Shown: positions 1 to 64,000, counted from the stretch's first letter. The stretch is DNA of 64,000 nt from Flavisolibacter ginsenosidimutans (GCF_007970805.1 NZ_CP042433.1:2728001-2792000), one strand, 5' to 3'. The notes: generated by a model not told the origin, from the letters alone. Program-made: numbers and translations.

Positions 1-2
1 AC

Positions 3-227
3 GGCACGAAGGCCGAGGCAACGGAGAAATACAAAGGCGGCAACAAGCGGGTAAAGAAGATGAGCAAAACCTTTAAAAAAATAGCAAAGCGAAACGGTTG
101 TCTTTTTGTAAACGGCTTCAAAACGCGGGGACTGAACGTGGAAACCATGACGGCCGATGGCTTGCATTTAGACGCGGAAGGTTCAAAGCTCCTGATAGAA
201 CCGGTGTTGTCGCTGATGATGAAATAG
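3..227 (+). CDS. SGNH/GDSL-type hydrolase, C-terminal fragment
   Basis: Only the last 74 residues lie in the window; the frame is open from the left edge to TAG at 225-227. The segment ends with the pattern ADGLHLDAEGSKLL. This matches the DxxH block that carries the catalytic Asp and His of SGNH (GDSL-like) esterases and acylhydrolases, where the fragment DGLHLN-G-K is typical. The Ser-bearing GDS block would lie upstream, outside the window. Substrate and cell location cannot be judged from this fragment. The downstream neighbour is a restriction enzyme with no functional link. Assignment rests on this single motif. Confidence 0.6.
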   Translation, partial: GTKAEATEKYKGGNKRVKKMSKTFKKIAKRNGCLFVNGFKTRGLNVETMTADGLHLDAEGSKLLIEPVLSLMMK

Positions 228-490
228 ATTGGCCTGTGCAATTAGACGGCGCGAGAAAAGATTTGGAGCTGTTGTTTATGGTGGGCAAGGGTTTAGCGAT
301 GGGTGACCGTTGGCCCGAATGATCGCCTGTGCGTTTGTCACCCTGAGTTTGTCGAAGGCTTGCAGCGTAGGTTAATTGAAAGCAGCGCCGACAAGGATTT
401 CGCAAACATTCTTCTTTTTGTGATCCCTTGTCCCGGTTTCTTCGCATTTGTTTTCCGTTGCATTCCTTAATTTGCCTTTTTCTAACTGCC
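228..490. other. intergenic stretch before the restriction enzyme
   Basis: No convincing gene is visible between the SGNH fragment and the ATG at 491. It holds a copy of a short interspersed repeat (333-359). The frame of the next gene is open upstream with a TTG at 428, but conserved-looking sequence begins only at the ATG. Confidence 0.5.
333..359 (+). repeat. short interspersed repeat, copy 1 (CACCCTGAG-TTGTCGAAG type)
   Basis: The core CACCCTGAGTTTGTCGAAG recurs as two related, partly degenerate copies at 9661-9737. Both loci are intergenic. I recognise this as a word that is common between genes in many bacterial genomes. Mechanism unknown. Confidence 0.55.
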
Positions 491-3400
491 ATGCCCTTAT
501 TTCAACAAGCCGTTCTCCGCAAATACATCGCAGACCTTGACAAAGAAAAGTTAGCCGCAAGCTGGAAAGTTTTCCAGGCGCATTTTCACAACGCACAAAA
601 GCAGGAAAACATTCGTGCGGCAAAAGAAGAACAATACCAGGAAGGTTTTCTACGCGATTTGTTTGTGGATATTTTGGGCTACACCTTAAATCCACAGCCG
701 GGCTACAACCTTACCACCGAATACAAAAACGAAAAAGACGGCAAGAAGGCCGACGGTGCTATTTTAAACAATGCTGCCGTTCGTGCCGTTATTGAATTAA
801 AAGGAACCGACACCACCGACCTTTCCAAAATTGAATCACAGGCCTTTGGTTATTTGCACAACCAAAAAGGCTGCACCTATGTTGTCACTTCTAATTTTGA
901 AAAGCTTCGCTTTTATATCCAGGATGCAACGGAGCACATCGAGTTCAATCTTTTTACACTAACAAAAGAAGGCTTCGATCTTCTGTTTCTCTGTCTGCAA
1001 AAAGATAGTTTACTTGCCGACCTTCCGTTGCAAGTAAAACAGCAATCGCTTACGCAGGAAGATGCCGTGACTAAAAAGCTGTACGCCGATTACAGTCGTT
1101 TTAAAGGAGCGATATATCAAAACCTTGTTGCAAACAATCCGCAGCACGACAAACTCGAACTCTTTCGCAAAACACAAAAGCTGCTCGACCGTTTCCTGTT
1201 TATCCTCTTTGCCGAAGACCGCTTGCTGTTACCGCCCAATTTTATTTTGCGCATCGTTGACGAATACAAGCAGGTGCAAAAGCTGCGCATGCAGCAAAGC
1301 CTGTACGAACGCTTTAAGCTTTACTTTGCCGACCTGCTGCAAGGCAACAAAGACCAGGACATTTTTGCCTACAACGGCGGCCTGTTTAGTCCCGATGAAC
1401 TGTTGGACAATTTGGTGATTGCCGACGACGTATTGCTTGACGGCGTCGTAAGGCTAAGCAATTACGATTACAACAGCGAAGTGGACGTAAACATTCTCGG
1501 CCACATCTTTGAACACTCGCTGAACGAGATTGAAAAGATAGAGCAAGAGGTGGCTCCGGCCCATCCCGACCTTCCCGGTGGGAAGGCCACCAGCGCACAG
1601 GGCTCGCTTGCCGGGGAGCTCATACACGAAGTTGCATCGTTGCAAAGCAAGGCCGGTGCGGCGGAACACTCCCCCACCGGGGGAGCCGGTGGGGGCCGCA
1701 ATTCCCGCCGCAAAAAGGAAGGCGTGTTTTACACGCCCCGCTACATTACCAAGTACATTGTTGAAAACACCGTTGGCGCTTTGTGCCGGAAGAAGAAAGA
1801 AGCAATGGCGATTGTAGAAGAAGACTACGCACCCGACAAGCGCAAGCGTGACAAGAAAGCCTTGCTGCAAAAACTGGACGATTACCGCGACTGGCTCCTG
1901 CAGCTTACCATCTGCGACCCGGCCTGCGGCTCCGGTGCTTTCCTGAATGCGGCGCTTGAATTTTTAATTGCCGAACACAGTTACGTGGACGAACTGACCA
2001 ACAAACTCACCGGTGCTTCGCTTGAGTTCAGGTGGACGCCGAACGACATTTTGGAGCACAACCTTTTTGGCGTGGACATTAACGAAGAAGCTGTGGAGAT
2101 TGCCCGCCTCTCTTTGTGGTTGCGCACGGCACAAAAAGGCCGCAAGCTTTCCAACTTAAGCAGCAACATTAAAGTGGGCAACAGTTTGATTGACGACAAA
2201 ACCGTAGCAGGAGATAAAGCCTTTAACTGGAAAGAAGAATTTAAGGAAGTGTTTGACAAAGGCGGCTTTGATGTGGTGATTGGAAATCCGCCGTATGTAA
2301 AAGTTCAGAATTTAAAACATGAAGAAATAGATTGGTTCAAGCAAAACAAAAAAGTTGCCCATAAAAGGATTGATATTTCAATAATGTTTTTTGAGTTATC
2401 AAAGATGCTTCTCAAAGAGAATGGCCTGTTATCATTTATTACATCAAACCAATTTCTTGTTGCAGAATATGGCAGAAGAGCCAGACAATTCATTCTTGAA
2501 AATTTCGGTATTGAAAATGTTGTTGACTTTGGAGATTTACCAGTCTTTGAAGACGCTCTCACGTATGTAAGCATATTCACGTTTCGAAACTCAAAAAAAT
2601 CTCATTTTGACTATAAAAGAATTGAGTCAATTAATGAAGCGAGACAAGGGTTTTACAAAGAATTTCAAATTAAAGAAGTAACTCTTTTAAGCGACGATAA
2701 TTGGGTGCTAACAAGTAATGTAGCCGTTGACTTACTATCTAAGATAAGTGTTCATCAACCGTTAAACTCGTTTGGAAAATGCTATTACGGAATTGTGAGT
2801 GGTAATGATGACGTATTTATTTTAAATAAAGGAGACATTAAAAAATACAATTTGGAAGATGGCTGTTTACTTCCTTTGATAAGAGCCCAGAACTGTTATC
2901 GATATGACTTTTCAGACTATGATTTGTATGTGGTTTATCCTTACAAATTGAACGAATCAAAGACTCAACTGATGCCTGAATCAACTCTGTCTACGCAGTA
3001 TCCAAATACTTACAAGTATCTGCTGGATAGAAAAGTTTCCCTTGAAAAAAGAAAGGATTCACGAGAAACTTTTGAAAACTCATCAAATTGGTATTCGTTA
3101 ACAAGATTTGGTCAATTGGAAGTATTTAATTCTAATGAAAAAATTGTTTTTCCTGGTGAACAGAAAACATCAAAATTCGGAATCGATAAGAATAAGGCAG
3201 GGTATAGCGGAGCAAGAGTATTTAGTGTTGTTATAGAAAAAGAAATTTTAAACATAAGATTTCTGTTGTCAATACTTAATTCGAAACTTATTAATTTCTA
3301 CATTAAGTCAACATTTCCTTTGAAACAAGGCGGATACTATTCGATGTCATCAACTTTCATTGACAAAATACCTGTTGCGGTTACAGCCGGCCAACAACCC

Positions 3401-3748
3401 TTTATCGCCAAAGCCGACATCATGCTTTCCAAAAACGGCGAACTGCACAAGCTCAAACAATCCCTGTTGCAGTTCGTACAAGCAAAGCACGAAGACATTA
3501 CCATTTCCAAAAAACTCGCCGACTGGCCGCAGCTTTCCTTCAAGCAATTCTTAGGCGAACTTGAAAAACAAAAGGTCAAACTTTCCCTCGCCGAACAAGC
3601 CGAATGGCTGCCCTATTTTGAAGAACAAAAAAGAAAGGCCGCTAACCTGCAAAACATCATTCACCAAACCGATAAAGAAATTGACGCAATGGTGTATGCG
3701 CTTTACGGGTTAACAGAAGAAGAAATAAAAATTGTAGAAGGAAATTAA
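491..3748 (+). CDS. Eco57I-like type IIG restriction-modification enzyme
   Basis: A 1085-residue protein combining DNA cleavage and N6-adenine methylation. An N-terminal PD-(D/E)xK-like nuclease block is visible (D88, then E102-L103-K104). A helical linker follows, then the methyltransferase with the SAM-binding motif DPACGSG (about 476-482), a motif FGVDIN, and the catalytic NPPY (599-602). The last 450 residues should hold target recognition. The size and domain order fit single-chain Eco57I/type IIG enzymes. ATG 491 is chosen over the upstream TTG 428 because conserved sequence starts there. No separate specificity or methylase gene is adjacent, as expected for a self-contained enzyme. Oddity: residues about 356-403 are encoded by a repeat element (see 1558-1697). 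Base composition becomes more AT-rich from about 2290 to 3350, the likely recognition part, which suggests domain exchange. Confidence 0.88.
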   Translation: MPLFQQAVLRKYIADLDKEKLAASWKVFQAHFHNAQKQENIRAAKEEQYQEGFLRDLFVDILGYTLNPQPGYNLTTEYKNEKDGKKADGAILNNAAVRAVIELKGTDTTDLSKIESQAFGYLHNQKGCTYVVTSNFEKLRFYIQDATEHIEFNLFTLTKEGFDLLFLCLQKDSLLADLPLQVKQQSLTQEDAVTKKLYADYSRFKGAIYQNLVANNPQHDKLELFRKTQKLLDRFLFILFAEDRLLLPPNFILRIVDEYKQVQKLRMQQSLYERFKLYFADLLQGNKDQDIFAYNGGLFSPDELLDNLVIADDVLLDGVVRLSNYDYNSEVDVNILGHIFEHSLNEIEKIEQEVAPAHPDLPGGKATSAQGSLAGELIHEVASLQSKAGAAEHSPTGGAGGGRNSRRKKEGVFYTPRYITKYIVENTVGALCRKKKEAMAIVEEDYAPDKRKRDKKALLQKLDDYRDWLLQLTICDPACGSGAFLNAALEFLIAEHSYVDELTNKLTGASLEFRWTPNDILEHNLFGVDINEEAVEIARLSLWLRTAQKGRKLSNLSSNIKVGNSLIDDKTVAGDKAFNWKEEFKEVFDKGGFDVVIGNPPYVKVQNLKHEEIDWFKQNKKVAHKRIDISIMFFELSKMLLKENGLLSFITSNQFLVAEYGRRARQFILENFGIENVVDFGDLPVFEDALTYVSIFTFRNSKKSHFDYKRIESINEARQGFYKEFQIKEVTLLSDDNWVLTSNVAVDLLSKISVHQPLNSFGKCYYGIVSGNDDVFILNKGDIKKYNLEDGCLLPLIRAQNCYRYDFSDYDLYVVYPYKLNESKTQLMPESTLSTQYPNTYKYLLDRKVSLEKRKDSRETFENSSNWYSLTRFGQLEVFNSNEKIVFPGEQKTSKFGIDKNKAGYSGARVFSVVIEKEILNIRFLLSILNSKLINFYIKSTFPLKQGGYYSMSSTFIDKIPVAVTAGQQPFIAKADIMLSKNGELHKLKQSLLQFVQAKHEDITISKKLADWPQLSFKQFLGELEKQKVKLSLAEQAEWLPYFEEQKRKAANLQNIIHQTDKEIDAMVYALYGLTEEEIKIVEGN
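1558..1697. repeat. MITE-like repeat inserted in frame in the restriction enzyme gene
   Basis: The 140-bp segment has 29-bp imperfect terminal inverted repeats (1558-1586 and 1669-1697, 20 of 29 matching). Each contains its own 7-bp hairpin with a 3-nt loop: CCTTCCC-GGT-GGGAAGG on the left and CTCCCCC-ACC-GGGGGAG on the right. The ends resemble the G/C-rich CTCCCCC...GGGGGAG intergenic repeats frequent in Bacteroidota. Here the element lies inside a reading frame, between the nuclease part and the motif GVFYTP, and is translated as a Gly/Ala/Pro-rich linker. Confidence 0.65.
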
Positions 3749-3794
3749 TTGCTGATGCTTCCGTGGCGTCCCCGCCGACGGTTTCAATAGGCGT

Positions 3795-3832
3795 GCAGTC
3801 GTTAACACGTTGGCGCGGACGCCAACGACTGC
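3795..3832. repeat. long hairpin after the restriction enzyme gene
   Basis: CGTTGGCG (3808-3815) and CGCCAACG (3820-3827) form a perfect 8-bp stem with loop CGGA. It is extended by GCAGT (3795-3799) and ACTGC (3828-3832) with an 8-nt bulge. There is no T-run, so it is not a standard terminator. Confidence 0.5.
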
Positions 3833-3868
3833 GCAAGCGGTTATTCAATCAATAGCTTTATCATCAAC

Positions 3869-4534
3869 ATGCAAAACAATCTTCACCTCATTCCCACGTT
3901 GGCCGTAAAGACGATCAAAAGCGGCAAGCACGAATTAAAATGCCTTGAGGGAACCGTTCATCTACCCGCATGGGAAGGATTTCAAAGCCGGAAAGGACCG
4001 TATAATTCTGTTGATGCAAACGAACTCTCCGACGGAACAATTGCACTAACGGTTGGCGAGTACACGTCAGCAAACGAATCGTTGTCGGTTTCTGAAGAAC
4101 AGGTGGCTGCGTACAACTATTTGGTTGACGAGCAAAGCAGCATACGGGAAGCAATACTGAATGCTTTGCTTCCCGCTTACCAAAGGATGCAACCGGAGTA
4201 CGGCTATGAAGACGGTGACGACATCATGCCGAACGTTACCGCAACGGCGCAGTTTACCGCCCTCATTGGTCTTTCAACCGTACACATTTTGGACGTTCAC
4301 AAAGAGGGCATCGCTTACACCGGATACGAGTTTGGCTGCACCTGGGACGATGAACACGGCCTGGGCGTTATGATGCACAAAGACAGGGTGATAGAAATTG
4401 ACGCGGCCGACACATCGTTTGACACATGGATTGCCGAAAAAGACAGCGACCCGGTTCGGGCTGCGGAAGAATTGGAGAAAGCCAAAAAGGCTCCTGTCAT
4501 CCCGTTCAAAAAGCCCTGGTGGAAGTTTTGGTAA
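3869..4534 (+). CDS. DUF6985-like protein
   Basis: A 221-residue soluble protein with no signal peptide or membrane segment. The motif CTWDDEHGLGVMMH followed by D-x-VIEI-x-AADTSF resembles the small acidic DUF6985 family, whose members often sit near polymorphic toxins or among accessory genes. Function is not established. The C-terminus ends in a basic/aromatic tail (KKPWWKFW). It stands alone, 120 bp after the restriction enzyme on the same strand. An immunity-like role is possible by analogy, but no toxin partner is visible here. Confidence 0.55.
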   Translation: MQNNLHLIPTLAVKTIKSGKHELKCLEGTVHLPAWEGFQSRKGPYNSVDANELSDGTIALTVGEYTSANESLSVSEEQVAAYNYLVDEQSSIREAILNALLPAYQRMQPEYGYEDGDDIMPNVTATAQFTALIGLSTVHILDVHKEGIAYTGYEFGCTWDDEHGLGVMMHKDRVIEIDAADTSFDTWIAEKDSDPVRAAEELEKAKKAPVIPFKKPWWKFW

Positions 4535-4610
4535 CGGTGCAAGCAACGGCGGCGTAAAACGGCCTCAAAGTATTGGCAAGACCTTTGTTTTATACCACCC
4601 AAACGTGTGT

Positions 4611-4895
4611 ATGAAATTCGTGACCCTGGTTGTAGCGGCAATGATCGTTTCTTTTAGTGCCTCTTCACAAACTACGCATCGTGCAGCCCCAAAAAGCACG
4701 GTGCAAAAGCAACAAAAGACAAAGAGCGGGAAAGCAAAACCGTCCCGCACAAAATCATCTGCTGCAAAAACCGATGAAGCCATTACCCTGACGGATGAAA
4801 AGGCCCACAAAGCAAAATGGACCTTTGAAGAAATGCTCAAAAGGCGGCTCCAGATTGATGCGGAAGACGGTGTAACAGTGCAAGGAAAGGACTGA
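4611..4895 (+). CDS. small secreted Lys/Ser/Thr-rich hypothetical protein
   Basis: 94 residues. ATG 4611 is followed by a hydrophobic segment (about residues 4-16) and a probable signal-peptidase site after SASSQ. The mature chain is rich in Lys, Ser, Thr and Ala and looks disordered. No family recognised. The frame is open further upstream, but the signal peptide fixes this start. It is transcribed with its neighbours on the plus strand. Confidence 0.5.
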   Translation: MKFVTLVVAAMIVSFSASSQTTHRAAPKSTVQKQQKTKSGKAKPSRTKSSAAKTDEAITLTDEKAHKAKWTFEEMLKRRLQIDAEDGVTVQGKD

Positions 4896-4952
4896 GCCTT
4901 TCAACCGCTTGCCGGCCTTCGTCTGCGAATCATATGCGTGACCCGTTCTCGC

Positions 4953-4960
4953 TACCTTTG
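4953..4960 (+). promoter_or_regulatory. Bacteroidota -7 element TACCTTTG
   Basis: A perfect match to TAnnTTTG, 21 bp before ATG 4982. It places transcription start at about 4967, which rules out the upstream in-frame ATG at 4934. No clear -33 TTTG is present at the usual spacing. Confidence 0.5.
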
Positions 4961-4981
4961 CCCCACCCGAAACCTTTCTAC

Positions 4982-5281
4982 ATGAACGAAGCCCACTCAA
5001 CGCTGCAAGACCTGTTCAACCGCATTCCGCGCCGGCACACCGCCGACAACGTCAAAGAGATCTACGGCATCCTGGATGCCTACGAAGACGTGCTGAAAGA
5101 CATGGAAGCCGATGAAAAGTACGGCCCCAACGTAGCACCGCTTTTTGAGCCGCTCGACAACATCCGCTCCACCATCAAGGCCTCCAACAGTCCCAAAGCT
5201 TCCAAAAAGCAAAAGGACGACCTCTTTGACGAAGCCTCGGGTGCGCTGAAAGACGAAATAGAAGCCGCCCTAAAACTGTAA
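4982..5281 (+). CDS. small helical hypothetical protein
   Basis: 99 residues, highly charged, predicted mostly alpha-helical, with no signal peptide. A Lys/Ser-rich patch (about 67-80) separates two acidic helical parts. The start at 4982 follows the -7 element at 4953. No family recognised. It converges with the TonB-plug gene, leaving 55 bp between the stop codons. Confidence 0.55.
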   Translation: MNEAHSTLQDLFNRIPRRHTADNVKEIYGILDAYEDVLKDMEADEKYGPNVAPLFEPLDNIRSTIKASNSPKASKKQKDDLFDEASGALKDEIEAALKL

Positions 5282-5336
5282 ACGGGTCGCCGTTCCTAAC
5301 CTGTTTGTAAAAGCGCCTTTTTGTCCTCTTTTTGTT

Positions 5337-6494
5337 TTAGATGCTTAGCCTGTTCAGGTTCAGCACCGTGGCCGACGGCGTGTAGCCCCGCACTTTAAAC
5401 ACCTGCTTACCGGCCGGAAGGTTCGTCGCCTCGCCACCCCTGCGGGTGTAAACGGCAATGGCACCGCCACTGCCCGGTGCGCCAAGAAAAGGCGGCGGGT
5501 AGGCCTTTATAATGGCAATGTCCGTCATTGGTATGGCCGCAACCTGGCCGGCGGGTACCCTTACTTCATCCAGGAAAAACGTAACCGGGCTGCCACGCCA
5601 CCGGGCGGCACCGCCACTGAGTCCGAACGGTTCTATTTCCAAACCGGCAACCCGGCCCTGCAGGTAGGAAAAAACGTTGGGAAAACTGTTGGCACCCGGA
5701 TCGTCGAGAAGACTGATCAGCCTTTCGTCGCCGGAACGGAACAAGCCACTGCTGTGTTCCTCGTTGTATTGCTGCGCCGGGCTTTTGGCGGTGGTTTTTA
5801 CCAGCACAGCCGGCAGCAGGCTGCCCCCGTCGGCAAAAGCCGCCGCAGTACCTTCTACGGGCTGGTTGAGCGTACGTCTTACGGCTGCGGACGGGTTGCC
5901 AACGTAAAAGGCCCGGCCGGCCACGGCAACGGCGTTAAAACTGGAATCAAGCTGGGTGCTGATACGGATGTTCAGCGGCTGGCCGCTGGCCTTTGCGTCG
6001 GAAAAAGCCATCAGGGCGTTGTCTTCAAACAGCCAGTTGCGCACAACAAAAGAACCGTCCGCCGCCACCGGGATTTCCTGCTCGTCCCAGTCACCGCTTT
6101 TGGTCAGGAGCATGGCTTGTACCGCATCCGGTTTCCTTGCGTCCTGTATCTTGCCCACTACCTCGAAAAAGCGGCTTTGCACCCCCGCAAGCAGGGTGTA
6201 CTTCCCACGCGGCAGCGAGTCCGGTAAATAAAGTGTGCCGCCAACGTGCCCGTTGATCACCGGCCAGCGAAGGCGGGTGCGCTGGCCTTGTTCGGCCTCG
6301 ATGATAATTTCCAGCGTCGCAAGGGATGGGGTTGCGGCTTGGCCGTCTTTGTAATCCGCTGTTATGCGCAAGGAATCGCCGGGTTGCAGGATGGCCTTGT
6401 TGAGTTGTATATCCAGCCTGCCTTTTGTTGGTTGTGCCGTTAGGGCCACCGCCAACAGTAAGCAGGCGCTAAGAAAAAAGAGCGTTCGTTTCAT
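5337..6494 (-). CDS. secreted MG2-like / TonB-plug domain protein without a barrel
   Basis: 385 residues with a clear signal peptide (MKRTLFFLSACLLL, cleavage after LTAQ). Residues about 30-110 look like a macroglobulin-type beta domain (LQPGDSLRI). Residues about 270-355 match a TonB-dependent receptor plug: FSYLQGRVAGLEI, then WRGSPVTFFLDEVRV and IAIIKAYPP, then GAIAVYTRRG. Full-length receptors have some 600 further residues for the outer-membrane barrel; here the chain ends about 30 residues after the plug. It may be a periplasmic partner in TonB-linked uptake or signalling, or a remnant that has kept an intact frame. It is divergent from the reductase gene at 6676. Confidence 0.65.
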   Translation of the reverse strand: MKRTLFFLSACLLLAVALTAQPTKGRLDIQLNKAILQPGDSLRITADYKDGQAATPSLATLEIIIEAEQGQRTRLRWPVINGHVGGTLYLPDSLPRGKYTLLAGVQSRFFEVVGKIQDARKPDAVQAMLLTKSGDWDEQEIPVAADGSFVVRNWLFEDNALMAFSDAKASGQPLNIRISTQLDSSFNAVAVAGRAFYVGNPSAAVRRTLNQPVEGTAAAFADGGSLLPAVLVKTTAKSPAQQYNEEHSSGLFRSGDERLISLLDDPGANSFPNVFSYLQGRVAGLEIEPFGLSGGAARWRGSPVTFFLDEVRVPAGQVAAIPMTDIAIIKAYPPPFLGAPGSGGAIAVYTRRGGEATNLPAGKQVFKVRGYTPSATVLNLNRLSI

Positions 6495-6613
6495 GCCCTT
6501 ATTCGCTCAAGTTTGAAGCCAGCAAGGGCAAGCAAGCCTGAAAAGAAAGGTAAAGTTGTCCGTGTTGGTTGAGATCTGCTTAACACATTTAGCCACTTCG
6601 GGCATACGGCGTT

Positions 6614-6644
6614 TTTGTTCGTGCTCTTTCCTGCTCCACCTTTG
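6614..6644 (+). promoter_or_regulatory. Bacteroidota promoter TTTG-N19-CACCTTTG
   Basis: TTTG at 6614-6617, exactly 19 bp, then CACCTTTG at 6637-6644, one base off TAnnTTTG. It sits 31 bp before the ATG of the reductase gene. Confidence 0.6.
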
Positions 6645-6675
6645 CCGCTGATCGGCAAAACCTAAAACAAGCGAG

Positions 6676-7380
6676 ATGAAACCTTACGTTATTTGTCACA
6701 TGCTCGGGTCGGTAGACGGAAAGATCAAGCAAAACATCTGGGGCCTAAAAGACGCAGCCAAATATTTTGAAGAGCCGGCGGCCAAAATCAAGGCCGACGC
6801 CTGGCTGGTGGGACGGGTGACGATGCAGGAATTTTCCAGCAAAAAGCCTTTGCCAAAAACGACGGCTCGCCTTCGTATCCCGAAAGAGGATTTCGTGGCC
6901 GAGAAGAAGTCGAAAACCTTTGCCGTCGTTATTGACCCTTCCGGCAAATGCACTTGGGATACGAACATGGTATCGACAGAACAAGTAATTGAGGTGCTCA
7001 CAGAAAAAGTTTCGTCCGCTTACCTGGCGCACCTAAAGGACAAAAACGTTTCCTACATTTTTGGCGGCGAAAAAGAACTGGACCTGAAGCTGGTGCTGGA
7101 AAAGCTCAACAAACTTTTTGGTATTAAAACCGTTCGCATTGACGGCGGCGGGCACGTGAACGGTTCCTTTCTGAAAGCGGGACTGATTGACGAATTCAGC
7201 CTGGTGCTGGCGCCGGTGGCAGACGGAACCACCGGGCAACCGACGGTATTTGAAGTTGGTGAAGGCTTTGGCAAGCGAAAGGCCACCCGCTTTCGCTTAA
7301 AATCGGTCAAACGGATTTACGAGGACTTTTTGTGGATACGCTACGAAGTGGTAAAGCCCAAAAGAGCCGGCCGAAAGTAA
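6676..7380 (+). CDS. RibD C-terminal / dihydrofolate-reductase-fold oxidoreductase
   Basis: 234 residues, cytoplasmic. The N-terminal CHMLGSVDGKI, the middle WLVGRVTMQEF and the C-terminal RIDGGGHVNGSFL-LIDEFSLVLAP form the pattern of the RibD C-terminal domain. That domain reduces the ribosyl side chain of the riboflavin precursor with NADPH. Stand-alone members of this DHFR-like family are common and their substrates are mostly unknown. No deaminase domain or rib genes are adjacent, so a role in riboflavin synthesis is not supported. A strong promoter lies directly upstream. Confidence 0.8.
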   Translation: MKPYVICHMLGSVDGKIKQNIWGLKDAAKYFEEPAAKIKADAWLVGRVTMQEFSSKKPLPKTTARLRIPKEDFVAEKKSKTFAVVIDPSGKCTWDTNMVSTEQVIEVLTEKVSSAYLAHLKDKNVSYIFGGEKELDLKLVLEKLNKLFGIKTVRIDGGGHVNGSFLKAGLIDEFSLVLAPVADGTTGQPTVFEVGEGFGKRKATRFRLKSVKRIYEDFLWIRYEVVKPKRAGRK

Positions 7381-7389
7381 AAGAAGAGA

Positions 7390-8319
7390 TTACCGCGCCA
7401 CAATCACCAACGCATTCGCTACCTCCCGTTCGCCTTCGTGATCCCATTTTTTATTGTCGGTGGGATAATTTACCACACCGTTAAAGGGCTGGCCTTTGAT
7501 GTACATCGTTGTAGAGCCGCCGCCGTCAAGATTGATGGCCTCCGTGCAGCGCAGCCAGCGAAAAACGGCCTGCAGTTCGGGGAGGCTCGCCCCCGCCGAT
7601 TCGGCGGCCCTTCCGTCCACCACCAGCAGCACCAACGTTCCGTCGCGCCGTTTACCAATCGCGGTTCGCGGGTGGCGGTCGGTGGTAAAGGCATCTTTGG
7701 TAAGCAGTTGGTCCTGCCCGTTCACTATCAGCACCGGGCCGGTGGACATCACATCCTCGCCCCTCAATTGGTGCTCCCAGTTTATGTCGGCTGAATCTTT
7801 CACCAACGAAACCGCCCTTTTACGGATGACGACGGAGCCTTGGTTGTGGCGTTTGCGGGCATTGTCCTTTTCCTTGTTTTCGGCAATCACGCTGTCGCCT
7901 TCGCGCAAGTAAACCACCGAGCGGTTATAGCCGAGTAGGGAGCGTTCCAGCGGCGCTTTGCCGGCTACCTTTTTCGATTCGTCAGGATCGAGTCCACGCA
8001 TTTTAAAAAACGAACCGTTGACGGCGGCCAGCGCCCTGCTGCGCATCGCCAGGACAGACGTCGGCTCCAGCGAATCGGAATGCACCACGTGCAGCTTGTA
8101 CCCTTTTTGCTTCGGCGAGATTTCAATGAGGTTGATGTTTTCGGCCGCACCGAACAGGGAACCTTTTTCGAAGTAGACCGTTTTCCATTCAATGCCCTTT
8201 GCCAGCGGTTGCACCGTCCACCGGGCCTGCGCAAAGGCGAGGGAATCGGTTTGCGCTGCGGCATTTACCGCTGCCGCAAGAAGAAGAAACGTTAACCATT
8301 TTGCACCGTTTGTTTGCAT
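7390..8319 (-). CDS. secreted phosphodiester glycosidase (NAGPA-like) family protein
   Basis: 309 residues from ATG 8319, with a signal peptide (hydrophobic to about residue 20, cleavage after AAAQ). The frame is open for another 108 codons upstream, but that part is low-complexity and comes from the repeat-rich intergenic region. The family pattern is visible: AAVNGSFFKM, then HPRTAIGKRRDG-LVLLVVDGR and INLDGGGSTTMYI. NAGPA-like domains remove alpha-linked GlcNAc from phosphodiesters in animals; bacterial members act on exopolysaccharide or envelope phosphodiesters. It probably works in the periplasm or outside the cell. Substrate not deducible. Confidence 0.8.
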   Translation of the reverse strand: MQTNGAKWLTFLLLAAAVNAAAQTDSLAFAQARWTVQPLAKGIEWKTVYFEKGSLFGAAENINLIEISPKQKGYKLHVVHSDSLEPTSVLAMRSRALAAVNGSFFKMRGLDPDESKKVAGKAPLERSLLGYNRSVVYLREGDSVIAENKEKDNARKRHNQGSVVIRKRAVSLVKDSADINWEHQLRGEDVMSTGPVLIVNGQDQLLTKDAFTTDRHPRTAIGKRRDGTLVLLVVDGRAAESAGASLPELQAVFRWLRCTEAINLDGGGSTTMYIKGQPFNGVVNYPTDNKKWDHEGEREVANALVIVAR

Positions 8320-8911
8320 GCCCTGAAAATAGGTTTTCGTCAGCACAAATAGAGGAGGCAGCGTGCTTAATTCTCTCACCTCTTCCTGCTTTCGCCACGA
8401 AAGAACAGGGCTTTCCTTCACTTCTTTTCCTGTTTCGGTCACAATTTTTGCTCCGGCTTTGTTGCCGGCGGTCCAATCGGCATCACGGTTTCCCTTTCCG
8501 GTAGCGCCGCCGGCCAAAACCGGAACCTTTTTTTGCCGTTCCGTATTCCCGTGAGCCGAAAAAAGGTTCCGGTTTCCCAAAAAACTATCCCGGCCAGCCA
8601 AAAAAGAACACCGGGGAGCTCCCCGGTATTCCGGTTTGGCCAAAAAGAGTTTCCGGCAGGTCTTTAAGGAACTCCTTTTTCCAAAAAATGGTTCCGGTTT
8701 TACAACAAACGCATCGTAATTTTTACATATTTTATTTGTCTTTCATTGGATTTGTACGCAATCTTCCTAGCCCTCGCCTGCGCAAAGCCTTAACCCAGAG
8801 GGCTTTTGTCAACATCCTTCCGTTTCCTGCCTCTTTTGGGGGATTGCTGACGGCAGGGCATTTTAAAACCTTTACCCGGTAATTATTTTTTTAATCCAAA
8901 AATTTCTTGCT
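8320..8911. other. 592-bp intergenic region with degenerate repeats
   Basis: No gene is supported here. Positions 8500-8700 hold clustered repeats (separate entry). From 8700 to 8911 the sequence is ordinary intergenic DNA leading into the next gene. The frame open across part of it on the minus strand has atypical composition. Confidence 0.5.
8517..8700. repeat. cluster of GGTTCCGGTTT and CCAAAAAA repeats with an 18-bp palindrome
   Basis: GGTTCCGGTTT occurs at 8565-8575 and 8690-8700, and inverted at 8517-8527. CCAAAAA(A/G) occurs at 8577, 8598, 8640 and 8681. In the middle, 8610-8627 is a perfect palindrome built on ACCGGGGAG/CTCCCCGGT. The units are degenerate and irregularly spaced, so it is not a simple tandem array. 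Confidence 0.6.
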
Positions 8912-9532
8912 ATGAGAACATTTCGCATCACAAACGGGTTCAACGAACTCTCCGACGCTTACCTGATCGTAAGGGCTACCTTCATTAAAACCAGTCTGAC
9001 AGGCAACGCTTCTTTTCCGCAGCCGGTGCCCAGCCTCACTGACCTGGGCGCCAGCATCGACGCCTTCTCCAACGCGGTACAGGCGGCCGAAGGCGGCAGC
9101 CGGCAGGACATTGCGGTAAAAAACAGCCTGCGGGAAACCTTGGTGAACCAGTTGCATCTCCTGGGAAATTACGTGCTGTTTACCGCCGCCGGCGACGAGG
9201 TGGTGGCCACGTCAAGCGGCTACAACATCAGCAAGCAACCCACCCCGCAGCCGCCCATCACCAGTCCCGATGGCGTGGCCCTGGCCAACGGCATCAACCG
9301 CGGTGAACTGGAACTAAGCTGCAAAAAGGTGGCGGGTGCCCGCAGCTACGTGCACGAGCTGACGCCCTGGCCCGTAACGGCCGACAGCCAGTGGCAAAGC
9401 ATTCCGGGCACCAGCATTAAAAACCTGTTTACCGGTCTTGATAGCGGCAAGGAGTACGCCGGCCGCGTTACGGCCATCGGCGTAAAGCAGCAGGTGGTGT
9501 ACAGCGACGTAGTATCGAAGATTGCGTTGTAA
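8912..9532 (+). CDS. fibronectin type III-like domain protein
   Basis: 206 residues without a signal peptide. The N-terminal half is helical (about 10-90). A Pro-rich joint (QPTPQPPITSP) leads to a C-terminal beta domain (about 120-206) with features of fibronectin type III: SCKKVAGARSYVHEL, then FTGLDSGKEYAGRVTAIG. Short proteins with this layout recur in Bacteroidota, and their role is unknown. It is a single gene with its own terminator. Confidence 0.65.
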   Translation: MRTFRITNGFNELSDAYLIVRATFIKTSLTGNASFPQPVPSLTDLGASIDAFSNAVQAAEGGSRQDIAVKNSLRETLVNQLHLLGNYVLFTAAGDEVVATSSGYNISKQPTPQPPITSPDGVALANGINRGELELSCKKVAGARSYVHELTPWPVTADSQWQSIPGTSIKNLFTGLDSGKEYAGRVTAIGVKQQVVYSDVVSKIAL

Positions 9533-9555
9533 AAAGGACCGCTACTTTTTGGAGA

Positions 9556-9581
9556 AAGGCTGCCCGCAGGCGGCCTTTTTT
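9556..9581 (+). terminator. rho-independent terminator
   Basis: A hairpin AGGC-GCC / GGC-GCCT with a small bulge, followed by TTTTTT, 24 bp after the stop of the fibronectin-like gene. Confidence 0.65.
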
Positions 9582-9890
9582 ATGGTACCTGCCCTGCGTC
9601 TTCGACGGAGCTCGGACGGATATTGCCGAAGGAGGGAAAGATTGCAGAGTGGTCGCCGAGCGTTTGTCACCCTGAGTTAAGCCTGTTCTGAGCCCACCGA
9701 AGGGATTATCACTCTGAGCTTGTCGAAGAATCGAAGCACGAGACTCCAGACCTGCATATACGAGATCAGTTCCTCTATCATCGATGCGCAAGAGTTTCGT
9801 CTGTTTTATGTTTCGTCCAGTCCACCACTCTCGCATACTTATGCCAGCGGAACGAACGTGCAACGATAAGTTCTGAAATCAGCGTCTTTG
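9582..9890. other. intergenic stretch with interspersed repeats
   Basis: No gene is supported. It contains two degenerate copies of the repeat also found at 333-359. The rest is featureless. Confidence 0.5.
9661..9737 (+). repeat. short interspersed repeat, copies 2 and 3
   Basis: GTTTGTCACCCTGAGTT at 9662-9678 matches the copy at 333, and CACTCTGAGCTTGTCGAAG at 9710-9728 is a second, adjacent copy. An intervening CTGTTCTGAGCCCACCGAAGG is a third, decayed form, so the locus holds about three units in tandem. Confidence 0.5.
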
Positions 9891-11069
9891 TTAGTGAACG
9901 AGGTTGGTTGCCAGGTCAACGGTTATTTTATCAAAAGGAGCTTTGGTGGCGCCTTGTACCTGCGTAAAGATCAAAACAACTTGGGTTGCGGTAACCGTCG
10001 CCGTCAGGTAGCCGAATCCCATCAACGATTTATCGTAGCTATGGTCGCCAACGTGTTGGCCGGTTGCCGGGCTAACCGGCTGAAGCCCTCTTCCGCCCGA
10101 GCCCACCACTAAAAAAGGAATCTTCATTTGCCTGCCCTTAAAATTAACCGTGCGGGTAAACCGCTGGTAGCTGTGCGCATGAGCGGCCAACACTACATCG
10201 GGCATAACACCGCTTTGCGTGCAGGCCTTGTCAATATCGGCCAGCATTTGCGTACTTCCGCTGTGGCTGCCGTTGCTAAAGGGCGGGTGGTGCACCGCAA
10301 TGAACAGGGCCTTGCGCTGGCCGCGGTCGCGCAGCTTTTTAATAGCCCCAAGTGTTTTCACCAGCCAATCGTATTGTTTTTGCCCGATCTGCGGCGCTTC
10401 GATAAAGCCCGGGTTCTCGGCCACGTTTGTGTACAGCCCAATGATGTCAACAAAAGGCGCATTCAGCAGCCAGTAAACACCGGGCTGACTCACCATCTCG
10501 CGAAAAATAGTTCCCGCCGCCGGGGGAACGCCGGGTTTCGGCTGGCAGAAATTCTTTTGAAAAGCTTCCAGCGTGGTTTTTTGGCCGGTGGACGTACCGT
10601 CGAATTTGAACAATTCGCCGTCGTGGTTGCCGGGGATGGCGATGATTTTTCCGGGGTACTTCCGGTAGGGCACGTAAAACTGTGCGTGGTAACCGCGGTC
10701 GGTATTGTCGTAATAAATCACATCGCCGAGGTGAAAAAGAAAAGCAGGCGATTTTTCCGGGTGGGCAGCGTTGTAATCAGCGGCCATGGCGTCGGCTACC
10801 GCTTCCTCGTCAAACCCGTTCTCGTGGCCCGTATCACCAACGGCGTGAAAGGAGATGGACCCGGAAGCTTCGATTTGTTTGGCGCCGGCCTGCCCGATGA
10901 TTTCGTTAAGCGTCATGGTGGGGTCGCGTTGCGGGTCGGGAATTTTTTCCAGTTTGGTTGCAATGAAGTCGGTCATGCGGCGGCCAACACCGGGAACAAC
11001 CGGCCTTTCTTCAACGGGAAGCGTGGTGAAAAACGGGTGGGCAAACCGGAGGGGTTCTTTCCTTGCCAT
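9891..11069 (-). CDS. metallophosphoesterase (calcineurin-like)
   Basis: 392 residues from ATG 11069. The metal-ligand series of the calcineurin-like fold is present: GDTG (about 94), HLGDVIYYD (about 126), IPGNHDGE (about 156), AVHHPPFS, and AHAHSYQR. No signal peptide or membrane segment is seen, so it is probably cytoplasmic. Substrate unknown: the fold covers phosphoprotein, nucleotide and lipid phosphatases. It is the downstream partner of the pectate lyase gene on the same strand, but a terminator separates the two. A long frame on the opposite strand is a shadow. Confidence 0.82.
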   Translation of the reverse strand: MARKEPLRFAHPFFTTLPVEERPVVPGVGRRMTDFIATKLEKIPDPQRDPTMTLNEIIGQAGAKQIEASGSISFHAVGDTGHENGFDEEAVADAMAADYNAAHPEKSPAFLFHLGDVIYYDNTDRGYHAQFYVPYRKYPGKIIAIPGNHDGELFKFDGTSTGQKTTLEAFQKNFCQPKPGVPPAAGTIFREMVSQPGVYWLLNAPFVDIIGLYTNVAENPGFIEAPQIGQKQYDWLVKTLGAIKKLRDRGQRKALFIAVHHPPFSNGSHSGSTQMLADIDKACTQSGVMPDVVLAAHAHSYQRFTRTVNFKGRQMKIPFLVVGSGGRGLQPVSPATGQHVGDHSYDKSLMGFGYLTATVTATQVVLIFTQVQGATKAPFDKITVDLATNLVH

Positions 11070-11183
11070 AGCAGTGGATTTAGGCGGTGAGCAAAACGAA
11101 ATCAACGGTTGTTTTCGCAGTCCACGGGAGCAAGTGATTCAAAAGGAAGGGAAGAACGAAAAAGAAGCTTTGTACCGTGAAAG

Positions 11184-11212
11184 TAAAAAACCCCTCGCAG
11201 TAATGCAAGGGG
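11184..11212 (-). terminator. terminator of the pectate lyase gene
   Basis: On the minus strand a CCCCT...AGGGG hairpin is followed by TTTTTT (the A-run at 11184-11190), about 40 bp after the lyase stop codon. Confidence 0.65.
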
Positions 11213-11251
11213 CAAAAATCATTGAAAGGGCAGCTCCAAAAAATAACGGCA

Positions 11252-12613
11252 CTATTTCTTCTCGGCCTCGAAGCAACCCAGGTCCGGGGCTTTGCCTGCA
11301 TAGGAAAAGCCAACATCAACGCCTGCATCAATGGCCTTGCTTCCATTTTTGAGGTGCATGAAATCAATGCGCGGCAAACCACCGTCAGCCCCTCGCAGTG
11401 CCGTAAGTTGTGCTGTGTCGAGGCTTAAAAAATCAGCCGCAGTAATTGTGATCCCGCCATTGAGAAAGCTGTTGTGATCGATGGTGCAACGGGCTGGGTC
11501 GTAGTTGGCAATATCCGTTCCCGAACGCGGCGAAAGGCTCAGGTTGTTGCGCAGCACGTGATCGTAGCCTGGCCCGTCGGTTAAATAGTCCGTTTCGGTT
11601 TTGGCCTTGCGGTTCAGCATGTTGTAGTTGGTGCCGTTGGCATAAGCCGTGTTGTTGTACCACCGGCTGCCCGCAAGGTGATGATTCGAATAAAAACCAT
11701 TGGCCTTGTTCATCACCGCCAGGCAAAAGCGAACGGTGTTGTGCGGTATCGAATCCGGCAGGCCGGCCAAGACTCTTGCACCGTAACCGCCGGCCTTGAA
11801 TCCGTTGCCATCGCCACGGCTCACGCCGTCGGCCGAATAGCCGTTGCAAAAGGCCCAGCAGTTTTCAAAAACCGTTGCTTCCGATGCCGAGATGCAATCG
11901 TAGCCGTCGTCGCTGTTGTACCATGCACGGCAACCGCGAAAGACGTTGTTCACGCTGCCTTTCGACGGATGATTGCCAAAGCCGTCCACATTGCCGCCGT
12001 TGCGTCCGCCACCGGCCTTGGAGGTATAATCGTAATTGCGGTAGGCATCGCAGTTCAGCACAAGATTGTTGGCGCCCGCCGTCAGAAAGAAGCCAATGCC
12101 TTGGCCATCGTGCATGTTCAATTGTTCGTAAATATTGTTGCTGCCGCCGTCATTGGAGAAGCAAATGGACTGAGTGTTCGCATCGGTGATGGTTACCTGC
12201 ACGCCGGTAACTTCCAGCCCTTTCAGGTGCAGCCAGGAGCCGGTGATTTCAAATGCGTGCACGCGAAACCCGGCCGGTTTTACCGCGGAAAAATCAAACA
12301 CCGGGTGTTCGCCGGGATAAGCCCAGTAATGAATGGGTTTCCCCTCTGCACCGCTTTTATCCAGGTGAATCACAAAGGCTTTTATGCCTGAACGCGAAGC
12401 AATCTGCGACTCCTGCATTCCGTAGCGGCCACCGCGGATGTAAACCGTGTCGCCCGGCGCAACGAGGCTTTGTGCTCTTTGAACACTGGCGAAAGGAAGG
12501 GCTTTGGTGCCGGGGTTGTTGTCGCTGCCCGTAGGTGCAACAAAATACGTGCGGGCAAAACAAAGAGTAGCGGTGCAAAGAAGTAGAAAAGCAGTGGTTA
12601 ATTTTTTTATCAT
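11252..12613 (-). CDS. secreted right-handed beta-helix pectate lyase (PL9-like)
   Basis: 453 residues with a signal peptide ending at about residue 20 (LCFA-RTYFVAP). The start RTYFVAPTGSD-NPGT is the usual entry of DUF1565/beta-helix proteins. Repeated turns of a parallel beta-helix follow, with GNVDGFGNH and WYNSDDGYD, which match the calcium-binding region of PL9 pectate lyases. Such enzymes cut polygalacturonate by beta-elimination, outside the cell or in the periplasm. There is no T9SS C-terminal domain. It is divergent from the DUF6250 gene at 12745, which may belong to the same plant cell wall function. No SusC/SusD pair is nearby, so this is not a full utilisation locus. Confidence 0.82.
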   Translation of the reverse strand: MIKKLTTAFLLLCTATLCFARTYFVAPTGSDNNPGTKALPFASVQRAQSLVAPGDTVYIRGGRYGMQESQIASRSGIKAFVIHLDKSGAEGKPIHYWAYPGEHPVFDFSAVKPAGFRVHAFEITGSWLHLKGLEVTGVQVTITDANTQSICFSNDGGSNNIYEQLNMHDGQGIGFFLTAGANNLVLNCDAYRNYDYTSKAGGGRNGGNVDGFGNHPSKGSVNNVFRGCRAWYNSDDGYDCISASEATVFENCWAFCNGYSADGVSRGDGNGFKAGGYGARVLAGLPDSIPHNTVRFCLAVMNKANGFYSNHHLAGSRWYNNTAYANGTNYNMLNRKAKTETDYLTDGPGYDHVLRNNLSLSPRSGTDIANYDPARCTIDHNSFLNGGITITAADFLSLDTAQLTALRGADGGLPRIDFMHLKNGSKAIDAGVDVGFSYAGKAPDLGCFEAEKK

Positions 12614-12744
12614 AGCAAGGCGGTAAGAGATACAAAATGAAAGGAATTGACCGCTTAACCATCATTTACCTACCTGTGTAACGGCGTTCAGCACGAGATG
12701 GTCGATTAGCAGTAAAGCCTTACTTTCCGTTGTACAAAACGTTT

Positions 12745-13446
12745 ATGAAAAGAGTGCTCACTTCTCTGCTGATTGTTGGTTTAACCGTATTACAAACAAC
12801 AGCTTCTTGTCAGGATAGCTTGCCTGTACTGAACAAGAAAACCCTTTTGTTTAGCGATGATTTTACCGACACGGCGCTCGGCAAAAATTGGATACTGGAA
12901 GTTGCGGAAGTAGAACGAAAGGCCTGCGCGGTAAAAGACGGTCAACTGGAATTGAACACTGTAGGCGGCGTAACCGCATGGTACAAAAAAGAACTGCGCG
13001 GCAATGTGCTGATAGAATTTGACCGCAGGGTAGTGATGGAAGACGGCCCCAATGACCGGCTGAGTGACCTGAACCAGTTTTGGATGGCGACAGACCCGCG
13101 GCGTAAGATGTTTAGCCGCAAAGGCGATTTTAAAGAATACGACAGCCTGCAACTTTATTACGTGGGCATGGGCGGCAACTACAACACCACCACAAGAATG
13201 CGCCGCTACGACGGTGGTAAGCTGGAGATCGTGGGCGAATTAAAAGACAGCGGGCACTTGCTGCAACCCAACAAAACTTATCACATTGCGATACTGGTGA
13301 AGGACGGCGTTTCCGGTTTTTACGTTGACGGAGTCCGCTTTTTTTCTTATAAGGATAGCCGGCCGTTCACGCATGGGTGGTTTGGCATCCGAAGCACCAA
13401 AAGCCGCCAGCGTATTGACCGTGTGCGGATATGGCGTATTCAGTAG
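12745..13446 (+). CDS. secreted DUF6250-like protein
   Basis: 233 residues from ATG 12745, with signal peptide MKRVLTSLLIVGL (cleavage near ASCQ). It looks like a single beta-sandwich domain of laminin-G/concanavalin type: LLFSDDFTD, KNWILE, GQLELN, then GVSGFYVDGVRFFSY near the end. It resembles DUF6250 proteins, which often occur next to pectin- or rhamnogalacturonan-degrading enzymes. The divergent pectate lyase supports that context. An accessory carbohydrate-binding or hydrolytic role is an inference. Confidence 0.65.
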   Translation: MKRVLTSLLIVGLTVLQTTASCQDSLPVLNKKTLLFSDDFTDTALGKNWILEVAEVERKACAVKDGQLELNTVGGVTAWYKKELRGNVLIEFDRRVVMEDGPNDRLSDLNQFWMATDPRRKMFSRKGDFKEYDSLQLYYVGMGGNYNTTTRMRRYDGGKLEIVGELKDSGHLLQPNKTYHIAILVKDGVSGFYVDGVRFFSYKDSRPFTHGWFGIRSTKSRQRIDRVRIWRIQ

Positions 13447-13628
13447 GCCGCAGTTCCTCTCGCCAGCGGCCACCGGAGCATAAAGGATTAAAAAGTTGGG
13501 GCCGTATGCCCGGACAGACCTTCGCCTTGAATCAGGCCAACAATCCTAAATGACAAAGAAGGCCGCCGGCAGCAACGGGATTGCGTTTTTGTGTTGTTGG
13601 ATGAACAAACAATGAGAGTATGTTGATT

Positions 13629-13731
13629 GGACAACAAAAAAGCGCACCTGTAATTTGTTCTCTCAGAAGGAAGCAGTAAAATTGACCGCTGAAAACCGCA
13701 TCTCAAAAGGTGCGTATGGTAGATGTTAGCG
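13629..13731 (+). repeat. attC-like recombination site A
   Basis: GGACAAC (13629-13635), 6 bp, then arm GCGCACCT (13642-13649). The opposing arm AGGTGCGT (13708-13715) is followed by 9 bp and GTTAGCG (13725-13731). The order AAC, spacer, arm, loop, arm, spacer, GTT is that of integron attC sites (ideal cores RYYYAAC and GTTRRRY). It lies 25 bp before the first small gene of the cluster and is the main feature of the 310-bp gap after the DUF6250 gene. Confidence 0.5.
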
Positions 13732-13756
13732 GCTATCGCAAGAACTCTATGATTGT

Positions 13757-14194
13757 ATGTTTCAAAATCTGACTAAACGGCAAAAGAATTTTTTCGGATA
13801 TAGTATTCTCATTTTGTTCCTAGCTATTGGAATATTCATAGCCTATTTAAAAGTCAACTCCCTTAAAAACCATACGGCTTTCACCATTGGCCAAATCTAT
13901 GACGTAACAACGTCTTCCAAAAGCCCCGAAGTTTTTGTTCGCTACCACTATGTTGTCGGACAAAAACAATACGATGCCGATCACAGTTTGCCAGCAACAT
14001 ATAAAAGTGAACACTTTCAGCCACTGAACAATCTTCTTCTAAATAAATCCTTTCCAGTAGCGTATGACGGCACGAGTTGTGATAACAGTGAAATGTTGGT
14101 TGCTGAACAGCAATACAAAGCGTTCAACGTTGCAAGACCGGATAGCTTAAAAGAACTCTTTAGACTTTACGACAGCATAGCTAAAAGACAGTAG
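13757..14194 (+). CDS. small membrane-anchored hypothetical protein (cassette 1)
   Basis: 145 residues. One transmembrane helix near the N-terminus (about 12-32, YSILILFLAIGIFIAYL) is followed by a periplasmic or cytoplasmic domain of about 110 residues without a recognised family. It is AT-rich compared with the genes before 13.4 kb. It fills almost the whole interval between attC-like sites A and B: the start is 25 bp after site A and the stop 5 bp before site B. That compact arrangement is typical of a gene cassette. Function unknown. Confidence 0.6.
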   Translation: MFQNLTKRQKNFFGYSILILFLAIGIFIAYLKVNSLKNHTAFTIGQIYDVTTSSKSPEVFVRYHYVVGQKQYDADHSLPATYKSEHFQPLNNLLLNKSFPVAYDGTSCDNSEMLVAEQQYKAFNVARPDSLKELFRLYDSIAKRQ

Positions 14195-14199
14195 ACAGC

Positions 14200-14332
14200 C
14201 GCTAACAGAACATTTGCAAAAGCATGGCCGAAGTGCTAATTTTCCGCGATAAACATAATTTGACTGCAAAGCAGAAGTGAGGCTGCAAGAACATAAAGCT
14301 CCATGCCTTCGCAAACGCTTTCGACGTTGTGC
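14200..14332 (+). repeat. attC-like recombination site B
   Basis: CGCTAAC (14200-14206), 6 bp, then arm TTTGCAAAAGCATGG (14213-14227). The opposing arm CCATGCCTTCGCAAA (14301-14315; 13 of 15 pair) is followed by 10 bp and GTTGTGC (14326-14332). The left core is a perfect complement of GTTAGCG at the start of cassette 1. This is expected if the cassette once closed into a circle. Confidence 0.6.
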
Positions 14333-14395
14333 GTCATGCGGCATAACTCTAACCCCCGCAAATTTCATATCTTCGAGACTGGCAAATTATTGGAT

Positions 14396-14623
14396 ATGCG
14401 GACACTGAACATTGCTATATCGGACTTGGAATACGAGAAGTTCGGCATCAAGGCCGATCAACTCTCGTTTACAGACTTTGTCGATATGGTTAGCCGTGAA
14501 CTCAGTCGGCAAAATCTTAAAAAAGCAGTGGAGCTTTCTGAGCGTTATGGACTTTCCAACATGAGTATGGACGAGATTTCCGCAGAAGTAAAAGCCGTAA
14601 GAAACAATGCGGCTCATTCTTGA
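14396..14623 (+). CDS. antitoxin of a PIN-type toxin-antitoxin pair (cassette 2)
   Basis: 75 residues from ATG 14396. The frame is open upstream, but there it crosses attC-like site B. The chain is charged and helical, and its end (SMDEISAEVKAVRN) matches the short antitoxins found before COG1569-type PIN proteins. It overlaps the toxin gene by 17 bp, so the two are translationally coupled. It should bind and block the toxin and repress its own promoter. The DNA-binding domain is not recognisable to me by sequence, and the call rests mainly on context. Confidence 0.65.
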   Translation: MRTLNIAISDLEYEKFGIKADQLSFTDFVDMVSRELSRQNLKKAVELSERYGLSNMSMDEISAEVKAVRNNAAHS

Positions 14624-15020
14624 CACCAATGTGCTTGTTTCGGCCCTCATTCAGCGAAATTATCCCCATTTCATTGTTGACCAAATTTTAGCAGACAGCC
14701 ATCTGCAGCTTTGCTTATCAGAGCCCCTCTTTACCGAGTATGTGAAAGTGCTGAACCGTGAGAAATTCAGCCGATTTCCAGACTTTCATTTCAGAGCACA
14801 AACGTTACTTGCGGACGTGGAAAACAGCGCATTGAAGTTCAGCCCAACGGTTGGTTTAAACATTATCAGCGACCCTGCTGACAATCGGTTGTTGGAACTT
14901 GCCGAAACATGCCAGGCAGATTATCTCATAACAGGGAATACGAACGATTTTACGATGTCTGAATACAAAGGGACGAAAATTGTGTCACCGAAAGAAATGT
15001 TTGACTTGCTCACTAAATAA
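14607..15020 (+). CDS. PIN-domain toxin ribonuclease (cassette 2)
   Basis: 137 residues. The PIN fold is read from the start LILDTNVLVSAL (first catalytic Asp), an internal LSEPLFTEY (acidic residue), and ISDPADNRLLELA with a late D-YLITGNTNDF. This is the pattern of the COG1569 PIN toxins, metal-dependent ribonucleases kept silent by the upstream antitoxin. Overlap with the antitoxin gene is 17 bp. The pair fills the interval between attC-like sites B and C. Toxin-antitoxin genes are common integron cargo and can stabilise an array. Confidence 0.82.
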   Translation: MRLILDTNVLVSALIQRNYPHFIVDQILADSHLQLCLSEPLFTEYVKVLNREKFSRFPDFHFRAQTLLADVENSALKFSPTVGLNIISDPADNRLLELAETCQADYLITGNTNDFTMSEYKGTKIVSPKEMFDLLTK

Positions 15021-15028
15021 GCACGAAC

Positions 15029-15163
15029 GCTGAACAGCGCATTGCTGCAAGTGCGGCGTGACGTGCTACCATGTAGCTTGACGAATATCACGGCATCTGT
15101 CTATTTTTACTTAACTGCAGTGTTGCCAATGCCACACCCGACAGCAACGCTTTTCCGTTAAGC
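15029..15163 (+). repeat. attC-like recombination site C
   Basis: GCTGAAC (15029-15035), 6 bp, then arm TTGCTG...GTGCGGC (15042-15057). The opposing arm GCCACAC...CAGCAA (15131-15147) is followed by 9 bp and GTTAAGC (15157-15163). The right core is an exact GTTRRRY, and the left core is one base off RYYYAAC. The cores pair at 6 of 7 positions. It is the best of the set and occupies the gap between the PIN toxin and the VOC gene. Confidence 0.65.
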
Positions 15164-15227
15164 GTCATTTCAATTGACAGCCACAGGCAGTAAACGTTGT
15201 TTTTCTTTGACAATAACCTTCCGGCAA

Positions 15228-15593
15228 ATGCAAACTGAAATCCTTGGCGTTATTCCCGTTCTTCCTTCGGCTGACATTGCAAGAGATATTGCCTGGTACA
15301 AGGAGAAAGCGGGATTTGAAACAAGCTATTCGGATACAATGTATGCCGTTCTTTACAGGGGCAAGATTTGCCTGCACCTGCAATGGCATGCCGACACGGA
15401 AGATGACCCCTTGCTTGGCGGGTCAGTAATACGCATCGGTACAAAGAATATAAAGCCTCTTTTTGACGAATTTGTTGGGCGGGGAACCGTTTCGCAAACG
15501 GCTTTCAAAACAAAGACATCTTGGGGCACAAACGAGTTTGGCTTTTTTGATTTAAACAAGAATGCCATTTTTATTATGGAAGACATTGAGTAG
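15228..15593 (+). CDS. VOC-superfamily (glyoxalase/bleomycin resistance-like) protein (cassette 3)
   Basis: 121 residues from ATG 15228. The pattern VIPVLPSADIARDIAWYKEKAGF, a middle LHLQWHAD, and a final E-x-E fits the single-module vicinal oxygen chelate fold. The layout resembles bleomycin-binding and fosfomycin/glyoxalase relatives. Such proteins bind or modify small toxic molecules; the ligand here is unknown. It sits between attC-like sites C and D. The gene's own last codons form part of the left side of site D. Resistance-type VOC genes are classic cassette cargo. Confidence 0.75.
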   Translation: MQTEILGVIPVLPSADIARDIAWYKEKAGFETSYSDTMYAVLYRGKICLHLQWHADTEDDPLLGGSVIRIGTKNIKPLFDEFVGRGTVSQTAFKTKTSWGTNEFGFFDLNKNAIFIMEDIE

Positions 15594-15651
15594 CGTTTGC
15601 ATTTAGGCCATTGTTCCTGGACTAAAACGAACGCACAACACAGCGTTAGCC
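15582..15651 (+). repeat. degenerate attC-like site D
   Basis: The right half keeps the shared geometry: arm CGAACGCA (15628-15635), 9 bp, GTTAGCC (15645-15651). The left half has GCGTTTG as partner arm, but GAC (15582-15584) stands where AAC is expected. It is weaker than A-C and probably marks the end of the array. Confidence 0.35.
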
Positions 15652-15775
15652 GCCAGGGTTACATGCCTCCTGATGCATAACAACAATGAAATAACTTACT
15701 CAAAAGCTCTCCGCAACGCTTTCTACATTTTCTTTTGTCTTGACAAAATCCTGTGCTTTTTATCATTACCGGTCT

Positions 15776-16207
15776 TCAATAAGACAAGGCAGCTTCCTTT
15801 TTGTTTTCAGCCACGACTTTCTTCTTTGAATCAAGGGTTATTTTCTTCTGCCAGTAAACGTATGACAGCACACCCGGTGCAAACCAAATCAGCATTATCA
15901 GCATCCGCGGATCAAACGTGTGAGAAAGCGCAATGCCGGAATAAACGGCAGCAATCAAGTCGAAAAACAAACCGGCGTAAGCCCATTCTTTTATCCTTCC
16001 GGAACCGGGAAGCAAGAGAACAAGGGCGCCAATTAGTTTCGCCCAGCCGGTAAAGGGAATAAAATATACCGGGTAGCCCAGTATGCCGTGAATTAATTTA
16101 ACCGAATCTTCGTTTACCAGTATGCTCGACCACGACGAAAAAATCATTAAGGCACAAAACAGAAGAGTGAACGTCCAGTACAGCGTGTTGATTGTTTTGG
16201 GTTTCAT
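15776..16207 (-). CDS. DoxX-like membrane protein
   Basis: 143 residues from ATG 16207 with four predicted membrane helices (about 7-27, 48-70, 75-95 and 100-120). The pattern GYPVYFIPFTGWAKLIGALVLL, then KEWAYAGLFFDLIAA, matches the small DoxX-like family. Members are integral to the inner membrane and their role is poorly defined. The C-terminal tail is Lys-rich and cytoplasmic. It is oriented against the cassette genes, so its relation to the array is uncertain. Confidence 0.72.
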   Translation of the reverse strand: MKPKTINTLYWTFTLLFCALMIFSSWSSILVNEDSVKLIHGILGYPVYFIPFTGWAKLIGALVLLLPGSGRIKEWAYAGLFFDLIAAVYSGIALSHTFDPRMLIMLIWFAPGVLSYVYWQKKITLDSKKKVVAENKKEAALSY

Positions 16208-16575
16208 GATGTTTGATTTGAGGACAAAGATGGAATGAATGGCGGATCTTTTCCCTGTGCGATTACGGCAATTAAAAAGGTGAATTGCGACAAAAGCCCG
16301 CAACCGAATGCGTCTGCCTCAATGTGAATGATCTTTTACGCCGTTGTTGTATGAGGTGAAGATCTTGTACGGTAGCCTGCCAACAACAGCGTAAACGGCT
16401 CAGCACTTAAGGTTAGTTAACGGCAGATGAAAACTGAAGCAAAAGGCATTAAATTTCCGCAGCTGAAAATCTCTTCAACCTTAGGCGCAACTTTACGACA
16501 GCGAGGCTTTGTCCTGAACTTAATGGAAAGATTTACGCAGTGATTTGATCTTTAATTCATAAAGCGATAGAAACG
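16208..16575. other. 368-bp intergenic region with a hairpin
   Basis: No gene is supported. ACGCCGTTGTTG (16338-16349) and CAACAACAGCGT (16381-16392) pair at 11 of 12 positions across a 31-nt loop. There is no T-run on either side. The GTT...AAC order is opposite to that of an attC site. Confidence 0.45.
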
Positions 16576-17028
16576 ATGACAAAAAATAATTTACTGCGAA
16601 TGGACAATGTCGGCATCGTGGTAGAATCCCTTGACGAGGCCGTCTCTTTTTTCACCGAGCTTGGTTTGAAGCTTGAAGGGCGGGCCACAATCGAAGGCGA
16701 ATGGGCCGGACGTGTTACAGGGCTGGAACTTCAGCAGGTTGAGATTGCCATGATGGTCACCCCTGACGGTCACAGCCGCCTCGAACTCTCCCGATTTCTC
16801 ACGCCGCCCATAGTAGCCGACCACCGCAATGCTCCGGTGAACGCTCTCGGATACCTACGCGTCATGTTCGCCGTGGACGACATTGACGAGACGCTCACCC
16901 GGCTCTACAAGCATGGCGCCACTCTCGTCGGCGAAGTGGTTCAGTACCTTGACGCGTATCGACTCTGCTACATCCGCGGGCCCGAAGGTATTCTCATCGG
17001 GCTGGCAGAGCAGCTCAGTAAGAAATGA
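16576..17028 (+). CDS. VOC-family (glyoxalase-like) protein
   Basis: 150 residues. LLRMDNVGIVVESLDEAVSFFTELGL opens the first beta-alpha-beta-beta-beta module and LGYLRVMFAVDDIDETLTRL the second, with a final GPEGILIGLAEQL. This is the usual two-module vicinal oxygen chelate layout, likely metal-binding. Reaction unknown. It is a separate gene from the VOC protein of cassette 3, from which it differs in length and sequence. It has a higher G+C content than the cassette genes, so it probably belongs to the chromosomal backbone. Confidence 0.78.
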   Translation: MTKNNLLRMDNVGIVVESLDEAVSFFTELGLKLEGRATIEGEWAGRVTGLELQQVEIAMMVTPDGHSRLELSRFLTPPIVADHRNAPVNALGYLRVMFAVDDIDETLTRLYKHGATLVGEVVQYLDAYRLCYIRGPEGILIGLAEQLSKK

Positions 17029-17191
17029 ATGCCGGTGTTTATAAAATCCTTCACGGCGGAACTTTCCGCCGTATTTGTGCAGATTCAAAGTCCTTTTTAA
17101 TCAAACGTTAATCCCCGTGGCTGCCTTAAACGCAGGAGGCGTGATAGACTCTAATGATTCAGTCAGTCGCTAATAACTGATTCAACCATTT

Positions 17192-17911
17192 ATGAAAAAA
17201 CTATTCTTTGCCTTATTGCTCCTTTCCGGGCTCTTTCTGCAAAAAGCAGATGCGCAGGTAAGGGTTGGTATGGACATTAATATCGGTGCCCAGCCCGACT
17301 GGGGACCTTACGGCTACGATTATGCCCAATATTATTACTTCCCCGACATGGACATTTACTACGATGTACTGAACCGGGAGTTTGTATACTTTGACGGCTA
17401 CGAGTGGAGATCCTCTCCTTACATGCCTTCCGCGTACAGTAATTTTGACCTTTACAGCGCTTACAAGGTGGTAATTAATGAGCCGCAGCCCTATTTGCGT
17501 GCCGATTATTACCGGAGACAATACTACGGTTATCGTGGCTATCACAACCAGCCGGTGCTCCGCGATCACAGGAACGAAGGTTATGCGTACGGCAGGGACG
17601 AACGCTATGAGCAAAGAGGCGAGCAACGCTATGAACGGCGAGATCAGCGTTTTGATGACCGCAACCGGGTAGAACGGGAGGCCCGAAGCGTTGACCAGCG
17701 AGACAACCGCGGCTTCGAACAAAGAGGTAACAGGACTGGCAATAACGGCTTTGATCAAAGAGCCAATACGCCGAACCGCAACGTGTATGAACAACGGGGC
17801 AACGACAACAACCGTGGCGGTTTCGAACAAAGGAGAAACGAGGGAATGAACGGTACCGACCACGGTGGATTTGGCCAGCGAGGCGAGAACCGGGATTTTG
17901 GAAGACACTAA
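17192..17911 (+). CDS. secreted Tyr-rich protein with Gln/Arg/Asn repeat tail
   Basis: 239 residues with a signal peptide (cleavage after ADAQ, about residue 22). Residues 25-115 are very rich in Tyr and Asp. From about residue 118 to the end the chain becomes a disordered, Arg/Gln/Asn/Gly-rich tail with repeats of the form GFEQRGN, GFDQRAN, VYEQRGN, GFEQRRN and GFGQRGE. The layout is seen in small exported proteins of Bacteroidota, but no function is known. It stands alone and ends in a strong terminator. Confidence 0.7.
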   Translation: MKKLFFALLLLSGLFLQKADAQVRVGMDINIGAQPDWGPYGYDYAQYYYFPDMDIYYDVLNREFVYFDGYEWRSSPYMPSAYSNFDLYSAYKVVINEPQPYLRADYYRRQYYGYRGYHNQPVLRDHRNEGYAYGRDERYEQRGEQRYERRDQRFDDRNRVEREARSVDQRDNRGFEQRGNRTGNNGFDQRANTPNRNVYEQRGNDNNRGGFEQRRNEGMNGTDHGGFGQRGENRDFGRH

Positions 17912-17932
17912 GGTTTACCGAATTGAATAAGC

Positions 17933-17960
17933 AAGCCGCTCTTTACCGGGCGGCTTTTTT
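17933..17960 (+). terminator. rho-independent terminator
   Basis: AAGCCGC (17933-17939) pairs with GCGGCTT (17950-17956), followed by a T-run, 22 bp after the stop of the repeat-tail protein. Confidence 0.8.
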
Positions 17961-18039
17961 GTTTTTGGCAATGGGGAAGTAAAGACGGTTCACTGAGTTT
18001 CTAAAAACCTGTTTATAAGAGCTTCCATCAACTTGATTG

Positions 18040-18477
18040 ATGACAAGATTCACTACATTTAGCGACACGAAAAAGAAAACCTTCCTCGCCCTTGCCACGC
18101 TCCTGCTCCTTCAGGTTGGTTTTAGCCAGAAGCAGCACAAAGTGCCGCCGATGAACGGAAATATGCCTCGCATTGCCCAGACGGCATGGCGCATTTTCAA
18201 ACTGTACAAAAGCGGAAATGCCCCCGCTGCCGACAACGCCGCAGACGTGCTGGTATTTTGCCGGACCAATCGTTTCAGTTATGTTCCAAGCACCGGGATT
18301 GGGCCGCAGGGAACGTTTAAGGTTCAAGGGCGTTTGCTGGTGCTAACCAACGATTCGGACAAGAAACCCGCCGCGTATAAAATGAGCTGGCTACCGGGAC
18401 AAAACATTTTGAAGCTGGAGGAAGGCGGCATCATCTTCGAAATGGAATACAACGGCGAGACCAATTGTAACGGCTAA
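18040..18477 (+). CDS. small secreted hypothetical protein
   Basis: 145 residues from ATG 18040; an adjacent TTG at 18037 is possible. A hydrophobic signal segment (about 13-27, FLALATLLLLQVGF) ends with a probable cleavage site before QKQHK. The mature part is about 115 residues, probably beta-rich (GTFKVQGRLLVLTND, LEEGGIIFEMEYNG). No family recognised. It converges with the PA14 lipoprotein gene. Confidence 0.6.
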   Translation: MTRFTTFSDTKKKTFLALATLLLLQVGFSQKQHKVPPMNGNMPRIAQTAWRIFKLYKSGNAPAADNAADVLVFCRTNRFSYVPSTGIGPQGTFKVQGRLLVLTNDSDKKPAAYKMSWLPGQNILKLEEGGIIFEMEYNGETNCNG

Positions 18478-18555
18478 GCAAAAGGTGATACCCTTTTATA
18501 CTACATGTGTTTAATCAGCTTTCTGCAACCAGTGGGCTTGGAGACTGCTGAACGT

Positions 18556-19272
18556 TTAGCTTTTTTTCTCTTTGGTCTTTTCTCTTCTCCACAGAAGAAA
18601 AAGGAGCAAAAGCAGCAGTAAGGCCACAACCCCAATAACGATCCAGTTTGGCCCCGTGCTTTCTCCCGGTGTGGAAAGCGAGAAATCCGTACCCGGAAAG
18701 AGGCCATCTTTTTCCTTGTCCAAATGAGCAAACAATTGCAGGGCCACAAAATACCTTGGCCCCTGGAAGTATTGCAGGCGCATGTCGTGGTAGGATGCTG
18801 ACAAATCGAGGCTGCCGCTCTTTGCGGCCGGGCCGTGCAGTCCATCGTTGTTGATGACGAGGCTATCATCTATAAAAAGCCTGGAGCCATCGTCGCTTAA
18901 CAATGTAAACGTGTAACGACCCGCTTTCCCCGGTTTAAACTTTCCGTTGTATTCAATGGCAAACCATTCAAAGCGGTTACCGGCTCCGGGAAACCCGGTT
19001 GACCAGCTACGTTGCGGAACGTTGACCGTTTTGGTATAAATCGTTGCCACTGCTTTCATCGTGTCGAAGGAAGCGGGAAGCTTTGGCGTGTTCACCGGCA
19101 AATAATAAATCTTTCCTTCCAATCCATCGGAAACCTGGTGCGTATCGCCAAAAGCAAGGCTGTCTTTTGCATGTTCGTTTCCCGTTGCAGCCGGGTTGCT
19201 TTTGGTTTCGCGGTTGCACGTGCAGCTTACCAGGAAAAAGACCAGGCTGTAAAAAAGTTGATTCTTTTTCAT
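18556..19272 (-). CDS. PA14-domain lipoprotein with C-terminal membrane anchor
   Basis: 238 residues. The N-terminus MKKNQLFYSLVFFLVSC is a lipoprotein-type signal with Cys at 17. A PA14-like domain spans about 48-185 (KIYYLP, RFEWFAIEYNGKFK, GRYTFTLLSDDGSRLFIDDSLVINNDG). This is a beta-barrel carbohydrate-binding fold also found in adhesins and glycosidases. A second hydrophobic helix (about 208-228) precedes a Lys/Arg/Glu tail, so the protein may be held at both ends. Having a lipid anchor and a C-terminal helix is unusual. Ligand unknown. Confidence 0.75.
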   Translation of the reverse strand: MKKNQLFYSLVFFLVSCTCNRETKSNPAATGNEHAKDSLAFGDTHQVSDGLEGKIYYLPVNTPKLPASFDTMKAVATIYTKTVNVPQRSWSTGFPGAGNRFEWFAIEYNGKFKPGKAGRYTFTLLSDDGSRLFIDDSLVINNDGLHGPAAKSGSLDLSASYHDMRLQYFQGPRYFVALQLFAHLDKEKDGLFPGTDFSLSTPGESTGPNWIVIGVVALLLLLLLFLLWRREKTKEKKS

Positions 19273-19464
19273 AACTGTTTTTTACAAACTTGATGTCTTA
19301 AAGAGGCGGGTAATTAGCAGCGGAATTCAGTGGGAGGGAACTGCTATAAAAATAATTGATTTTGCCAAATCCATTGCGCTTGGCCGTGTTGTATAACGTG
19401 TTCGCTGAATGACGGGCTTGTTGACAGAAGCGATTGGCTGAGGCCAGCGTTAAGGCGTTTTCAA

Positions 19465-19472
19465 TAGTTTTG
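19465..19472 (+). promoter_or_regulatory. Bacteroidota -7 element TAGTTTTG
   Basis: A perfect TAnnTTTG, 22 bp before the ATG of the ComA-family gene. No -33 TTTG at the expected distance. Confidence 0.45.
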
Positions 19473-19494
19473 TGCTTTACCAAAAGCAACCCGA

Positions 19495-20277
19495 ATGAAC
19501 TTTCACCTGAAAAATATTCCGCAACGCACGACGCAACCAAGAACACACGGCCTCACCGTTGTCATTGACAAAGGGCTGAGCCTTGCAGAAACAAGAAACC
19601 TTTTATCGGCAGCTTCTCCTTATGTTGACATGGTAAAGCTGGCCTATGGAACGCCCTTGCTAACGCTTGGCCTGAAAGAAAAAATAAAGCTTTACCAGCA
19701 GCATAACGTAACGGTCTTTCTTGGCGGCATCTTCTTTGAAGCCTTTGTGGCACGCAACCAGTTTGCCGCGTATTTATCGTTCCTGCAGGATTACGGCATT
19801 TCCTGCACCGAGGTTTCGGACGGTTCCATTACCATTACACAGGCCGAAAAATGCGGCTACATTGAAACGCTCAGCAAATACGGCACGGTACTCAGCGAAG
19901 TGGGTTCAAAGGACAAAGACCACAAACAGGTAACACCGCCGTACCGCTGGATTGAAATCATCAACACCGAACTTAATGCCGGCGCCAGTTACGTTGTTGC
20001 CGAAGGTAGAGAGTCGGGCACGTATGGCATTTACCGCGATACAGCGGAAGTGCGGGAAGGCTTGATCCAGGAAATCCTGACAAAGATTCCCGGCGAAAAA
20101 ATGATTTGGGAAGCGCCGCAAAAAGACCAGCAATTGTTTTTTATTAAAACGGGTGGAGCAAACGTCAACCTCGCCAACATCGAACCGCAGGACGTGATTC
20201 CGCTGGAAACCATGCGGCTTGGTTTGCGCAGCGATACCTTTCACCAGTATTTGAGCAATGCCGGAATAACCGGCTAA
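19495..20277 (+). CDS. comA: phosphosulfolactate synthase (ComA family)
   Basis: 260 residues forming a TIM barrel. Recognised from GLTVVIDKGLS, YVDMVKLAYGTPLL, VFLGGIFFEAFVARNQ, ISCTEVSDGSI, VLSEVGSKD and VVAEGRESG. ComA adds sulfite to phosphoenolpyruvate to give phosphosulfolactate, the first step of coenzyme M synthesis in methanogens. Family members also occur in bacteria, where sulfolactate or cysteate are possible end products; Bacteroidota make cysteate-derived sulfonolipids. That link is inference: no comB, comC or lipid genes are adjacent. It is a single gene with a -7 element upstream and a strong terminator downstream. The gene symbol marks the family, not a proven role. Confidence 0.78.
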   Translation: MNFHLKNIPQRTTQPRTHGLTVVIDKGLSLAETRNLLSAASPYVDMVKLAYGTPLLTLGLKEKIKLYQQHNVTVFLGGIFFEAFVARNQFAAYLSFLQDYGISCTEVSDGSITITQAEKCGYIETLSKYGTVLSEVGSKDKDHKQVTPPYRWIEIINTELNAGASYVVAEGRESGTYGIYRDTAEVREGLIQEILTKIPGEKMIWEAPQKDQQLFFIKTGGANVNLANIEPQDVIPLETMRLGLRSDTFHQYLSNAGITG

Positions 20278-20297
20278 GTTGTGCCTGATTAAAATTT

Positions 20298-20333
20298 ACA
20301 AAATAAGGCTGCCCGTTGGCAGCCTTATTTTGT
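20298..20333. terminator. bidirectional terminator, perfect 16-bp stem
   Basis: ACAAAATAAGGCTGCC (20298-20313) and its exact reverse complement (20318-20333) flank loop CGTT. The A/T outer part works in both directions, between the convergent comA-family and SDR genes. Confidence 0.88.
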
Positions 20334-20370
20334 ACTTGCATAAATGCTGTTGGCAGTGGGCCGAAAAGAA

Positions 20371-21375
20371 TCAGGGTTGGCCTTTGCCGCCGCCAGAACC
20401 ATAAATATTTCCCGTTGCAAAGCTGCCATCGTTGGCCGCCAACTGAACGTAAATAGAAGCCAGCTCCGCGGGCTGACCGGGTCGGCCAAGTGACGTATCG
20501 CTGCCAAACTTCATTACTTTTTCCTGCGTAGCGCCGCCGCTGATTTGAAGCGGTGTCCAAATTGGTCCGGGCGCCACGCCGCACACCCGGATGCCTTTGG
20601 GCCCGAGTTGCTTTGCCAGGGATTTTACGTAGTTCATCGTGGCCGCTTTTGTTTGCGCATAATCGTACAAATCGGGCGAGGGATCGTAAGCCTGCTCTGA
20701 TGTGGTGCCAATGATCACCGAACCCGGTCTCAGGTGCGGTAACGCAGCTTTGATGATCCAGAAGGGTGCATAGATGTTGGTCTTCATCGTGGCGTCAAAT
20801 TCCTCCGTCGTAATGTCAAGAATGGATTGTTTTGCCTGTTGCCGGCCGGCGTTGTTCACCACAATGTCCAAACCGCCGAGGCCCTGCACGGCTTCTGCAA
20901 CAAGGTGCCTGCAAAAAGCTTCGTCGCGCAAATCACCCGGAATCGCAATCGCCTTTCGTCCTTCGGCTTTAATTAATGCAATCACTTCTTTGGCGTCGGG
21001 TTCTTCCGCTGGAAAATAATTGATGGCTACGTCCGCACCTTCCCGTGCATAGGCAATGGCGGCGGCACGGCCCATGCCCGAATCGCCGCCCGTGATGAGG
21101 GCTTTTCGTCCGGCTAAACGCCCCGAGCCTTTGTAGCTTTTTTCGCCGTGGTCGGGTTTGGGGTCCATGTCTTTTGCCAATCCCGGCCAGGGCTGCGATT
21201 GTGATTTGAAGGGCGGCTTCGGGTATTTTGTGGTTGGGTCTTCAAGGGCTTCCGTACCGGCATCACCGGCTTTTGCGGCGGGTGTTGCAAACGAGGGCGA
21301 CACGGCAAGCGAAGCAAGGTCAAGGCCCAATCCGCCGATTACTTTTTTGCGGGTGATCACTTCTCTTTCATCCAT
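20371..21375 (-). CDS. SDR-family oxidoreductase (YghA-like)
   Basis: 334 residues. An N-terminal extension of about 85 residues (start MDEREVITRKKVIGG) holds a weak hydrophobic stretch and a Pro/Lys-rich part. The short-chain dehydrogenase domain follows: ALITGGDSGMGRAAA for NAD(P) binding, VVNNAGRQQ, and the catalytic Y-x-x-x-K in LYDYAQTKAA. The pattern matches the YghA/glucose-and-ribitol dehydrogenase-like SDRs, linked in many bacteria to stress conditions. Substrate unknown. It converges on comA with a shared terminator. Confidence 0.82.
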   Translation of the reverse strand: MDEREVITRKKVIGGLGLDLASLAVSPSFATPAAKAGDAGTEALEDPTTKYPKPPFKSQSQPWPGLAKDMDPKPDHGEKSYKGSGRLAGRKALITGGDSGMGRAAAIAYAREGADVAINYFPAEEPDAKEVIALIKAEGRKAIAIPGDLRDEAFCRHLVAEAVQGLGGLDIVVNNAGRQQAKQSILDITTEEFDATMKTNIYAPFWIIKAALPHLRPGSVIIGTTSEQAYDPSPDLYDYAQTKAATMNYVKSLAKQLGPKGIRVCGVAPGPIWTPLQISGGATQEKVMKFGSDTSLGRPGQPAELASIYVQLAANDGSFATGNIYGSGGGKGQP

Positions 21376-21736
21376 AACGGTAGCGCCGTTGGCTTTTACA
21401 GTTTATAAATGGGGCAAATAAAACCGGCGAACGGCGGAGACATTGAAAAAAACTTATGCCAGTAACTACGCTTATGTTTTTACCATTCGCAGGCGAAACT
21501 CTTGAAACAGTTGCACAGCGGGCCATCGGGGCTGCAAGCGAAGTGTTGTTATTTATCAACAATAAATTTTAATTGCCCATCGGTAGATTTTCTGTTCACT
21601 CTCCGGGAAAGATTTACACGGCCTGTTCTGCCGTTGGCAAATGAAGAAATACAAAAAGCTTCACATTGCTTTTTGCCTGCGCACAACAAAGGGCATTTTC
21701 TTTGACGAGCTTAGAGGCACTATATCCCCTCAAATT
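21376..21736. other. 361-bp intergenic region
   Basis: It contains the divergent promoter regions of the SDR gene and the small plus-strand gene. A reading frame is open from 21641, but a typical start and coding-like sequence appear only at 21737. Nothing else is seen. Confidence 0.4.
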
Positions 21737-22021
21737 ATGAAAAGGAAAATCGCAACCCTCACCATACCCGTCCCGTACAAACGAGCCGGTAACGTTATCA
21801 GCCAGCAACCCGTTACGTTTGACGTTTACGAAGAAGACAATCGCTATGAAATTGCTCCCTTGCTTGACGGCAACGAACTGGCCATTGCCAATCTGCCCGT
21901 TTCGTTGCATTTTGAAATGCAAAACGACAAGCCGGTTTCGCTGCGGGGAAAGAAGGACGGAAACCTCCACGTAATTCAGGACATTGCTTCAAAACTTCAG
22001 GAGCAGGGATTGCTGGCTTGA
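21737..22021 (+). CDS. small hypothetical protein
   Basis: 94 residues from ATG 21737; earlier in-frame starts would add 32 unlikely residues. The sequence MKRKIATLTIPVP, with later FDVYEEDNRYEIAPLLDG, is soluble and probably mixed alpha/beta. No signal peptide and no recognised family. It is followed by a good terminator, which supports expression as a single gene. Confidence 0.55.
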   Translation: MKRKIATLTIPVPYKRAGNVISQQPVTFDVYEEDNRYEIAPLLDGNELAIANLPVSLHFEMQNDKPVSLRGKKDGNLHVIQDIASKLQEQGLLA

Positions 22022-22036
22022 AAGTCTCGGGCAAAA

Positions 22037-22063
22037 AAAAGCCCGGCTGAATTCCGGGCTTTT
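22037..22063. terminator. terminator between convergent small genes
   Basis: AAAGCCCGG and CCGGGCTTT pair around a 7-nt loop, with A/T-rich flanks on both sides. It can serve the gene ending at 22021 and the lipoprotein gene ending at 22081. Confidence 0.75.
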
Positions 22064-22080
22064 GCAAATTGCTTTTATGA

Positions 22081-22320
22081 TTAATGCGTAACCGAATCTT
22101 TTTTGTGATTCATAGAGTCCATTTTATCCAACACCTGTTTTTGATGTTTCGTAGTGGAATCAACCACGTCTTTGCGTTGTTCAGCAGAAGAATCAATCCT
22201 GTCTTTTTTCTCGCTGGCTACGGAGTCCAGCGAGTCTTTCTTGTCACCGGTTGAAGTGCCTGAATTGTTACAAGCCGCCAAAGAAGCAAGAATGGCAAGG
22301 GCTACAAATGTTCTTTTCAT
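22081..22320 (-). CDS. small lipoprotein, charged coiled-coil type
   Basis: 79 residues from ATG 22320. The signal MKRTFVALAILASLAAC has a lipobox with Cys at 17. The mature part is short, very rich in Lys, Asp and Ser with heptad-like spacing (DSLDSVASEKKDRIDSSAEQ), and probably a helical or disordered envelope protein. No family recognised. An upstream in-frame ATG at 22350 would precede the signal peptide and is disfavoured. Confidence 0.65.
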   Translation of the reverse strand: MKRTFVALAILASLAACNNSGTSTGDKKDSLDSVASEKKDRIDSSAEQRKDVVDSTTKHQKQVLDKMDSMNHKKDSVTH

Positions 22321-22443
22321 GTTTCTGATTTTATGGTTAACAGATAACATTTATACCCGACTTGCAAAATGGTAACCCGCAAAAGGGAAATTAATTGAAA
22401 AGAAAGCGGACGTTTATCCCAATCTTTCTGAACCGGGCGTTGT

Positions 22444-22653
22444 TCAAGCGAGAGGGTGTTCGCCCTGTACCAACGTTACTTTCTTTTCTTTCAGGCTTTC
22501 GTTTTCGGTATTGGCGTGATTGGCTGTAAGTGTTCGAACGATAAGGTAAGCTGCCAGCAGTACCAAAAGCACAACGAACCAAGCGACAGAGGAATCTTTG
22601 GTGTAATCTTTTTTTGAATGTCTTCTTCCACGGCTCTGCAACCAACGATACAT
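22444..22653 (-). CDS. small single-pass membrane protein
   Basis: 69 residues. A basic N-terminus (RGRRHSKKD) precedes one membrane helix (about 23-42, VAWFVVLLVLLAAYLIV), then a polar tail. Positive-inside topology puts the N-terminus in the cytoplasm. No family recognised; coding status rests on start, composition and the helix. Confidence 0.45.
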   Translation of the reverse strand: MYRWLQSRGRRHSKKDYTKDSSVAWFVVLLVLLAAYLIVRTLTANHANTENESLKEKKVTLVQGEHPLA

Positions 22654-22887
22654 AATGGTGGTGTTTACAACAGGGCTACTTGCCGCTACTATTGTGCCAC
22701 TTGTAACGGCAGCTAATTTTAGCAGGAACGAATGGCCTTAAATGCTTTACAGCAAAGGAGTCTTTGAACGCCAGTTAAAAACCGTTTCCTTGTGTGCTGA
22801 GGCTAAGTTCACGGTAAGTTAATTTAGGAGGGCATGATTTTTTAATAAAACCTCTATCTTCATTTCCAAATATTAATTCCCTTACCC

Positions 22888-23103
22888 ATGCAACAGAGTC
22901 ATGCACTACAAGTGGCGCTTCAAGACCGCCCCAAAATTTTTAAAATCGTTGTGCTTTGTCTTTTCTCTCTTTCCGTTCTCACCGTTATCGTTTGCGCAGT
23001 TTATAGTTTGCGCAATGAAAAAACGCCGGTGAATCCAATTCATGGCGCAAAGCAACCTTTTTCTCAGCCCGTGTACACATCATTGCCCACGGCGAAACGA
23101 TAA
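22888..23103 (+). CDS. small single-pass membrane protein
   Basis: 71 residues with one membrane helix (about 18-40, FKIVVLCLFSLSVLTVIVCAVY) and a short polar tail. No family recognised. A strong terminator begins at its stop codon, which supports a real transcript. Confidence 0.5.
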   Translation: MQQSHALQVALQDRPKIFKIVVLCLFSLSVLTVIVCAVYSLRNEKTPVNPIHGAKQPFSQPVYTSLPTAKR

Positions 23104-23137
23104 TAAAAAAACGCTCTTGCAGAGCGCTTTTTTATTA
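23101..23137 (+). terminator. rho-independent terminator
   Basis: ACGCTCT-TGC-AGAGCGCT with A-run before and T-run after; 16 of 17 outer bases pair. It starts at the stop codon of the small membrane protein gene. Confidence 0.85.
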
Positions 23138-23189
23138 TGCCTGTTTTATAGTCCGGCATATGCCTTTGTGCAACAACCGGCCGGGGTGA

Positions 23190-23411
23190 TTATTCTTTTA
23201 TGATTGTTTTCTTCTGTATCACCCTGTCGGTTCCACCGCTTCCGCTTAACAGCGCTACAAGTAAAATCACAAACACAAGTCCGCCAATTACCCACAACCA
23301 CGGAAAGCCGCCGCCTTTGACGTTTACATCCACATTGGTCGTTCCACCGTCCTGCGCAAAGGCCGCTGCATTAACCAACGCAGCCAGCACCAAAAAATAA
23401 ATTCGTTTCAT
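23190..23411 (-). CDS. small membrane protein with signal peptide
   Basis: 73 residues. A signal peptide (MKRIYFLVLAALVNAAAFAQ, cut at about 20) is followed by a Gly-rich TTNVDVNVKGGG segment, one membrane helix (about 38-56) and a basic tail. Similar very short proteins with a VDVNV-type motif occur in Bacteroidota; function unknown. Confidence 0.6.
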   Translation of the reverse strand: MKRIYFLVLAALVNAAAFAQDGGTTNVDVNVKGGGFPWLWVIGGLVFVILLVALLSGSGGTDRVIQKKTIIKE

Positions 23412-23562
23412 AGTGTGTTTTTTTCAAGAAGTGCAAAAGACCGTGCCAGAACAAAAAAGAGAGCAATTCATTTCCTCATTCTTCACCGCCAGTTTTTTTA
23501 AAACGGGACGAATATTACACAAAGCAATCTGAACAATACAGATCATTGGCTTAATTGAGCTT

Positions 23563-23706
23563 TAAGAACAGTCTGGTGCAAGATTTGTAATGATAGCGTA
23601 GGTTTTTCATAGGATATTGGATTTTACACGAGGCTGCATTTCAATGCGGCCTTTTTCTTTCAATAGCCTTTGTAAATAAAAATTTGCCACTGGACAATTG
23701 TTAGCG
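23563..23706 (+). repeat. attC-like site E, isolated
   Basis: TAAGAAC (23563-23569), 6 bp, arm GTGCAAGATTTG (23576-23587). The opposing arm AAATTTGCCAC ends at 23690, followed by 9 bp and GTTAGCG (23700-23706). The spacers match those of sites A-D. The loop carries a second hairpin (23631-23656, AGGCTGCATT...AATGCGGCC) followed by TTTTTC. It is the main content of the 397-bp gap at 23412-23809, and no small gene sits beside it in plus orientation. Confidence 0.4.
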
Positions 23707-23749
23707 GCCGGAGCCTTAACCAACAAACTGCGGCAAATCTTTTTCAACA

Positions 23750-23783
23750 AAATGCCCGGGCAACGAAGGCGTCCCGGGCATTT
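23750..23783 (-). terminator. hairpin after the DUF892 gene
   Basis: A perfect 11-bp stem, AAATGCCCGGG (23750-23760) and CCCGGGCATTT (23773-23783), 27 bp after the DUF892 stop on the minus strand. A weak T-rich tail follows in that direction. Confidence 0.65.
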
Positions 23784-23809
23784 GACCTTTATAAGGTGTG
23801 CTTCTTTTC

Positions 23810-24313
23810 TTAAAGATTCATTGTTGCCAACTGGACTTCTTTAAAAGGCAATTCCTTTTCCATAAAAGACAGTTTTGTCAATGTTTGAATCTCTTCTTGC
23901 TGGGTGAATCGCAACCGGGCGGCGATGCCAACGTAACCAAGGCTTTTTGCCGTTTGCGATACGGTTTCGTATTGCGCTATCTCCCACGCTTCTACTTTTT
24001 TTGCACCGGCAATGATAACGGCATCAACGTCATCGCCGGCATTGCTTATGGCTTGTTCGCCTTCTTCAAGAATAGCCTGCATATCTGCATTGATAACGCC
24101 TCCGGCTTCCGCATCAAAACTTTTGCAGATAAGGCGTAGCGCTTCTTTGTGCTGATCGGTTTCAGCGAGATGAAGGACCAGGTTCTTTCGCAAACCCAAA
24201 CCTTTTGCCTTTGCCATCATCTTCGGGATGGCCTGCGTGAGTTGAAGTTCGGCGCTAAAAAGATGTTGTATTTGTTGAAGAAAGGATTGCACTGTATTCT
24301 TTTCGTCGAGCAT
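23810..24313 (-). CDS. ferritin-like DUF892 protein (YciE/YciF type)
   Basis: 167 residues, all helical. The pattern FLQQIQHLFSAELQLTQAIPKMM, HLAETDQHKEALR, GAKKVEAWEIAQYE and the last helix FTQQEE gives the four-helix bundle with Glu/His metal ligands of DUF892. Members are linked to osmotic, oxidative and stationary-phase stress. Metal content and activity are not proven. Nearby alcohol dehydrogenase, SDR and KGG-motif genes suggest a general stress cluster. Confidence 0.85.
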   Translation of the reverse strand: MLDEKNTVQSFLQQIQHLFSAELQLTQAIPKMMAKAKGLGLRKNLVLHLAETDQHKEALRLICKSFDAEAGGVINADMQAILEEGEQAISNAGDDVDAVIIAGAKKVEAWEIAQYETVSQTAKSLGYVGIAARLRFTQQEEIQTLTKLSFMEKELPFKEVQLATMNL

Positions 24314-24377
24314 GATAAACCATTTTAAAGAATGAAAGAATGACGTTCACAACAGGCATCAGACAAATGCCTCTTGC

Positions 24378-25550
24378 TCATTTCCTGTCTAATTCCGGCT
24401 TCAGCACCACCTTCACGCAATCGTCGGTTTTGTGCTTGAACATGTCGTAAGCTTCGGATGCCTGCGAAAGCGGAAGGCGATGCGTGATGATGTCGTCCAA
24501 CACCACTTTTCCACTGCGCACCATTTCAAAACATTCGTCTATGTACACGTGTGTTTGCGCCTGACCAAATTGCATAATGAGGCCTTTGTCGAAAATGCGG
24601 TGAATGGGAAAATTATCGTAAGGACTTGCGTACACGCCCACCACGGAAACAATGCCGTTGCGGCGCACAGCCTCAGTACACATTTCAATGACCTTGCTCG
24701 TTCCTTTTTCGGCGTTGAAAACGGCTTTCAGTTTTTCGCCCACCGATCGGTTGGCTTCCATGCCCACGGCATCAATGGCCACGTCGGCGCCGCGGCCGTT
24801 TGTCATGGCGTAAATCTTTTCACGCAAATCATCCTCGCCGGCGTTAAGCGTATCTACCTTGTTTACCGTTCTTGCTTTTTCCAGGCGGTATTCCAACGGA
24901 TCAACGGCAATTACCCGTTCGGCGCCATTGAGCCATGCTGCTTTTTGGGCCATCAATCCGACAGGGCCGCTGCCGAAAATCACCACCGTGTCTCCGGGTT
25001 TTACTTTGCCCCATTTTACGGCGCTCCAGCCGGTGGGAAAAATATCGGTAAGAAAAACAACTTGCTCATCGGATAAGCCATCCGGAATAATCTTCGGTCC
25101 TACATTGGCGTGTGGCACGCGAACATATTCGGCCTGACCGCCGTTGTAGCCGCCGTATAAATCGGTGTAGCCAAACATGCCACCGCCTTTGCCTTTCAGC
25201 AAATCGCCTTCGGGCCCGTAATGTTCGGGATTGGTGTGCTCGCAACTGGGGTGAAAGCCCTGCTGGCAAAAAAAGCATTGTCCGCAAGCGATGGTGAAAG
25301 GTACCACCACACGATCGCCTTTTTTCACCCGCGTTACCTCTGGTCCTACTTCTTCTACAATGCCCATGAACTCGTGCCCGAGAACCATGTCGCGGAGTTG
25401 CGGAACAAAGCCATCGTAAATGTGCAAGTCCGAACCGCAAATGGCCGTTGTGGTTACTTTTAAAACAATGTCGTCGGGCTTCTCAATCTTTGGATCGTCT
25501 ACATTGTCCACGCTGATGTCGCCAATCTTGTGAAATACTGCTGCTTTCAT
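24378..25550 (-). CDS. zinc-dependent alcohol dehydrogenase (formaldehyde-dehydrogenase-like)
   Basis: 390 residues of the medium-chain dehydrogenase/reductase superfamily. Catalytic zinc ligands are seen in ICGSDLH (Cys about 38) and GHEFMG (His and Glu about 59-60). The structural-zinc cysteines lie in CGQCFFCQQGFHPSC. NAD binding is read from VIFGSGPVGLMA. The length and the long insert after the zinc lobe (YGPEGDL-GKGGGMFGYTDLYGGYNGGQAEY) match the glutathione-independent formaldehyde-dehydrogenase-like branch. The true aldehyde or alcohol substrate is unknown. It is codirectional with DUF892 and the upstream SDR, but a terminator separates it from the SDR. Confidence 0.85.
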   Translation of the reverse strand: MKAAVFHKIGDISVDNVDDPKIEKPDDIVLKVTTTAICGSDLHIYDGFVPQLRDMVLGHEFMGIVEEVGPEVTRVKKGDRVVVPFTIACGQCFFCQQGFHPSCEHTNPEHYGPEGDLLKGKGGGMFGYTDLYGGYNGGQAEYVRVPHANVGPKIIPDGLSDEQVVFLTDIFPTGWSAVKWGKVKPGDTVVIFGSGPVGLMAQKAAWLNGAERVIAVDPLEYRLEKARTVNKVDTLNAGEDDLREKIYAMTNGRGADVAIDAVGMEANRSVGEKLKAVFNAEKGTSKVIEMCTEAVRRNGIVSVVGVYASPYDNFPIHRIFDKGLIMQFGQAQTHVYIDECFEMVRSGKVVLDDIITHRLPLSQASEAYDMFKHKTDDCVKVVLKPELDRK

Positions 25551-25590
25551 GCTGTTGGTTTTTATAAAAATTAAGGATGAGCTTCTGAAT

Positions 25591-25620
25591 GGAAAAAGCC
25601 CCGCAGTGCAGGGCTTTTCG
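25591..25620 (-). terminator. rho-independent terminator of the SDR gene
   Basis: GAAAAGCCC/GGGCTTTTC type stem directly after the SDR stop codon, A/T-rich at both ends, so it may work both ways. Confidence 0.7.
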
Positions 25621-25621
25621 C

Positions 25622-26425
25622 TTATTTGTTTTTGTCTTTGGGCTCTTGCATTTTCTTCATTTGATTGGCCACGGTACTTTCGGGCATTAGATTGCTCATG
25701 CCCACCATCATTTTGTTTTTAAAGCCGGAGATGACTTTGTCGTCGCCACTCATCAGGGCTTCGTAACCGTCTTTTGCCACTTGCACAGGATCGGACAATT
25801 TGCTGTCGAGAATTTTTGATTCCTGCATTTCGGCCTTGTTGAAAAAGTCCGTATCGGTAGCGCCGGGTTGCAGTGCCGTAACGGTAACGGCCGAATCTTT
25901 CAATTCGCTGACAAGCGCTTCGGTAAACGAAAGCACATAGGCTTTTGTGGCGTGATAAACCGCTTGGTAAGGCCCTGGCAATTGCGAAGCGATAGACGCA
26001 AGCTGTAGAATTTTTCCTTCGTTGCGGGCCACCATTTCTTTTAAGAAAAGATGCGTGAGCACCGTAAGCGAATTGATATTCAGATGAATGATATCGAGCA
26101 AACGGTGGATGTCGCTTTCCACAAAAAGACCGTATTGCCCTTGCCCGGCGTCGTTCACGAGTACGTCAACGGTCAGGTTCTTCGCCTTCACCTCATCGTA
26201 TAATTCAAAAGCTGCGTTTTCACCGATTAAATCTTTTGCAACAGGCACAATGTTCACACCGTACTGCTGCGAAAACTCCTGCGCTTTTTGTTGCAGATCT
26301 TCCTGCGTACGGGCAACGATGATGAGGTTGTAACCGTCTTCGGCAAACAGTTTGGCCAGTTCGTAACCAATGCCACTGGTTGCACCGGTAATTAACGCAT
26401 ATCGGTTGGTTGTCGCTTCTGCCAT
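25622..26425 (-). CDS. SDR-family oxidoreductase
   Basis: 267 residues from ATG 26425; an upstream start at 26458 would add 11 residues. The cofactor motif ALITGATSGIGYELA is at about 9-23. VLVNDAGQGQYG follows in the middle, and the catalytic Tyr and Lys in AVYHATKAYVL. It matches the DltE/YqjQ-like short-chain dehydrogenases. Substrate unknown. It belongs to the stress-like group between 23.8 and 27.7 kb. Confidence 0.85.
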   Translation of the reverse strand: MAEATTNRYALITGATSGIGYELAKLFAEDGYNLIIVARTQEDLQQKAQEFSQQYGVNIVPVAKDLIGENAAFELYDEVKAKNLTVDVLVNDAGQGQYGLFVESDIHRLLDIIHLNINSLTVLTHLFLKEMVARNEGKILQLASIASQLPGPYQAVYHATKAYVLSFTEALVSELKDSAVTVTALQPGATDTDFFNKAEMQESKILDSKLSDPVQVAKDGYEALMSGDDKVISGFKNKMMVGMSNLMPESTVANQMKKMQEPKDKNK

Positions 26426-26886
26426 AAAAGATTTTTTAAATAAATAGAAGTTCATCACGTCAATAAATACGCCAAGGGCCTCTTGGATGCTTTTGAGAAA
26501 AAAGCGGTGGCGGTGTTCAATAATTTACCCTTGTCTAAAGCGGATAAATAAACAAATACTAACAACCTGACACCTTATAGAAAAACTTGTGGAAAGCCGG
26601 GCAAAATCGCCAATAGTTTTTCACAGGCTGTTTTTAACCTCTGCAATCCGTCTTTTCCGGCAGGTGTGCATTAAGGGTTGGCTTGCCTTGTTACCGTTTT
26701 AATGTAGAGATGAATACGCAAGGGTTAGGATTTGTCTTATAAAAACCGGTACAAAAGCCGGTTTTGGCACCTGAAAAACCGGCATTCTGTTTTCACTCCA
26801 TATATGGCTGCTTTTTCGGTAACCAAGCAAAAAGCAGCCGGGTAATAAACCATTCCCTCATTTACTAACTAATAAAATTTTGTTGT
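26426..26886. other. 461-bp intergenic region with two hairpins
   Basis: No gene is supported. Hairpin 1: AAAACCGG (26742-26749) with CCGGTTTT (26758-26765). Hairpin 2: GGCTGCTTTTT (26806-26816) with AAAAAGCAGCC (26829-26839), a perfect 11-bp stem with no trailing T-run. A small regulatory RNA is possible, but there is no clear promoter. Confidence 0.45.
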
Positions 26887-27114
26887 ATGCAGAACAGTGA
26901 AAAAAGAGAAGAGCCAAAATCAAAACGCGGTTTTGCCGCCATGACGGCTGAACGTCAGCGTGAAATTGCCAGCCAAGGCGGCCGTGCTGCCCACGAGCAA
27001 GGAGTGGCGCACGAATGGAGCAAGGATGAAGCACGAGCGGCCGGCAAAAAGGGCGGTCAGGCATCGGGGTTTCGAAGAAGAATCAGCAGTCCAAGCCTGG
27101 ATGTATTGTTGTAA
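26887..27114 (+). CDS. KGG-motif general stress protein, copy 1
   Basis: 75 residues, very polar. GFAAMTAERQREIASQGGRAAH and a second DEARAAGKKGGQAS are the two halves of the KGG repeat (stress-induced repeat, as in GsiB-like proteins). Such hydrophilic proteins rise under desiccation, salt or acid stress and may protect other proteins. A paralogue follows at 27436. It has its own perfect-palindrome terminator. Confidence 0.82.
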   Translation: MQNSEKREEPKSKRGFAAMTAERQREIASQGGRAAHEQGVAHEWSKDEARAAGKKGGQASGFRRRISSPSLDVLL

Positions 27115-27133
27115 GTTAAGTAGGATCTATTTT

Positions 27134-27167
27134 AAGTAAATGCTCCCTTTAAAGGGAGCATTTACTT
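27134..27167. terminator. terminator, perfect palindrome
   Basis: AAGTAAATGCTCCC (27134-27147) pairs fully with GGGAGCATTTACTT (27154-27167). The A/T-rich outer part follows the KGG gene. The 268 bp from here to the second KGG gene show no gene. Confidence 0.85.
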
Positions 27168-27435
27168 TTACTTCGGTAAACCTTTTTTGCAACGAAATTT
27201 TCAGACCTTTTTTTCTGATTTGCAAATAGCACGTCATTTTGAAATGTGAATAAATTAGTCTTCTAAAATTGGGCTTCTCTTTTGCTGAATTCCCGCACGT
27301 TTATTCCTCTTACGATGATTGTTTTCAACAACCATCACACAATTACCTGATGACCTTCTACACTTTTAAACCGGAAAGCATTTCGGCATTTTGTTGGCAG
27401 AATAGGAAGTCATTGTTCACTTAAAAAATCTATCT

Positions 27436-27654
27436 ATGGCAAACAGAAATGAAGGTGGGAACAAAGGCGGAAACTCCGAACGCGGTTTCGGAGCAATGGA
27501 CAAAGAACAACAACGCGAGATTGCAAGCAAGGGCGGAAAAGCTTCACAGGAAAGAGGAGGCTCGGGACATGAGTTTACTTCAGAAGAAGCGAGAGAAGTC
27601 GGCAAAAAAGGCGGAGAATCATCTGGCGGCGGAAACCGCGGCGGTGGACGTTAA
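27436..27654 (+). CDS. KGG-motif general stress protein, copy 2
   Basis: 72 residues, glycine-rich and very polar. GFGAMDKEQQREIASKGGKAS and EEAREVGKKGGESSGGG are the two KGG units. It shares its layout with copy 1 (GF-AM-xxxQREIAS-GG), so the two arose by duplication. Copy 2 has a Gly/Arg-rich tail. Expected role: protection during osmotic or desiccation stress. A terminator follows immediately. Confidence 0.82.
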   Translation: MANRNEGGNKGGNSERGFGAMDKEQQREIASKGGKASQERGGSGHEFTSEEAREVGKKGGESSGGGNRGGGR

Positions 27655-27663
27655 AATTAAACA

Positions 27664-27694
27664 AAAAGGCCGTCTTGATTTAAGACGGCCTTTT
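27664..27694. terminator. bidirectional terminator
   Basis: AAAAGGCCGTCTT (27664-27676) pairs fully with AAGACGGCCTTTT (27682-27694). It lies between the convergent KGG and glucosaminidase genes. Confidence 0.88.
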
Positions 27695-27710
27695 AAAACA
27701 TTTGTAATGA

Positions 27711-28244
27711 TCACTTGGCAGCACCGGCCATTACCACATCAGATGAAAGTACGGCTGCTTTGTCCAATTCGTATAATTTAAATTGAGAGATGGTAGCGTT
27801 GATTTTTCTTACCCACTTGCCTTTTGCGGTAGCATACTCGGCATGATTCATTTGGTCAAGCCACTCTTTAAAATCTACCGTGCCTTTGAGCTTGTCGTAA
27901 AACTTTTTCTTTTTCACCACCTGACAAAAGTGTTCGAAGCTTTCGTCATCGGTTTTGTATTCTTTGTAGGCGGACTTATAGCCCATCTTTTTGGTAGAGC
28001 TCCAGTTTGCTCCTTTGATGCCGAAGAAATTGTTCAGTGATTTGGCGATGGGACTACGGCCAGCATCGCTTTCCACCAAACTTACACCGAGAATAATACT
28101 GGCCGGAATACGATACCTCTCGGCTTTTTCAATTGCCAGGCCTTCGTATTTTTTGATGTACTTCTTCACCGTCTTCTGCGCTACAGTGATGGTGGTCATC
28201 AGCACAAAGCAAAACACCCCGGTAATTTTTTTTACTGCATTCAT
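27711..28244 (-). CDS. secreted glucosaminidase-domain protein (GH73-like)
   Basis: 177 residues with a signal peptide (cleavage near TVAQ, about 23). SIILGVSLVESDAGRSPIAKSLNNFFGIK carries the catalytic-type Glu of GH73/LYZ2 endo-beta-N-acetylglucosaminidases. KEYKTDDESFEHFCQVV and YATAKGKWVRKI complete the domain. It should cleave glycan strands of peptidoglycan in the periplasm. No cell-wall-binding repeat is attached. It is a single gene. Confidence 0.85.
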   Translation of the reverse strand: MNAVKKITGVFCFVLMTTITVAQKTVKKYIKKYEGLAIEKAERYRIPASIILGVSLVESDAGRSPIAKSLNNFFGIKGANWSSTKKMGYKSAYKEYKTDDESFEHFCQVVKKKKFYDKLKGTVDFKEWLDQMNHAEYATAKGKWVRKINATISQFKLYELDKAAVLSSDVVMAGAAK

Positions 28245-28501
28245 TGTGTAAAATTTTTAAGGGTTACGGAATAGAAAGAACCCGGCAAACTTAGCTTATG
28301 AACGCCAAAAGACCAACCCGGTGTCGTCCGGTAAGGCCCAGGCTGTGTTAAAAATGTGGAAACTACCCGTCAAACCGTAGTAGATTCTGCCCGCTATTCA
28401 AGCAAAATGTCCGCTGTGCCAAGCTGCGGCCGGTTTGCCAAAATAAAAAGGGCACTGTGGAAAACGAGTTTGGCAAATGCCTTTGCTAGTGTGGCAGAAA
28501 T

Positions 28502-28532
28502 AACAAACCCGCCATTGGGTAGCGGGTTTGTT
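28502..28532 (-). terminator. rho-independent terminator of gldJ
   Basis: AACAAACCCGC (28502-28512) pairs exactly with GCGGGTTTGTT (28522-28532), 17 bp after the gldJ stop on the minus strand. The remaining 28245-28501 gap shows no gene. Confidence 0.8.
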
Positions 28533-28548
28533 TATGAAAAAGAACTTT

Positions 28549-30093
28549 TTATCGGGTTTGTTTTTTGGACTTCCAGAAGTTGCCTGTTTTGCGCTTGTTG
28601 CCTTCGGGGCTACCCATGCGATCCATGGCACAACGGAAACCAATGGTGCTGCTCGATTGGTCTTCTTCCAAAAAGCGGCGTGTGCCGGGGCTAAGCCAGT
28701 AAGCACGGTCGTTCCAGCTACCGCCTTTGTACACTCTCGATTTATCCGACACCAGCGTGGTTTGACCGTAGCCGTATGTTGCGTTGGAAAGGCTGTCTCC
28801 GTCAAGGAAGTTGATTACGTTGCCTCTTTGATAGTTGCGGCGGTTGCGGCTTTCGGCATCCGTTACCTGGCGCATTTTCACGCGGCCCATGCTGTCTCTT
28901 TCGGCTTCACCCTGAGCATTTTTATCAATGGTCATGTAAACGTTACCGCGTACTGGTGCAACGTCATCGTTATTGCTGCCAAAGTCGAGGTTCGAAAGCG
29001 GACGATAAACGTCAAATACCCACTCGCTTACGTTGCCGGCCATGTTGTAAAGACCGAAACCGTTGGGGTAGAAAGCCGTTACTTCAGCGGTGTAGATGGC
29101 GCGGTCGTTCAGGCCACCAGCCACACCGGCGTTATCACCGGAACCTCTCTTAAAGTTGGCCATAAACTGACCTTGCCAGCTTCCGTGTTTCGTATCGCGA
29201 AGGCCGTTCACATTCACAGCCCAAGGATAAATTTGTTTATTGGATTGCAGTTCCTCACCGCGGTTGCCTTCTTTACGCGAAGGACGCGGATTTTGATTGA
29301 TCAAACCGTAGGCAGCGTACTCCCACTCCGATTCAAAAGGCAGGCGGTAGTCGGGTTGCAACAGACCGTCTTCCATTGTAGCCGTTGCACGCGGACGACC
29401 ATCGGCATCACGCAAAGGATTCTTTTTAGAATTCACGCCTTTACCTGGCTGCGGCGTGTACAAACCAAGCAGGTAAGATTTTGTGGTAAAATTATCTTCG
29501 GCCTGCTGGCTTTTGACGTTTTGTGAAGCAATCAGGCCCTTTTGCATCAGGATGCCTTCGTTCACACGGTCGCTTCTCCACAAACAAAAGTCGTGGGCCT
29601 GTCTCCAGCTTACCCCAACAACAGGATAGTTGTTAAAGCTCGGGTGACGGAAATAATATTCAACCAAAGGCTCGTTGTAGCTTAACTCGCTGCGCCAAAC
29701 AAGGGTATCGGGCAAAGCAGCGGCCAATACTTTTTGGCCTTGCTCTTCATCAGGCGGAAAGATGCGGGTCAGCCAGTGAATGTACTCGCGGTAGTGCACG
29801 TTGGCTACCTCGGTACGGTCCATATAAAAAGAAGGCACAGTCACACGCTTGGGAATGTTGTCCCAATTACCCATCACGTCTTCGTCCGTTTGGCCCATGG
29901 TGTAAGTACCGCCCTGAACAAACACGAGTCCCGGGCCTGTAGCTTGCTCGGTCGCTTTCGACACCTGATAGCCGCCCTGGTTTTTGTCGTTGTAATTCCA
30001 GCCGGTAACGTCGGATTTTTGGTACTTGTTTTTGTGACAAGCAGTAAGCGCTGCGGAGAAGGATAAAAGGATTACCAGATTTTTTACTTGCAT
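28549..30093 (-). CDS. gldJ: gliding motility lipoprotein GldJ
   Basis: 514 residues from ATG 30093. The signal ends in a lipobox LTAC (Cys 19). A formylglycine-generating-enzyme-like (sulfatase-modifying factor) domain runs from about 55 to 505: VFVQGGTYTMGQ, VGVSWRQAHDFC, YRLPFESEWEYAA, YNMAGNVSEWVFD, RVYKGGSWNDRAYW, and STIGFRCAM. GldJ is an outer-membrane lipoprotein needed for gliding and for stability of the T9SS motor in Flavobacterium, where it works with GldK. It faces porU across a 186-bp divergent promoter region. The gldJ-porU-porV order is conserved in Bacteroidota, which supports the name. Confidence 0.88.
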   Translation of the reverse strand: MQVKNLVILLSFSAALTACHKNKYQKSDVTGWNYNDKNQGGYQVSKATEQATGPGLVFVQGGTYTMGQTDEDVMGNWDNIPKRVTVPSFYMDRTEVANVHYREYIHWLTRIFPPDEEQGQKVLAAALPDTLVWRSELSYNEPLVEYYFRHPSFNNYPVVGVSWRQAHDFCLWRSDRVNEGILMQKGLIASQNVKSQQAEDNFTTKSYLLGLYTPQPGKGVNSKKNPLRDADGRPRATATMEDGLLQPDYRLPFESEWEYAAYGLINQNPRPSRKEGNRGEELQSNKQIYPWAVNVNGLRDTKHGSWQGQFMANFKRGSGDNAGVAGGLNDRAIYTAEVTAFYPNGFGLYNMAGNVSEWVFDVYRPLSNLDFGSNNDDVAPVRGNVYMTIDKNAQGEAERDSMGRVKMRQVTDAESRNRRNYQRGNVINFLDGDSLSNATYGYGQTTLVSDKSRVYKGGSWNDRAYWLSPGTRRFLEEDQSSSTIGFRCAMDRMGSPEGNKRKTGNFWKSKKQTR

Positions 30094-30279
30094 GGTTGCA
30101 TATTTTGTTTTTCGAAAGGACACACGGGATTTGCGTGTACCTGTCCTTACAAACCTTTGGAAGTAACTTAAACGGCAGCGACGGCCAATTATTGTACCCT
30201 CACAAACAGTTTTTTCGGACGGTGTGCGAATATAGTTGCCTTGCGATAAAAGAACGAGTGAAAAATACGTTTTTTGTGT

Positions 30280-33200
30280 GTGAATTCTACTAAACCGCTC
30301 TGGCGGCCGTCGGGCCGGCTCCGGTACATTTTAGTTTTGGTGATGAGTTTTCAATTTGTAGCGGCACAGCGCGGTTACAAACCGGCTTCGGTTTTGGCCA
30401 CCGGCACCTGGTACAAAATCAGCGCTCCGGCCGAAGGCGTTTATAAAATAGACGCAGCCTTTTTGAATTCTCTTGGCATCTCCGGCAGCATTCCTTCTGC
30501 ACAAATCCGGCTCTTTGGACGCACCGGTGGCATGTTACCCGAATCAAACGCGGCATCCCGGATCGACGACCTGGAAGAAATTGCCGTCAGCGTGGAAGAC
30601 GGCGGAGACGGGCAACTGAACGGAGGCGACTATATTTTGTTTTATTCTACCGGCCCTGACGAATGGAAGAAAGATTCGGTCAACAGGCGGTTTACTCACC
30701 GAAAAAATCTTTACACCGACAAGGCATTTTATTTCTTAACCATCGGCGGAACGGGCAAACGCATTGCAACGCAGACCTCTCCTCTCGCGGCATCAATAAA
30801 CGTCACTTCTTTTGACGAACGTTTTTTTCACGAACTAGACACTGTAAATTTTTTATCCAGCGGAAAAGAATGGTACGGCGAAGAATTCTCGGCACTTCCC
30901 GGCCATAGCCTGAACCGGAGTTTTGTTTTACCGCTATCTGATATTTTGCCTGCGCCGGCCACGTTAATCACTGCAGCCGCCGCCCGTTCGGCAAACAACA
31001 GCAGCGGTTTTGCCGCTTCCGTAAACAATGTTTTGGTACAGCAATTTTCGGTGCCTCCCGTTACTACAGGAACGTATGATCGCTACGTACAGGAAACGCA
31101 AAAGGCCGACAACTTCATTCCAGCAGGAAGCAATCCTGCCGTCTATTATACCTATTCGCCGGGCAGTATAAATAGTCAGGGATGGCTAAATTGGTTCGAA
31201 GTTTTTTGCCGCAGAAGTTTGACGCTCCCTGCGGACAGGCAATTGACTTTTCGCGATTGGAACAGCGTAGGCAATTCGACCGTGCAGTTCAACCTCTCAG
31301 CCGACGCAGCGACACAGGTTTGGGATGTCACAAATCCATTACAGCCTGTAAAGATGCTTTCGGCAAATAACGGCGGCAAGGTTTCGTTCACGAACGATGC
31401 TTTGCAACTGCGGGAATACGCTGCTTTTTCGCAAACCTTTCTTTCTCCAAAGGCAGAGGGAAGAGCGGCCAACCAAAACCTGCACGCAACCGCGGCCACT
31501 GATTATTTCATCGTTGCACCGTCACAATTTTTATCGCAGGCGCAGCGGCTCGCTCAATTTCATCAACAACGCGACGGTCTGGTTTCGGTGATTGTTACAC
31601 CGGAACAAATCTTCAACGAATTCTCTGCCGGCATTCCTGATCCAACGGCCATCCGCGATTTTGTAAAAATGTATTTTGACAAATACGCTTCTACCTGGAA
31701 CCAAAAGCCGAAACACCTTTTGCTGTTTGGAAAAGCATCGTACGATTACAAAGACCGTTTTCCAAACAATACGGCCCTCGTTCCGGCTTACGAAAGCGTT
31801 TCTTCCATTGACCCGCTTTCTACTTATACGTCGGATGATTTTTTTGGCTTTTTGGAAGATGCCGAAGACATCAATTCAACCGCCGTTAATACACTCGACA
31901 TTGGCATTGGCCGCATACCGGCAAAAACCGTTGAGGAAGCCAAAGCTTTTGTGGATAAACTCATGGACTATCATTCGCCGGCCGCTTTTGGTCCCTGGCA
32001 AAACAATCTTGATTTTATTGCCGACGACGAAGACCAGAATCTGCATTTGCAGGATGCGGAAACGTTGACAAGTACCGTAGGCCCAACGGCGCCGGTCTTC
32101 AACGAGCACAAAATTTATTTGGACGCTTTTCAGCAGGAAAGCGGCTCTGCTGGCGGACGTTACCCGCAAGCCAACGTGGCGGTGAACAGCGATATTTATA
32201 ACGGAACGCTTCTTTGGAATTACAGCGGTCACGGTGGCCCGCAACGACTGGCCGAAGAAGTAATCCTTGACCAAAGCATTGTAAACACCTGGAACAATCA
32301 ATACCGCCTGCCACTTTTCATAACAGCTACCTGCGATTTTGCGCCGTACGACAATCCTTATGCAAATTCATTGGGAGAAAATTTATTGCTCCGGCCCAAA
32401 ACCGGCGCCATTGCCTTGATGACAACAACCAGAGTGGTGTTTGCTTTCAGCAACCGCATCTTAAATAACAATTACCTGAAAGTGGCCTTGCAAGCCGACG
32501 CCAGCGGTCGTTACAAGACATTGGGCGAAGCCGTGCAGTCGTCAAAAAATTTAACCTACACAAGCTCTGGCGACATCGTGAACAACCGCAAGTTTACATT
32601 GTTGGGAGATCCCGCCATGTCACTTGCATTCCCGGCCTTGAGAGTGCAGGCGACGACGTTAAACGGAAAAAATATTTTAACGCAGTCTGACACGTTAAGC
32701 GCTACCGAGTTTGTAAACGTGCAAGGTGAACTGCAAAACAACGGCGGCGCGTTACAAACGGACTTCAACGGAACAGTTTATCTCTCGCTTTTCGACAAGC
32801 CAAAAGTTGTTACCACGCTTGGCAACGATCCTACAAGCATCCCCGTTTCGTTTGTTGATCAAAGCAATGTTTTGTTCAAAGGCAAGGCAACGGCTGCGGC
32901 CGGAAAATTTTCCTTTCAGTTTCGCCTGCCAAAGGATATCAATTTTCAATACGGCGCGGGAAAAGTTAGTTTGTATGCGCAGGACGGAACGAAAAGCGGC
33001 AACGGTTATTCAACCTCTGTTGTCGTCGGCGGCATTGCGCAGGGAGGTTTTGCCGACAATCTTGGTCCGGAGATAAAAGCCTACCTGAATGACGACCGCT
33101 TTGTAAACGGCAGCATCACCAACACGGCGCCGGTTTTGCTTCTTAAATTGTTTGATTCATCGGGCATCAACACGGGCAGTTCCGGCATTGACCACGACAT

Positions 33201-33717
33201 TGTAGCCACGCTTGACGGCAACAACAGTCAATACTTTGTACTCAACAATTTTTACGAAACCGACGTAAACAGCTATCAAAAAGGAACGGTGCGTTTTCAA
33301 CTTCCGCAGCTTGCACCGGGACTGCACTCGTTAAAAATTAAAGCCTGGGACGCAATGAACAACTCGAGTGAAACGGTTTTAAATTTTACCGTTATCAACA
33401 ACGAAGAATTAAGGCTTGAACATGTGTTGAATTATCCCAATCCCTTTACCACGCAAACATCTTTTTGGTTTGAACACAATTATCCCGGTATTGACCTCTT
33501 TGTCAAGGTGGATGTTTTTACCATAAGCGGAAAGCGAATAAAAACCCTTACCAAAACAATAAACACGGACGGGAACCGTTCCATTGAGTTGAATTGGGAT
33601 GGCCGCGACGAGTGGGGAGAAAAAGTGGGGAAGGGCGTTTATCTCTATCATTTATTGGCAAAAGCACCCAACGGAAAAACGGCTGCAATATGGGAACGAA
33701 TGGTTCTTCTTCAATAA
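30280..33717 (+). CDS. porU: type IX secretion system sortase PorU
   Basis: 1145 residues from GTG 30280; a TTG two codons earlier is the alternative and no ATG precedes the signal segment (ILVLVMSFQFVAAQ). A peptidase C25 (gingipain-like) domain lies in the centre, with the catalytic His at about 651 (NYSGHGG) and the Cys at about 685 (ITATCDFA). The C-terminus (LNYPNPFTTQTSFWFEH...WDGRDEWGEKVGKGVYLYHLL) is an Ig-like sorting-type domain. PorU removes the C-terminal signal of T9SS cargo at the cell surface and transfers it to lipopolysaccharide or glycolipid. porV follows after 69 bp. Confidence 0.9.
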   Translation: MNSTKPLWRPSGRLRYILVLVMSFQFVAAQRGYKPASVLATGTWYKISAPAEGVYKIDAAFLNSLGISGSIPSAQIRLFGRTGGMLPESNAASRIDDLEEIAVSVEDGGDGQLNGGDYILFYSTGPDEWKKDSVNRRFTHRKNLYTDKAFYFLTIGGTGKRIATQTSPLAASINVTSFDERFFHELDTVNFLSSGKEWYGEEFSALPGHSLNRSFVLPLSDILPAPATLITAAAARSANNSSGFAASVNNVLVQQFSVPPVTTGTYDRYVQETQKADNFIPAGSNPAVYYTYSPGSINSQGWLNWFEVFCRRSLTLPADRQLTFRDWNSVGNSTVQFNLSADAATQVWDVTNPLQPVKMLSANNGGKVSFTNDALQLREYAAFSQTFLSPKAEGRAANQNLHATAATDYFIVAPSQFLSQAQRLAQFHQQRDGLVSVIVTPEQIFNEFSAGIPDPTAIRDFVKMYFDKYASTWNQKPKHLLLFGKASYDYKDRFPNNTALVPAYESVSSIDPLSTYTSDDFFGFLEDAEDINSTAVNTLDIGIGRIPAKTVEEAKAFVDKLMDYHSPAAFGPWQNNLDFIADDEDQNLHLQDAETLTSTVGPTAPVFNEHKIYLDAFQQESGSAGGRYPQANVAVNSDIYNGTLLWNYSGHGGPQRLAEEVILDQSIVNTWNNQYRLPLFITATCDFAPYDNPYANSLGENLLLRPKTGAIALMTTTRVVFAFSNRILNNNYLKVALQADASGRYKTLGEAVQSSKNLTYTSSGDIVNNRKFTLLGDPAMSLAFPALRVQATTLNGKNILTQSDTLSATEFVNVQGELQNNGGALQTDFNGTVYLSLFDKPKVVTTLGNDPTSIPVSFVDQSNVLFKGKATAAAGKFSFQFRLPKDINFQYGAGKVSLYAQDGTKSGNGYSTSVVVGGIAQGGFADNLGPEIKAYLNDDRFVNGSITNTAPVLLLKLFDSSGINTGSSGIDHDIVATLDGNNSQYFVLNNFYETDVNSYQKGTVRFQLPQLAPGLHSLKIKAWDAMNNSSETVLNFTVINNEELRLEHVLNYPNPFTTQTSFWFEHNYPGIDLFVKVDVFTISGKRIKTLTKTINTDGNRSIELNWDGRDEWGEKVGKGVYLYHLLAKAPNGKTAAIWERMVLLQ

Positions 33718-33786
33718 AAACACGAACGAATTTTATTTCACAAACATCTAAATCTATCTATTTTCACACCATCTTAAAATTGAACT

Positions 33787-35004
33787 ATGAGATCAACTGC
33801 TTTACGATTAACTACTGCTGCTACCCTATTCGTGGCCGGCGGGCTTTCCGCCGTGCACGCACAAACCGCACAACCGATAAACGTCGTAACAACGGCGGTT
33901 CCTTTTTTGCGCATTTCTCCTGATGCCCGCGCCGGCGGCATGGGTGATTTGGGCGTTGCCACCAGCCCCGATGCAAGTTCCTCTTACTACAATTTGGGCA
34001 AAGTGCCTTTCAACGAGTCCAATGCGGGCATTAACTTAACGTACACGCCCTGGCTAAAAAAGCTGGTGAACGATGTTTACCTTGCCTCCGCTTCGGGCTA
34101 TTATAAGATGAACGAGAACGAAGCCATCTCCGCTTCGCTGCGTTACTTTAGTTTGGGGCAGATTCAATTCACCGATCAATACGGCAACCTTGAAGGCACG
34201 GGCCAGCCCCGCGAATTTGGCATTGACGTAGGTTATTCTCGCAAACTTTCACCCACTACCGGCATCGGTGTAGGATTGAAATACATCTACTCCAACCTTG
34301 CGTCTGGCGCCACATCGGCAGCCGGTACTTACAAGGCCGGAAGCACTGTAGCCGGCGACATTGGGTTTTACCACAACGGTCAAAACACGGTAGGACAAGG
34401 CTGGTCTTTTGGTGCTGCATTAACCAATTTGGGAGGCAAGATTGCCTACACAAACAACGCACAGGCGAAAGATTTTTTGCCGGCTAATTTGGGCATCGGT
34501 GCAACCTATACTGCCGTGATGGACGAAAGCAACAAAATCATGTTCGGCATTGATCTGAACAAGTTGCTCGTGCCTACACCGCCGCGCTTTCAAGACAACC
34601 CGAACGGCGATTCGGCCATTGACGCGCAAAACAATGCCGCTGCTGCCAACTATCGCAGCAAAAGCGTGGTAGGCAGTTGGTTCTCTTCTTTCGGCGACGC
34701 ACCCGGCGGCTTTTCAGAAGAGATGAAAGAATTCCAGGTTTCTGCCGGTGCGGAGTATTGGTACCAAAACCAATTTGCGTTGCGCGGAGGTTATTTCTTT
34801 GAAGACAAAACAAAAGGCAACCGCCGTTATTTTACGGCCGGTGTGGGCATCAAGTACAACGTGTTTGGCTTGAACTTTTCTTACCTGATTCCAACGGGTT
34901 CTGGCAACAACCAAAACCCGCTGGCCAACACCTTGCGCTTCTCACTGGTGTTTGATTTGAGCGGCAACAACGGGGGAACAACCACAACCACCACGGGTCA
35001 ATAA
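33787..35004 (+). CDS. porV: type IX secretion outer-membrane protein PorV
   Basis: 405 residues with a signal peptide (ending AVHAQTAQ). VPFLRISPDARAGGMGDLGVAT at the N-terminus is the PorV/LptO signature, followed by a 14-strand FadL-like barrel pattern. PorV shuttles T9SS cargo from the translocon to PorU at the outer membrane. It is placed directly after porU and is probably cotranscribed with it. The end has a Thr run (about eight Thr with one Gly). A strong terminator follows. Confidence 0.92.
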   Translation: MRSTALRLTTAATLFVAGGLSAVHAQTAQPINVVTTAVPFLRISPDARAGGMGDLGVATSPDASSSYYNLGKVPFNESNAGINLTYTPWLKKLVNDVYLASASGYYKMNENEAISASLRYFSLGQIQFTDQYGNLEGTGQPREFGIDVGYSRKLSPTTGIGVGLKYIYSNLASGATSAAGTYKAGSTVAGDIGFYHNGQNTVGQGWSFGAALTNLGGKIAYTNNAQAKDFLPANLGIGATYTAVMDESNKIMFGIDLNKLLVPTPPRFQDNPNGDSAIDAQNNAAAANYRSKSVVGSWFSSFGDAPGGFSEEMKEFQVSAGAEYWYQNQFALRGGYFFEDKTKGNRRYFTAGVGIKYNVFGLNFSYLIPTGSGNNQNPLANTLRFSLVFDLSGNNGGTTTTTTGQ

Positions 35005-35022
35005 AAACAAAAAACAATTTTG

Positions 35023-35048
35023 AAAAGCGAGGCAACGTCCTCGCTTTT
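35023..35048 (+). terminator. rho-independent terminator of porU-porV
   Basis: AAAAGCGAGG (35023-35032) pairs with CCTCGCTTTT (35039-35048), loop CAACGT, and a T-run follows. Confidence 0.9.
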
Positions 35049-35074
35049 TTTATGTTCTTATATACTGTTTTGCA

Positions 35075-37267
35075 TTGTTAGGTCTTCTGTGTTTACGAAT
35101 TGGCCAATTCGCACATCTTCGCATCCGCTTTATATTTGTTTCAAACAGTTTTGCCATCACCCACTTAGCCTCCATACTGTCGCAACCCATTGAATACTTA
35201 AAAGGCGTTGGCCCGTTGCGGGCCGATTTATTAAAGAAAGAACTGGGCCTCTTTACTTACCAGGACCTGCTTTATCTTTTTCCTTACCGGCACATTGATA
35301 AGACTTCTATCACTAAAATTGAAGACCTTACAACGCTGACGGAATATGCGCAAGTACAAGGCCGCCTTTGGTATTTTGAAAACGCAGGCGGCGGAAGTGC
35401 CAAACGTCTCACCGCTTATTTAAAAGATGATACCGGCGTGATTGAACTAACCTGGTTCAAAGGCATGAACTGGGTGGAAAAAATGCTGAAGCAAGATGCG
35501 GTTTACAACGCCTTTGGCAAGATTGGTTTTTTCATGGACAAGCCGCAGATTGTCCACCCCGAAATAGAATTGGTAACTGACCCCAAAGCTGCGGTAAAAA
35601 GTTATCTCGAACCCATTTATCCCACTACCGAAAAATTAAGAGCCAAGGGCCTTGGCGGACGGCAAATCAGCAAGCTAACAGCGGCACTTTTTTCCTTGCT
35701 AAACGAAAGAGAACTGGAAGAAAACCTGCCGCATTATTTGCTGCAAAAATTAAAACTCGTTTCGCGGTACGAAGCCTTGCTGAATATCCATTTTCCTTCC
35801 TCGGCACAAGCTTACGAACAAGCCGTGCGGCGCTTAAAATTTGAAGAGCTTTTTATTGCGCAGCTTCGTTTGGCCATCGTTCGCATTGAGCGGCACAGAA
35901 AGTCGAAAGGCGTTGTGTTTTCAAAAGTTGGAGAATTGTTCAACGCCTTTTATCAAAACCATCTTCCCTTTCAATTAACCGGTGCGCAAAAACGGGTGCT
36001 GAAGGAAATTCGCACCGATACGGGTAGCGGTCATCAAATGAACCGCTTGTTGCAAGGCGATGTGGGCAGCGGCAAAACCATCGTGGCCTTGCTGGCCATG
36101 CTCATTGCCATTGACAACGGCTACCAATGTTGCATGATGGCGCCAACGGAAATTTTATCGCAGCAACATTACGCGACGATAAGCCGCCTGGCGGAAGGTC
36201 TTCCTTTGCAGGTAAAATTGCTCACCGGTTCTACGCCGGCAAAAAATCGCAGGGTAATTCAAAAAGGATTAACGGAAGGCTTGATTCAAATCGTCATCGG
36301 CACTCATGCCCTGATTGAAGAAACGGTGCAATTTAAAAACCTTGGGCTGGCAATTGTAGATGAGCAGCACCGCTTTGGCGTAGAGCAAAGAGCAAAGCTT
36401 TGGAAGAAATCATCACTGCCGCCGCACATTTTGGTAATGACGGCCACGCCCATTCCGCGAACCCTTGCCATGACGGCTTACGGCGATTTGGATTACAGCA
36501 TTATGGACGAACTTCCACCCGGACGACAACCCATTACAACCGTTCATCGTTTTGATACGGCGAGACACAAAGTGTTGGAGTTTGTCAAATCAGAAATTGA
36601 TGCCGGACGACAGGCTTACATTGTTTTTCCGTTGATAGAAGAAAGCGCCAAACTGGATTACGAAAACCTCATGAGCGGTTACGAAAACATTAAGGCTTTC
36701 TTTCCCGAACCCAAGTATTGGATTAGCATGGTGCATGGCCGCCAGCCCTGGGAATTGAAAGAAGCCAACATGCAACGCTTCAAGAACAAAGACACACAGA
36801 TACTTGTTGGCACTACGGTGATTGAAGTGGGCGTGGACGTACCCAATGCCACGGTGATGGTAATAGAAAGTGCGGAGAAATTTGGACTGTCGCAACTGCA
36901 TCAATTGCGCGGAAGAGTAGGCCGCGGTGCGGAGAAAAGCTATTGCATTTTAATTACGTCTACCGAGCTTGGAGCCGAAGCCCGTGAACGGATGAAGACA
37001 ATGGTGCAAACAGCCAACGGCTTTGAAATTGCAGAAAAAGATTTGGAACTGCGCGGTCCCGGCGATATTGAAGGAACAAGGCAGAGTGGCGTGTTAAACT
37101 TTCGCATTGCCAGCATAGTCCATGACAAACCGATACTGGATGCGGCAAAAAAGATTGCCGAGGAAATGGTGGAGAACGATCCGGAGCTAACGAATCCTGA
37201 AAATAATCCGTTGAAACAGTACCTGCTGTCACTGAAAGGTAAAACGCCTTGGAGTAAAATTTCTTAA
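35075..37267 (+). CDS. recG: ATP-dependent DNA helicase RecG
   Basis: About 700 residues with all main parts. An OB-type wedge domain (TLTEYAQVQGRLWYFE) comes first, then the helicase core with Walker A GDVGSGKT, DEQHRFG (DEAD-type box), TATPIPRTL, and the motif QLRGRVGRG. RecG reverses stalled forks and processes branched DNA. The start is unclear. Homology begins near ASILSQPIEYLKGVG. TTG 35075 is the only standard in-frame start codon nearby, but a good promoter (35108-35138) lies inside that extension. Initiation at a non-standard ATC or ATA (about 35156-35175) is possible. Neighbours are unrelated. Confidence 0.9.
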   Translation: MLGLLCLRIGQFAHLRIRFIFVSNSFAITHLASILSQPIEYLKGVGPLRADLLKKELGLFTYQDLLYLFPYRHIDKTSITKIEDLTTLTEYAQVQGRLWYFENAGGGSAKRLTAYLKDDTGVIELTWFKGMNWVEKMLKQDAVYNAFGKIGFFMDKPQIVHPEIELVTDPKAAVKSYLEPIYPTTEKLRAKGLGGRQISKLTAALFSLLNERELEENLPHYLLQKLKLVSRYEALLNIHFPSSAQAYEQAVRRLKFEELFIAQLRLAIVRIERHRKSKGVVFSKVGELFNAFYQNHLPFQLTGAQKRVLKEIRTDTGSGHQMNRLLQGDVGSGKTIVALLAMLIAIDNGYQCCMMAPTEILSQQHYATISRLAEGLPLQVKLLTGSTPAKNRRVIQKGLTEGLIQIVIGTHALIEETVQFKNLGLAIVDEQHRFGVEQRAKLWKKSSLPPHILVMTATPIPRTLAMTAYGDLDYSIMDELPPGRQPITTVHRFDTARHKVLEFVKSEIDAGRQAYIVFPLIEESAKLDYENLMSGYENIKAFFPEPKYWISMVHGRQPWELKEANMQRFKNKDTQILVGTTVIEVGVDVPNATVMVIESAEKFGLSQLHQLRGRVGRGAEKSYCILITSTELGAEARERMKTMVQTANGFEIAEKDLELRGPGDIEGTRQSGVLNFRIASIVHDKPILDAAKKIAEEMVENDPELTNPENNPLKQYLLSLKGKTPWSKIS
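35108..35138 (+). promoter_or_regulatory. Bacteroidota promoter TTCG-N19-TATATTTG
   Basis: The -7 element TATATTTG (35131-35138) is perfect, and TTCG sits at the correct 19-bp distance. It points to transcription start near 35145, inside the longest recG frame. Confidence 0.5.
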
Positions 37268-37317
37268 CGAACGCTGACGCAATAATTCTCGCAAATAACA
37301 GTTAACTTCAGAAACAA

Positions 37318-40300
37318 TTGACCACGAAATACGCCATACTCTTTGCCCTCACTTTTTACAGCATTGCTGCGTTTAGCCAAAACATTGAATTCATTGAAAA
37401 CAAAGGCCAGTGGGACAGCCGTGTAAAGTACATGGGCAGTGTGTCGGCCGGCGCTTTTTATATCCAACAGAACGGCTTTACCGTTCTGCAGCACAACCCC
37501 GATGATTGGGCACGCCTTACCGAATCGATTCATCCACAGGGACTAAGCAGTTCCTCTACGCAAAGCCGCAAAAACGGCGACATCGTAGTGAAGTCTCATG
37601 CTTACCGTGTGAGTTTCTTGGGCGGCGCTACGGCCTCGCAAATTATTGCCGACAAAGCCGTTGCTTCTTACAACAATTATTTCATTGGCAACGATCCGTC
37701 CAAATGGGCAAGCGGTTGTCGGATGTATCAGGGCGTTACGGTAAAAGACGTGTACCCCAACGTTGACGTGCGTTATTATTCGGGCGGTGGCGCGGTAAAG
37801 TATGACCTCATCGTGCATCCCGGCGGCAATCCCTCTGACATTGCCTTAAAGTACGAAGGTGCCGAGGGCTTGGAAGTCAAAAACAAAGAGCTCCGCATTA
37901 AAACATCGGTGGGCGAATTAAGAGAAAGAGATCCCTATACCTATCAATACAACAATGCCGGCCGTGTCACGCTGAACGCGAAGTACACAATAAAGAACAA
38001 CGTGGTTCGCTTTGATGTAAAAGATTACGATCCGAAGACAACGCTTGTCATTGATCCCGATTTAATTTTTTGCTCTTTCAGCGGAAGCACTGTGGACAAC
38101 TGGGGCTTCACGGCCACCTATGGCCCCGACGGCAGCATGTTCGGCGGCGGTATTGTTTTCGGGCAGGGCTTCCCGGTTTCGCCAGGCGCCTATCAAACCA
38201 ATTATGGCGGCGGCGACGCTTGTCTTGAAGGCGGCTTCGACATCGGCATCATCAAACTTTCCGCCGACGGCAAAAACCGTGTTTACGCCACTTATCTCGG
38301 CGGCAGCGGCAACGAAATGCCGCAAAGTTTGATTACCAACGCACAAGGCGAACTAATTGTAGCGGGACGAACCAGTTCTGGAAATTTTCCGACGGCAGGA
38401 CCTAACCCAAGGTTTGGTACCGGCGGTGGATGGGATATTTTTGTTGCAAAGCTTGATGCCAACGGCATTTTAAACGCCTGTAAAATTGTTGGCGGCAAGG
38501 GTGATGACGGTTCAAACATTACCAACTGTGAACCCAGCCCGATGTCTATCCTAAGAAATTATGGCGACCAATCCAGAAGCGAAGTGAACCTCGACGAAGC
38601 CGGAAACATTTATCTGGCTTCCTCTACACGATCCAACGATTTTCCGAAGACGCCTAATGCTGTTCAAACGAACAATGCCGGTGGAGCAAACAGCCAAGAC
38701 GGTGTGGTGCTGAAATTTGACCCGACGCTAAGCACAGTATTGTACAGCACCTATCTCGGTGGAAATGGCGATGATGGCGCTTATGTGATTTCCATCCATC
38801 CAAAGAATGGCAACATTTACGTAGCCGGCGGTACGGCCAGCACATCATCCACTCCTGCCGACCAAATACCGGGACCAAAAACCGGAACCATCGGCGCTAC
38901 ACCTTTTGGTGACATTGACGGTTTTGTAACCATTCTTTCCCCCGACGGATCATCCATTATAAAAACATCTTACTTCGGCACTGCGGGTGTTGATGAAATT
39001 TACGGCCTTAAGTTCGACAACAACGGCTTCCCGTATATCATGGGACAAACAACCGGCTCGTGGACAATCTTCAACGCAGCCTGGAGCCAGACAAACGGGA
39101 AACAGTTTATTGCCAAACTGCAGCCCGACTTATCGGCTTACGTTTATTCTACCGTCTTTGGCAAGGGCCAGGCAGTTCCCGATATTTCACCGACAGCTTT
39201 CCTCGTTGACCGCTGCGAAAACGTTTACGTTTCGGGTTGGGGTGGCAAGATTGAAAGCTTTCCCAACGCCGGTGTTTTGGGGTTAAGCGTTACACCCGAT
39301 GCATTGAAATCAACGGCAGACCCTGGCGTTTCGGGCATCGGTGAAGACTTCTATTTTTTTGTTTTGAAGAAAGATGCCGCCGGGCAGCTTTACGGAAGCT
39401 TTTTCGGGCAGAACAACGGTGTATTTCCCGACCACGTTGATGGCGGCACAAGCCGTTTTGATAGCAAAGGGGTTATTTACCAGGCCATCTGCGCCAGTTG
39501 CGGAACCCGCAATCCGTTCCCGACTACACCAAGCGACGTGTGGAGTCCGACCAAACCGGCATCGGCCTCTTGTAATCTTGCCATGGTAAAAATCGCCTTC
39601 AACTTTGCCGGTACGGCCGCACACGTTCGATCCACCATCAACGGCGTGCCGCGTGACAGCAGCGGTTGTGTTCCGCTCACCGTAGATTTTATGGATACCA
39701 TTCAAATTGCTCCGCTGTATGAATGGAATTTTGGCGACGGCACGGGTAGTTTTTATACAACGAAGGCTGACACCTCGCACACCTTTCAGCGGGTCGGTAT
39801 TTACAAAGTGATGCTGGTGGCGGTGGATTCGTCGAAATGCTTCCCCCGCGACACATCGTATGTCACCATTCGCGTTGGCGACAACATGGCCCTGCCACGG
39901 TTTAAAGCGGTAAAATTGAGCCCGCCCTGCGATACATTTCGTTACCGCTTCGACAACATCACTGTAGCACCACCGGGCATACCGTTTAAATCAGGAACCT
40001 TCACCTGGGACTTCGGCGATGGCTCACCAAAAGTAACAGCCGGCGGAAATTCCGTCTTTCATACCTACGCCAATGCGGGCAGCTACGTGGTAAAGCTGTA
40101 CCTAAACGATACGTCTTATTGCAATTCGCCGGACGTTTACGTGGATACGTTGCGGGTAGCGGCCAATGTAAAAGCGGTACTGGTGACGCCGTCGAAGGGC
40201 TGTGCGCCGTACGATGCGGTATTCAGCAACCAATCGGTAGGCGGCTCTTCGTTCATCTTTGATTTTGGCGACGGTACTACGGCCACAAGCCCGCCGGCTT

Positions 40301-40941
40301 CGCCAACGCACACTTACCTCAATCCCGGGACGTACACGGTAACAATGACAGCGATTGATTCCAACACTTGCAACGTCGTTGACAAAACAACGGTTACCCT
40401 TGTTGTATATCCAGCGCCAACGGCTGACTTTAGTTTTTCACCGCAAGTGCCGCAAGTGAACACACCCCTTTCATACACCAATTTATCCAGCAGCGATGCG
40501 GTGCGTTTCAAATGGGTTTGGGGTGACGGCGATTCCTTGCTGACAACCTCACGCAGCCTTATCAAACACGAGTTTAATTTAACCGGCAAATACACCACTT
40601 GCTTGACGGCTTACAACGCTGCGGGCTGCTCGGCACAACGCTGTCAAGAGGTAAGCAACATCACCGAACCCGCAGTGGACGTTCCCAATGCCTTTACCCC
40701 GCAAAGCAACGATGTAAACAACAAGATATTCGTAAGGGGATTCGGCATTGCCAAAATGAAATTTGTCATCTACGCCCGCTGGGGCGAAAAGGTTTTTGAA
40801 ACCGCTGACAAAACCATTGGCTGGGACGGACGCTACAAAGGGCAACTGCTGCCAATGGACGTTTATGCGTTTACGCTGGACGTGGAATTTGCCGACGGCA
40901 CCAAGTACCGGAAAACCGGCGATATAACGCTGATACGCTGA
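37318..40941 (+). CDS. giant secreted PKD-repeat protein with gliding-type (T9SS type B) C-terminal domain
   Basis: 1207 residues starting at TTG 37318: an in-frame stop lies 15 bp upstream and no ATG precedes the signal peptide (cleavage after AAFSQ). Residues about 20-250 (IEFIENKGQWDSRVKYMG) match the DUF7948 N-terminal module. Residues about 250-760 contain SBBP-type beta-propeller repeats (YATYLGGSGNE, YSTYLGGNGDDGAYV). Four PKD-like domains follow (EWNFGDGTG, TWDFGDGSP, IFDFGDGTT, KWVWGDGDS). The end (VDVPNAFTPQSNDVNN...IYARWGEKVFE...WDGRYKGQ) is the CHU/gliding-associated type B sorting domain. It should be exported by the T9SS. porP/sprF follows 77 bp later. Confidence 0.88.
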   Translation: MTTKYAILFALTFYSIAAFSQNIEFIENKGQWDSRVKYMGSVSAGAFYIQQNGFTVLQHNPDDWARLTESIHPQGLSSSSTQSRKNGDIVVKSHAYRVSFLGGATASQIIADKAVASYNNYFIGNDPSKWASGCRMYQGVTVKDVYPNVDVRYYSGGGAVKYDLIVHPGGNPSDIALKYEGAEGLEVKNKELRIKTSVGELRERDPYTYQYNNAGRVTLNAKYTIKNNVVRFDVKDYDPKTTLVIDPDLIFCSFSGSTVDNWGFTATYGPDGSMFGGGIVFGQGFPVSPGAYQTNYGGGDACLEGGFDIGIIKLSADGKNRVYATYLGGSGNEMPQSLITNAQGELIVAGRTSSGNFPTAGPNPRFGTGGGWDIFVAKLDANGILNACKIVGGKGDDGSNITNCEPSPMSILRNYGDQSRSEVNLDEAGNIYLASSTRSNDFPKTPNAVQTNNAGGANSQDGVVLKFDPTLSTVLYSTYLGGNGDDGAYVISIHPKNGNIYVAGGTASTSSTPADQIPGPKTGTIGATPFGDIDGFVTILSPDGSSIIKTSYFGTAGVDEIYGLKFDNNGFPYIMGQTTGSWTIFNAAWSQTNGKQFIAKLQPDLSAYVYSTVFGKGQAVPDISPTAFLVDRCENVYVSGWGGKIESFPNAGVLGLSVTPDALKSTADPGVSGIGEDFYFFVLKKDAAGQLYGSFFGQNNGVFPDHVDGGTSRFDSKGVIYQAICASCGTRNPFPTTPSDVWSPTKPASASCNLAMVKIAFNFAGTAAHVRSTINGVPRDSSGCVPLTVDFMDTIQIAPLYEWNFGDGTGSFYTTKADTSHTFQRVGIYKVMLVAVDSSKCFPRDTSYVTIRVGDNMALPRFKAVKLSPPCDTFRYRFDNITVAPPGIPFKSGTFTWDFGDGSPKVTAGGNSVFHTYANAGSYVVKLYLNDTSYCNSPDVYVDTLRVAANVKAVLVTPSKGCAPYDAVFSNQSVGGSSFIFDFGDGTTATSPPASPTHTYLNPGTYTVTMTAIDSNTCNVVDKTTVTLVVYPAPTADFSFSPQVPQVNTPLSYTNLSSSDAVRFKWVWGDGDSLLTTSRSLIKHEFNLTGKYTTCLTAYNAAGCSAQRCQEVSNITEPAVDVPNAFTPQSNDVNNKIFVRGFGIAKMKFVIYARWGEKVFETADKTIGWDGRYKGQLLPMDVYAFTLDVEFADGTKYRKTGDITLIR

Positions 40942-41018
40942 TGAACCGATGCGGTGTAACCAAACATTTGCTTGTGCGAGGGAAACGCGATTGAGAACCA
41001 TCAAAGCGAAACGTGCAA

Positions 41019-42068
41019 ATGAAAAATTTTAAACGATACTTTTCACGCTTGCTTCTACTGACCTGCGGCTTATGGCTATCGGCTGATAGTTTTTCGCAGG
41101 ACCTTCATTTTTCGCAATTCATGAATTCGCCTCTGTTGACCAACCCGGCCAACACGGGCTTTATGCCCGAAGGCGATTACCGCATTGGCATTAATTACCG
41201 AAACCAATGGTCGGCCATCATGCAGGTGCCTTATAAAACCATGAGTGCCTTTGGCGACATGCAAATCATGAAGGCCAACAAAGACCAGGGCTGGATGGGC
41301 ATTGGCGGCGTGATTCTTCACGACGTGGCCGGAAGCGGCAACCTGACTTCGACAAAAATCTACGGCTCGGTGGCTTATCATCAAACGCTGGGTTATTCAA
41401 GTCTCTTAAGTTTGGGTTTTAACCTGGGTTGGGCCAACAAGCAAATCAACACAACCAACCTTCGGTTTCCCGATCAGTTTGACGGCCATTTCTTTGACAA
41501 CAAAATTCCCACCGGCGTTGTACTCGACCGAAACAACCTTTCTTATTTTGACATGCAGGTAGGAATGAATTACGCCTATTTTCCTACGAACAATATTTAC
41601 CTCAACGGCGGCTTTTCAGCTTTTCACGTAAACCGTCCGAACGAGTCTTTTTTTGAAAACCCCAGCCCCGGCGCCGACATGCGTGTGCCCATAAGGTACA
41701 CCGGGTTTTTAAACGGAAGCTTTAAGCTGAACGACGAATGGATTGTAAATCCAAACGTTTATTATTCACGCCAAACAACGGTGTACGAACTGGTGGGCGG
41801 CGCCAACGCACATTACAATTTATCCGGCGATGGCGACATGACTTTGATTGGCGGTTTGTATTACCGCTACAACGATGCCGTGATTCCGATGATTGGTTTG
41901 GGATTGAGAGATTATACTTTTTCGTTTACGTACGACGCAACAATGTCTTCGTTAAAAGCCTTCAACAACACCCGCGGAGCTTTTGAGTTTTCGCTCATCA
42001 AGCAAGGCTTGTTTGACCAATTCAACGGCAACCGCCGGCAAAGCCTGTGTCCAACGTTTCGGCAATGA
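41019..42068 (+). CDS. PorP/SprF family outer-membrane protein
   Basis: 349 residues from ATG 41019; a GTG two codons upstream is the alternative. Signal peptide to about SFSQ. DLHFSQFMNSPLLTNPANTGF is the signature of the PorP/SprF family, and the rest is a 14-strand-like beta-barrel pattern. SprF-type proteins help to export or anchor type B T9SS cargo such as SprB and are often encoded directly after that cargo. The order here, giant type B protein then PorP/SprF, fits that pairing well. Confidence 0.88.
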   Translation: MKNFKRYFSRLLLLTCGLWLSADSFSQDLHFSQFMNSPLLTNPANTGFMPEGDYRIGINYRNQWSAIMQVPYKTMSAFGDMQIMKANKDQGWMGIGGVILHDVAGSGNLTSTKIYGSVAYHQTLGYSSLLSLGFNLGWANKQINTTNLRFPDQFDGHFFDNKIPTGVVLDRNNLSYFDMQVGMNYAYFPTNNIYLNGGFSAFHVNRPNESFFENPSPGADMRVPIRYTGFLNGSFKLNDEWIVNPNVYYSRQTTVYELVGGANAHYNLSGDGDMTLIGGLYYRYNDAVIPMIGLGLRDYTFSFTYDATMSSLKAFNNTRGAFEFSLIKQGLFDQFNGNRRQSLCPTFRQ

Positions 42069-42186
42069 TAAAAGTGAGATGCAAAACCACAAATATTAGA
42101 CAGTGAAGAGCTATAGTTCTAATGACTTTCGGCTCTACTTCTTTTACTTGCCGATTATCGTGGGCATCATACGCAGCCGTTAATTT

Positions 42187-42194
42187 TAGCTTTG
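42187..42194 (+). promoter_or_regulatory. Bacteroidota -7 element TAGCTTTG
   Basis: Perfect TAnnTTTG, 32 bp before the ATG of the FAD-linked oxidase. No -33 TTTG at the expected distance. Confidence 0.45.
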
Positions 42195-42226
42195 GCGTTT
42201 GTCTGTTTTAGCCGATTTTTACGGCC

Positions 42227-43642
42227 ATGACAACAACTCTTGCTCCTCAATCGCTGGCCGTTGAGCATTTGGATGCATTCAAAAAAATTTGCGGTGAGAA
42301 ATTCGTGTTGGTAGATGAAGAATCGCTGAACAATTATGCGCACGACGAAACCGAAGACTTGCATTACTTACCCGATGTCGTGATCAAGCCCGGAACAACC
42401 GAAGAAATAAGCGCCATCCTGCAAATTTGCAATCAGTATAAAATTCCTGTTACACCGCGCGGTGCAGGCACCGGTTTAAGCGGCGGCGCTTTACCACATC
42501 TTGGCGGTGTGTTGTTGTCCATTGAGCGACTGAATAAAATCATCAACATAGACGAACGCAACCTGCAAGTGACAACAGAACCCGGTGTTATCACCGAAGT
42601 ATTGCAAAACGCCGTGAAAGAAAAAGGCCTCTTCTATCCACCCGACCCAAGTAGCCGCGGCTCCTGCATGATTGGCGGCAACATTGCCGAAAACAGCGGC
42701 GGCCCCAAAGCCGTGAAGTACGGTGTGGTAAAAGATTACGTGCTGAACTTGGAAGTAGTGTTGCCAACGGGAGAAATTATTTGGACGGGAGCCAACGTAC
42801 TAAAAAACAGCACCGGCTATAACCTCACCCAATTGATGGTGGGCAGTGAAGGAACCTTGGGCGTTGTAACCAAAATTGTGTTGAAGCTGATCCCGCATCC
42901 CAAATACGATTTGCTGATGCTGGTGCCTTTTCAACGGTTGGAAAAAGCCGGAGAAGCCGTGAGCGCCATCTTTCGTGCGGGCTTTAATCCCAGCGCTCTT
43001 GAACTGGTAGAAATTGATGCCTTGCTCATCACCAGCAAGATGGTTGGCTCGTCGCTTGTACCGGTAACAGAAGACACGGCAGCGCACCTGATTATTGAAG
43101 TGGACGGCAACAACATGGACGTGCTGATGCAGGATATGGAAGCCATTGCCGCATTGCTGACAGAGTACGAAGGCGGCGAAGTATATTTTGCCGATGATGC
43201 GCAACAGAAAGCCGAGCTCTGGAAATTGCGCCGCCGCGCTGCCGAAGCCGTAAAGATTGACGGTTATACCATTGAAGAAGATACCGTGGTGCCGCGTGCC
43301 GAATTGCCCGCACTCATTCGCGGCGTGAAAGAGTTAGGAAGGCAATATGATTTTCACGCAGTGTGTTACGGACATGCCGGTGACGGAAACCTGCACATCC
43401 GCATTAAAAAACCGGGTACACGAAACAGCCAGAATGATCCTGCGATGCAAGAAGCCCTGCGTGCCTTGTTTGCGCTGGTGAAAGACCTTGGCGGCACCAT
43501 CAGCGGCGAGCACGGAATTGGTCTTGTGCAGAAAGACTTTTTGCCCATCGTGTTTGACCCGGTGCAACTGCGGTTGATGAAAAGCATCAAAGCCGTTTTT
43601 GATCCGAACAACATCCTGAACGCCGGAAAAATTTTTGATTAA
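42227..43642 (+). CDS. FAD-linked oxidase, glycolate oxidase subunit GlcD-like
   Basis: 471 residues. The PCMH-type FAD-binding part spans about 45-230: VIKPGTTEEISAILQICNQ, PRGAGTGLSGGALP and GGNIAENSGGPKAVKYG. The C-terminal FAD-oxidase part ends in YGHAGDGNLHIR and SGEHGIGLVQKDFLP. The fold and length fit GlcD/D-lactate dehydrogenase-like 2-hydroxyacid oxidases. Substrate (glycolate, D-lactate or another) cannot be fixed: GlcE and GlcF partners are not adjacent. The next gene starts 9 bp after the stop. Confidence 0.87.
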   Translation: MTTTLAPQSLAVEHLDAFKKICGEKFVLVDEESLNNYAHDETEDLHYLPDVVIKPGTTEEISAILQICNQYKIPVTPRGAGTGLSGGALPHLGGVLLSIERLNKIINIDERNLQVTTEPGVITEVLQNAVKEKGLFYPPDPSSRGSCMIGGNIAENSGGPKAVKYGVVKDYVLNLEVVLPTGEIIWTGANVLKNSTGYNLTQLMVGSEGTLGVVTKIVLKLIPHPKYDLLMLVPFQRLEKAGEAVSAIFRAGFNPSALELVEIDALLITSKMVGSSLVPVTEDTAAHLIIEVDGNNMDVLMQDMEAIAALLTEYEGGEVYFADDAQQKAELWKLRRRAAEAVKIDGYTIEEDTVVPRAELPALIRGVKELGRQYDFHAVCYGHAGDGNLHIRIKKPGTRNSQNDPAMQEALRALFALVKDLGGTISGEHGIGLVQKDFLPIVFDPVQLRLMKSIKAVFDPNNILNAGKIFD

Positions 43643-43651
43643 ACAACTTGC

Positions 43652-44203
43652 ATGAAGAAGGCCTTTTTGTTGACGTTTATCGTGTTTTGCAATTGCCTGT
43701 TGTTTGCCCAGGAAGAAAACCCTCGGCAGAAGTTTTTTACCGGCGGCAATTTCGGGCTTACGCTCGGCCGATACACCGTCATAAATGTATCGCCGCAAAT
43801 CGGCTACCACTTTAACCGGTTTGTGGCGGCAGGTTTAGGGTTAAACCTGCAATACGCCAGTGTAAAAGAAAAAGACTGGTCCGGTAACGATTACAGCAAA
43901 ACATCGCAAGGCATTACAGGCCTCAGTTTGTTTGGCCGCTTCTATCCCGTGCAAAATGTTTTTCTGCAAGTGCAGCCCGAAGGCAACTATATTTTCGGAC
44001 GCATTAAATACTACCAGCCTATGGTGCAAACCTTTAAGCTGGATGCGGAAATCGTTCCTGCTTTTCTGATCGGAGGCGGTTATTCAATGGCCGCAGGAAG
44101 AGGCTATTTTCTGACCACGGTTTTATACGACGTACTTCAACGGCCCAATTCGCCTTACGGCAATCAACCGGTTGTAAACTTTGGTTACAACTTTAGTTTT
44201 TAA
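43652..44203 (+). CDS. small outer-membrane beta-barrel protein
   Basis: 183 residues with a signal peptide (cleavage near LLFAQ). The mature part alternates polar and hydrophobic residues and ends in aromatic strands (PVVNFGYNFSF), typical of 8-strand barrels of the OmpA/beta-barrel-domain class. It follows the GlcD-like gene by 9 bp, so the two are probably cotranscribed, without an obvious functional link. Function unknown. Confidence 0.75.
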   Translation: MKKAFLLTFIVFCNCLLFAQEENPRQKFFTGGNFGLTLGRYTVINVSPQIGYHFNRFVAAGLGLNLQYASVKEKDWSGNDYSKTSQGITGLSLFGRFYPVQNVFLQVQPEGNYIFGRIKYYQPMVQTFKLDAEIVPAFLIGGGYSMAAGRGYFLTTVLYDVLQRPNSPYGNQPVVNFGYNFSF

Positions 44204-44314
44204 TCTTTCCTTTTGCGTTCCTGTGGAACGCTTCTTCGTGTAAATTTCTCGTAGAAATACGGTTGAGGTTTTTTCGTGTTTCTTCTCAATTTGCACAACG
44301 ATTGCAAGGCAGAG

Positions 44315-44344
44315 TTTGCCGAGACTTTTATAGATGTAAATTTG
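44315..44344 (+). promoter_or_regulatory. Bacteroidota promoter TTTG-N18-TAAATTTG
   Basis: TTTG at 44315-44318 and TAAATTTG at 44337-44344, 18 bp apart, 22 bp before the start of the 69-residue gene. Both boxes are exact. Confidence 0.65.
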
Positions 44345-44365
44345 TTTTACTTCATCGTCAGAACT

Positions 44366-44575
44366 ATGACGCACCAATTTGAACCTTTCACACCGGAGGC
44401 CTTCAGGCAACAGACAGGAATGAACGCTTTTGAAAACGAAGCGGTGTACATCCGTTGGGTAAATACCCAAATCAATTATGCCAACTATTTGCAGATGCAA
44501 TCCATGAACGCATCGTTAAAAGAAATCATTGGCTTGCTGAAAGAAGGCGCCTTAATAAATGCGTCGAAATTGTAG
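44366..44575 (+). CDS. small helical protein upstream of the FRG-domain gene
   Basis: 69 residues from ATG 44366, just after an exact promoter; earlier in-frame starts would overlap that promoter. The chain is acidic at the start, then helical (INYANYLQMQSMNASLKEIIGLLKEG). No family recognised. It lies 46 bp before the FRG-domain gene in the same direction and may be its partner. Confidence 0.6.
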   Translation: MTHQFEPFTPEAFRQQTGMNAFENEAVYIRWVNTQINYANYLQMQSMNASLKEIIGLLKEGALINASKL

Positions 44576-44621
44576 CCCGCAAAATTTTTCTTTGGCGTAA
44601 CTTTTTCGTATCAACTACAGC

Positions 44622-45476
44622 ATGGAGCAGCACTATTCCACGTTACGCCTCTCCTCCTGGCACGAATTCAAATTGTTCGTTCAACGCTTTTCGGAGAACT
44701 GGGCTTTTCGCGGTCAGGCACACGCCGAATGGGACCTGAACAACGCCATCGAACGCACGGATTTTATCCGGCACAATACCCGCATCGAAGCCGATTTTGT
44801 AGCCGAATTCCAGCGCGGCGCACGCAATTATTTGTCGAAAGACGAAACCCCCGAACACCTCATTGAATGGCTGGCACTGATGCAACATCACGGCGCGCCT
44901 ACTCGATTGCTCGATCTTACCCGCTCGCCTTTTGTGGCCGCCTATTTTGCTTTTGAACTTTGCTTTCCGCGGGAAGGCGCACACGTAGCGGTTTGGTGCT
45001 TTAACATTGAGCACTTAAAACAAAAATCGCTGGAGATTCTTTCGCAGGAATTTGGAACGGCGTTGAAAGAAACGCAAAACCTCATTAACGAGAAATTGTT
45101 TGAAGTGCTCTTTTACCAAAACAACAAGAACCTTGTCTTTCCGGTAGAACCTTTTCGCATGAACCGGCGCTATTCCCTGCAACAGTCCATTTTCGTAAGC
45201 ACGGGTACCTCCGTTACGCCTTTCATGGAGCAGCTTCAATTTTTAGGCAAAGATTTACCAAAGGCCGTGGTAAAATTGGAAATACCGGCTACCGAAAAAA
45301 AGCCGGCCCTGCGCGAACTGCAGCAAATGAACATGCACCGCGCCAGCTTGTTCCCCGATTTGGACGGCTACGCCTTGTCGCTCAGGTTTCGTTACAACAA
45401 CCTGAAATCGCCGGACGAATTGCAAAAAGAACGGAAACAAAAAGAAGCCGATCCGGACTATCCTTATCTGCCCTGA
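44622..45476 (+). CDS. FRG-domain protein
   Basis: 284 residues, cytoplasmic. The FRG domain covers about 10-200: WAFRGQAHAEWDLNNAIER (the F-R-G motif), then LALMQHHGAPTRLLDLTRSPFVAAYFA. The family is widespread in bacteria and phages and named after this motif. Its biochemical role is not settled, but members recur in defence islands and toxin-like contexts. A Lys/Glu-rich C-terminal tail follows. The preceding 69-residue gene may form a unit with it. No nuclease, protease or other effector domain is attached. Confidence 0.8.
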   Translation: MEQHYSTLRLSSWHEFKLFVQRFSENWAFRGQAHAEWDLNNAIERTDFIRHNTRIEADFVAEFQRGARNYLSKDETPEHLIEWLALMQHHGAPTRLLDLTRSPFVAAYFAFELCFPREGAHVAVWCFNIEHLKQKSLEILSQEFGTALKETQNLINEKLFEVLFYQNNKNLVFPVEPFRMNRRYSLQQSIFVSTGTSVTPFMEQLQFLGKDLPKAVVKLEIPATEKKPALRELQQMNMHRASLFPDLDGYALSLRFRYNNLKSPDELQKERKQKEADPDYPYLP

Positions 45477-45522
45477 AGCGGGCTTTTTCGTCGCCGCATT
45501 TTTTTATTTTAGCGAAAACGGT

Positions 45523-45554
45523 ATTGACATCTTTCGATTGAGTTGCTATGTTTG
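45523..45554 (+). promoter_or_regulatory. Bacteroidota promoter ATTG-N20-TATGTTTG
   Basis: TATGTTTG (45547-45554) is a perfect -7 element, with ATTG at 45523-45526. It implies a transcript starting at about 45561 that covers the small ORF at 45604. Confidence 0.5.
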
Positions 45555-45603
45555 GAACGTATCCTGTATTAACAATTTTTGAAAAAACCTGACCCCAAAA
45601 ACA

Positions 45604-45828
45604 ATGTCTCAATACCCTAAACTCAATTCGAAAATGATTGGATATCTACATAATTTTCTCACCTATTTTGACGCGGTACTTCACCCGGCGGAAGGAAAGG
45701 ATGAGTTGCGCAAGAGCAAGCGGCGGGCCAGCAAGCCTTCTTATGCACGGCAAGCTTCGCCTGACAGCTTGAACATCCGCGCCGGCGTTCGCACGCAAAA
45801 TCAGGTACGGCGGAATCCGGCACCGTAA
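45604..45828 (+). CDS. possible small basic protein
   Basis: 74 residues from ATG 45604. The first 30 (ending FDAVLHPAEG) look ordinary. The rest is Arg/Lys/Ser-rich and disordered, and runs into a repeat area. The main support is the -7 element 50 bp upstream. It could instead be part of an untranslated RNA. No family recognised. Confidence 0.35.
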   Translation: MSQYPKLNSKMIGYLHNFLTYFDAVLHPAEGKDELRKSKRRASKPSYARQASPDSLNIRAGVRTQNQVRRNPAP

Positions 45829-45830
45829 AA

Positions 45831-45910
45831 GCAATGAGCAATCAGCAATAAACAACCGGCAACGAAAGACAAAAAATTTGCAACCTGCCAATTGCTCATT
45901 GCCGATTGCC
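45831..45910. repeat. inverted repeat of GAGCAAT/ATTGCTC words
   Basis: CAATGAGCAAT (45832-45842) and ATTGCTCATTG (45891-45901) are exact reverse complements. Between and around them are overlapping GCAAT-, GGCAA- and CCAATTG-type words. It is intergenic, just before the DUF6728 gene. Confidence 0.6.
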
Positions 45911-45912
45911 CG

Positions 45913-45941
45913 TTGAATTTGCTCTTCCCGCGTTATCTTTA
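45913..45941 (+). promoter_or_regulatory. probable promoter of the DUF6728 gene
   Basis: TTG (45913-45915), 18 bp, TATCTTTA (45934-45941; one base off TAnnTTTG). The start codon follows after 4 bp, so the transcript would be nearly leaderless. Confidence 0.35.
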
Positions 45942-45945
45942 ACCA

Positions 45946-46113
45946 ATGGGAGTGCTGAAACAATTAGCTGAATATTTATATCTGCGCAAACCCGATCCCG
46001 ACCGGCCAAAGACAACGTTTGTTAAATACATGCACGGCATTAACCGCATTAGCCTGCTGATGTTTTTGCTTTGCCTGATTATTCTTGCCGTGAAACTCAT
46101 TTTCAGGCATTAG
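45946..46113 (+). CDS. DUF6728-like small membrane protein
   Basis: 55 residues from ATG 45946 to TAG 46113. A polar start with the segment LYLRKPDPDRPKT is followed by YMHGINRISLLMFLL and one membrane helix (about 35-52). This is the pattern of the short DUF6728 proteins of Bacteroidota, where MHGINRIS is conserved. Function unknown. It converges with lpxB and overlaps its last 11 bp, so the two stop regions share sequence. Confidence 0.72.
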   Translation: MGVLKQLAEYLYLRKPDPDRPKTTFVKYMHGINRISLLMFLLCLIILAVKLIFRH

Positions 46114-47320
46114 TCTGCAAAAAGCCCACAATCTCCTGTGCGGCACGGGCCGAGGCATTGCCTTCTTTCCGCAAAAGATTTTTTAGCGCTGCGTAATCGG
46201 TTTTGATTTGTGCAATGCGCTGCGGGTTGTGTAAAATATCGTTCAATTCTGTTGTGATGTTTTGGGGCGTCAATTCAGCTTGTATTAACTCTTTCACCAC
46301 CGGCTTGTCCATTATCAAGTTCACCAGCGAGATGTACTTGATCTTCACCAATCGCTTTGCAATTTGGTAAGAAATGTTGGAGCCTTTGTAGCAAACCACT
46401 TGCGGCACGCCGAATAAAGCCGTTTCCAGCGTGGCCGTTCCCGATGTCACCAATGCGGCCGTGGCTTTTGTCAAAAGTGAATAAGTTTGGCCGCTTTTTG
46501 CAATCAACACGCCGGGATAATTGGCAAGTAGTCTTTGATAAAATTCTGTGGGTTGTGCCGGCGCCTGCGCCACAATGAACTGATAATTTGGAAAGGCTTT
46601 CGATGCTTCCAGCATCAAGGGCAATTTAACGGCTATCTCTTGTTGGCGGCTACCGGGTAACAAAGCAATCAATTCTTTCTTGAACGAAGCGTCCACCGTT
46701 TTTTCGTCTCCCGATGAAGAAAAACAACGCAAGGGTGAAGCTTTTTTTTCGTGAATTGCTTCTTCAATCACTTGCACCAACGGGTGACCGATGTATTCGA
46801 CTTTGTAATCCCATTTTTTGTAAAATTCTTTTTCGAAAGGAAGAATAACGAGCATTTTGTCCACGTATTTTTTGATGTCTTTTACGCGGCTTTCCTTCCA
46901 GGCCCATACCTGCGGCGAGATGTAATAAATGACTTTAAAACCGGCTCTTTTTGCCCATTCCGCAATGCGAAGATTAAAGCCAGGATAATCAATCAACACC
47001 AACACGTCCGGCGAAAAAGATTGGACGTCTTCTTTGCAAAATTTGAGATTGTTGAGAATCGTGGGAAGGTTCTTCACGACCTCGATGAAGCCCATGAATG
47101 CAAGCTCCTTGTAATGCTTTACTACGGTAGCTCCGGCGGCCTGCATCAAGTCGCCGCCCCAGCAACGAATGACAGCATTCGTGTCAAGCTTTTTTATTTC
47201 TTTAATGAGATTGCTGCCGTGCAAATCACCCGAAGCTTCACCGGCAATGAGGTAATATTTTCCCCCTCTCCCCCTAAAGGGAAGACTTAGGTTTGGATTG
47301 TCTTTTTTTTCTTCAATCAT
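46103..47320 (-). CDS. lpxB: lipid-A-disaccharide synthase
   Basis: 405 residues. LpxB joins UDP-2,3-diacylglucosamine and lipid X to form the lipid A disaccharide at the inner membrane. YYLIAGEASGDLHG is the N-terminal family signature. SPQVWAWKESRVKDIKK, FEKEFYKKWDYKVEYIGHPL, LLPGSRQQEI and VTSGTATLE follow, as in GT19 enzymes. The enzyme normally starts close to the YYLIAGE block. Here a 20-residue extension (from MIEEKKDN through LSLPFRGRG) precedes it, part of which is translated from a repeat (see 47262-47497). No other start codon lies between. It is the last gene of the surE-membrane protein-lpxB run. Confidence 0.9.
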   Translation of the reverse strand: MIEEKKDNPNLSLPFRGRGGKYYLIAGEASGDLHGSNLIKEIKKLDTNAVIRCWGGDLMQAAGATVVKHYKELAFMGFIEVVKNLPTILNNLKFCKEDVQSFSPDVLVLIDYPGFNLRIAEWAKRAGFKVIYYISPQVWAWKESRVKDIKKYVDKMLVILPFEKEFYKKWDYKVEYIGHPLVQVIEEAIHEKKASPLRCFSSSGDEKTVDASFKKELIALLPGSRQQEIAVKLPLMLEASKAFPNYQFIVAQAPAQPTEFYQRLLANYPGVLIAKSGQTYSLLTKATAALVTSGTATLETALFGVPQVVCYKGSNISYQIAKRLVKIKYISLVNLIMDKPVVKELIQAELTPQNITTELNDILHNPQRIAQIKTDYAALKNLLRKEGNASARAAQEIVGFLQTNA

Positions 47321-47497
47321 TTCTTTTCTTCAGTCACGAAGATAGGCGTTGCCGCATAGCGGTAAGAACGCACAAGTGTGCGACGCAAGCAAAGCGCAAT
47401 GGATAGGTGAACCTTTGGCCTCATAAAAAAACAGCCCTGAACGACTGTCTTTTTTTCGTAAAGTCTCTTCAACCTAAGTCTCCCCTTTAGACAGGGG
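47262..47497. repeat. 236-bp inverted-repeat element over the lpxB start
   Basis: The left end, CCCCCTAAAGGGAAGACTTAGG (47270-47291, split here as CCCCCTAAAGGG and AAGACTTAGG), and the right end, CCTAAGTCTCCCCTTTAG (47473-47490), are inverted copies. The right end is followed by ACAGGGG. The words are of the CTCCCCCTAAAGGGGGAG type common between genes in Bacteroidota. The left end lies inside lpxB; the right end touches the stop of the upstream gene. Confidence 0.6.
47424..47457 (-). terminator. weak terminator-like hairpin inside the 47262-47497 repeat
   Basis: AAAAAAACAG (47424-47433) faces CTGTCTTTTTTT (47445-47456), with A/T runs on both sides. If active on the minus strand it would reduce read-through from the membrane protein gene into lpxB. 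Confidence 0.45.
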
Positions 47498-47498
47498 T

Positions 47499-47813
47499 TT
47501 ATATGAGTACCTTGGCCAGCAAAATGGCGATGCCGTAAAGCAGCGTCATGGCAAAAATTCCCTTGGCCGTTTTGTCTTTTTGTGTGTTAACGTAATACGT
47601 AAAGAGAGCAATGTTTGCCACAAGGCACCATACGCCAAAAAACGTGATGAGGCTTTTTTGCGTGGCAAAGGTTTTTACAAAGTCCGGCAACGAAGCATCG
47701 TTGAAACGAACGCCGTAGATGATCAGAAAAATAACCAGCGGCAACACAAGCCCCAGCACAATTCCAAGCTGCAGGTTATCCTTCTTTAGAAAAAATGTTC
47801 CAGTCGTTTTCAA
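47499..47813 (-). CDS. small membrane protein between surE and lpxB
   Basis: 104 residues from TTG 47813, no ATG in reach. Three membrane helices (about 16-35, 55-73 and 84-102: LGIVLGLVLPLVIFLIIYG, LITFFGVWCLVANIALFTYYV, IFAMTLLYGIAILLAKVLI). The start overlaps the end of surE by 38 bp, so translation may be coupled. Proteins of this kind recur between surE and lpxB in Bacteroidota; function unknown. Confidence 0.7.
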   Translation of the reverse strand: MKTTGTFFLKKDNLQLGIVLGLVLPLVIFLIIYGVRFNDASLPDFVKTFATQKSLITFFGVWCLVANIALFTYYVNTQKDKTAKGIFAMTLLYGIAILLAKVLI

Positions 47814-48567
47814 GTTGCTTTTTTAATTTATAGTGAGTTAAATCGAACTGCACCGGCACTACGCTCACGTAATTATTTGCCAGTGCCCACACATCGGTAT
47901 CGGTGCCCTCATCAAAATTCACAAATTCGCCGGTAAGCCAATAATACTTGCGGTTGTGCGGATCAAAACGTTCAACGAAGTCTTCTTCGTATTTGGCATA
48001 AGCCTGACGGCAAATTTTTACGCCTTTGATCTCTTCGGGTGTGGCAATGGGAAAGTTTACGTTCAGCACGCAATGCTTGTCGGGCCGGTTCTTGAGCATT
48101 TGCTCCACAATGATTCTTGCGTATTTGCGGGCGGCGGAAAAATCAGCTTCCAGCGCATAATCAAGCAAGGAAAAACCAACCGATGGAATGCTTTCGATGG
48201 CTGCTTCTACCGCCGCCGACATGGTGCCGGAATAAATGACGTTGATGCTGTGATTAGCGCCGTGGTTAATACCACTGATGCAGATGTCGGGCTTTTGATG
48301 AAGGATCTTATCCACTGCAAGCTTTACGCAATCTACCGGCGTGCCGGTGCATTGATAAGCCTCGATGTCGTCAAACACGTTCACTTTGTGCAGGCGCAGC
48401 GGAATGCCGATGGTGATGGCGTGTCCCATACCGGATTGCGGCTTGTCAGGCGCTACTACTACAATCTTGCCCAAGCCTCTTACCGCTTCCACGAGGTTGC
48501 GAATGCCCGGCGCGGTGATGCCGTCGTCGTTCGTTACCAAAATAACCGGTTCTTTCTTTTCTTCCAT
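47776..48567 (-). CDS. surE: 5'-nucleotidase SurE
   Basis: 263 residues from ATG 48567 (GTG 48570 is the alternative). ILVTNDDGITAPGI carries the two metal-binding Asp residues. APDKPQSGMGHAIT and CISGINHGANHSINVIYSGTMSAA are the other family blocks. SurE dephosphorylates nucleoside 5'- and 3'-monophosphates and helps in stationary phase. It lies downstream of the crt genes on the same strand, separated by 157 bp with a repeat, and overlaps the next gene. Confidence 0.92.
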   Translation of the reverse strand: MEEKKEPVILVTNDDGITAPGIRNLVEAVRGLGKIVVVAPDKPQSGMGHAITIGIPLRLHKVNVFDDIEAYQCTGTPVDCVKLAVDKILHQKPDICISGINHGANHSINVIYSGTMSAAVEAAIESIPSVGFSLLDYALEADFSAARKYARIIVEQMLKNRPDKHCVLNVNFPIATPEEIKGVKICRQAYAKYEEDFVERFDPHNRKYYWLTGEFVNFDEGTDTDVWALANNYVSVVPVQFDLTHYKLKKQLENDWNIFSKEG

Positions 48568-48631
48568 CACTCTTTTTTTATGCTTCGCTGCAAAGGTGTT
48601 TCAGAAAATGGGGAAAACCAAGAAAGAGAAA

Positions 48632-48704
48632 GTTGGCAGTTAGCAATAAAAAAGTTGAAGCGCCTTTCGAGGTTATTGCCAATTGCAAACCGGCAACTGC
48701 CAAC
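48632..48704. repeat. inverted repeat of GTTGGCAGTT words between crtZ and surE
   Basis: GTTGGCAGTT (48632-48641) and AACTGCCAAC (48695-48704) are exact reverse complements, with TAGCAAT and ATTGCCAATTGC words inside. It occupies most of the crtZ-surE gap. Confidence 0.6.
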
Positions 48705-48724
48705 GCAATCAATAATGGTTGGCG

Positions 48725-49234
48725 TTACTTAGAAGCAGCGGGTGCGTAGTCAACTTTTTGCGCAGCCATGAGGCCTTTGTCTCTGCGCACTTTGCTCCAA
48801 TATTTTTTGTGCACCAGCAACATGCCGAAGCTTTCGCCCCGGTATTTATCCAAATGCTTGTGGTGCATTTTGTGCGCCCAGCGAATGGCGCGAACGTAGG
48901 TGTTTTTGCTTTTGCTGAACCATTTGAAGCGTTGGTGAATGATAACGTCGTGTACCAAAAAATACGCTGCGCCGTAAAGCATGATACCAAAGCCAATGGC
49001 CTGCATCCACCACACATTGTTATACGTGCCAAAGCCAATCAAACACATGCTGGGCACGGCAAAAATGACGAAGAACCAGTCGTTCTTTTCAAAGAAGCCG
49101 GGTTCTTTTTGGTGATGGTCGCGGTGCAGGTACCAAAGAAAGCCGTGCATCACGTAACGGTGGGTAAGCCACGTGATGCCTTCCATTACGATGAAGGTTC
49201 CGGCCAAAACAATTGTATAAAACACGGCTTCCAT
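48725..49234 (-). CDS. crtZ: beta-carotene hydroxylase CrtZ
   Basis: 169 residues of the fatty-acid-hydroxylase superfamily. Four histidine clusters bind the di-iron centre: HRYVMH (25-30), HRDHH (37-41), HDVIIH (95-100) and HKMHHKH (121-127). Hydrophobic helices place it in the inner membrane. CrtZ adds hydroxyl groups at C3 of the beta-ionone ring to make zeaxanthin-type xanthophylls. The substrate needs a cyclised carotene, but no cyclase gene is in this window. It ends the crt run, 10 bp after idi. Confidence 0.9.
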   Translation of the reverse strand: MEAVFYTIVLAGTFIVMEGITWLTHRYVMHGFLWYLHRDHHQKEPGFFEKNDWFFVIFAVPSMCLIGFGTYNNVWWMQAIGFGIMLYGAAYFLVHDVIIHQRFKWFSKSKNTYVRAIRWAHKMHHKHLDKYRGESFGMLLVHKKYWSKVRRDKGLMAAQKVDYAPAASK

Positions 49235-49244
49235 TCTCTTTCAT

Positions 49245-49778
49245 TTAAACGGCTACGTAATTCTTCTTCCACCATTTTTCAATCTGCGGAAAAGCAAGTT
49301 TAAACCATGCGGTAAACAAAGAAGGTTGTTCTTTCAGCATGAGCGCAAGGTCTTCTATTTCATGGTAAGCAACCGCTGCTACTTCTTTGTTGTTTGGCTT
49401 TATCTCTCCGTCAAATTCGCCCACAAACACATGATCGTATTCGTGTTCAATCAAACCGTTTTCCACGCCGGCTTTATACGTAAAGGCAAAGATTTCTTTT
49501 AGCGGCGTATTGAAACCAAGTTCTTCCTTCAATCGCCGCGCCGCCGCTTCCTCTACGCTTTCGCCGGGATAGGGATGACTGCAACAGGCATTCGTCCACA
49601 ACAGTCCACCGTGGTATTTTTCAGCAGCCCGTTGTTGCAACAACATGCGTCCATTTTTGTCGAAGATGAAAACCGAAAAAGCCCGGTGCAGTAAACCCTT
49701 TTGGTGGGCTTCCATCTTTTCCATAACACCGATTTCATCGTCCTGCGGCGAAACCAGTATGACTTTCTGTTCCTGCAT
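49245..49778 (-). CDS. idi: isopentenyl-diphosphate delta-isomerase, type 1
   Basis: 177 residues with a Nudix-like fold. TNACCSHP (62-69) carries the catalytic Cys, and EHEYDHVF (111-118) the catalytic and metal-binding Glu/His region. It interconverts isopentenyl and dimethylallyl diphosphate, the building blocks for the phytoene made by crtB. Position between crtB and crtZ supports a role in pigment supply. A palindromic repeat separates it from crtB. Confidence 0.92.
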   Translation of the reverse strand: MQEQKVILVSPQDDEIGVMEKMEAHQKGLLHRAFSVFIFDKNGRMLLQQRAAEKYHGGLLWTNACCSHPYPGESVEEAAARRLKEELGFNTPLKEIFAFTYKAGVENGLIEHEYDHVFVGEFDGEIKPNNKEVAAVAYHEIEDLALMLKEQPSLFTAWFKLAFPQIEKWWKKNYVAV

Positions 49779-49794
49779 GATTCAAATATTTTGT

Positions 49795-49878
49795 GAGACG
49801 TGAAAGTGAAACGTGAGATTAACGTTCACTTCGGATTGAATGACTTTACGGTTTCACGTTTATCGTCTCACGTTTCAC
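49795..49878. repeat. palindromic GTGAAACGTGAGA repeat inside the crt operon
   Basis: GTGAAACGTGAGA (49806-49818) and TCTCACGTTTCAC (49866-49878) are exact reverse complements. More GAGACGTGAAA and TTTCACGTTTAT words are included. It fills the crtB-idi gap and could fold in the message. Confidence 0.65.
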
Positions 49879-49879
49879 T

Positions 49880-50722
49880 TCATTCTATCAGCCGCAACCC
49901 GTTTTTTACACTTGCCCGCAAAACAATGTAGGCTTTGTGATAATTGGGAATGCGCACCCGCTGCTGCAAAATACGTTGCGGTTCAATTTGCTTTATTTTC
50001 CTGAACAGCGAGCCGTAATATTTGTACGCAACATACACACCAAACCTTGCCTTGAGCGGCAGTTTTAAAATGCCTTTGTAGGCAATTTCAAAATCCTTCT
50101 CGATGTCTTCCTGAATGCGTTGTTTATCACTTTCGGTGAAGTTGTGAAAGTCACAACCGGGAAAATACATGCGCGACAGGTCAAAAAAATCGGCCCGCAT
50201 GTCGCGCAAAAAATTGACTTTCTGAAAGGCCGCTCCAAGAGCCTTTGCCGGGCCCTTCAGGCTTTCGTATAAGTCTTTGTTGCCTTCACAAAAAACGAAA
50301 AGACACATCAAACCCACGACTTCGGCAGAGCCATAAATGTATTCGTCATAGCCCTGACGGTCGTAATGGTTTTGCGTTAGGTCGCTTTCCATGCTGTTGA
50401 AAAAAGCACGAATCAGATCATGATCAATCCTGAATTGATTTACCGTTTTTTGAAAGCTGTTTAGAATGGGATTTAAGCTGATGCCTCTCTCAATGGCATC
50501 GAAGGTTTCCTTTTGAAATTGCTCCAACAAATCTTGTTTATCGTGTTGGTGAAACGTGTCCACAATTTCATCGGCAAAACGAACAAAACCGTAAATATTA
50601 AAAACCGGTTGCCGCAAGTCTTTGTGCAAAAGCCTGATGGCCGATGAAAAAGATGTGCTGTAACACAGGGTTACTTGCCTGCTGCATTCGCCGCTAACGC
50701 GATGGAACAAATCAATCGTCAT
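49880..50722 (-). CDS. crtB: phytoene synthase CrtB
   Basis: 280 residues of the squalene/phytoene synthase family. The first Asp-rich motif is DEIVD (51-55). The second lies in NFLRDMRADFFDLSRMYFP (170-188). Both bind Mg-diphosphate. CrtB condenses two geranylgeranyl diphosphates to phytoene, the first committed step. It begins 7 bp after crtI on the same strand and is very probably cotranscribed. Confidence 0.93.
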   Translation of the reverse strand: MTIDLFHRVSGECSRQVTLCYSTSFSSAIRLLHKDLRQPVFNIYGFVRFADEIVDTFHQHDKQDLLEQFQKETFDAIERGISLNPILNSFQKTVNQFRIDHDLIRAFFNSMESDLTQNHYDRQGYDEYIYGSAEVVGLMCLFVFCEGNKDLYESLKGPAKALGAAFQKVNFLRDMRADFFDLSRMYFPGCDFHNFTESDKQRIQEDIEKDFEIAYKGILKLPLKARFGVYVAYKYYGSLFRKIKQIEPQRILQQRVRIPNYHKAYIVLRASVKNGLRLIE

Positions 50723-50729
50723 ACACCTG

Positions 50730-52202
50730 CTAATTGAACAACTTGAGTAATTCTTTTGACACCACTTCGCCGCTGATTAAACTTGGCGGCACACCCGGAC
50801 CGGGCACGGTAAACTGACCGGTATAAAAAAGATTTTTTACTTTCTTGCTCCGGCAAGAAGGACGGAAAATTGCTGTTTGCCGAAGGGTATTGGCAAGACC
50901 GTAAGCATTGCCTTTGTACGAATTATACTCACTTACAAAATCCGAAACCGAAAAAGCTTTTTTGAAAACAACGGCATCGGCAATGGATTGCCCGGTGTGC
51001 TTTTCCAACCGCTGAATAATCCGTTGAAAATATTGTTCCCGCAATTCTTCCGTATCGTCTTTCAAGCCCGATGCAACGGGTATTAACAACACCAGGTTTT
51101 CGCAACCTTCCGGTGCAACGCTGTCATCGGTTTTAGAAGAAACACTCAAATAAAACAAAGGTTCTTTTGGCCATTGCGGTTTTGCATAAATTTCACCGGC
51201 GTGTTGATCGAACGGAACATCAAAAAACAGCGAATGATGTAAAACATTTTGCAGCTTTTTGTTTAACCCAACGTAATACAAAAGGCAGGACGGCGCCAGC
51301 ACTTTTTTATTCCAGTAATCATCGTTGTACGTGCGCCATTGTTGCGGCAACAAATGCGATTCGGTGAATTGATAATCGGCACCGCTGATAACGGCATCGG
51401 CTTCGTAAATGGCCTTATCAGTTATCAGCCTTTTTGCCTTGCCGTTCTCAATAATTATTTCCTGCGCGGCTTCGTTGAACCTGAATTCAACGCCCAGTTC
51501 CTCGGCCAATTCCTGCATTGCTTTTACAATACTGAACATGCCGGCTTCAGGATACCAGGTGCCGCCAACAATGTCGGCATAATTCATCAGGCTGTAAAGC
51601 GCCGGCGTGTTTTGCGGCAAGGCACCCAAAAACAAAATGGGGAACTCCATCAACTGCCGCAAGCGCGGATGCTGAAAATGTTTTGCCACATGCGACTGAA
51701 TCGAAGTAAACACATCCAGCCTGAACACGTTTTTTATGACGTTCCAATCCAAAAATTCCGTGAGCGATTGACCGGGTTTGTACACCAGGTCCTGCATGCC
51801 GATTTTGTATTTAAGCGAAGCTTCTTTTAGGTATTTGTCCAGCTTCTCTCCAGCGCCTTTTTCAAACGATTCAAAAACGTTTTTGAATTCTCCATAATCA
51901 GCGGGAATGTCGGTATGGCCATCGTTCCAATAAACACGGTACGAAGGACTGAGACGAAGGAGCGAATAATAATCCGCAACGCTTTTACCGAATTGCGCAA
52001 AGAAGCGTTCAAACACATCGGGCATCCAATACCAACTCGGGCCCATGTCGTAGGTAAAGCCTGCTGCTTTCAGTTGTTGCGCACGGCCCCCGGCGGAAGA
52101 ATTTTTCTCCACTACCGTTACCTTCCATCCTGCTTTTGCCATAAAAGCGGCCGACGAAAGTCCGGCAAAGCCCGCGCCTATAATGACAACCGATTTGCTC
52201 AC
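50730..52202 (-). CDS. crtI: phytoene desaturase CrtI
   Basis: 490 residues starting with GTG 52202, which overlaps the stop of the sigma factor gene as GTGA. The FAD-binding motif GAGFAG is at residues 9-14. PSWYWMPDVFERFF and the C-terminal NLFYTGQFTVPGPGVPPSLISG match CrtI-type desaturases. The enzyme converts phytoene to lycopene or a related polyene at the membrane. The 4-bp overlap with the ECF sigma gene makes joint translation likely. Confidence 0.93.
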   Translation of the reverse strand: MSKSVVIIGAGFAGLSSAAFMAKAGWKVTVVEKNSSAGGRAQQLKAAGFTYDMGPSWYWMPDVFERFFAQFGKSVADYYSLLRLSPSYRVYWNDGHTDIPADYGEFKNVFESFEKGAGEKLDKYLKEASLKYKIGMQDLVYKPGQSLTEFLDWNVIKNVFRLDVFTSIQSHVAKHFQHPRLRQLMEFPILFLGALPQNTPALYSLMNYADIVGGTWYPEAGMFSIVKAMQELAEELGVEFRFNEAAQEIIIENGKAKRLITDKAIYEADAVISGADYQFTESHLLPQQWRTYNDDYWNKKVLAPSCLLYYVGLNKKLQNVLHHSLFFDVPFDQHAGEIYAKPQWPKEPLFYLSVSSKTDDSVAPEGCENLVLLIPVASGLKDDTEELREQYFQRIIQRLEKHTGQSIADAVVFKKAFSVSDFVSEYNSYKGNAYGLANTLRQTAIFRPSCRSKKVKNLFYTGQFTVPGPGVPPSLISGEVVSKELLKLFN

Positions 52203-52678
52203 CGCTCAATTTGTTTTTGTAAAAGTTTTTTGGCAAAATGAATGCGGCTTTTAATCGTGCCCAGCGGCTCGTTCAGCGCATAAGCAATTTCGTGATACTT
52301 GTAACCGTGCAGGTAAAGGGTGCAGGCCTTTTTAAAAATGACCGGCATATCGTGAACGGCCCCGTTTATTTCTTTTAGCCGAAGCAGCGACTCAGACGAC
52401 AAACCGTAAGGCGAAACAGATTGCCTGACCACTTCCATTACTGCTTTCTTGCGGGCCTTGCGGCGGTATTCGTTAATGAAGATGTTGCGCATAATGGTAA
52501 ACAACCAAGCCTTAATGTTCGTATCCGGCTCGTATTTTTCGCGGTAAGTAAAGGCCTTGCAAAGCGTTTCCTGGCACAGGTCTTTCGCCGATTCGTAGTC
52601 TTTGGTTAAGGTAATGGCAAATGGTTTTAAGCCATCGGCATGGCGCAAAACCATGCTGTTGAATTCGTGCGTCCCCAT
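52199..52678 (-). CDS. ECF-type RNA polymerase sigma factor of the carotenoid operon
   Basis: 159 residues. Sigma region 2 lies at about 10-75 (KDLCQETLCKAF, AWLFTIMRNIFINEYRR). Region 4 is at about 105-155 (YLHGYKYHEIAYALNEPLGTIKSRI, helix-turn-helix). The gene is the first of the sigma-crtI-crtB-idi-crtZ run and overlaps crtI by 4 bp. No anti-sigma gene is adjacent. In myxobacteria the ECF factor CarQ drives light-induced carotenoid genes; a similar role here is inference. Transcription probably starts at the TAGCTTTG at 52701-52708 (minus strand). Confidence 0.87.
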   Translation of the reverse strand: MGTHEFNSMVLRHADGLKPFAITLTKDYESAKDLCQETLCKAFTYREKYEPDTNIKAWLFTIMRNIFINEYRRKARKKAVMEVVRQSVSPYGLSSESLLRLKEINGAVHDMPVIFKKACTLYLHGYKYHEIAYALNEPLGTIKSRIHFAKKLLQKQIER

Positions 52679-52700
52679 TTTTGTTTAAAATTTTCTGCCT

Positions 52701-52769
52701 CAAAGCTAAACAAGATTTTCAAACCAAAAACAACTTTGTTTAAAAAATTATTCAAACATCTTAAACAAA
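52701..52769 (-). promoter_or_regulatory. promoter and inverted-repeat operator before the sigma-crt operon
   Basis: On the minus strand a perfect -7 element TAGCTTTG (52701-52708) lies 23 bp before the sigma factor ATG. Further up, TTTGTTTAA (52735-52743 on the plus strand) and its reverse complement TTAAACAAA (52761-52769) form a 9-bp inverted repeat with 17 bp between. Extra TTTGTTTA-like words occur at 52681 and 52706. It is a likely binding site for the MerR/B12 regulator. Confidence 0.5.
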
Positions 52770-52782
52770 ATACTTGCCGGAA

Positions 52783-53661
52783 TTAGCTTATTGCCTGGAT
52801 ATACGTTTGAACGGCATCGAGGGATTGAAGCATGGCCACGTTAGCAAGAGGGCTTCGTTTTACCAGTTGGGCCACAAAGCCCGAGAGAAGAACGGTGCAG
52901 CCGGTGGCGTTTGCGCTCAGGTGCTGCAGAAAGCGTTGAAATTTAGAGTGGCCGGGAAAAGATGTAAGATGCGAGTACACGTACTGCGGCCTTTTTGCCT
53001 GCATAATATAATCCATGTCTTTTAGCGGCACGTTGGCTCCCAGGTAAATAACCGGCAGGCTTTTTTTGCGAAGAAGATAGTAAACATACAAGAGGCCAAT
53101 CTCGTGATGTTCGCCTTCGGGCAGGAACAAAATAAAAAGCGGTGCGTTGTTCTGTGGGAGTGGAAGGCCGCCAATAGCAAAGATGATTTTTTGCCGGATG
53201 ATGGCCGACACCAAATGTTCCTGCACGGGGCGCAGGCGATTGGTTTGCCAAAGAATACCCACTCGTTCCAAGAAACGAAACACCACCCCCGAAATGGTTT
53301 TTTCGATGCCTTGCCTTTGTATTTCTTTGGTCAGCAGGTGTTCAAGTTCGTGACTTTTTAAATCAACGGTGCAGCCAATAAGCTCGTTCACGATGAATTC
53401 ATCTTTCGCGTCGGGCTGATTCAGGCCCAATACCGCTTCTGTGCGTTGCTCAGGAACCATTTCATCAATGCGGGAAATTTTATAGCCGTATTTATTCAGC
53501 AACGCAACGGTGAGAAGTGTTTTCAGTTCCTCGTTGTTGTAGCGCCGAATGTTAGTGGACGTACGCGAAGGCCGCAAAAAATGATAACGCTGCTCCCAAA
53601 TGCGAATGGTGTGTGCCTTGATGCCGGAAAGTGATTCGAGTTCTTTGATCGTAAAGCTCAT
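52783..53661 (-). CDS. MerR-family regulator with cobalamin-binding domain (CarH/LitR-like)
   Basis: 292 residues from ATG 53661. The N-terminal MerR helix-turn-helix spans about 1-70 (FTIKELESLSGIKAHTIRIWEQRY). The C-terminal part has the W-x9-EH motif (W138, E148, H149) and ExHxxG (E184, H186, G189). These are the cobalamin-capping and binding motifs of CarH-type photoreceptors. Such proteins use adenosylcobalamin as chromophore: they repress in the dark, and light breaks the cobalt-carbon bond and releases them from DNA. It lies 104 bp upstream of the sigma-crt operon, on the same strand. Confidence 0.85.
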   Translation of the reverse strand: MSFTIKELESLSGIKAHTIRIWEQRYHFLRPSRTSTNIRRYNNEELKTLLTVALLNKYGYKISRIDEMVPEQRTEAVLGLNQPDAKDEFIVNELIGCTVDLKSHELEHLLTKEIQRQGIEKTISGVVFRFLERVGILWQTNRLRPVQEHLVSAIIRQKIIFAIGGLPLPQNNAPLFILFLPEGEHHEIGLLYVYYLLRKKSLPVIYLGANVPLKDMDYIMQAKRPQYVYSHLTSFPGHSKFQRFLQHLSANATGCTVLLSGFVAQLVKRSPLANVAMLQSLDAVQTYIQAIS

Positions 53662-53697
53662 CACCTTATTGACAAACAAAAAAAGCTTTGGTTGATT

Positions 53698-54429
53698 TTA
53701 CAGTGTGGAGTTAAGCAAAAGACCGCTTTCTTTTAGCCGGCTAAATGTGGCGCTCGATGAAAGTTTTTGCAAGGCCGCAAGGTGCCGCGGATTGTGAAGG
53801 TCGGTGCCGGCAAGGCTGTAGTAATTCTTTTTGCAAAGATATTCGGCCAGTTCCTGCACCGATTTGCCGTAGTAGCCGGTAAGGGAAAGAAGGTTCAGTT
53901 GAAACAGGCAACCGGCTTCTTTTAGTTCATCAAACGTCTGTTTGCGCTGTGCTAAATAAATGTATCGTTCGGGGTGAGCAATGACAGGTATATAGCCTTG
54001 TATTTGTAGTTGAAAAAGTACTTGCTGCAAGTCCATCGGCGCGGTGATCATTGAAAATTCGACCAGCACTTTGTTGCCGCTGATGGGAAGCAGCGGCTCC
54101 TTGGCCTTCAGGTTCTCTTCAAAATACTCGTCAATAAAATACTCAGCAGCGGCCTGCAATTCCATGCTGATGCCTTCTTCGGCCATTGCTCCTTTCAGTC
54201 CTTCCAAGCCTTTTGCAATGATGTCTGCCGTGTTGGGATAAACTTCCCAAAGAATGTGCGGTGTGGTGACGAGTTTTTTATAGCCAAGTTTCTGAAGGCC
54301 TTTAATCAGTTCAAGCGAAGCGGCCATATCAGGCGCACCGTCGTCAATGCCGGGAATAAGGTGCGAGTGCATATCGGCATGAAGCCAGCTTAAGTCAAGG
54401 TCAGCAGATTTTTTTCCAAAAAACAACAT
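53698..54429 (-). CDS. PHP-type tyrosine-protein phosphatase (CpsB/YwqE-like)
   Basis: 243 residues. LHADMHSHLIPGIDDG (metal-binding His/Asp), TTPHILWEVYP, AAEYFIDEYF, VIAHPERY and AGTDLHNPRH give the metal ligands of the PHP phosphoesterase fold. CpsB-type enzymes dephosphorylate the tyrosine kinase that controls capsule or exopolysaccharide export. The polysaccharide genes on its right support that role; no kinase gene is in the window. It ends 36 bp before the CarH-like gene. Confidence 0.85.
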   Translation of the reverse strand: MLFFGKKSADLDLSWLHADMHSHLIPGIDDGAPDMAASLELIKGLQKLGYKKLVTTPHILWEVYPNTADIIAKGLEGLKGAMAEEGISMELQAAAEYFIDEYFEENLKAKEPLLPISGNKVLVEFSMITAPMDLQQVLFQLQIQGYIPVIAHPERYIYLAQRKQTFDELKEAGCLFQLNLLSLTGYYGKSVQELAEYLCKKNYYSLAGTDLHNPRHLAALQKLSSSATFSRLKESGLLLNSTL

Positions 54430-54643
54430 GGCTTTATTTTCAATGCGCCCGAATATACTTCCGATTTTGTCACTTGAACAATCGAAAATAAGAATGACAA
54501 TTAGGAATAAATTCGCGAGTTCATATCGGTTGCAAGAAATTCAAACGACGAATAATTAAATGAACCAGCCGGCCTTGGCCTCATTTTTATAAACTAAGGG
54601 ATAAAAAACAAAGAAGCGTTCCTTTAAAAACCGCAGAGTTACC

Positions 54644-55801
54644 ATGAAGAAATTTTTGATTGTCGGCGCAGGTTTTTCCGGCGCCGTATTGGCCAATGAA
54701 TTAGCAAACAACCTCCACTGCACCGTTGATGTTTTGGACGAGCGGGAACACATCGGTGGAAATTGTTACACAGAACGCGACAAAGAAACCGGCGTGATGG
54801 TGCATACTTACGGACCACACATTTTTAACACCGACCGCAAAGACATCTGGGATTACGTAAACCGCTTCATTGAATTGGTGCCTTACACAAACCGGGTGAA
54901 AGCATTGTACAACGGCCAGGTTTATTCACTGCCCATTAACCTGCACACCATCAACCAGTTTTTTGGCAAAACATTTTCGCCCAAAGAAGCCAAAGATTTT
55001 ATTGTATCCATTGCCGACAATTCCATTGAAGACCCGCAGAATTTTGAAGAGCAGGCCATGAAATTCATCGGCAAAGATTTATACAAAGCTTTTTTTTACG
55101 GTTATACAAAAAAGCAATGGGGCTGCGAACCCACCGAGCTTCCGGCTGCCATTTTAAAGCGCTTGCCGGTACGGTTTAACTACAACGATAATTATTACCA
55201 CACCGCTTACCAGGGCATTCCCCGCGACGGTTATACGCTCATGTTTGAAAAGCTGTTGAATCACCCGTCCATCACCGTAAAGCTGAACGCAAAGTTTGAC
55301 GCTTCGCAAGACGTATCGGGATACGACCACGTGTTTTTTACCGGTCCGCTTGACCAGTATTTCAACTACAAACACGGAAGGCTTGCGTACCGCACCGTTT
55401 ATTTTGAACGCGGCGTGGACGAAGGCGATTACCAGGGCAATGCGGTAATCAATTACAGCAACGAAGACGTGCCTTACACCCGTGTGCACGAGCACAAACA
55501 TTTCACGCCCTGGGAGCAACACGACAAAACCGTTTATTTTAAAGAATACAGCAAAGAGACAGGCGAGGAAGACATTCCGTATTATCCAAAACGCCTGGCC
55601 GACGACAAAGCGAAACTGTTGCAATACCGCAAAGAAGCTGAAGCGTTAAAAAGTGTAAGCTTTTTGGGAAGATTGGCCACCTATCGTTACATGGACATGC
55701 ACCACGTCGTTGGCGAAGCCCTTGACTACGCAAAGCAGTTCGTCCAAAGCGAAACACAAGGCACTACGCCGCCGGTATTTCCAAACGAAGAAGCACAGTA
55801 A
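54644..55801 (+). CDS. glf: UDP-galactopyranose mutase
   Basis: 385 residues. The N-terminal FAD motif GAGFSGAVLANELA is followed by DEREHIGGNCYTE and HTYGPHIFNT, with YTKKQWGC, HKHFTPWEQ and FLGRLATYRYMDMHHV downstream. These are the signature blocks of Glf. The reduced flavoenzyme interconverts UDP-galactopyranose and UDP-galactofuranose, the donor for Galf in surface polysaccharides. It is divergent from the PHP phosphatase and convergent with the epimerase. Confidence 0.93.
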   Translation: MKKFLIVGAGFSGAVLANELANNLHCTVDVLDEREHIGGNCYTERDKETGVMVHTYGPHIFNTDRKDIWDYVNRFIELVPYTNRVKALYNGQVYSLPINLHTINQFFGKTFSPKEAKDFIVSIADNSIEDPQNFEEQAMKFIGKDLYKAFFYGYTKKQWGCEPTELPAAILKRLPVRFNYNDNYYHTAYQGIPRDGYTLMFEKLLNHPSITVKLNAKFDASQDVSGYDHVFFTGPLDQYFNYKHGRLAYRTVYFERGVDEGDYQGNAVINYSNEDVPYTRVHEHKHFTPWEQHDKTVYFKEYSKETGEEDIPYYPKRLADDKAKLLQYRKEAEALKSVSFLGRLATYRYMDMHHVVGEALDYAKQFVQSETQGTTPPVFPNEEAQ

Positions 55802-55822
55802 GTTTTATAAACGTACCGAAAC

Positions 55823-55857
55823 AAAAAAGCCACCCGCGTTTGCAAGGTGGCTTTTTT
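55823..55857. terminator. bidirectional terminator
   Basis: AAAAAAGCCACC (55823-55834) pairs exactly with GGTGGCTTTTTT (55846-55857) between the convergent glf and epimerase genes. Confidence 0.92.
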
Positions 55858-55875
55858 GTTTGACGTTCGTAAGAA

Positions 55876-56910
55876 TTATCCCGCGTTCGTCGGCTTGGGA
55901 AGATTGTAGTATTCAAGGTACCAGGCCAAAAATTTTTCGATGCCCTTTTCCAGCGGTGTATTGGACTTGTAACCTGTATCGGCCGAAAGCAAGGTTGTAT
56001 CGGCATAGGTTTCATGCACGTCGCCAGGCTGCATGGGCAAGAGCTCTTTTTTGGCTTCCTTGCCCAAACCTTTTTCCATGAGTTCAATGAATTCCATCAG
56101 GTCAACTGGCTTGCTATTGCCGATGTTGTAAATTTTGTATTCCTCCGGCAGAAGTTGCATAACCCTTTCAATGCCGTCAACAATATCATCAACGTAGGTA
56201 AAATCGCGTTTCAGCTTTCCGTGATTGAACACTTTTATCGGCCTTCCTTCCTGTATAGCGCTGGCAAAAAGCATGGGCGCCATATCAGGCCGCCCCCACG
56301 GTCCGTAAACGGTAAAAAAGCGTAAGCCGGTTGTGGGTAGGTTATACAAGTGATGATATGTATAAGCCATTAATTCGTTGCTCTTCTTTGTAGCAGCATA
56401 AAGCGAAACAGGATGATCGGTGCGCTGTGTTTCGCGGTAAGGCGTAGAAGCATCGTCGCCATAAACACTGGAGCTGCTGGCAAAGATGAGGTGCTTCACA
56501 CGGTTTAACTTGCAACACTCCAACAGGTTGACAAAACCGCTCACATTGCTGGCAATGTAGGCGTGAGGATTCGCCATGCTGTAACGCACACCCGCTTGCG
56601 CAGCCAGGTGTACCACAATATCAAACCGCTGCGAAGCAAACAGGACCTGCATGGCATCAAGGTTTTGCAGGTCAAGTCGAATGAATTGAAGATTATCGTA
56701 ACGAATGCTTTTGACAAGTGATCCGATTTTTGCTTCACCAGCATCAAAGCCTAGTTGCGCCAGCCTTGCGTATTTTAATTCGGGACTGTAATAATCGTTG
56801 ATGTTGTCAAGACCGGTTATTTCATAGGTTCCGGCTTTGGCTAATTTTTCTGTCAGGCTAAAACCAATAAACCCGGCCGTCCCGGTAATGAGGATTCGTT
56901 TTTTGTTCAT
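55876..56910 (-). CDS. NAD-dependent epimerase, UDP-glucuronate 4-epimerase-like
   Basis: 344 residues of the extended SDR type. ITGTAGFIGFSLTEKL binds NAD. LAAQAGVRYSMANP, FASSSSVYG and SLYAATKKSNE (catalytic Tyr and Lys) follow, then FFTVYGPWGRPDMA and KRDFTYVDDIV. The pattern fits bacterial UDP-glucuronate 4-epimerases (Cap1J/LpsL-like) that supply UDP-galacturonate for surface polysaccharides. A related UDP-glucose 4-epimerase cannot be excluded. It lies 33 bp after the glycosyltransferase gene and is probably in one operon with it. Confidence 0.87.
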   Translation of the reverse strand: MNKKRILITGTAGFIGFSLTEKLAKAGTYEITGLDNINDYYSPELKYARLAQLGFDAGEAKIGSLVKSIRYDNLQFIRLDLQNLDAMQVLFASQRFDIVVHLAAQAGVRYSMANPHAYIASNVSGFVNLLECCKLNRVKHLIFASSSSVYGDDASTPYRETQRTDHPVSLYAATKKSNELMAYTYHHLYNLPTTGLRFFTVYGPWGRPDMAPMLFASAIQEGRPIKVFNHGKLKRDFTYVDDIVDGIERVMQLLPEEYKIYNIGNSKPVDLMEFIELMEKGLGKEAKKELLPMQPGDVHETYADTTLLSADTGYKSNTPLEKGIEKFLAWYLEYYNLPKPTNAG

Positions 56911-56943
56911 GCAGTCTTATTTGCCAAATGGATGAAGAAAGGC

Positions 56944-58158
56944 TTAACGCAGAACAGCGTTCGCCGTCACTTTTTTGTGTAATAATTCGTAGTAGAGATC
57001 GGAAGTATCTTTTACCAACCGCTGGTAACTGAACCGCTTCAGCACATAGTTGGCGTTGTTGTTACCCAGCTTCTGCCTTATCGCTTCGTTGTTTACCAGG
57101 TTCAACAGATGCGAGCAAAACGTTTCGCTATCGGACACGTCGGCCAGCAGAGCTGTTTCGCCTTCTGAAACAATGTCGGCAATACCGCCAACCCTTGTGC
57201 TCACAATCGGCTTGTTGGCTGCCTGCGCTTCGATCAGACTTACCGGCGTGCCTTCGTTCAGGGAGGTAAGCGTAACGATATCAAGCCCGGCGTTCACAAA
57301 ATCCACGTCGCTGCGCCAGGAAGTAAAAATAAGCGGGTGCAGATGCGCGGTGTCGCGGTGCGTGGTAAACGACAGGCCCAAAGCACGGGCTTTGTTTTCC
57401 AAGTCTGCACGGGTTTCACCGTCACCAACAACAAAAGCCTTGATCTTTTTTGTAGTGTTTTTCACCACGTACGCAACGGCCGTTAAAAAGAGTTCGTGGT
57501 TTTTTACCGGAACAAGCCGGCCGATAATGCCAACGGCAATTTCATCGTCCTGCAAGCCAAACTCTTCCCGGAACTTTTTTCTTTTGAACGGCTGGTCTTC
57601 GCAAAATTTATCAAGATCGAGACCGAGTTGTATGACGCGGAATTTTTCGGGAGGCGCAATCCGGAACTCTTCTGTCAGTTCTTTCCGTTGTGCTTCGCTA
57701 ATGGCCACGATTGCGCTTGAGCGGCGGGCCAAGAAGCGCTCCGCATTGATATAAAAACTTGACTTAACGCTGTTAAAATAAGAATGAAAAACGTGACCAT
57801 GGTATGTATGGACGATAGCCGGGACACCGCAAACCGACGCTGCGAGACGACCCAAAGCTCCAGGTTTGGCAGCGTGTGTGTGAACAACGTCGGGTTTAAA
57901 TTCCTTGATTATACGTTTTAATTCCTTAAAAGCCTGAAAATCGTTGACAGGGTTTATGGAACGGCCCATTTGCGGAATGGTAATGTAATCAATCCCCAAT
58001 TGGCCGGCCAGGTAATCCGCGCTTTTTTCATGGGACTCTTTCTCGCCGACAACGAGCAAGGTTTCGAATTCAGGCGAAAGGTATTTGGTCAAATAGGTTG
58101 CGTTCAGTACCGGCCCTCCAACAATCAAACGATTTAATATCCTCAGGACTTTTGGCAT
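56944..58158 (-). CDS. glycosyltransferase family 4 protein
   Basis: 404 residues. The N-terminal acceptor half begins VLRILNRLIVGGP and holds VVHTHAAKPGALGRLAA. The C-terminal GT-B half has GIIGRLVPVKNHELFL and TSLNEGTPVSLIEAQA with the E-x7-E motif typical of retaining GT4 enzymes. It should transfer a sugar in surface polysaccharide assembly at the inner membrane's cytoplasmic side. Donor and acceptor unknown. It is upstream of the epimerase on the same strand. Confidence 0.87.
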   Translation of the reverse strand: MPKVLRILNRLIVGGPVLNATYLTKYLSPEFETLLVVGEKESHEKSADYLAGQLGIDYITIPQMGRSINPVNDFQAFKELKRIIKEFKPDVVHTHAAKPGALGRLAASVCGVPAIVHTYHGHVFHSYFNSVKSSFYINAERFLARRSSAIVAISEAQRKELTEEFRIAPPEKFRVIQLGLDLDKFCEDQPFKRKKFREEFGLQDDEIAVGIIGRLVPVKNHELFLTAVAYVVKNTTKKIKAFVVGDGETRADLENKARALGLSFTTHRDTAHLHPLIFTSWRSDVDFVNAGLDIVTLTSLNEGTPVSLIEAQAANKPIVSTRVGGIADIVSEGETALLADVSDSETFCSHLLNLVNNEAIRQKLGNNNANYVLKRFSYQRLVKDTSDLYYELLHKKVTANAVLR

Positions 58159-58308
58159 AAAAAAACTGCACGAAAATAAGGCAAAAGATGGATGCGCTTA
58201 AGAAAATAGAAATTATACCAGCTTTGCAATTCCGTAGGGCAAAAACTGTATTTTAAAAGTAAACCGAAAATTAATATCCTATTTTCGCTGCCCTAAGAAT
58301 ACGCGTTT

Positions 58309-59679
58309 GTGGAAGTACAGAACCTTACAGTTTGGGATTGGGTATTAACTCCGTTTTATCTGCTCGTTTTAGTTTTACTTGCCCGGCGCATTCGGAACCG
58401 GAATTACCCGATCGGCCATCCGCTGCGTCAGTATTACCTGGCAGGCTTTTACGCAAAATTGGGAGGAGCAATTTTTATTGGGTTGGTTTACCATTTTTAT
58501 TACAACGGAGGCGATACGTTCAATTACTTTAACCATGCACGCATTATTAATTCCTCCTTGTCCGACTCATGGAGCACCTGGTTTAAGTTAATCACCCATG
58601 CGTCACCCATACAAAACCCTGAAGTTTATCCCTATTCTTCTCAACTTTATTGGTATGATGCGCCTTCGGAATATACAGTAGCCGTCATTACAGCAATCTT
58701 TTCGTTGTTCACGGGTACGACCTACCTGCCCACAGCGTTAATTTTCGCGTTCGTCTCGTTTAGCGGTATCTGGGCCATGTACCGAACCTTCGTACAACTT
58801 TACCCACGCTTAAAGCATGCATTGGCACTTACTTTTCTATTTATCCCCAGCACTGTTGTTTGGGGCTCGGGTATTTTCAAGGATACGATCTGCATGTTTG
58901 GACTGGGCTGGATGACGTACGCCACTTTCCGATTATTTGTGAACCGTGATTTTTCGGTCAGGAATTCTGTATTAATCGTACTGAGCTTTTACCTCATTGC
59001 GGTAATCAAGCTATACATCCTCCTTGCGTATTTGCCGGCATTGGCCTTATGGCTTTTACTGACCTATTCAAAAAAAATCAAGGCGGCGTCCGTTCGCTGG
59101 GCTGTAAACGGTATTCTCATTCTGGCAACGATGGGCGGCACGGCCTTCTTTATGCAACAATTTGCCGATGAACTAAAGAAATACTCTTTAGAACAACTGT
59201 TAACAACTGCAGAAACCACAAGAAGTTGGACAAATTACGCAGCCGGTGACGAGGGTTCTGTTTACAATATCGGGCAAATTGACGGTTCGCTGGGAAGTAC
59301 ACTTGCCTTGTTTCCCCAAGCCGTAGTAGTGACTTTGTTCAGGCCCTACCTTTGGGAGGCAAGGAAACTCATTGTGGCCCTGTCAGCCATCGAAGCATTG
59401 GCCTTTCTTTACCTGACGCTTCGCGTATTCCTCGACCGGAAAGCCAAGCCTTTACGAACGGTGATACGAGACCCTAACGTTCTTTTTTGCCTCGTGTTCT
59501 CACTCGTGTTTTCATTTGCCGTAGGCGCATCGTCAGGTAACTTTGGCGCCTTGTCCCGCTATAAAATTCCCTGCCTGCCTTTTTACGCTGCCTTTCTTGC
59601 GGTTATGCTGGGTAAAGAAGACCCCGAAAAGAAAACGAAGGGAGCCAGTGTTACGCTTGTCGCACAACACGTAGTTTAA
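58309..59679 (+). CDS. polytopic membrane protein, possible GT-C-like enzyme
   Basis: 456 residues from GTG 58309 with about ten membrane helices (first at 12-27, last at about 425-440). Notable blocks are FYYNGGDTFNYFNHARI near the start (a D in the first loop, as in many GT-C glycosyltransferases), IFKDTICMFGLGWMTY, and GNFGALSRYKIPCLPFY. No named family recognised. In context it may be a lipid-linked-sugar glycosyltransferase or a polysaccharide polymerase; both are inference. It is the only plus-strand gene in a minus-strand polysaccharide region. Confidence 0.6.
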   Translation: MEVQNLTVWDWVLTPFYLLVLVLLARRIRNRNYPIGHPLRQYYLAGFYAKLGGAIFIGLVYHFYYNGGDTFNYFNHARIINSSLSDSWSTWFKLITHASPIQNPEVYPYSSQLYWYDAPSEYTVAVITAIFSLFTGTTYLPTALIFAFVSFSGIWAMYRTFVQLYPRLKHALALTFLFIPSTVVWGSGIFKDTICMFGLGWMTYATFRLFVNRDFSVRNSVLIVLSFYLIAVIKLYILLAYLPALALWLLLTYSKKIKAASVRWAVNGILILATMGGTAFFMQQFADELKKYSLEQLLTTAETTRSWTNYAAGDEGSVYNIGQIDGSLGSTLALFPQAVVVTLFRPYLWEARKLIVALSAIEALAFLYLTLRVFLDRKAKPLRTVIRDPNVLFCLVFSLVFSFAVGASSGNFGALSRYKIPCLPFYAAFLAVMLGKEDPEKKTKGASVTLVAQHVV

Positions 59680-59699
59680 ACAGAATTGGTTTTCGTTTA

Positions 59700-60788
59700 T
59701 TATGACCAGCCTTGGAATAAAGCAAGGAAATTTTCCCGGTTAGACTGAAGACTATAGTGCTTCAACATTTTCCGCTGTCCCGCCATTCCCATCTTTTTCC
59801 GCAACAAACCGTCTGTCATTAGCGTGGTTAAAGCCGTCTTCCATTCATTGCCAGAGGTGCACAACCAGCCGCTGACTTTGTTGTCAACAATTGATTGATT
59901 AACGCCCACGGGACTGGCCACCGCCGGTATTGCTAAAGAAAGATATTGGATGATTTTAAACCCGCACTTCCCTTCGCTCCAGGCGTCGTGCTCCAGCGGC
60001 ATAATACCGATGTTTATTTCAAGCAGGTCTTCTATTTCCGTGCTTTCGTTCCATTTTCTGAACTCCATAAACGGAAGCAGAACAGACGGCGCTTTGTCGC
60101 AAATGACAAGGAAACGAAAGTTAAATGCGGAAGACAAATCCTCCAGAACGGGATAGACGGTGTCCAGATATTTCAAGGTTGAATGCGAACCGGTCCAGCC
60201 TATTGTTACCTGACTTGTGCCCTGATCTTTGGTTTGATTATACCGCCCCTCCATGTCCACACAGGTTGGATTAACAAGAACAGCTGCGTTGAACTGTTTG
60301 GCATAAGCGGCCAGAAAATCATTACCGGCAGAAACGTTGGAGGCCCACTCGCAAATCCGCTTAACCTTCCAAAAACACTTCAGCGAAGCCGCAACTCCGT
60401 TAACAGCAGTTGTATTGGGTATCCAAATCGCATCGTCAAAATCGTAAATAATTTTTTTTCTAAACAGCCGGGCAATGATCCACTCAAGCAAGGGTGGTCC
60501 TAACGGCGCTGCTTCGCGGTGAATAAAGATGAATTCATGCTTGGGCACAAGAAAAAACAACATGAAAAAGCGCCGTGAAAAACCTTTTATTAGTGCCCAT
60601 GCTTTTTGCAGCGCAGCGCCTTTGCGATACAGGACATTCCACGCAGCGTCGTCAAAAAACGTATGAATAGAAAAGGGGTAACCCGCTTGTCTTAACAAAG
60701 GGAAATAAGCTTCCACGCGGAAGCGCTGTGAGGGAGCCCGGCCGAGCGGATAAGGAAGAACAAATAAAACTCGCTTTGAATTCGTCAT
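59700..60788 (-). CDS. glycosyltransferase, GT4-like
   Basis: 362 residues. The N-terminal VLPYPLGRAPSQRFRVEAY and KIIYDFDDAIWIPNT are characteristic of a branch of GT4-like enzymes common in Bacteroidota. The second half has TIGWTGSHSTLKYLDTV and KCGFKIIQYLSLAIPAVASPVGVN, the GT-B nucleotide-sugar site. Donor and acceptor unknown. It converges with the membrane protein gene, leaving 20 bp. Confidence 0.82.
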   Translation of the reverse strand: MTNSKRVLFVLPYPLGRAPSQRFRVEAYFPLLRQAGYPFSIHTFFDDAAWNVLYRKGAALQKAWALIKGFSRRFFMLFFLVPKHEFIFIHREAAPLGPPLLEWIIARLFRKKIIYDFDDAIWIPNTTAVNGVAASLKCFWKVKRICEWASNVSAGNDFLAAYAKQFNAAVLVNPTCVDMEGRYNQTKDQGTSQVTIGWTGSHSTLKYLDTVYPVLEDLSSAFNFRFLVICDKAPSVLLPFMEFRKWNESTEIEDLLEINIGIMPLEHDAWSEGKCGFKIIQYLSLAIPAVASPVGVNQSIVDNKVSGWLCTSGNEWKTALTTLMTDGLLRKKMGMAGQRKMLKHYSLQSNRENFLALFQGWS

Positions 60789-60868
60789 GCAAGGGTATCG
60801 AAAAAAATGCGTTGCTTCTTAAATGAAAGCAATCAAAAGGGTGATTAGTGGTTCATCCAACTACCTGC

Positions 60869-62086
60869 TCAGGTTGTCCGCCCGGAAAGCTGCTCATAAA
60901 CGTTTTGGTAGAATGCCACGCCCTTCTCAACGTGAAAATATTCCAAAGCATACTGTCGCAGGGGAGCCAAACCGTTGGGATTCATCGCCCGGATTTCCTT
61001 TTCCCATTCTTTTTTTTCTTCGCTTAACAACACGCCGCCACCGGGATATTTGTCAAGGATGTAATCCAGATCGCCAATGCCTTTTAAGGCGACAACAGGA
61101 AGGCCGGAAGCCCAATATTCACCCATTTTTGTGGGACTGCGTCCGATGGTTGAAAAGGACATTTTGTAATAGATAAAGCCCACGTCACCGGCACGCAAAT
61201 AGTTTGTTACTTCCGTGAAAGGGGCATTGTAGATGGCTATGCGATTTATACCGGCATCGCTAAAGCGGCTTTGCAACGATTCATCAATTTTGTCTTTTGA
61301 TAAAATGAGCAGGTAGGCAGCCGCATGTATATTCTGATAGGCTTTAAAAACTTTTATCAGGATCTCCGGGTCGTAGTTCCCTCCCAGCGAACCGCTGTAA
61401 ACAAACACTTTTTCACCGGGCTTAACGCCAAGTTTGGCCCGCAGTTCTTTCGTACCTGCATCAGTTCGCTCTTTAAAAATTTCAAAATCCACGCAAGTGG
61501 GTATTACCCCAACTTTGTCTTCGTTGGCCAAGCCTGTGCCAACGATGGTTTCCTTTCCTTTGTAAGTCAGGCTTACGGCGTAGTTGCAGGCATGGAAGAA
61601 ACGTTTTTCTAATTGTTTGAAATACCGATAAACCGGTTTGTAAACAGGCTTGTTCCAAAAACCCGATTCTAATTTTTCATCGGGCCACCAACCCCGCATG
61701 TCGAAGATGAATTTCAGCCCAAAGCGTTTTTGCATCTTTTGCCCGACAATGGCCGCAATGTAACCGCGGCAGTGAACGATGTGAAACCGGTATTGGTGGT
61801 GCAGGCGACGACACAAATTGTAGCATTTGTATACATCGGCCAGCGTTGATAAAACAGGAGGATTCTTTGTGTACGGCAACGGAATCCAGGTTAAACCGTG
61901 CTCGGTTATGATCTTTTGAATGGCGTCTTTGCCTTGTTCAAAAAGCCCGGGTTTTTCGAACGAAACAATAACGATCCGGTTGTTTAAAGAGGCCAACCGT
62001 TTAAGATAAGCCAGTATCTGCGATTGACCCAACGGATCGGTCAGTCCGTCGTAACTGATGTACAAAATTTTTCTTACGCCATCCAT
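60869..62086 (-). CDS. glycosyltransferase, GT4-like
   Basis: 405 residues from ATG 62086, which overlaps the end of the asparagine synthase gene by 13 bp; an upstream in-frame start at 62122 is less likely. ILYISYDGLTDPLGQSQILAYL, HCRGYIAAIVGQ, DMRGWWPDEK, VFVYSGSLGGNY and KMGEYWASGLPVVAL give a two-domain GT-B enzyme. It should act in the same surface-polysaccharide pathway. The overlap implies translational coupling with asnB. Confidence 0.85.
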   Translation of the reverse strand: MDGVRKILYISYDGLTDPLGQSQILAYLKRLASLNNRIVIVSFEKPGLFEQGKDAIQKIITEHGLTWIPLPYTKNPPVLSTLADVYKCYNLCRRLHHQYRFHIVHCRGYIAAIVGQKMQKRFGLKFIFDMRGWWPDEKLESGFWNKPVYKPVYRYFKQLEKRFFHACNYAVSLTYKGKETIVGTGLANEDKVGVIPTCVDFEIFKERTDAGTKELRAKLGVKPGEKVFVYSGSLGGNYDPEILIKVFKAYQNIHAAAYLLILSKDKIDESLQSRFSDAGINRIAIYNAPFTEVTNYLRAGDVGFIYYKMSFSTIGRSPTKMGEYWASGLPVVALKGIGDLDYILDKYPGGGVLLSEEKKEWEKEIRAMNPNGLAPLRQYALEYFHVEKGVAFYQNVYEQLSGRTT

Positions 62087-63978
62087 TGCTTGTACCACAT
62101 TTGAAACATCAACAGATACCAAACCTTCAGGTGCTTTTCCTTGCGGCCGTTGAAAAAATCAGCCACGGTTTTTTGTACGGCCGAAACGTTAAACAGCCCG
62201 TGCTGCTGAAGGCTGTGTTCACTCAGGTATTCCTCAACCAGTGGCCTTAACTCGTTGGTCAGCCAGGTTTCAACCGGGATGCCAAAGCCCATTTTCGGCC
62301 TTTCCATAATTTCTTTGGGAACGTATTTGTGCACGATTTCTTTGAGGATGTATTTTTTTTGTCCGTTACGGTATTTGTATTCCGAAGGAAGTTGCGCTGC
62401 CCATTCAATAATGTCCTGGTCGAGGAAGGGCTCACGTCCTTCCAGGCTTACCGACATCGTGGCCCTGTCCACTTTCTGCAAAATATCATCCACCATGTAA
62501 GTTTGATAATCAATCGCCATCATGTACGAAAACGGATCACTATAGCCGGCTTTCAGTTCGGTGCTTGTGTGCGCCGTGGACAATTCCTTTACGGGCTGTG
62601 CAAACAAAGCTTTGATCTCCGGGCCGGTAAATACCTGGCTCAGGTTTTTCAAAAGTTCCGAAGGCGAAGGGTCGTTCAATAAATTTTTCAGCTTGTCGTA
62701 ACGGCTGTGAAAATTCTGCTTGTTGCGCAGGTAAGGAATTTTTTCCGAGGAAACAGAGGCCATTGCGGCAACGGCCATCTTGCGGACGGGCTTTGGAATG
62801 GAACTTAATTTTTTCCCGTACCGCGAAATGTAATCGTAACGGTTATAGCCGGCAAAAATCTCGTCGCCCGCATCGGCCGAAAGCGCTACCGTAACTTTCT
62901 TTCGGGCCAGCCGGCTTACCAGTATCGTTGGAATGGCACTGCTGTCGGCAAAAGGTTCGTCGTAAAAATGCGGTAGGTCGGGAATGATTTCCAGGGCTTC
63001 CTTTGGCGTGCAATAATACTCGGTGTGCTCCGTACCCAGGTGTTGCGCAATTTGCTTGGCAAAAGGAGCTTCGTTCAGCTTTTCATCGGTAGTGCCGATG
63101 GTGAAGGTCTTGAGTTTTTCGCTGCTGTTCTTTTGCAGCAAGGCCGTCACACAGGTACTGTCGTAACCACCGCTCAAAAAAACACCAACGGGCACATCAG
63201 CCACAGTGCGGTACTGAAAAGCTTTAACCAGTTTGCGTTCTGTTTCGGCAATGGCTTCGGGTAATTCAATCCGGAGTTTGGGCTTGTTATAATAATCGTA
63301 AACGTTCCAATATTGCTCTTCGGCAATTTGCTGCGTTGCCAGGTTTATACGGAGCAAGTAACCCGGTTTTAGTTTGTAGGTGTCGCGGTAAATGCAATGG
63401 GGATGCGACACATAACCGTATTGAAGAAACGATGCTACTGCGCCGGGATTAATTTCCTTTTTGAAAGCCGGGTGTGCAACCAGGGTTTTTAGTTCAGAGC
63501 CAAACAGGAAGAGACCCTCTTTCCAGTAATAGTTGAGGGGCTTTACACCGGCCCGGTCACGAATGAACACGGCCTCGTTTTTCTTTTCATCGTAAAGCGC
63601 AATGGCAAACATGCCGTGCCAACGATGAACGGCATCACCGCCCCATTCGCGCCATGCGTGCAGAATGACCTCGGTGTCGGAATGCGTAGAAAACGCATGA
63701 CCGCGTCTTTGCAACTCGTCGCGTATTTCAGCATAATTGTAAATCTCGCCGTTAAACACCACGTGAAGGCCATCAAAGTGCATGGGCTGATTGGCCGCCG
63801 TGCTAAGATCAATGATCGAGAGCCGGCGGTGACCGAGGCCTATCGCGGCTTCCCGGCCTTCGGCAAAATAAGAGCCTTGCCCATCAGGGCCGCGGTGCTG
63901 AAGACAGGAGGACATGCCTTTGAGGTGTTCCGCTGTGCTTTGCTTTTTAAAGTCAATAAATCCGGCAATACCACACAT
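62074..63978 (-). CDS. asnB: glutamine-dependent asparagine synthase, polysaccharide-cluster type
   Basis: 634 residues. MCGIAGFID starts with the catalytic Cys2 of the N-terminal glutamine amidotransferase. The ATP-pyrophosphatase motif SGGYDSTCV marks the synthetase half, followed by LSADAGDEIFAGYNRY. The family amidates aspartate; members in polysaccharide clusters (WbpS/AsnB-like) are thought to amidate sugar acids such as uronates. The presence of a probable UDP-glucuronate epimerase nearby fits that, but it is inference. It overlaps the next glycosyltransferase by 13 bp and starts 22 bp from the window end. Confidence 0.9.
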   Translation of the reverse strand: MCGIAGFIDFKKQSTAEHLKGMSSCLQHRGPDGQGSYFAEGREAAIGLGHRRLSIIDLSTAANQPMHFDGLHVVFNGEIYNYAEIRDELQRRGHAFSTHSDTEVILHAWREWGGDAVHRWHGMFAIALYDEKKNEAVFIRDRAGVKPLNYYWKEGLFLFGSELKTLVAHPAFKKEINPGAVASFLQYGYVSHPHCIYRDTYKLKPGYLLRINLATQQIAEEQYWNVYDYYNKPKLRIELPEAIAETERKLVKAFQYRTVADVPVGVFLSGGYDSTCVTALLQKNSSEKLKTFTIGTTDEKLNEAPFAKQIAQHLGTEHTEYYCTPKEALEIIPDLPHFYDEPFADSSAIPTILVSRLARKKVTVALSADAGDEIFAGYNRYDYISRYGKKLSSIPKPVRKMAVAAMASVSSEKIPYLRNKQNFHSRYDKLKNLLNDPSPSELLKNLSQVFTGPEIKALFAQPVKELSTAHTSTELKAGYSDPFSYMMAIDYQTYMVDDILQKVDRATMSVSLEGREPFLDQDIIEWAAQLPSEYKYRNGQKKYILKEIVHKYVPKEIMERPKMGFGIPVETWLTNELRPLVEEYLSEHSLQQHGLFNVSAVQKTVADFFNGRKEKHLKVWYLLMFQMWYKQWMA

Positions 63979-64000
63979 AATTACGATCTGCTTTTAACGG

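Follow-up and report, generated by a model that had tools for sequence, protein, structure and literature searches.

A predicted light-responsive series cascade of a CarH/LitR-like MerR regulator and an ECF sigma factor at a carotenoid locus of Bacteroidota

What might a B12-type MerR regulator and an ECF sigma factor do together at the head of one carotenoid operon? We addressed this question in a stretch of 64,000 nucleotides (nt) from Flavisolibacter ginsenosidimutans (the window) and in related genomes. On the minus strand, the genes merR, sigma, crtI, crtB, idi, and crtZ follow one another in this order (Table 1), and the sigma stop codon and the GTG start of crtI share a 4-nt overlap, GTGA. 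An earlier note on this DNA had described a CarH-like merR with the Wx9EH and ExHxxG motifs in front of an ECF sigma gene, and the GTGA overlap with crtI followed by crtB, idi, and crtZ; both descriptions were confirmed, coordinates included. Searches of Pfam and NCBIfam gave no match for crtZ, which was assigned because of its histidine motifs and its ~50-80% identity to the same-position copies in relatives. The crtB-idi gap (49779-49879) harbors an inverted-repeat-like stretch, GTGAAACGTGAGACG ... CACGTTTCAC ... CACGTCTCAC, which resembles a dispersed intergenic repeat. Directly upstream of merR lies a PHP-type phosphatase-like gene (DMHSHLLPGIDDG, 53698-54429) that is kept in relatives, also at loci L037 and L043.

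Table 1. Predicted genes and candidate regulatory elements of the locus (window positions)
Feature	Position	Strand	Basis or remark
merR, CarH/LitR-like regulator (MerR HTH + B12-binding four-helix + Rossmann domains)	52783..53661	-	ATG start 53661
ECF sigma factor gene, 159 aa, without linked anti-sigma	52199..52678	-	Pfam Sigma70_r2 + r4_2
crtI, CrtID-type phytoene desaturase	50730..52202	-	GTG start; NF058655 759 bits, cut-off 640
crtB, phytoene synthase	49880..50722	-	PF00494 (SQS_PSY)
idi, isopentenyl-diphosphate isomerase	49245..49778	-	TIGR02150 + NF002995, both above cut-off
crtZ-type carotene hydroxylase	48725..49234	-	HX4H + HX2HH motifs, position, identity to relatives
Distal operator dyad TTGTTTAAGATGTTTGAATAATTTTTTAAACAA	52736..52768	-	Exact TTGTTTA-N19-TAAACAA; ~-94 from sigma ATG in most family loci
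Proximal operator dyad TTGTTTAGCTTTGAGGCAGAAAATTTTAAACAA	52681..52713	-	Overlaps promoter -7 element; ends 2 nt before sigma ATG
Candidate -7 element TAGCTTTG	52701..52708	-	Fits TAnnTTTG; inside proximal dyad
Candidate ECF-type merR promoter TCAACCAAAGCTTTTTTTGTTTGTCA	53670..53695	-	-35 CAAC, 16-nt spacer, -10 TGT

The conservation of merR-sigma-crtI in the phylum, which the note had proposed to check, turned out to be extensive. Chitinophagaceae typically have the order merR-sigma-crtI-crtB(-idi-crtZ); the regulator had a match in 76 of 118 genomes of this family (paralogues only in some of these), and the same order was also found in one Cyclobacteriaceae genome, in Pontibacter, and in two further families (f8 and f9). 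Because it is conserved across families, the gene arrangement is far beyond chance. Family f5 carries merR-crtI-crtB-crtZ without sigma and probably represents flavobacteria, since Flavobacterium and Nonlabens clusters have been described with that arrangement (PMC5887021, PMC11855829). The suggested translational joining of sigma and crtI is present here, but it is a genus-level detail: among the genomes examined, the GTGA overlap was restricted to the window genus, and most relatives have short gaps (≤40 nt in 94 of 129).

An anti-sigma gene was sought beside and between merR, sigma, and crtI, and none was found at the locus, whose neighbors are merR and crt genes. The sigma orthologue is crt-linked in other families and is far closer than most paralogues; a flavobacteria-type genome had none. 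Sigma is thus predicted to be an ECF factor under transcriptional control without an anti-sigma, presumably exerted by MerR binding at its promoter dyads (see below). The note had drawn a comparison with CarQ of myxobacteria, but the control of sigma is not CarQ-like, as no anti-sigma is linked. Parallel control by a CarH and a CarQ system was rejected, as there is no anti-sigma and the dyads precede sigma.

Next, we consider the regulator as a B12 sensor. In ATG numbering, Wx9EH corresponds to W138, E148, and H149, and ExHxxG to E184, H186, and G189. Pfam detected MerR_1 and B12-binding_2 above cut-off and B12-binding below its cut-off, and a search against PDB sequences matched Thermus thermophilus CarH (TtCarH) with an E value of 1e-20. 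The structure model (pLDDT 92.1) had its best PDB matches in TtCarH (5c8e/5c8d), with the best fit to dark-state CarH and a TM-score of ~0.8 between the cobalamin domains. Model and Pfam together give a CarH fold with MerR HTH, four-helix, and Rossmann B12-binding domains. The match to NCBIfam NF052513 (CarH; E 4e-29, 101.9 bits) stays below the equivalog cut-off of 400, and we therefore name the protein CarH/LitR-like and not a CarH equivalog. Compared with the published CarH signature, D/ExHx2G/P-x41-SxT/V-x22-27-GG (PMC9304148), ExHxxG is followed here by 40 residues, SxL, and SG, versus x41, SxT/V, and GG. A cobalamin adenosyltransferase is encoded in the window genome.

The five AdoCbl-contacting residues (W, E, H, and the ExH pair) are intact in 106 of 109 merR-sigma-crtI loci, and the His that follows the Trp in TtCarH is present in only three of these 109; the window protein has Q139 at this position. 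In TtCarH, this His takes the upper ligand position once photolysis has occurred, giving the bis-His light state; the H132A variant was reported to be mostly tetrameric in light, and an earlier report had disassembly (PMC10442372). The residue occurs in many, not all, CarH homologues and is not a defining feature (PMC9304148). Because of its rarity here, the light-release step of these MerR proteins may differ from that of TtCarH.

The missing bis-His residue and the low CarH score would also fit a CarA-like regulator that works without B12 or light and answers a different cue, for example an antirepressor or redox state; this would leave the remainder of the cascade proposed below intact. Furthermore, a few relatives lost parts of the B12 motif yet keep merR-sigma (L029, L089, and L184). 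We regard this as unlikely, given the conserved W, E, H, E, and H residues and CarH fold; Myxococcus CarA itself lacks the Trp (PMC9304148), and the photolyase in the second tier (see below) points to light. Two paralogous CarH-like regulators are encoded in the same genome (G000:C1:1001320-1002108, L074, and G000:C1:1684013-1684720, L075); one retains the B12 residues, with ExHxxP, the Trp and the lower His are missing from the other, and neither has light or crt genes nearby.

The gap between merR and sigma contains a pair of 33-bp dyads, TTGTTTA-N19-TAAACAA, with a spacing of 55 bp. The 5.08-Mb window genome has no other exact match, and the dyad-bearing promoter has sigma as its first gene. 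The housekeeping -7 element of Bacteroidota has the consensus TAnnTTTG. Relatives that carry two dyads almost always have them 55-57 bp apart, with the proximal one lying over such an element; a TGTTTAACTTTG-like block is nearly invariant in 92 anchored relatives. The binding region proposed in the earlier note, 52701-52769, contains the distal dyad in full and cuts through the proximal one. With up to two mismatches allowed and expectations taken from shuffles, a dyad was found downstream of merR in 105 of 117 merR-sigma-crtI loci (4.35 expected) and in 14 of 17 merR-sigma loci. It was also detected in 10 of 19 sigma-less merR-crtI loci (flavobacteria-type), where it precedes crtI, and in 1 of 47 merR loci without crt or sigma nearby. 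When merR does not adjoin sigma (G011, G003, G045, G057, and G039), the dyads stay in front of the sigma-crtI operon, indicating that the site belongs to the target operon. A role as a multi-target regulon site was rejected: genome-wide, matches with ≤2 mismatches were no more frequent than in the control (85 vs 94), and thus the dyad probably serves one target operon.

The half-sites, TAAACA, fit the CarH core TnnACA. The known CarH operator consists of three tandem 11-bp direct repeats with this core and overlaps the promoter (PMC9304148); the half-sites described here also overlap the promoter, but they are inverted within 33 bp per dyad instead of tandem. Sequence leaves the sign of regulation uncertain. 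In Streptomyces, activated LitR promotes litS transcription (PMC12705666), and MerR could likewise activate sigma in light rather than repress it in the dark. However, the proximal dyad lies over the -7 element and the start region, where a bound protein would be expected to block polymerase, and we consider light activation improbable.

What, then, would sigma transcribe? An ECF-type element, [GAC]AAC-N16/17-TGT, precedes merR in 88 of 106 merR-sigma-crtI loci (2.7 expected; median position -33 from the ATG) and in 13 of 15 merR-sigma loci. No such element was found before merR in the 19 sigma-less merR-crtI loci. It was present at 12 of 13 crt-type merR genes that do not adjoin sigma and at ~1 of 20 paralogues. 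Where crtI is unlinked from sigma, 23 of 27 non-redundant loci have the element before crtI (1.1 expected), the presence of sigma in this family being verified in G156 only. In G156, merR, dyads, and sigma stand alone and crtI is on another contig; crtI of this family generally lacks a dyad and has the ECF-type element instead. Before sigma (7/135), operon crtI (1/126), and crtB/idi (13/204), the element was at or near background.

In the window genome, the candidate promoters of merR and of a solitary crtY are weak matches (1.1% and 0.65% of random windows, respectively, score as high), and there was no genome-wide excess of the element (41 matches vs 51 in the control). Single matches thus prove little. 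A pattern search in this genome and its sister detected the element before the solitary crtY (window genome), dxs (both), and a photolyase gene (sister); for this reason, the photolyase was examined throughout the family. It carries the element in 31 of 40 genomes with the system (1.24 expected) and in 4 of 29 relatives without it (0.68 expected; Fisher p 1e-7), and a weight matrix trained on merR promoters only separated the two groups (AUC 0.79, p 2e-5), which were set by a crt-type merR match, with p values that ignore kinship among the genomes. An orthologue of the tested photolyase was not found in the window genome, where the second-tier candidates are the solitary crtY and dxs.

Could the element instead be a second kind of MerR site, with everted half-sites, so that sigma is a passenger or has other targets? 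Some copies read TAAACAA...TTGTTTA, which resembles the dyad half-sites in reversed order, and merR and sigma co-occur within Chitinophagaceae, so that the photolyase comparison by itself does not distinguish between them. Three observations argue against this. The flavobacteria-type genomes have merR and dyads, no sigma, and no element before merR at any of 19 loci; the element varies (A, G, or C before AAC) at a base that the operator keeps; and its fixed spacer of 16-17 nt and near-fixed distance to the start codon are those of -35/-10 elements. We therefore judge a MerR site here to be quite improbable and read the element as a predicted sigma promoter.

Several further genes were noted in connection with the element. 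An SRPBCC-family gene has it 29-41 nt upstream of its start at L061, L062, L064, L169-L171, L175, and L183, and the same gene in the sigma-less loci L237, L248, L253, and L255 is without it. The window genome was searched for a CarR-type lycopene cyclase without success; a CrtY-type cyclase was found, unlinked from the locus. This crtY (L382, G000:C1:4440790-4441966) stands alone behind a possible sigma promoter; its counterpart in the sister Flavisolibacter ginsengisoli (L109; 62% identity) shares a 15-kb stretch with the crt cluster. A tspO link considered for the window genome (L366) was discarded, as the match falls within a coding sequence.

The genes, the residues, the conserved dyads, and the conserved ECF-type motif, which depends on whether a genome carries the system, are direct observations. 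From them we infer the protein bound at each site, whether regulation is positive or negative, and the dependence on light and B12, and we propose as the probable reading a light-responsive cascade in series, in which MerR controls the sigma-crt operon and sigma drives a second tier. In the dark, AdoB12-bound MerR on the two tandem dyads would block the housekeeping-type promoter of sigma-crtI-crtB-idi-crtZ. Light would break the Co-C bond of AdoB12, MerR would leave the DNA, and the carotenoid enzymes would be produced along with sigma. In turn, sigma would open AAC-N16/17-TGT promoters, those of the photolyase and of merR itself, the latter amounting to delayed negative feedback. In lineages with crtI outside the sigma operon, sigma would also drive crtI; depending on the lineage, other crt genes may join these targets. 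The two-tier light switch suggested in the earlier note from a B12-type regulator and a sigma factor is thus supported in part by independent conserved DNA signatures, but its tiers look arranged in series and not parallel in the myxobacterial style. In flavobacteria-type genomes, a dyad lies directly before crtI without sigma. More tentatively, with the odds slightly against it, the circuit may be Bacteroidota-wide: a dedicated ECF sigma gene between an older MerR operator and crtI would have converted a light switch of one operon into a cascade that includes a photolyase regulon and delayed negative feedback (sigma makes its own repressor), governed by a B12 sensor that signals light without the bis-His state of TtCarH.

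The closest precedent is LitR-LitS of Streptomyces coelicolor, in which a B12-type MerR controls an ECF sigma gene and the sigma transcribes crt (PMC5401885, PMC12705666); the earlier note does not name this system. The cascade logic is shared, here as a prediction from conserved DNA elements. In contrast to LitR-LitS, the present system belongs to a different phylum, its sigma gene heads the crtI operon and shares the dyad-bearing promoter, and the predicted sigma targets are merR, the photolyase, and unlinked crtI; the two sigmas are compared here by role. In T. thermophilus, LdrP, a second regulator under CarH/LitR, activates crt and phrB (PMC5401885). That system has the same MerR-B12 fold, Wx9EH and ExHxxG motifs, and two-tier logic, but LdrP belongs to the CRP family, whereas the second regulator here is an ECF sigma, and the equivalent of His132 is Gln. 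Myxococcus xanthus likewise has a B12 MerR repressor at a housekeeping crt promoter and an ECF sigma in light-induced carotenogenesis. There, an anti-sigma restrains CarQ, whose pathway is separate from that of CarH (PMC9304148); in contrast, the merR-sigma-crtI locus has no CarR/CarS-type genes, and sigma is placed downstream of MerR. MliR of Bizionia (PMC9478572) was discarded as a relative, as the text of that paper contains no link to B12, CarH, or crt.

Among Bacteroidota, light-induced carotenoids have been reported for Chryseobacterium lacus, with the regulator unidentified (PMC7064467), and we found no worked-out CarH/LitR circuit for the phylum in the literature searched. Already known are the cascade logic (Streptomyces) and the presence of merR and rpoE in one crt cluster: Echinicola marina has the same kinds of genes together, there as annotation only, without analysis of operator, promoter, or regulon (PMC8683446). 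As far as the searched literature goes, the phylum is new for such a circuit, and so are its paired inverted dyads, the position of sigma at the head of the crt operon, the feedback predicted from sigma to merR, and the near-absent bis-His residue. The near-universal lack of a His132 equivalent questions the generality of the TtCarH light-release mechanism. The predicted operators and second-tier promoters are directly testable in culturable genera such as Flavisolibacter, Sediminibacterium, and Pontibacter.

Two further features of the family are recorded here. The gaps between sigma and crtI were searched for motifs, and no common promoter was found. Terminator-like hairpins follow sigma in 9 of 26 long-gap loci (L012, L020, L037, L038, L063, L069, L089, L129, and L176; 0.6% in shuffles). 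For some of them, the distance to crtI is too short for a promoter to fit in, and attenuation is possible; the hairpins were left out of the evidence for the cascade. In seven genomes (G095, G069, G088, G071, G030, G113, and G064; loci L037, L043, L029, L052, L058, L059, and L060), merR-sigma is kept without a crtI detectable in a search at E 1e-60. In these genomes, the pair may serve something besides CrtI; idi adjoins it in four of the loci.
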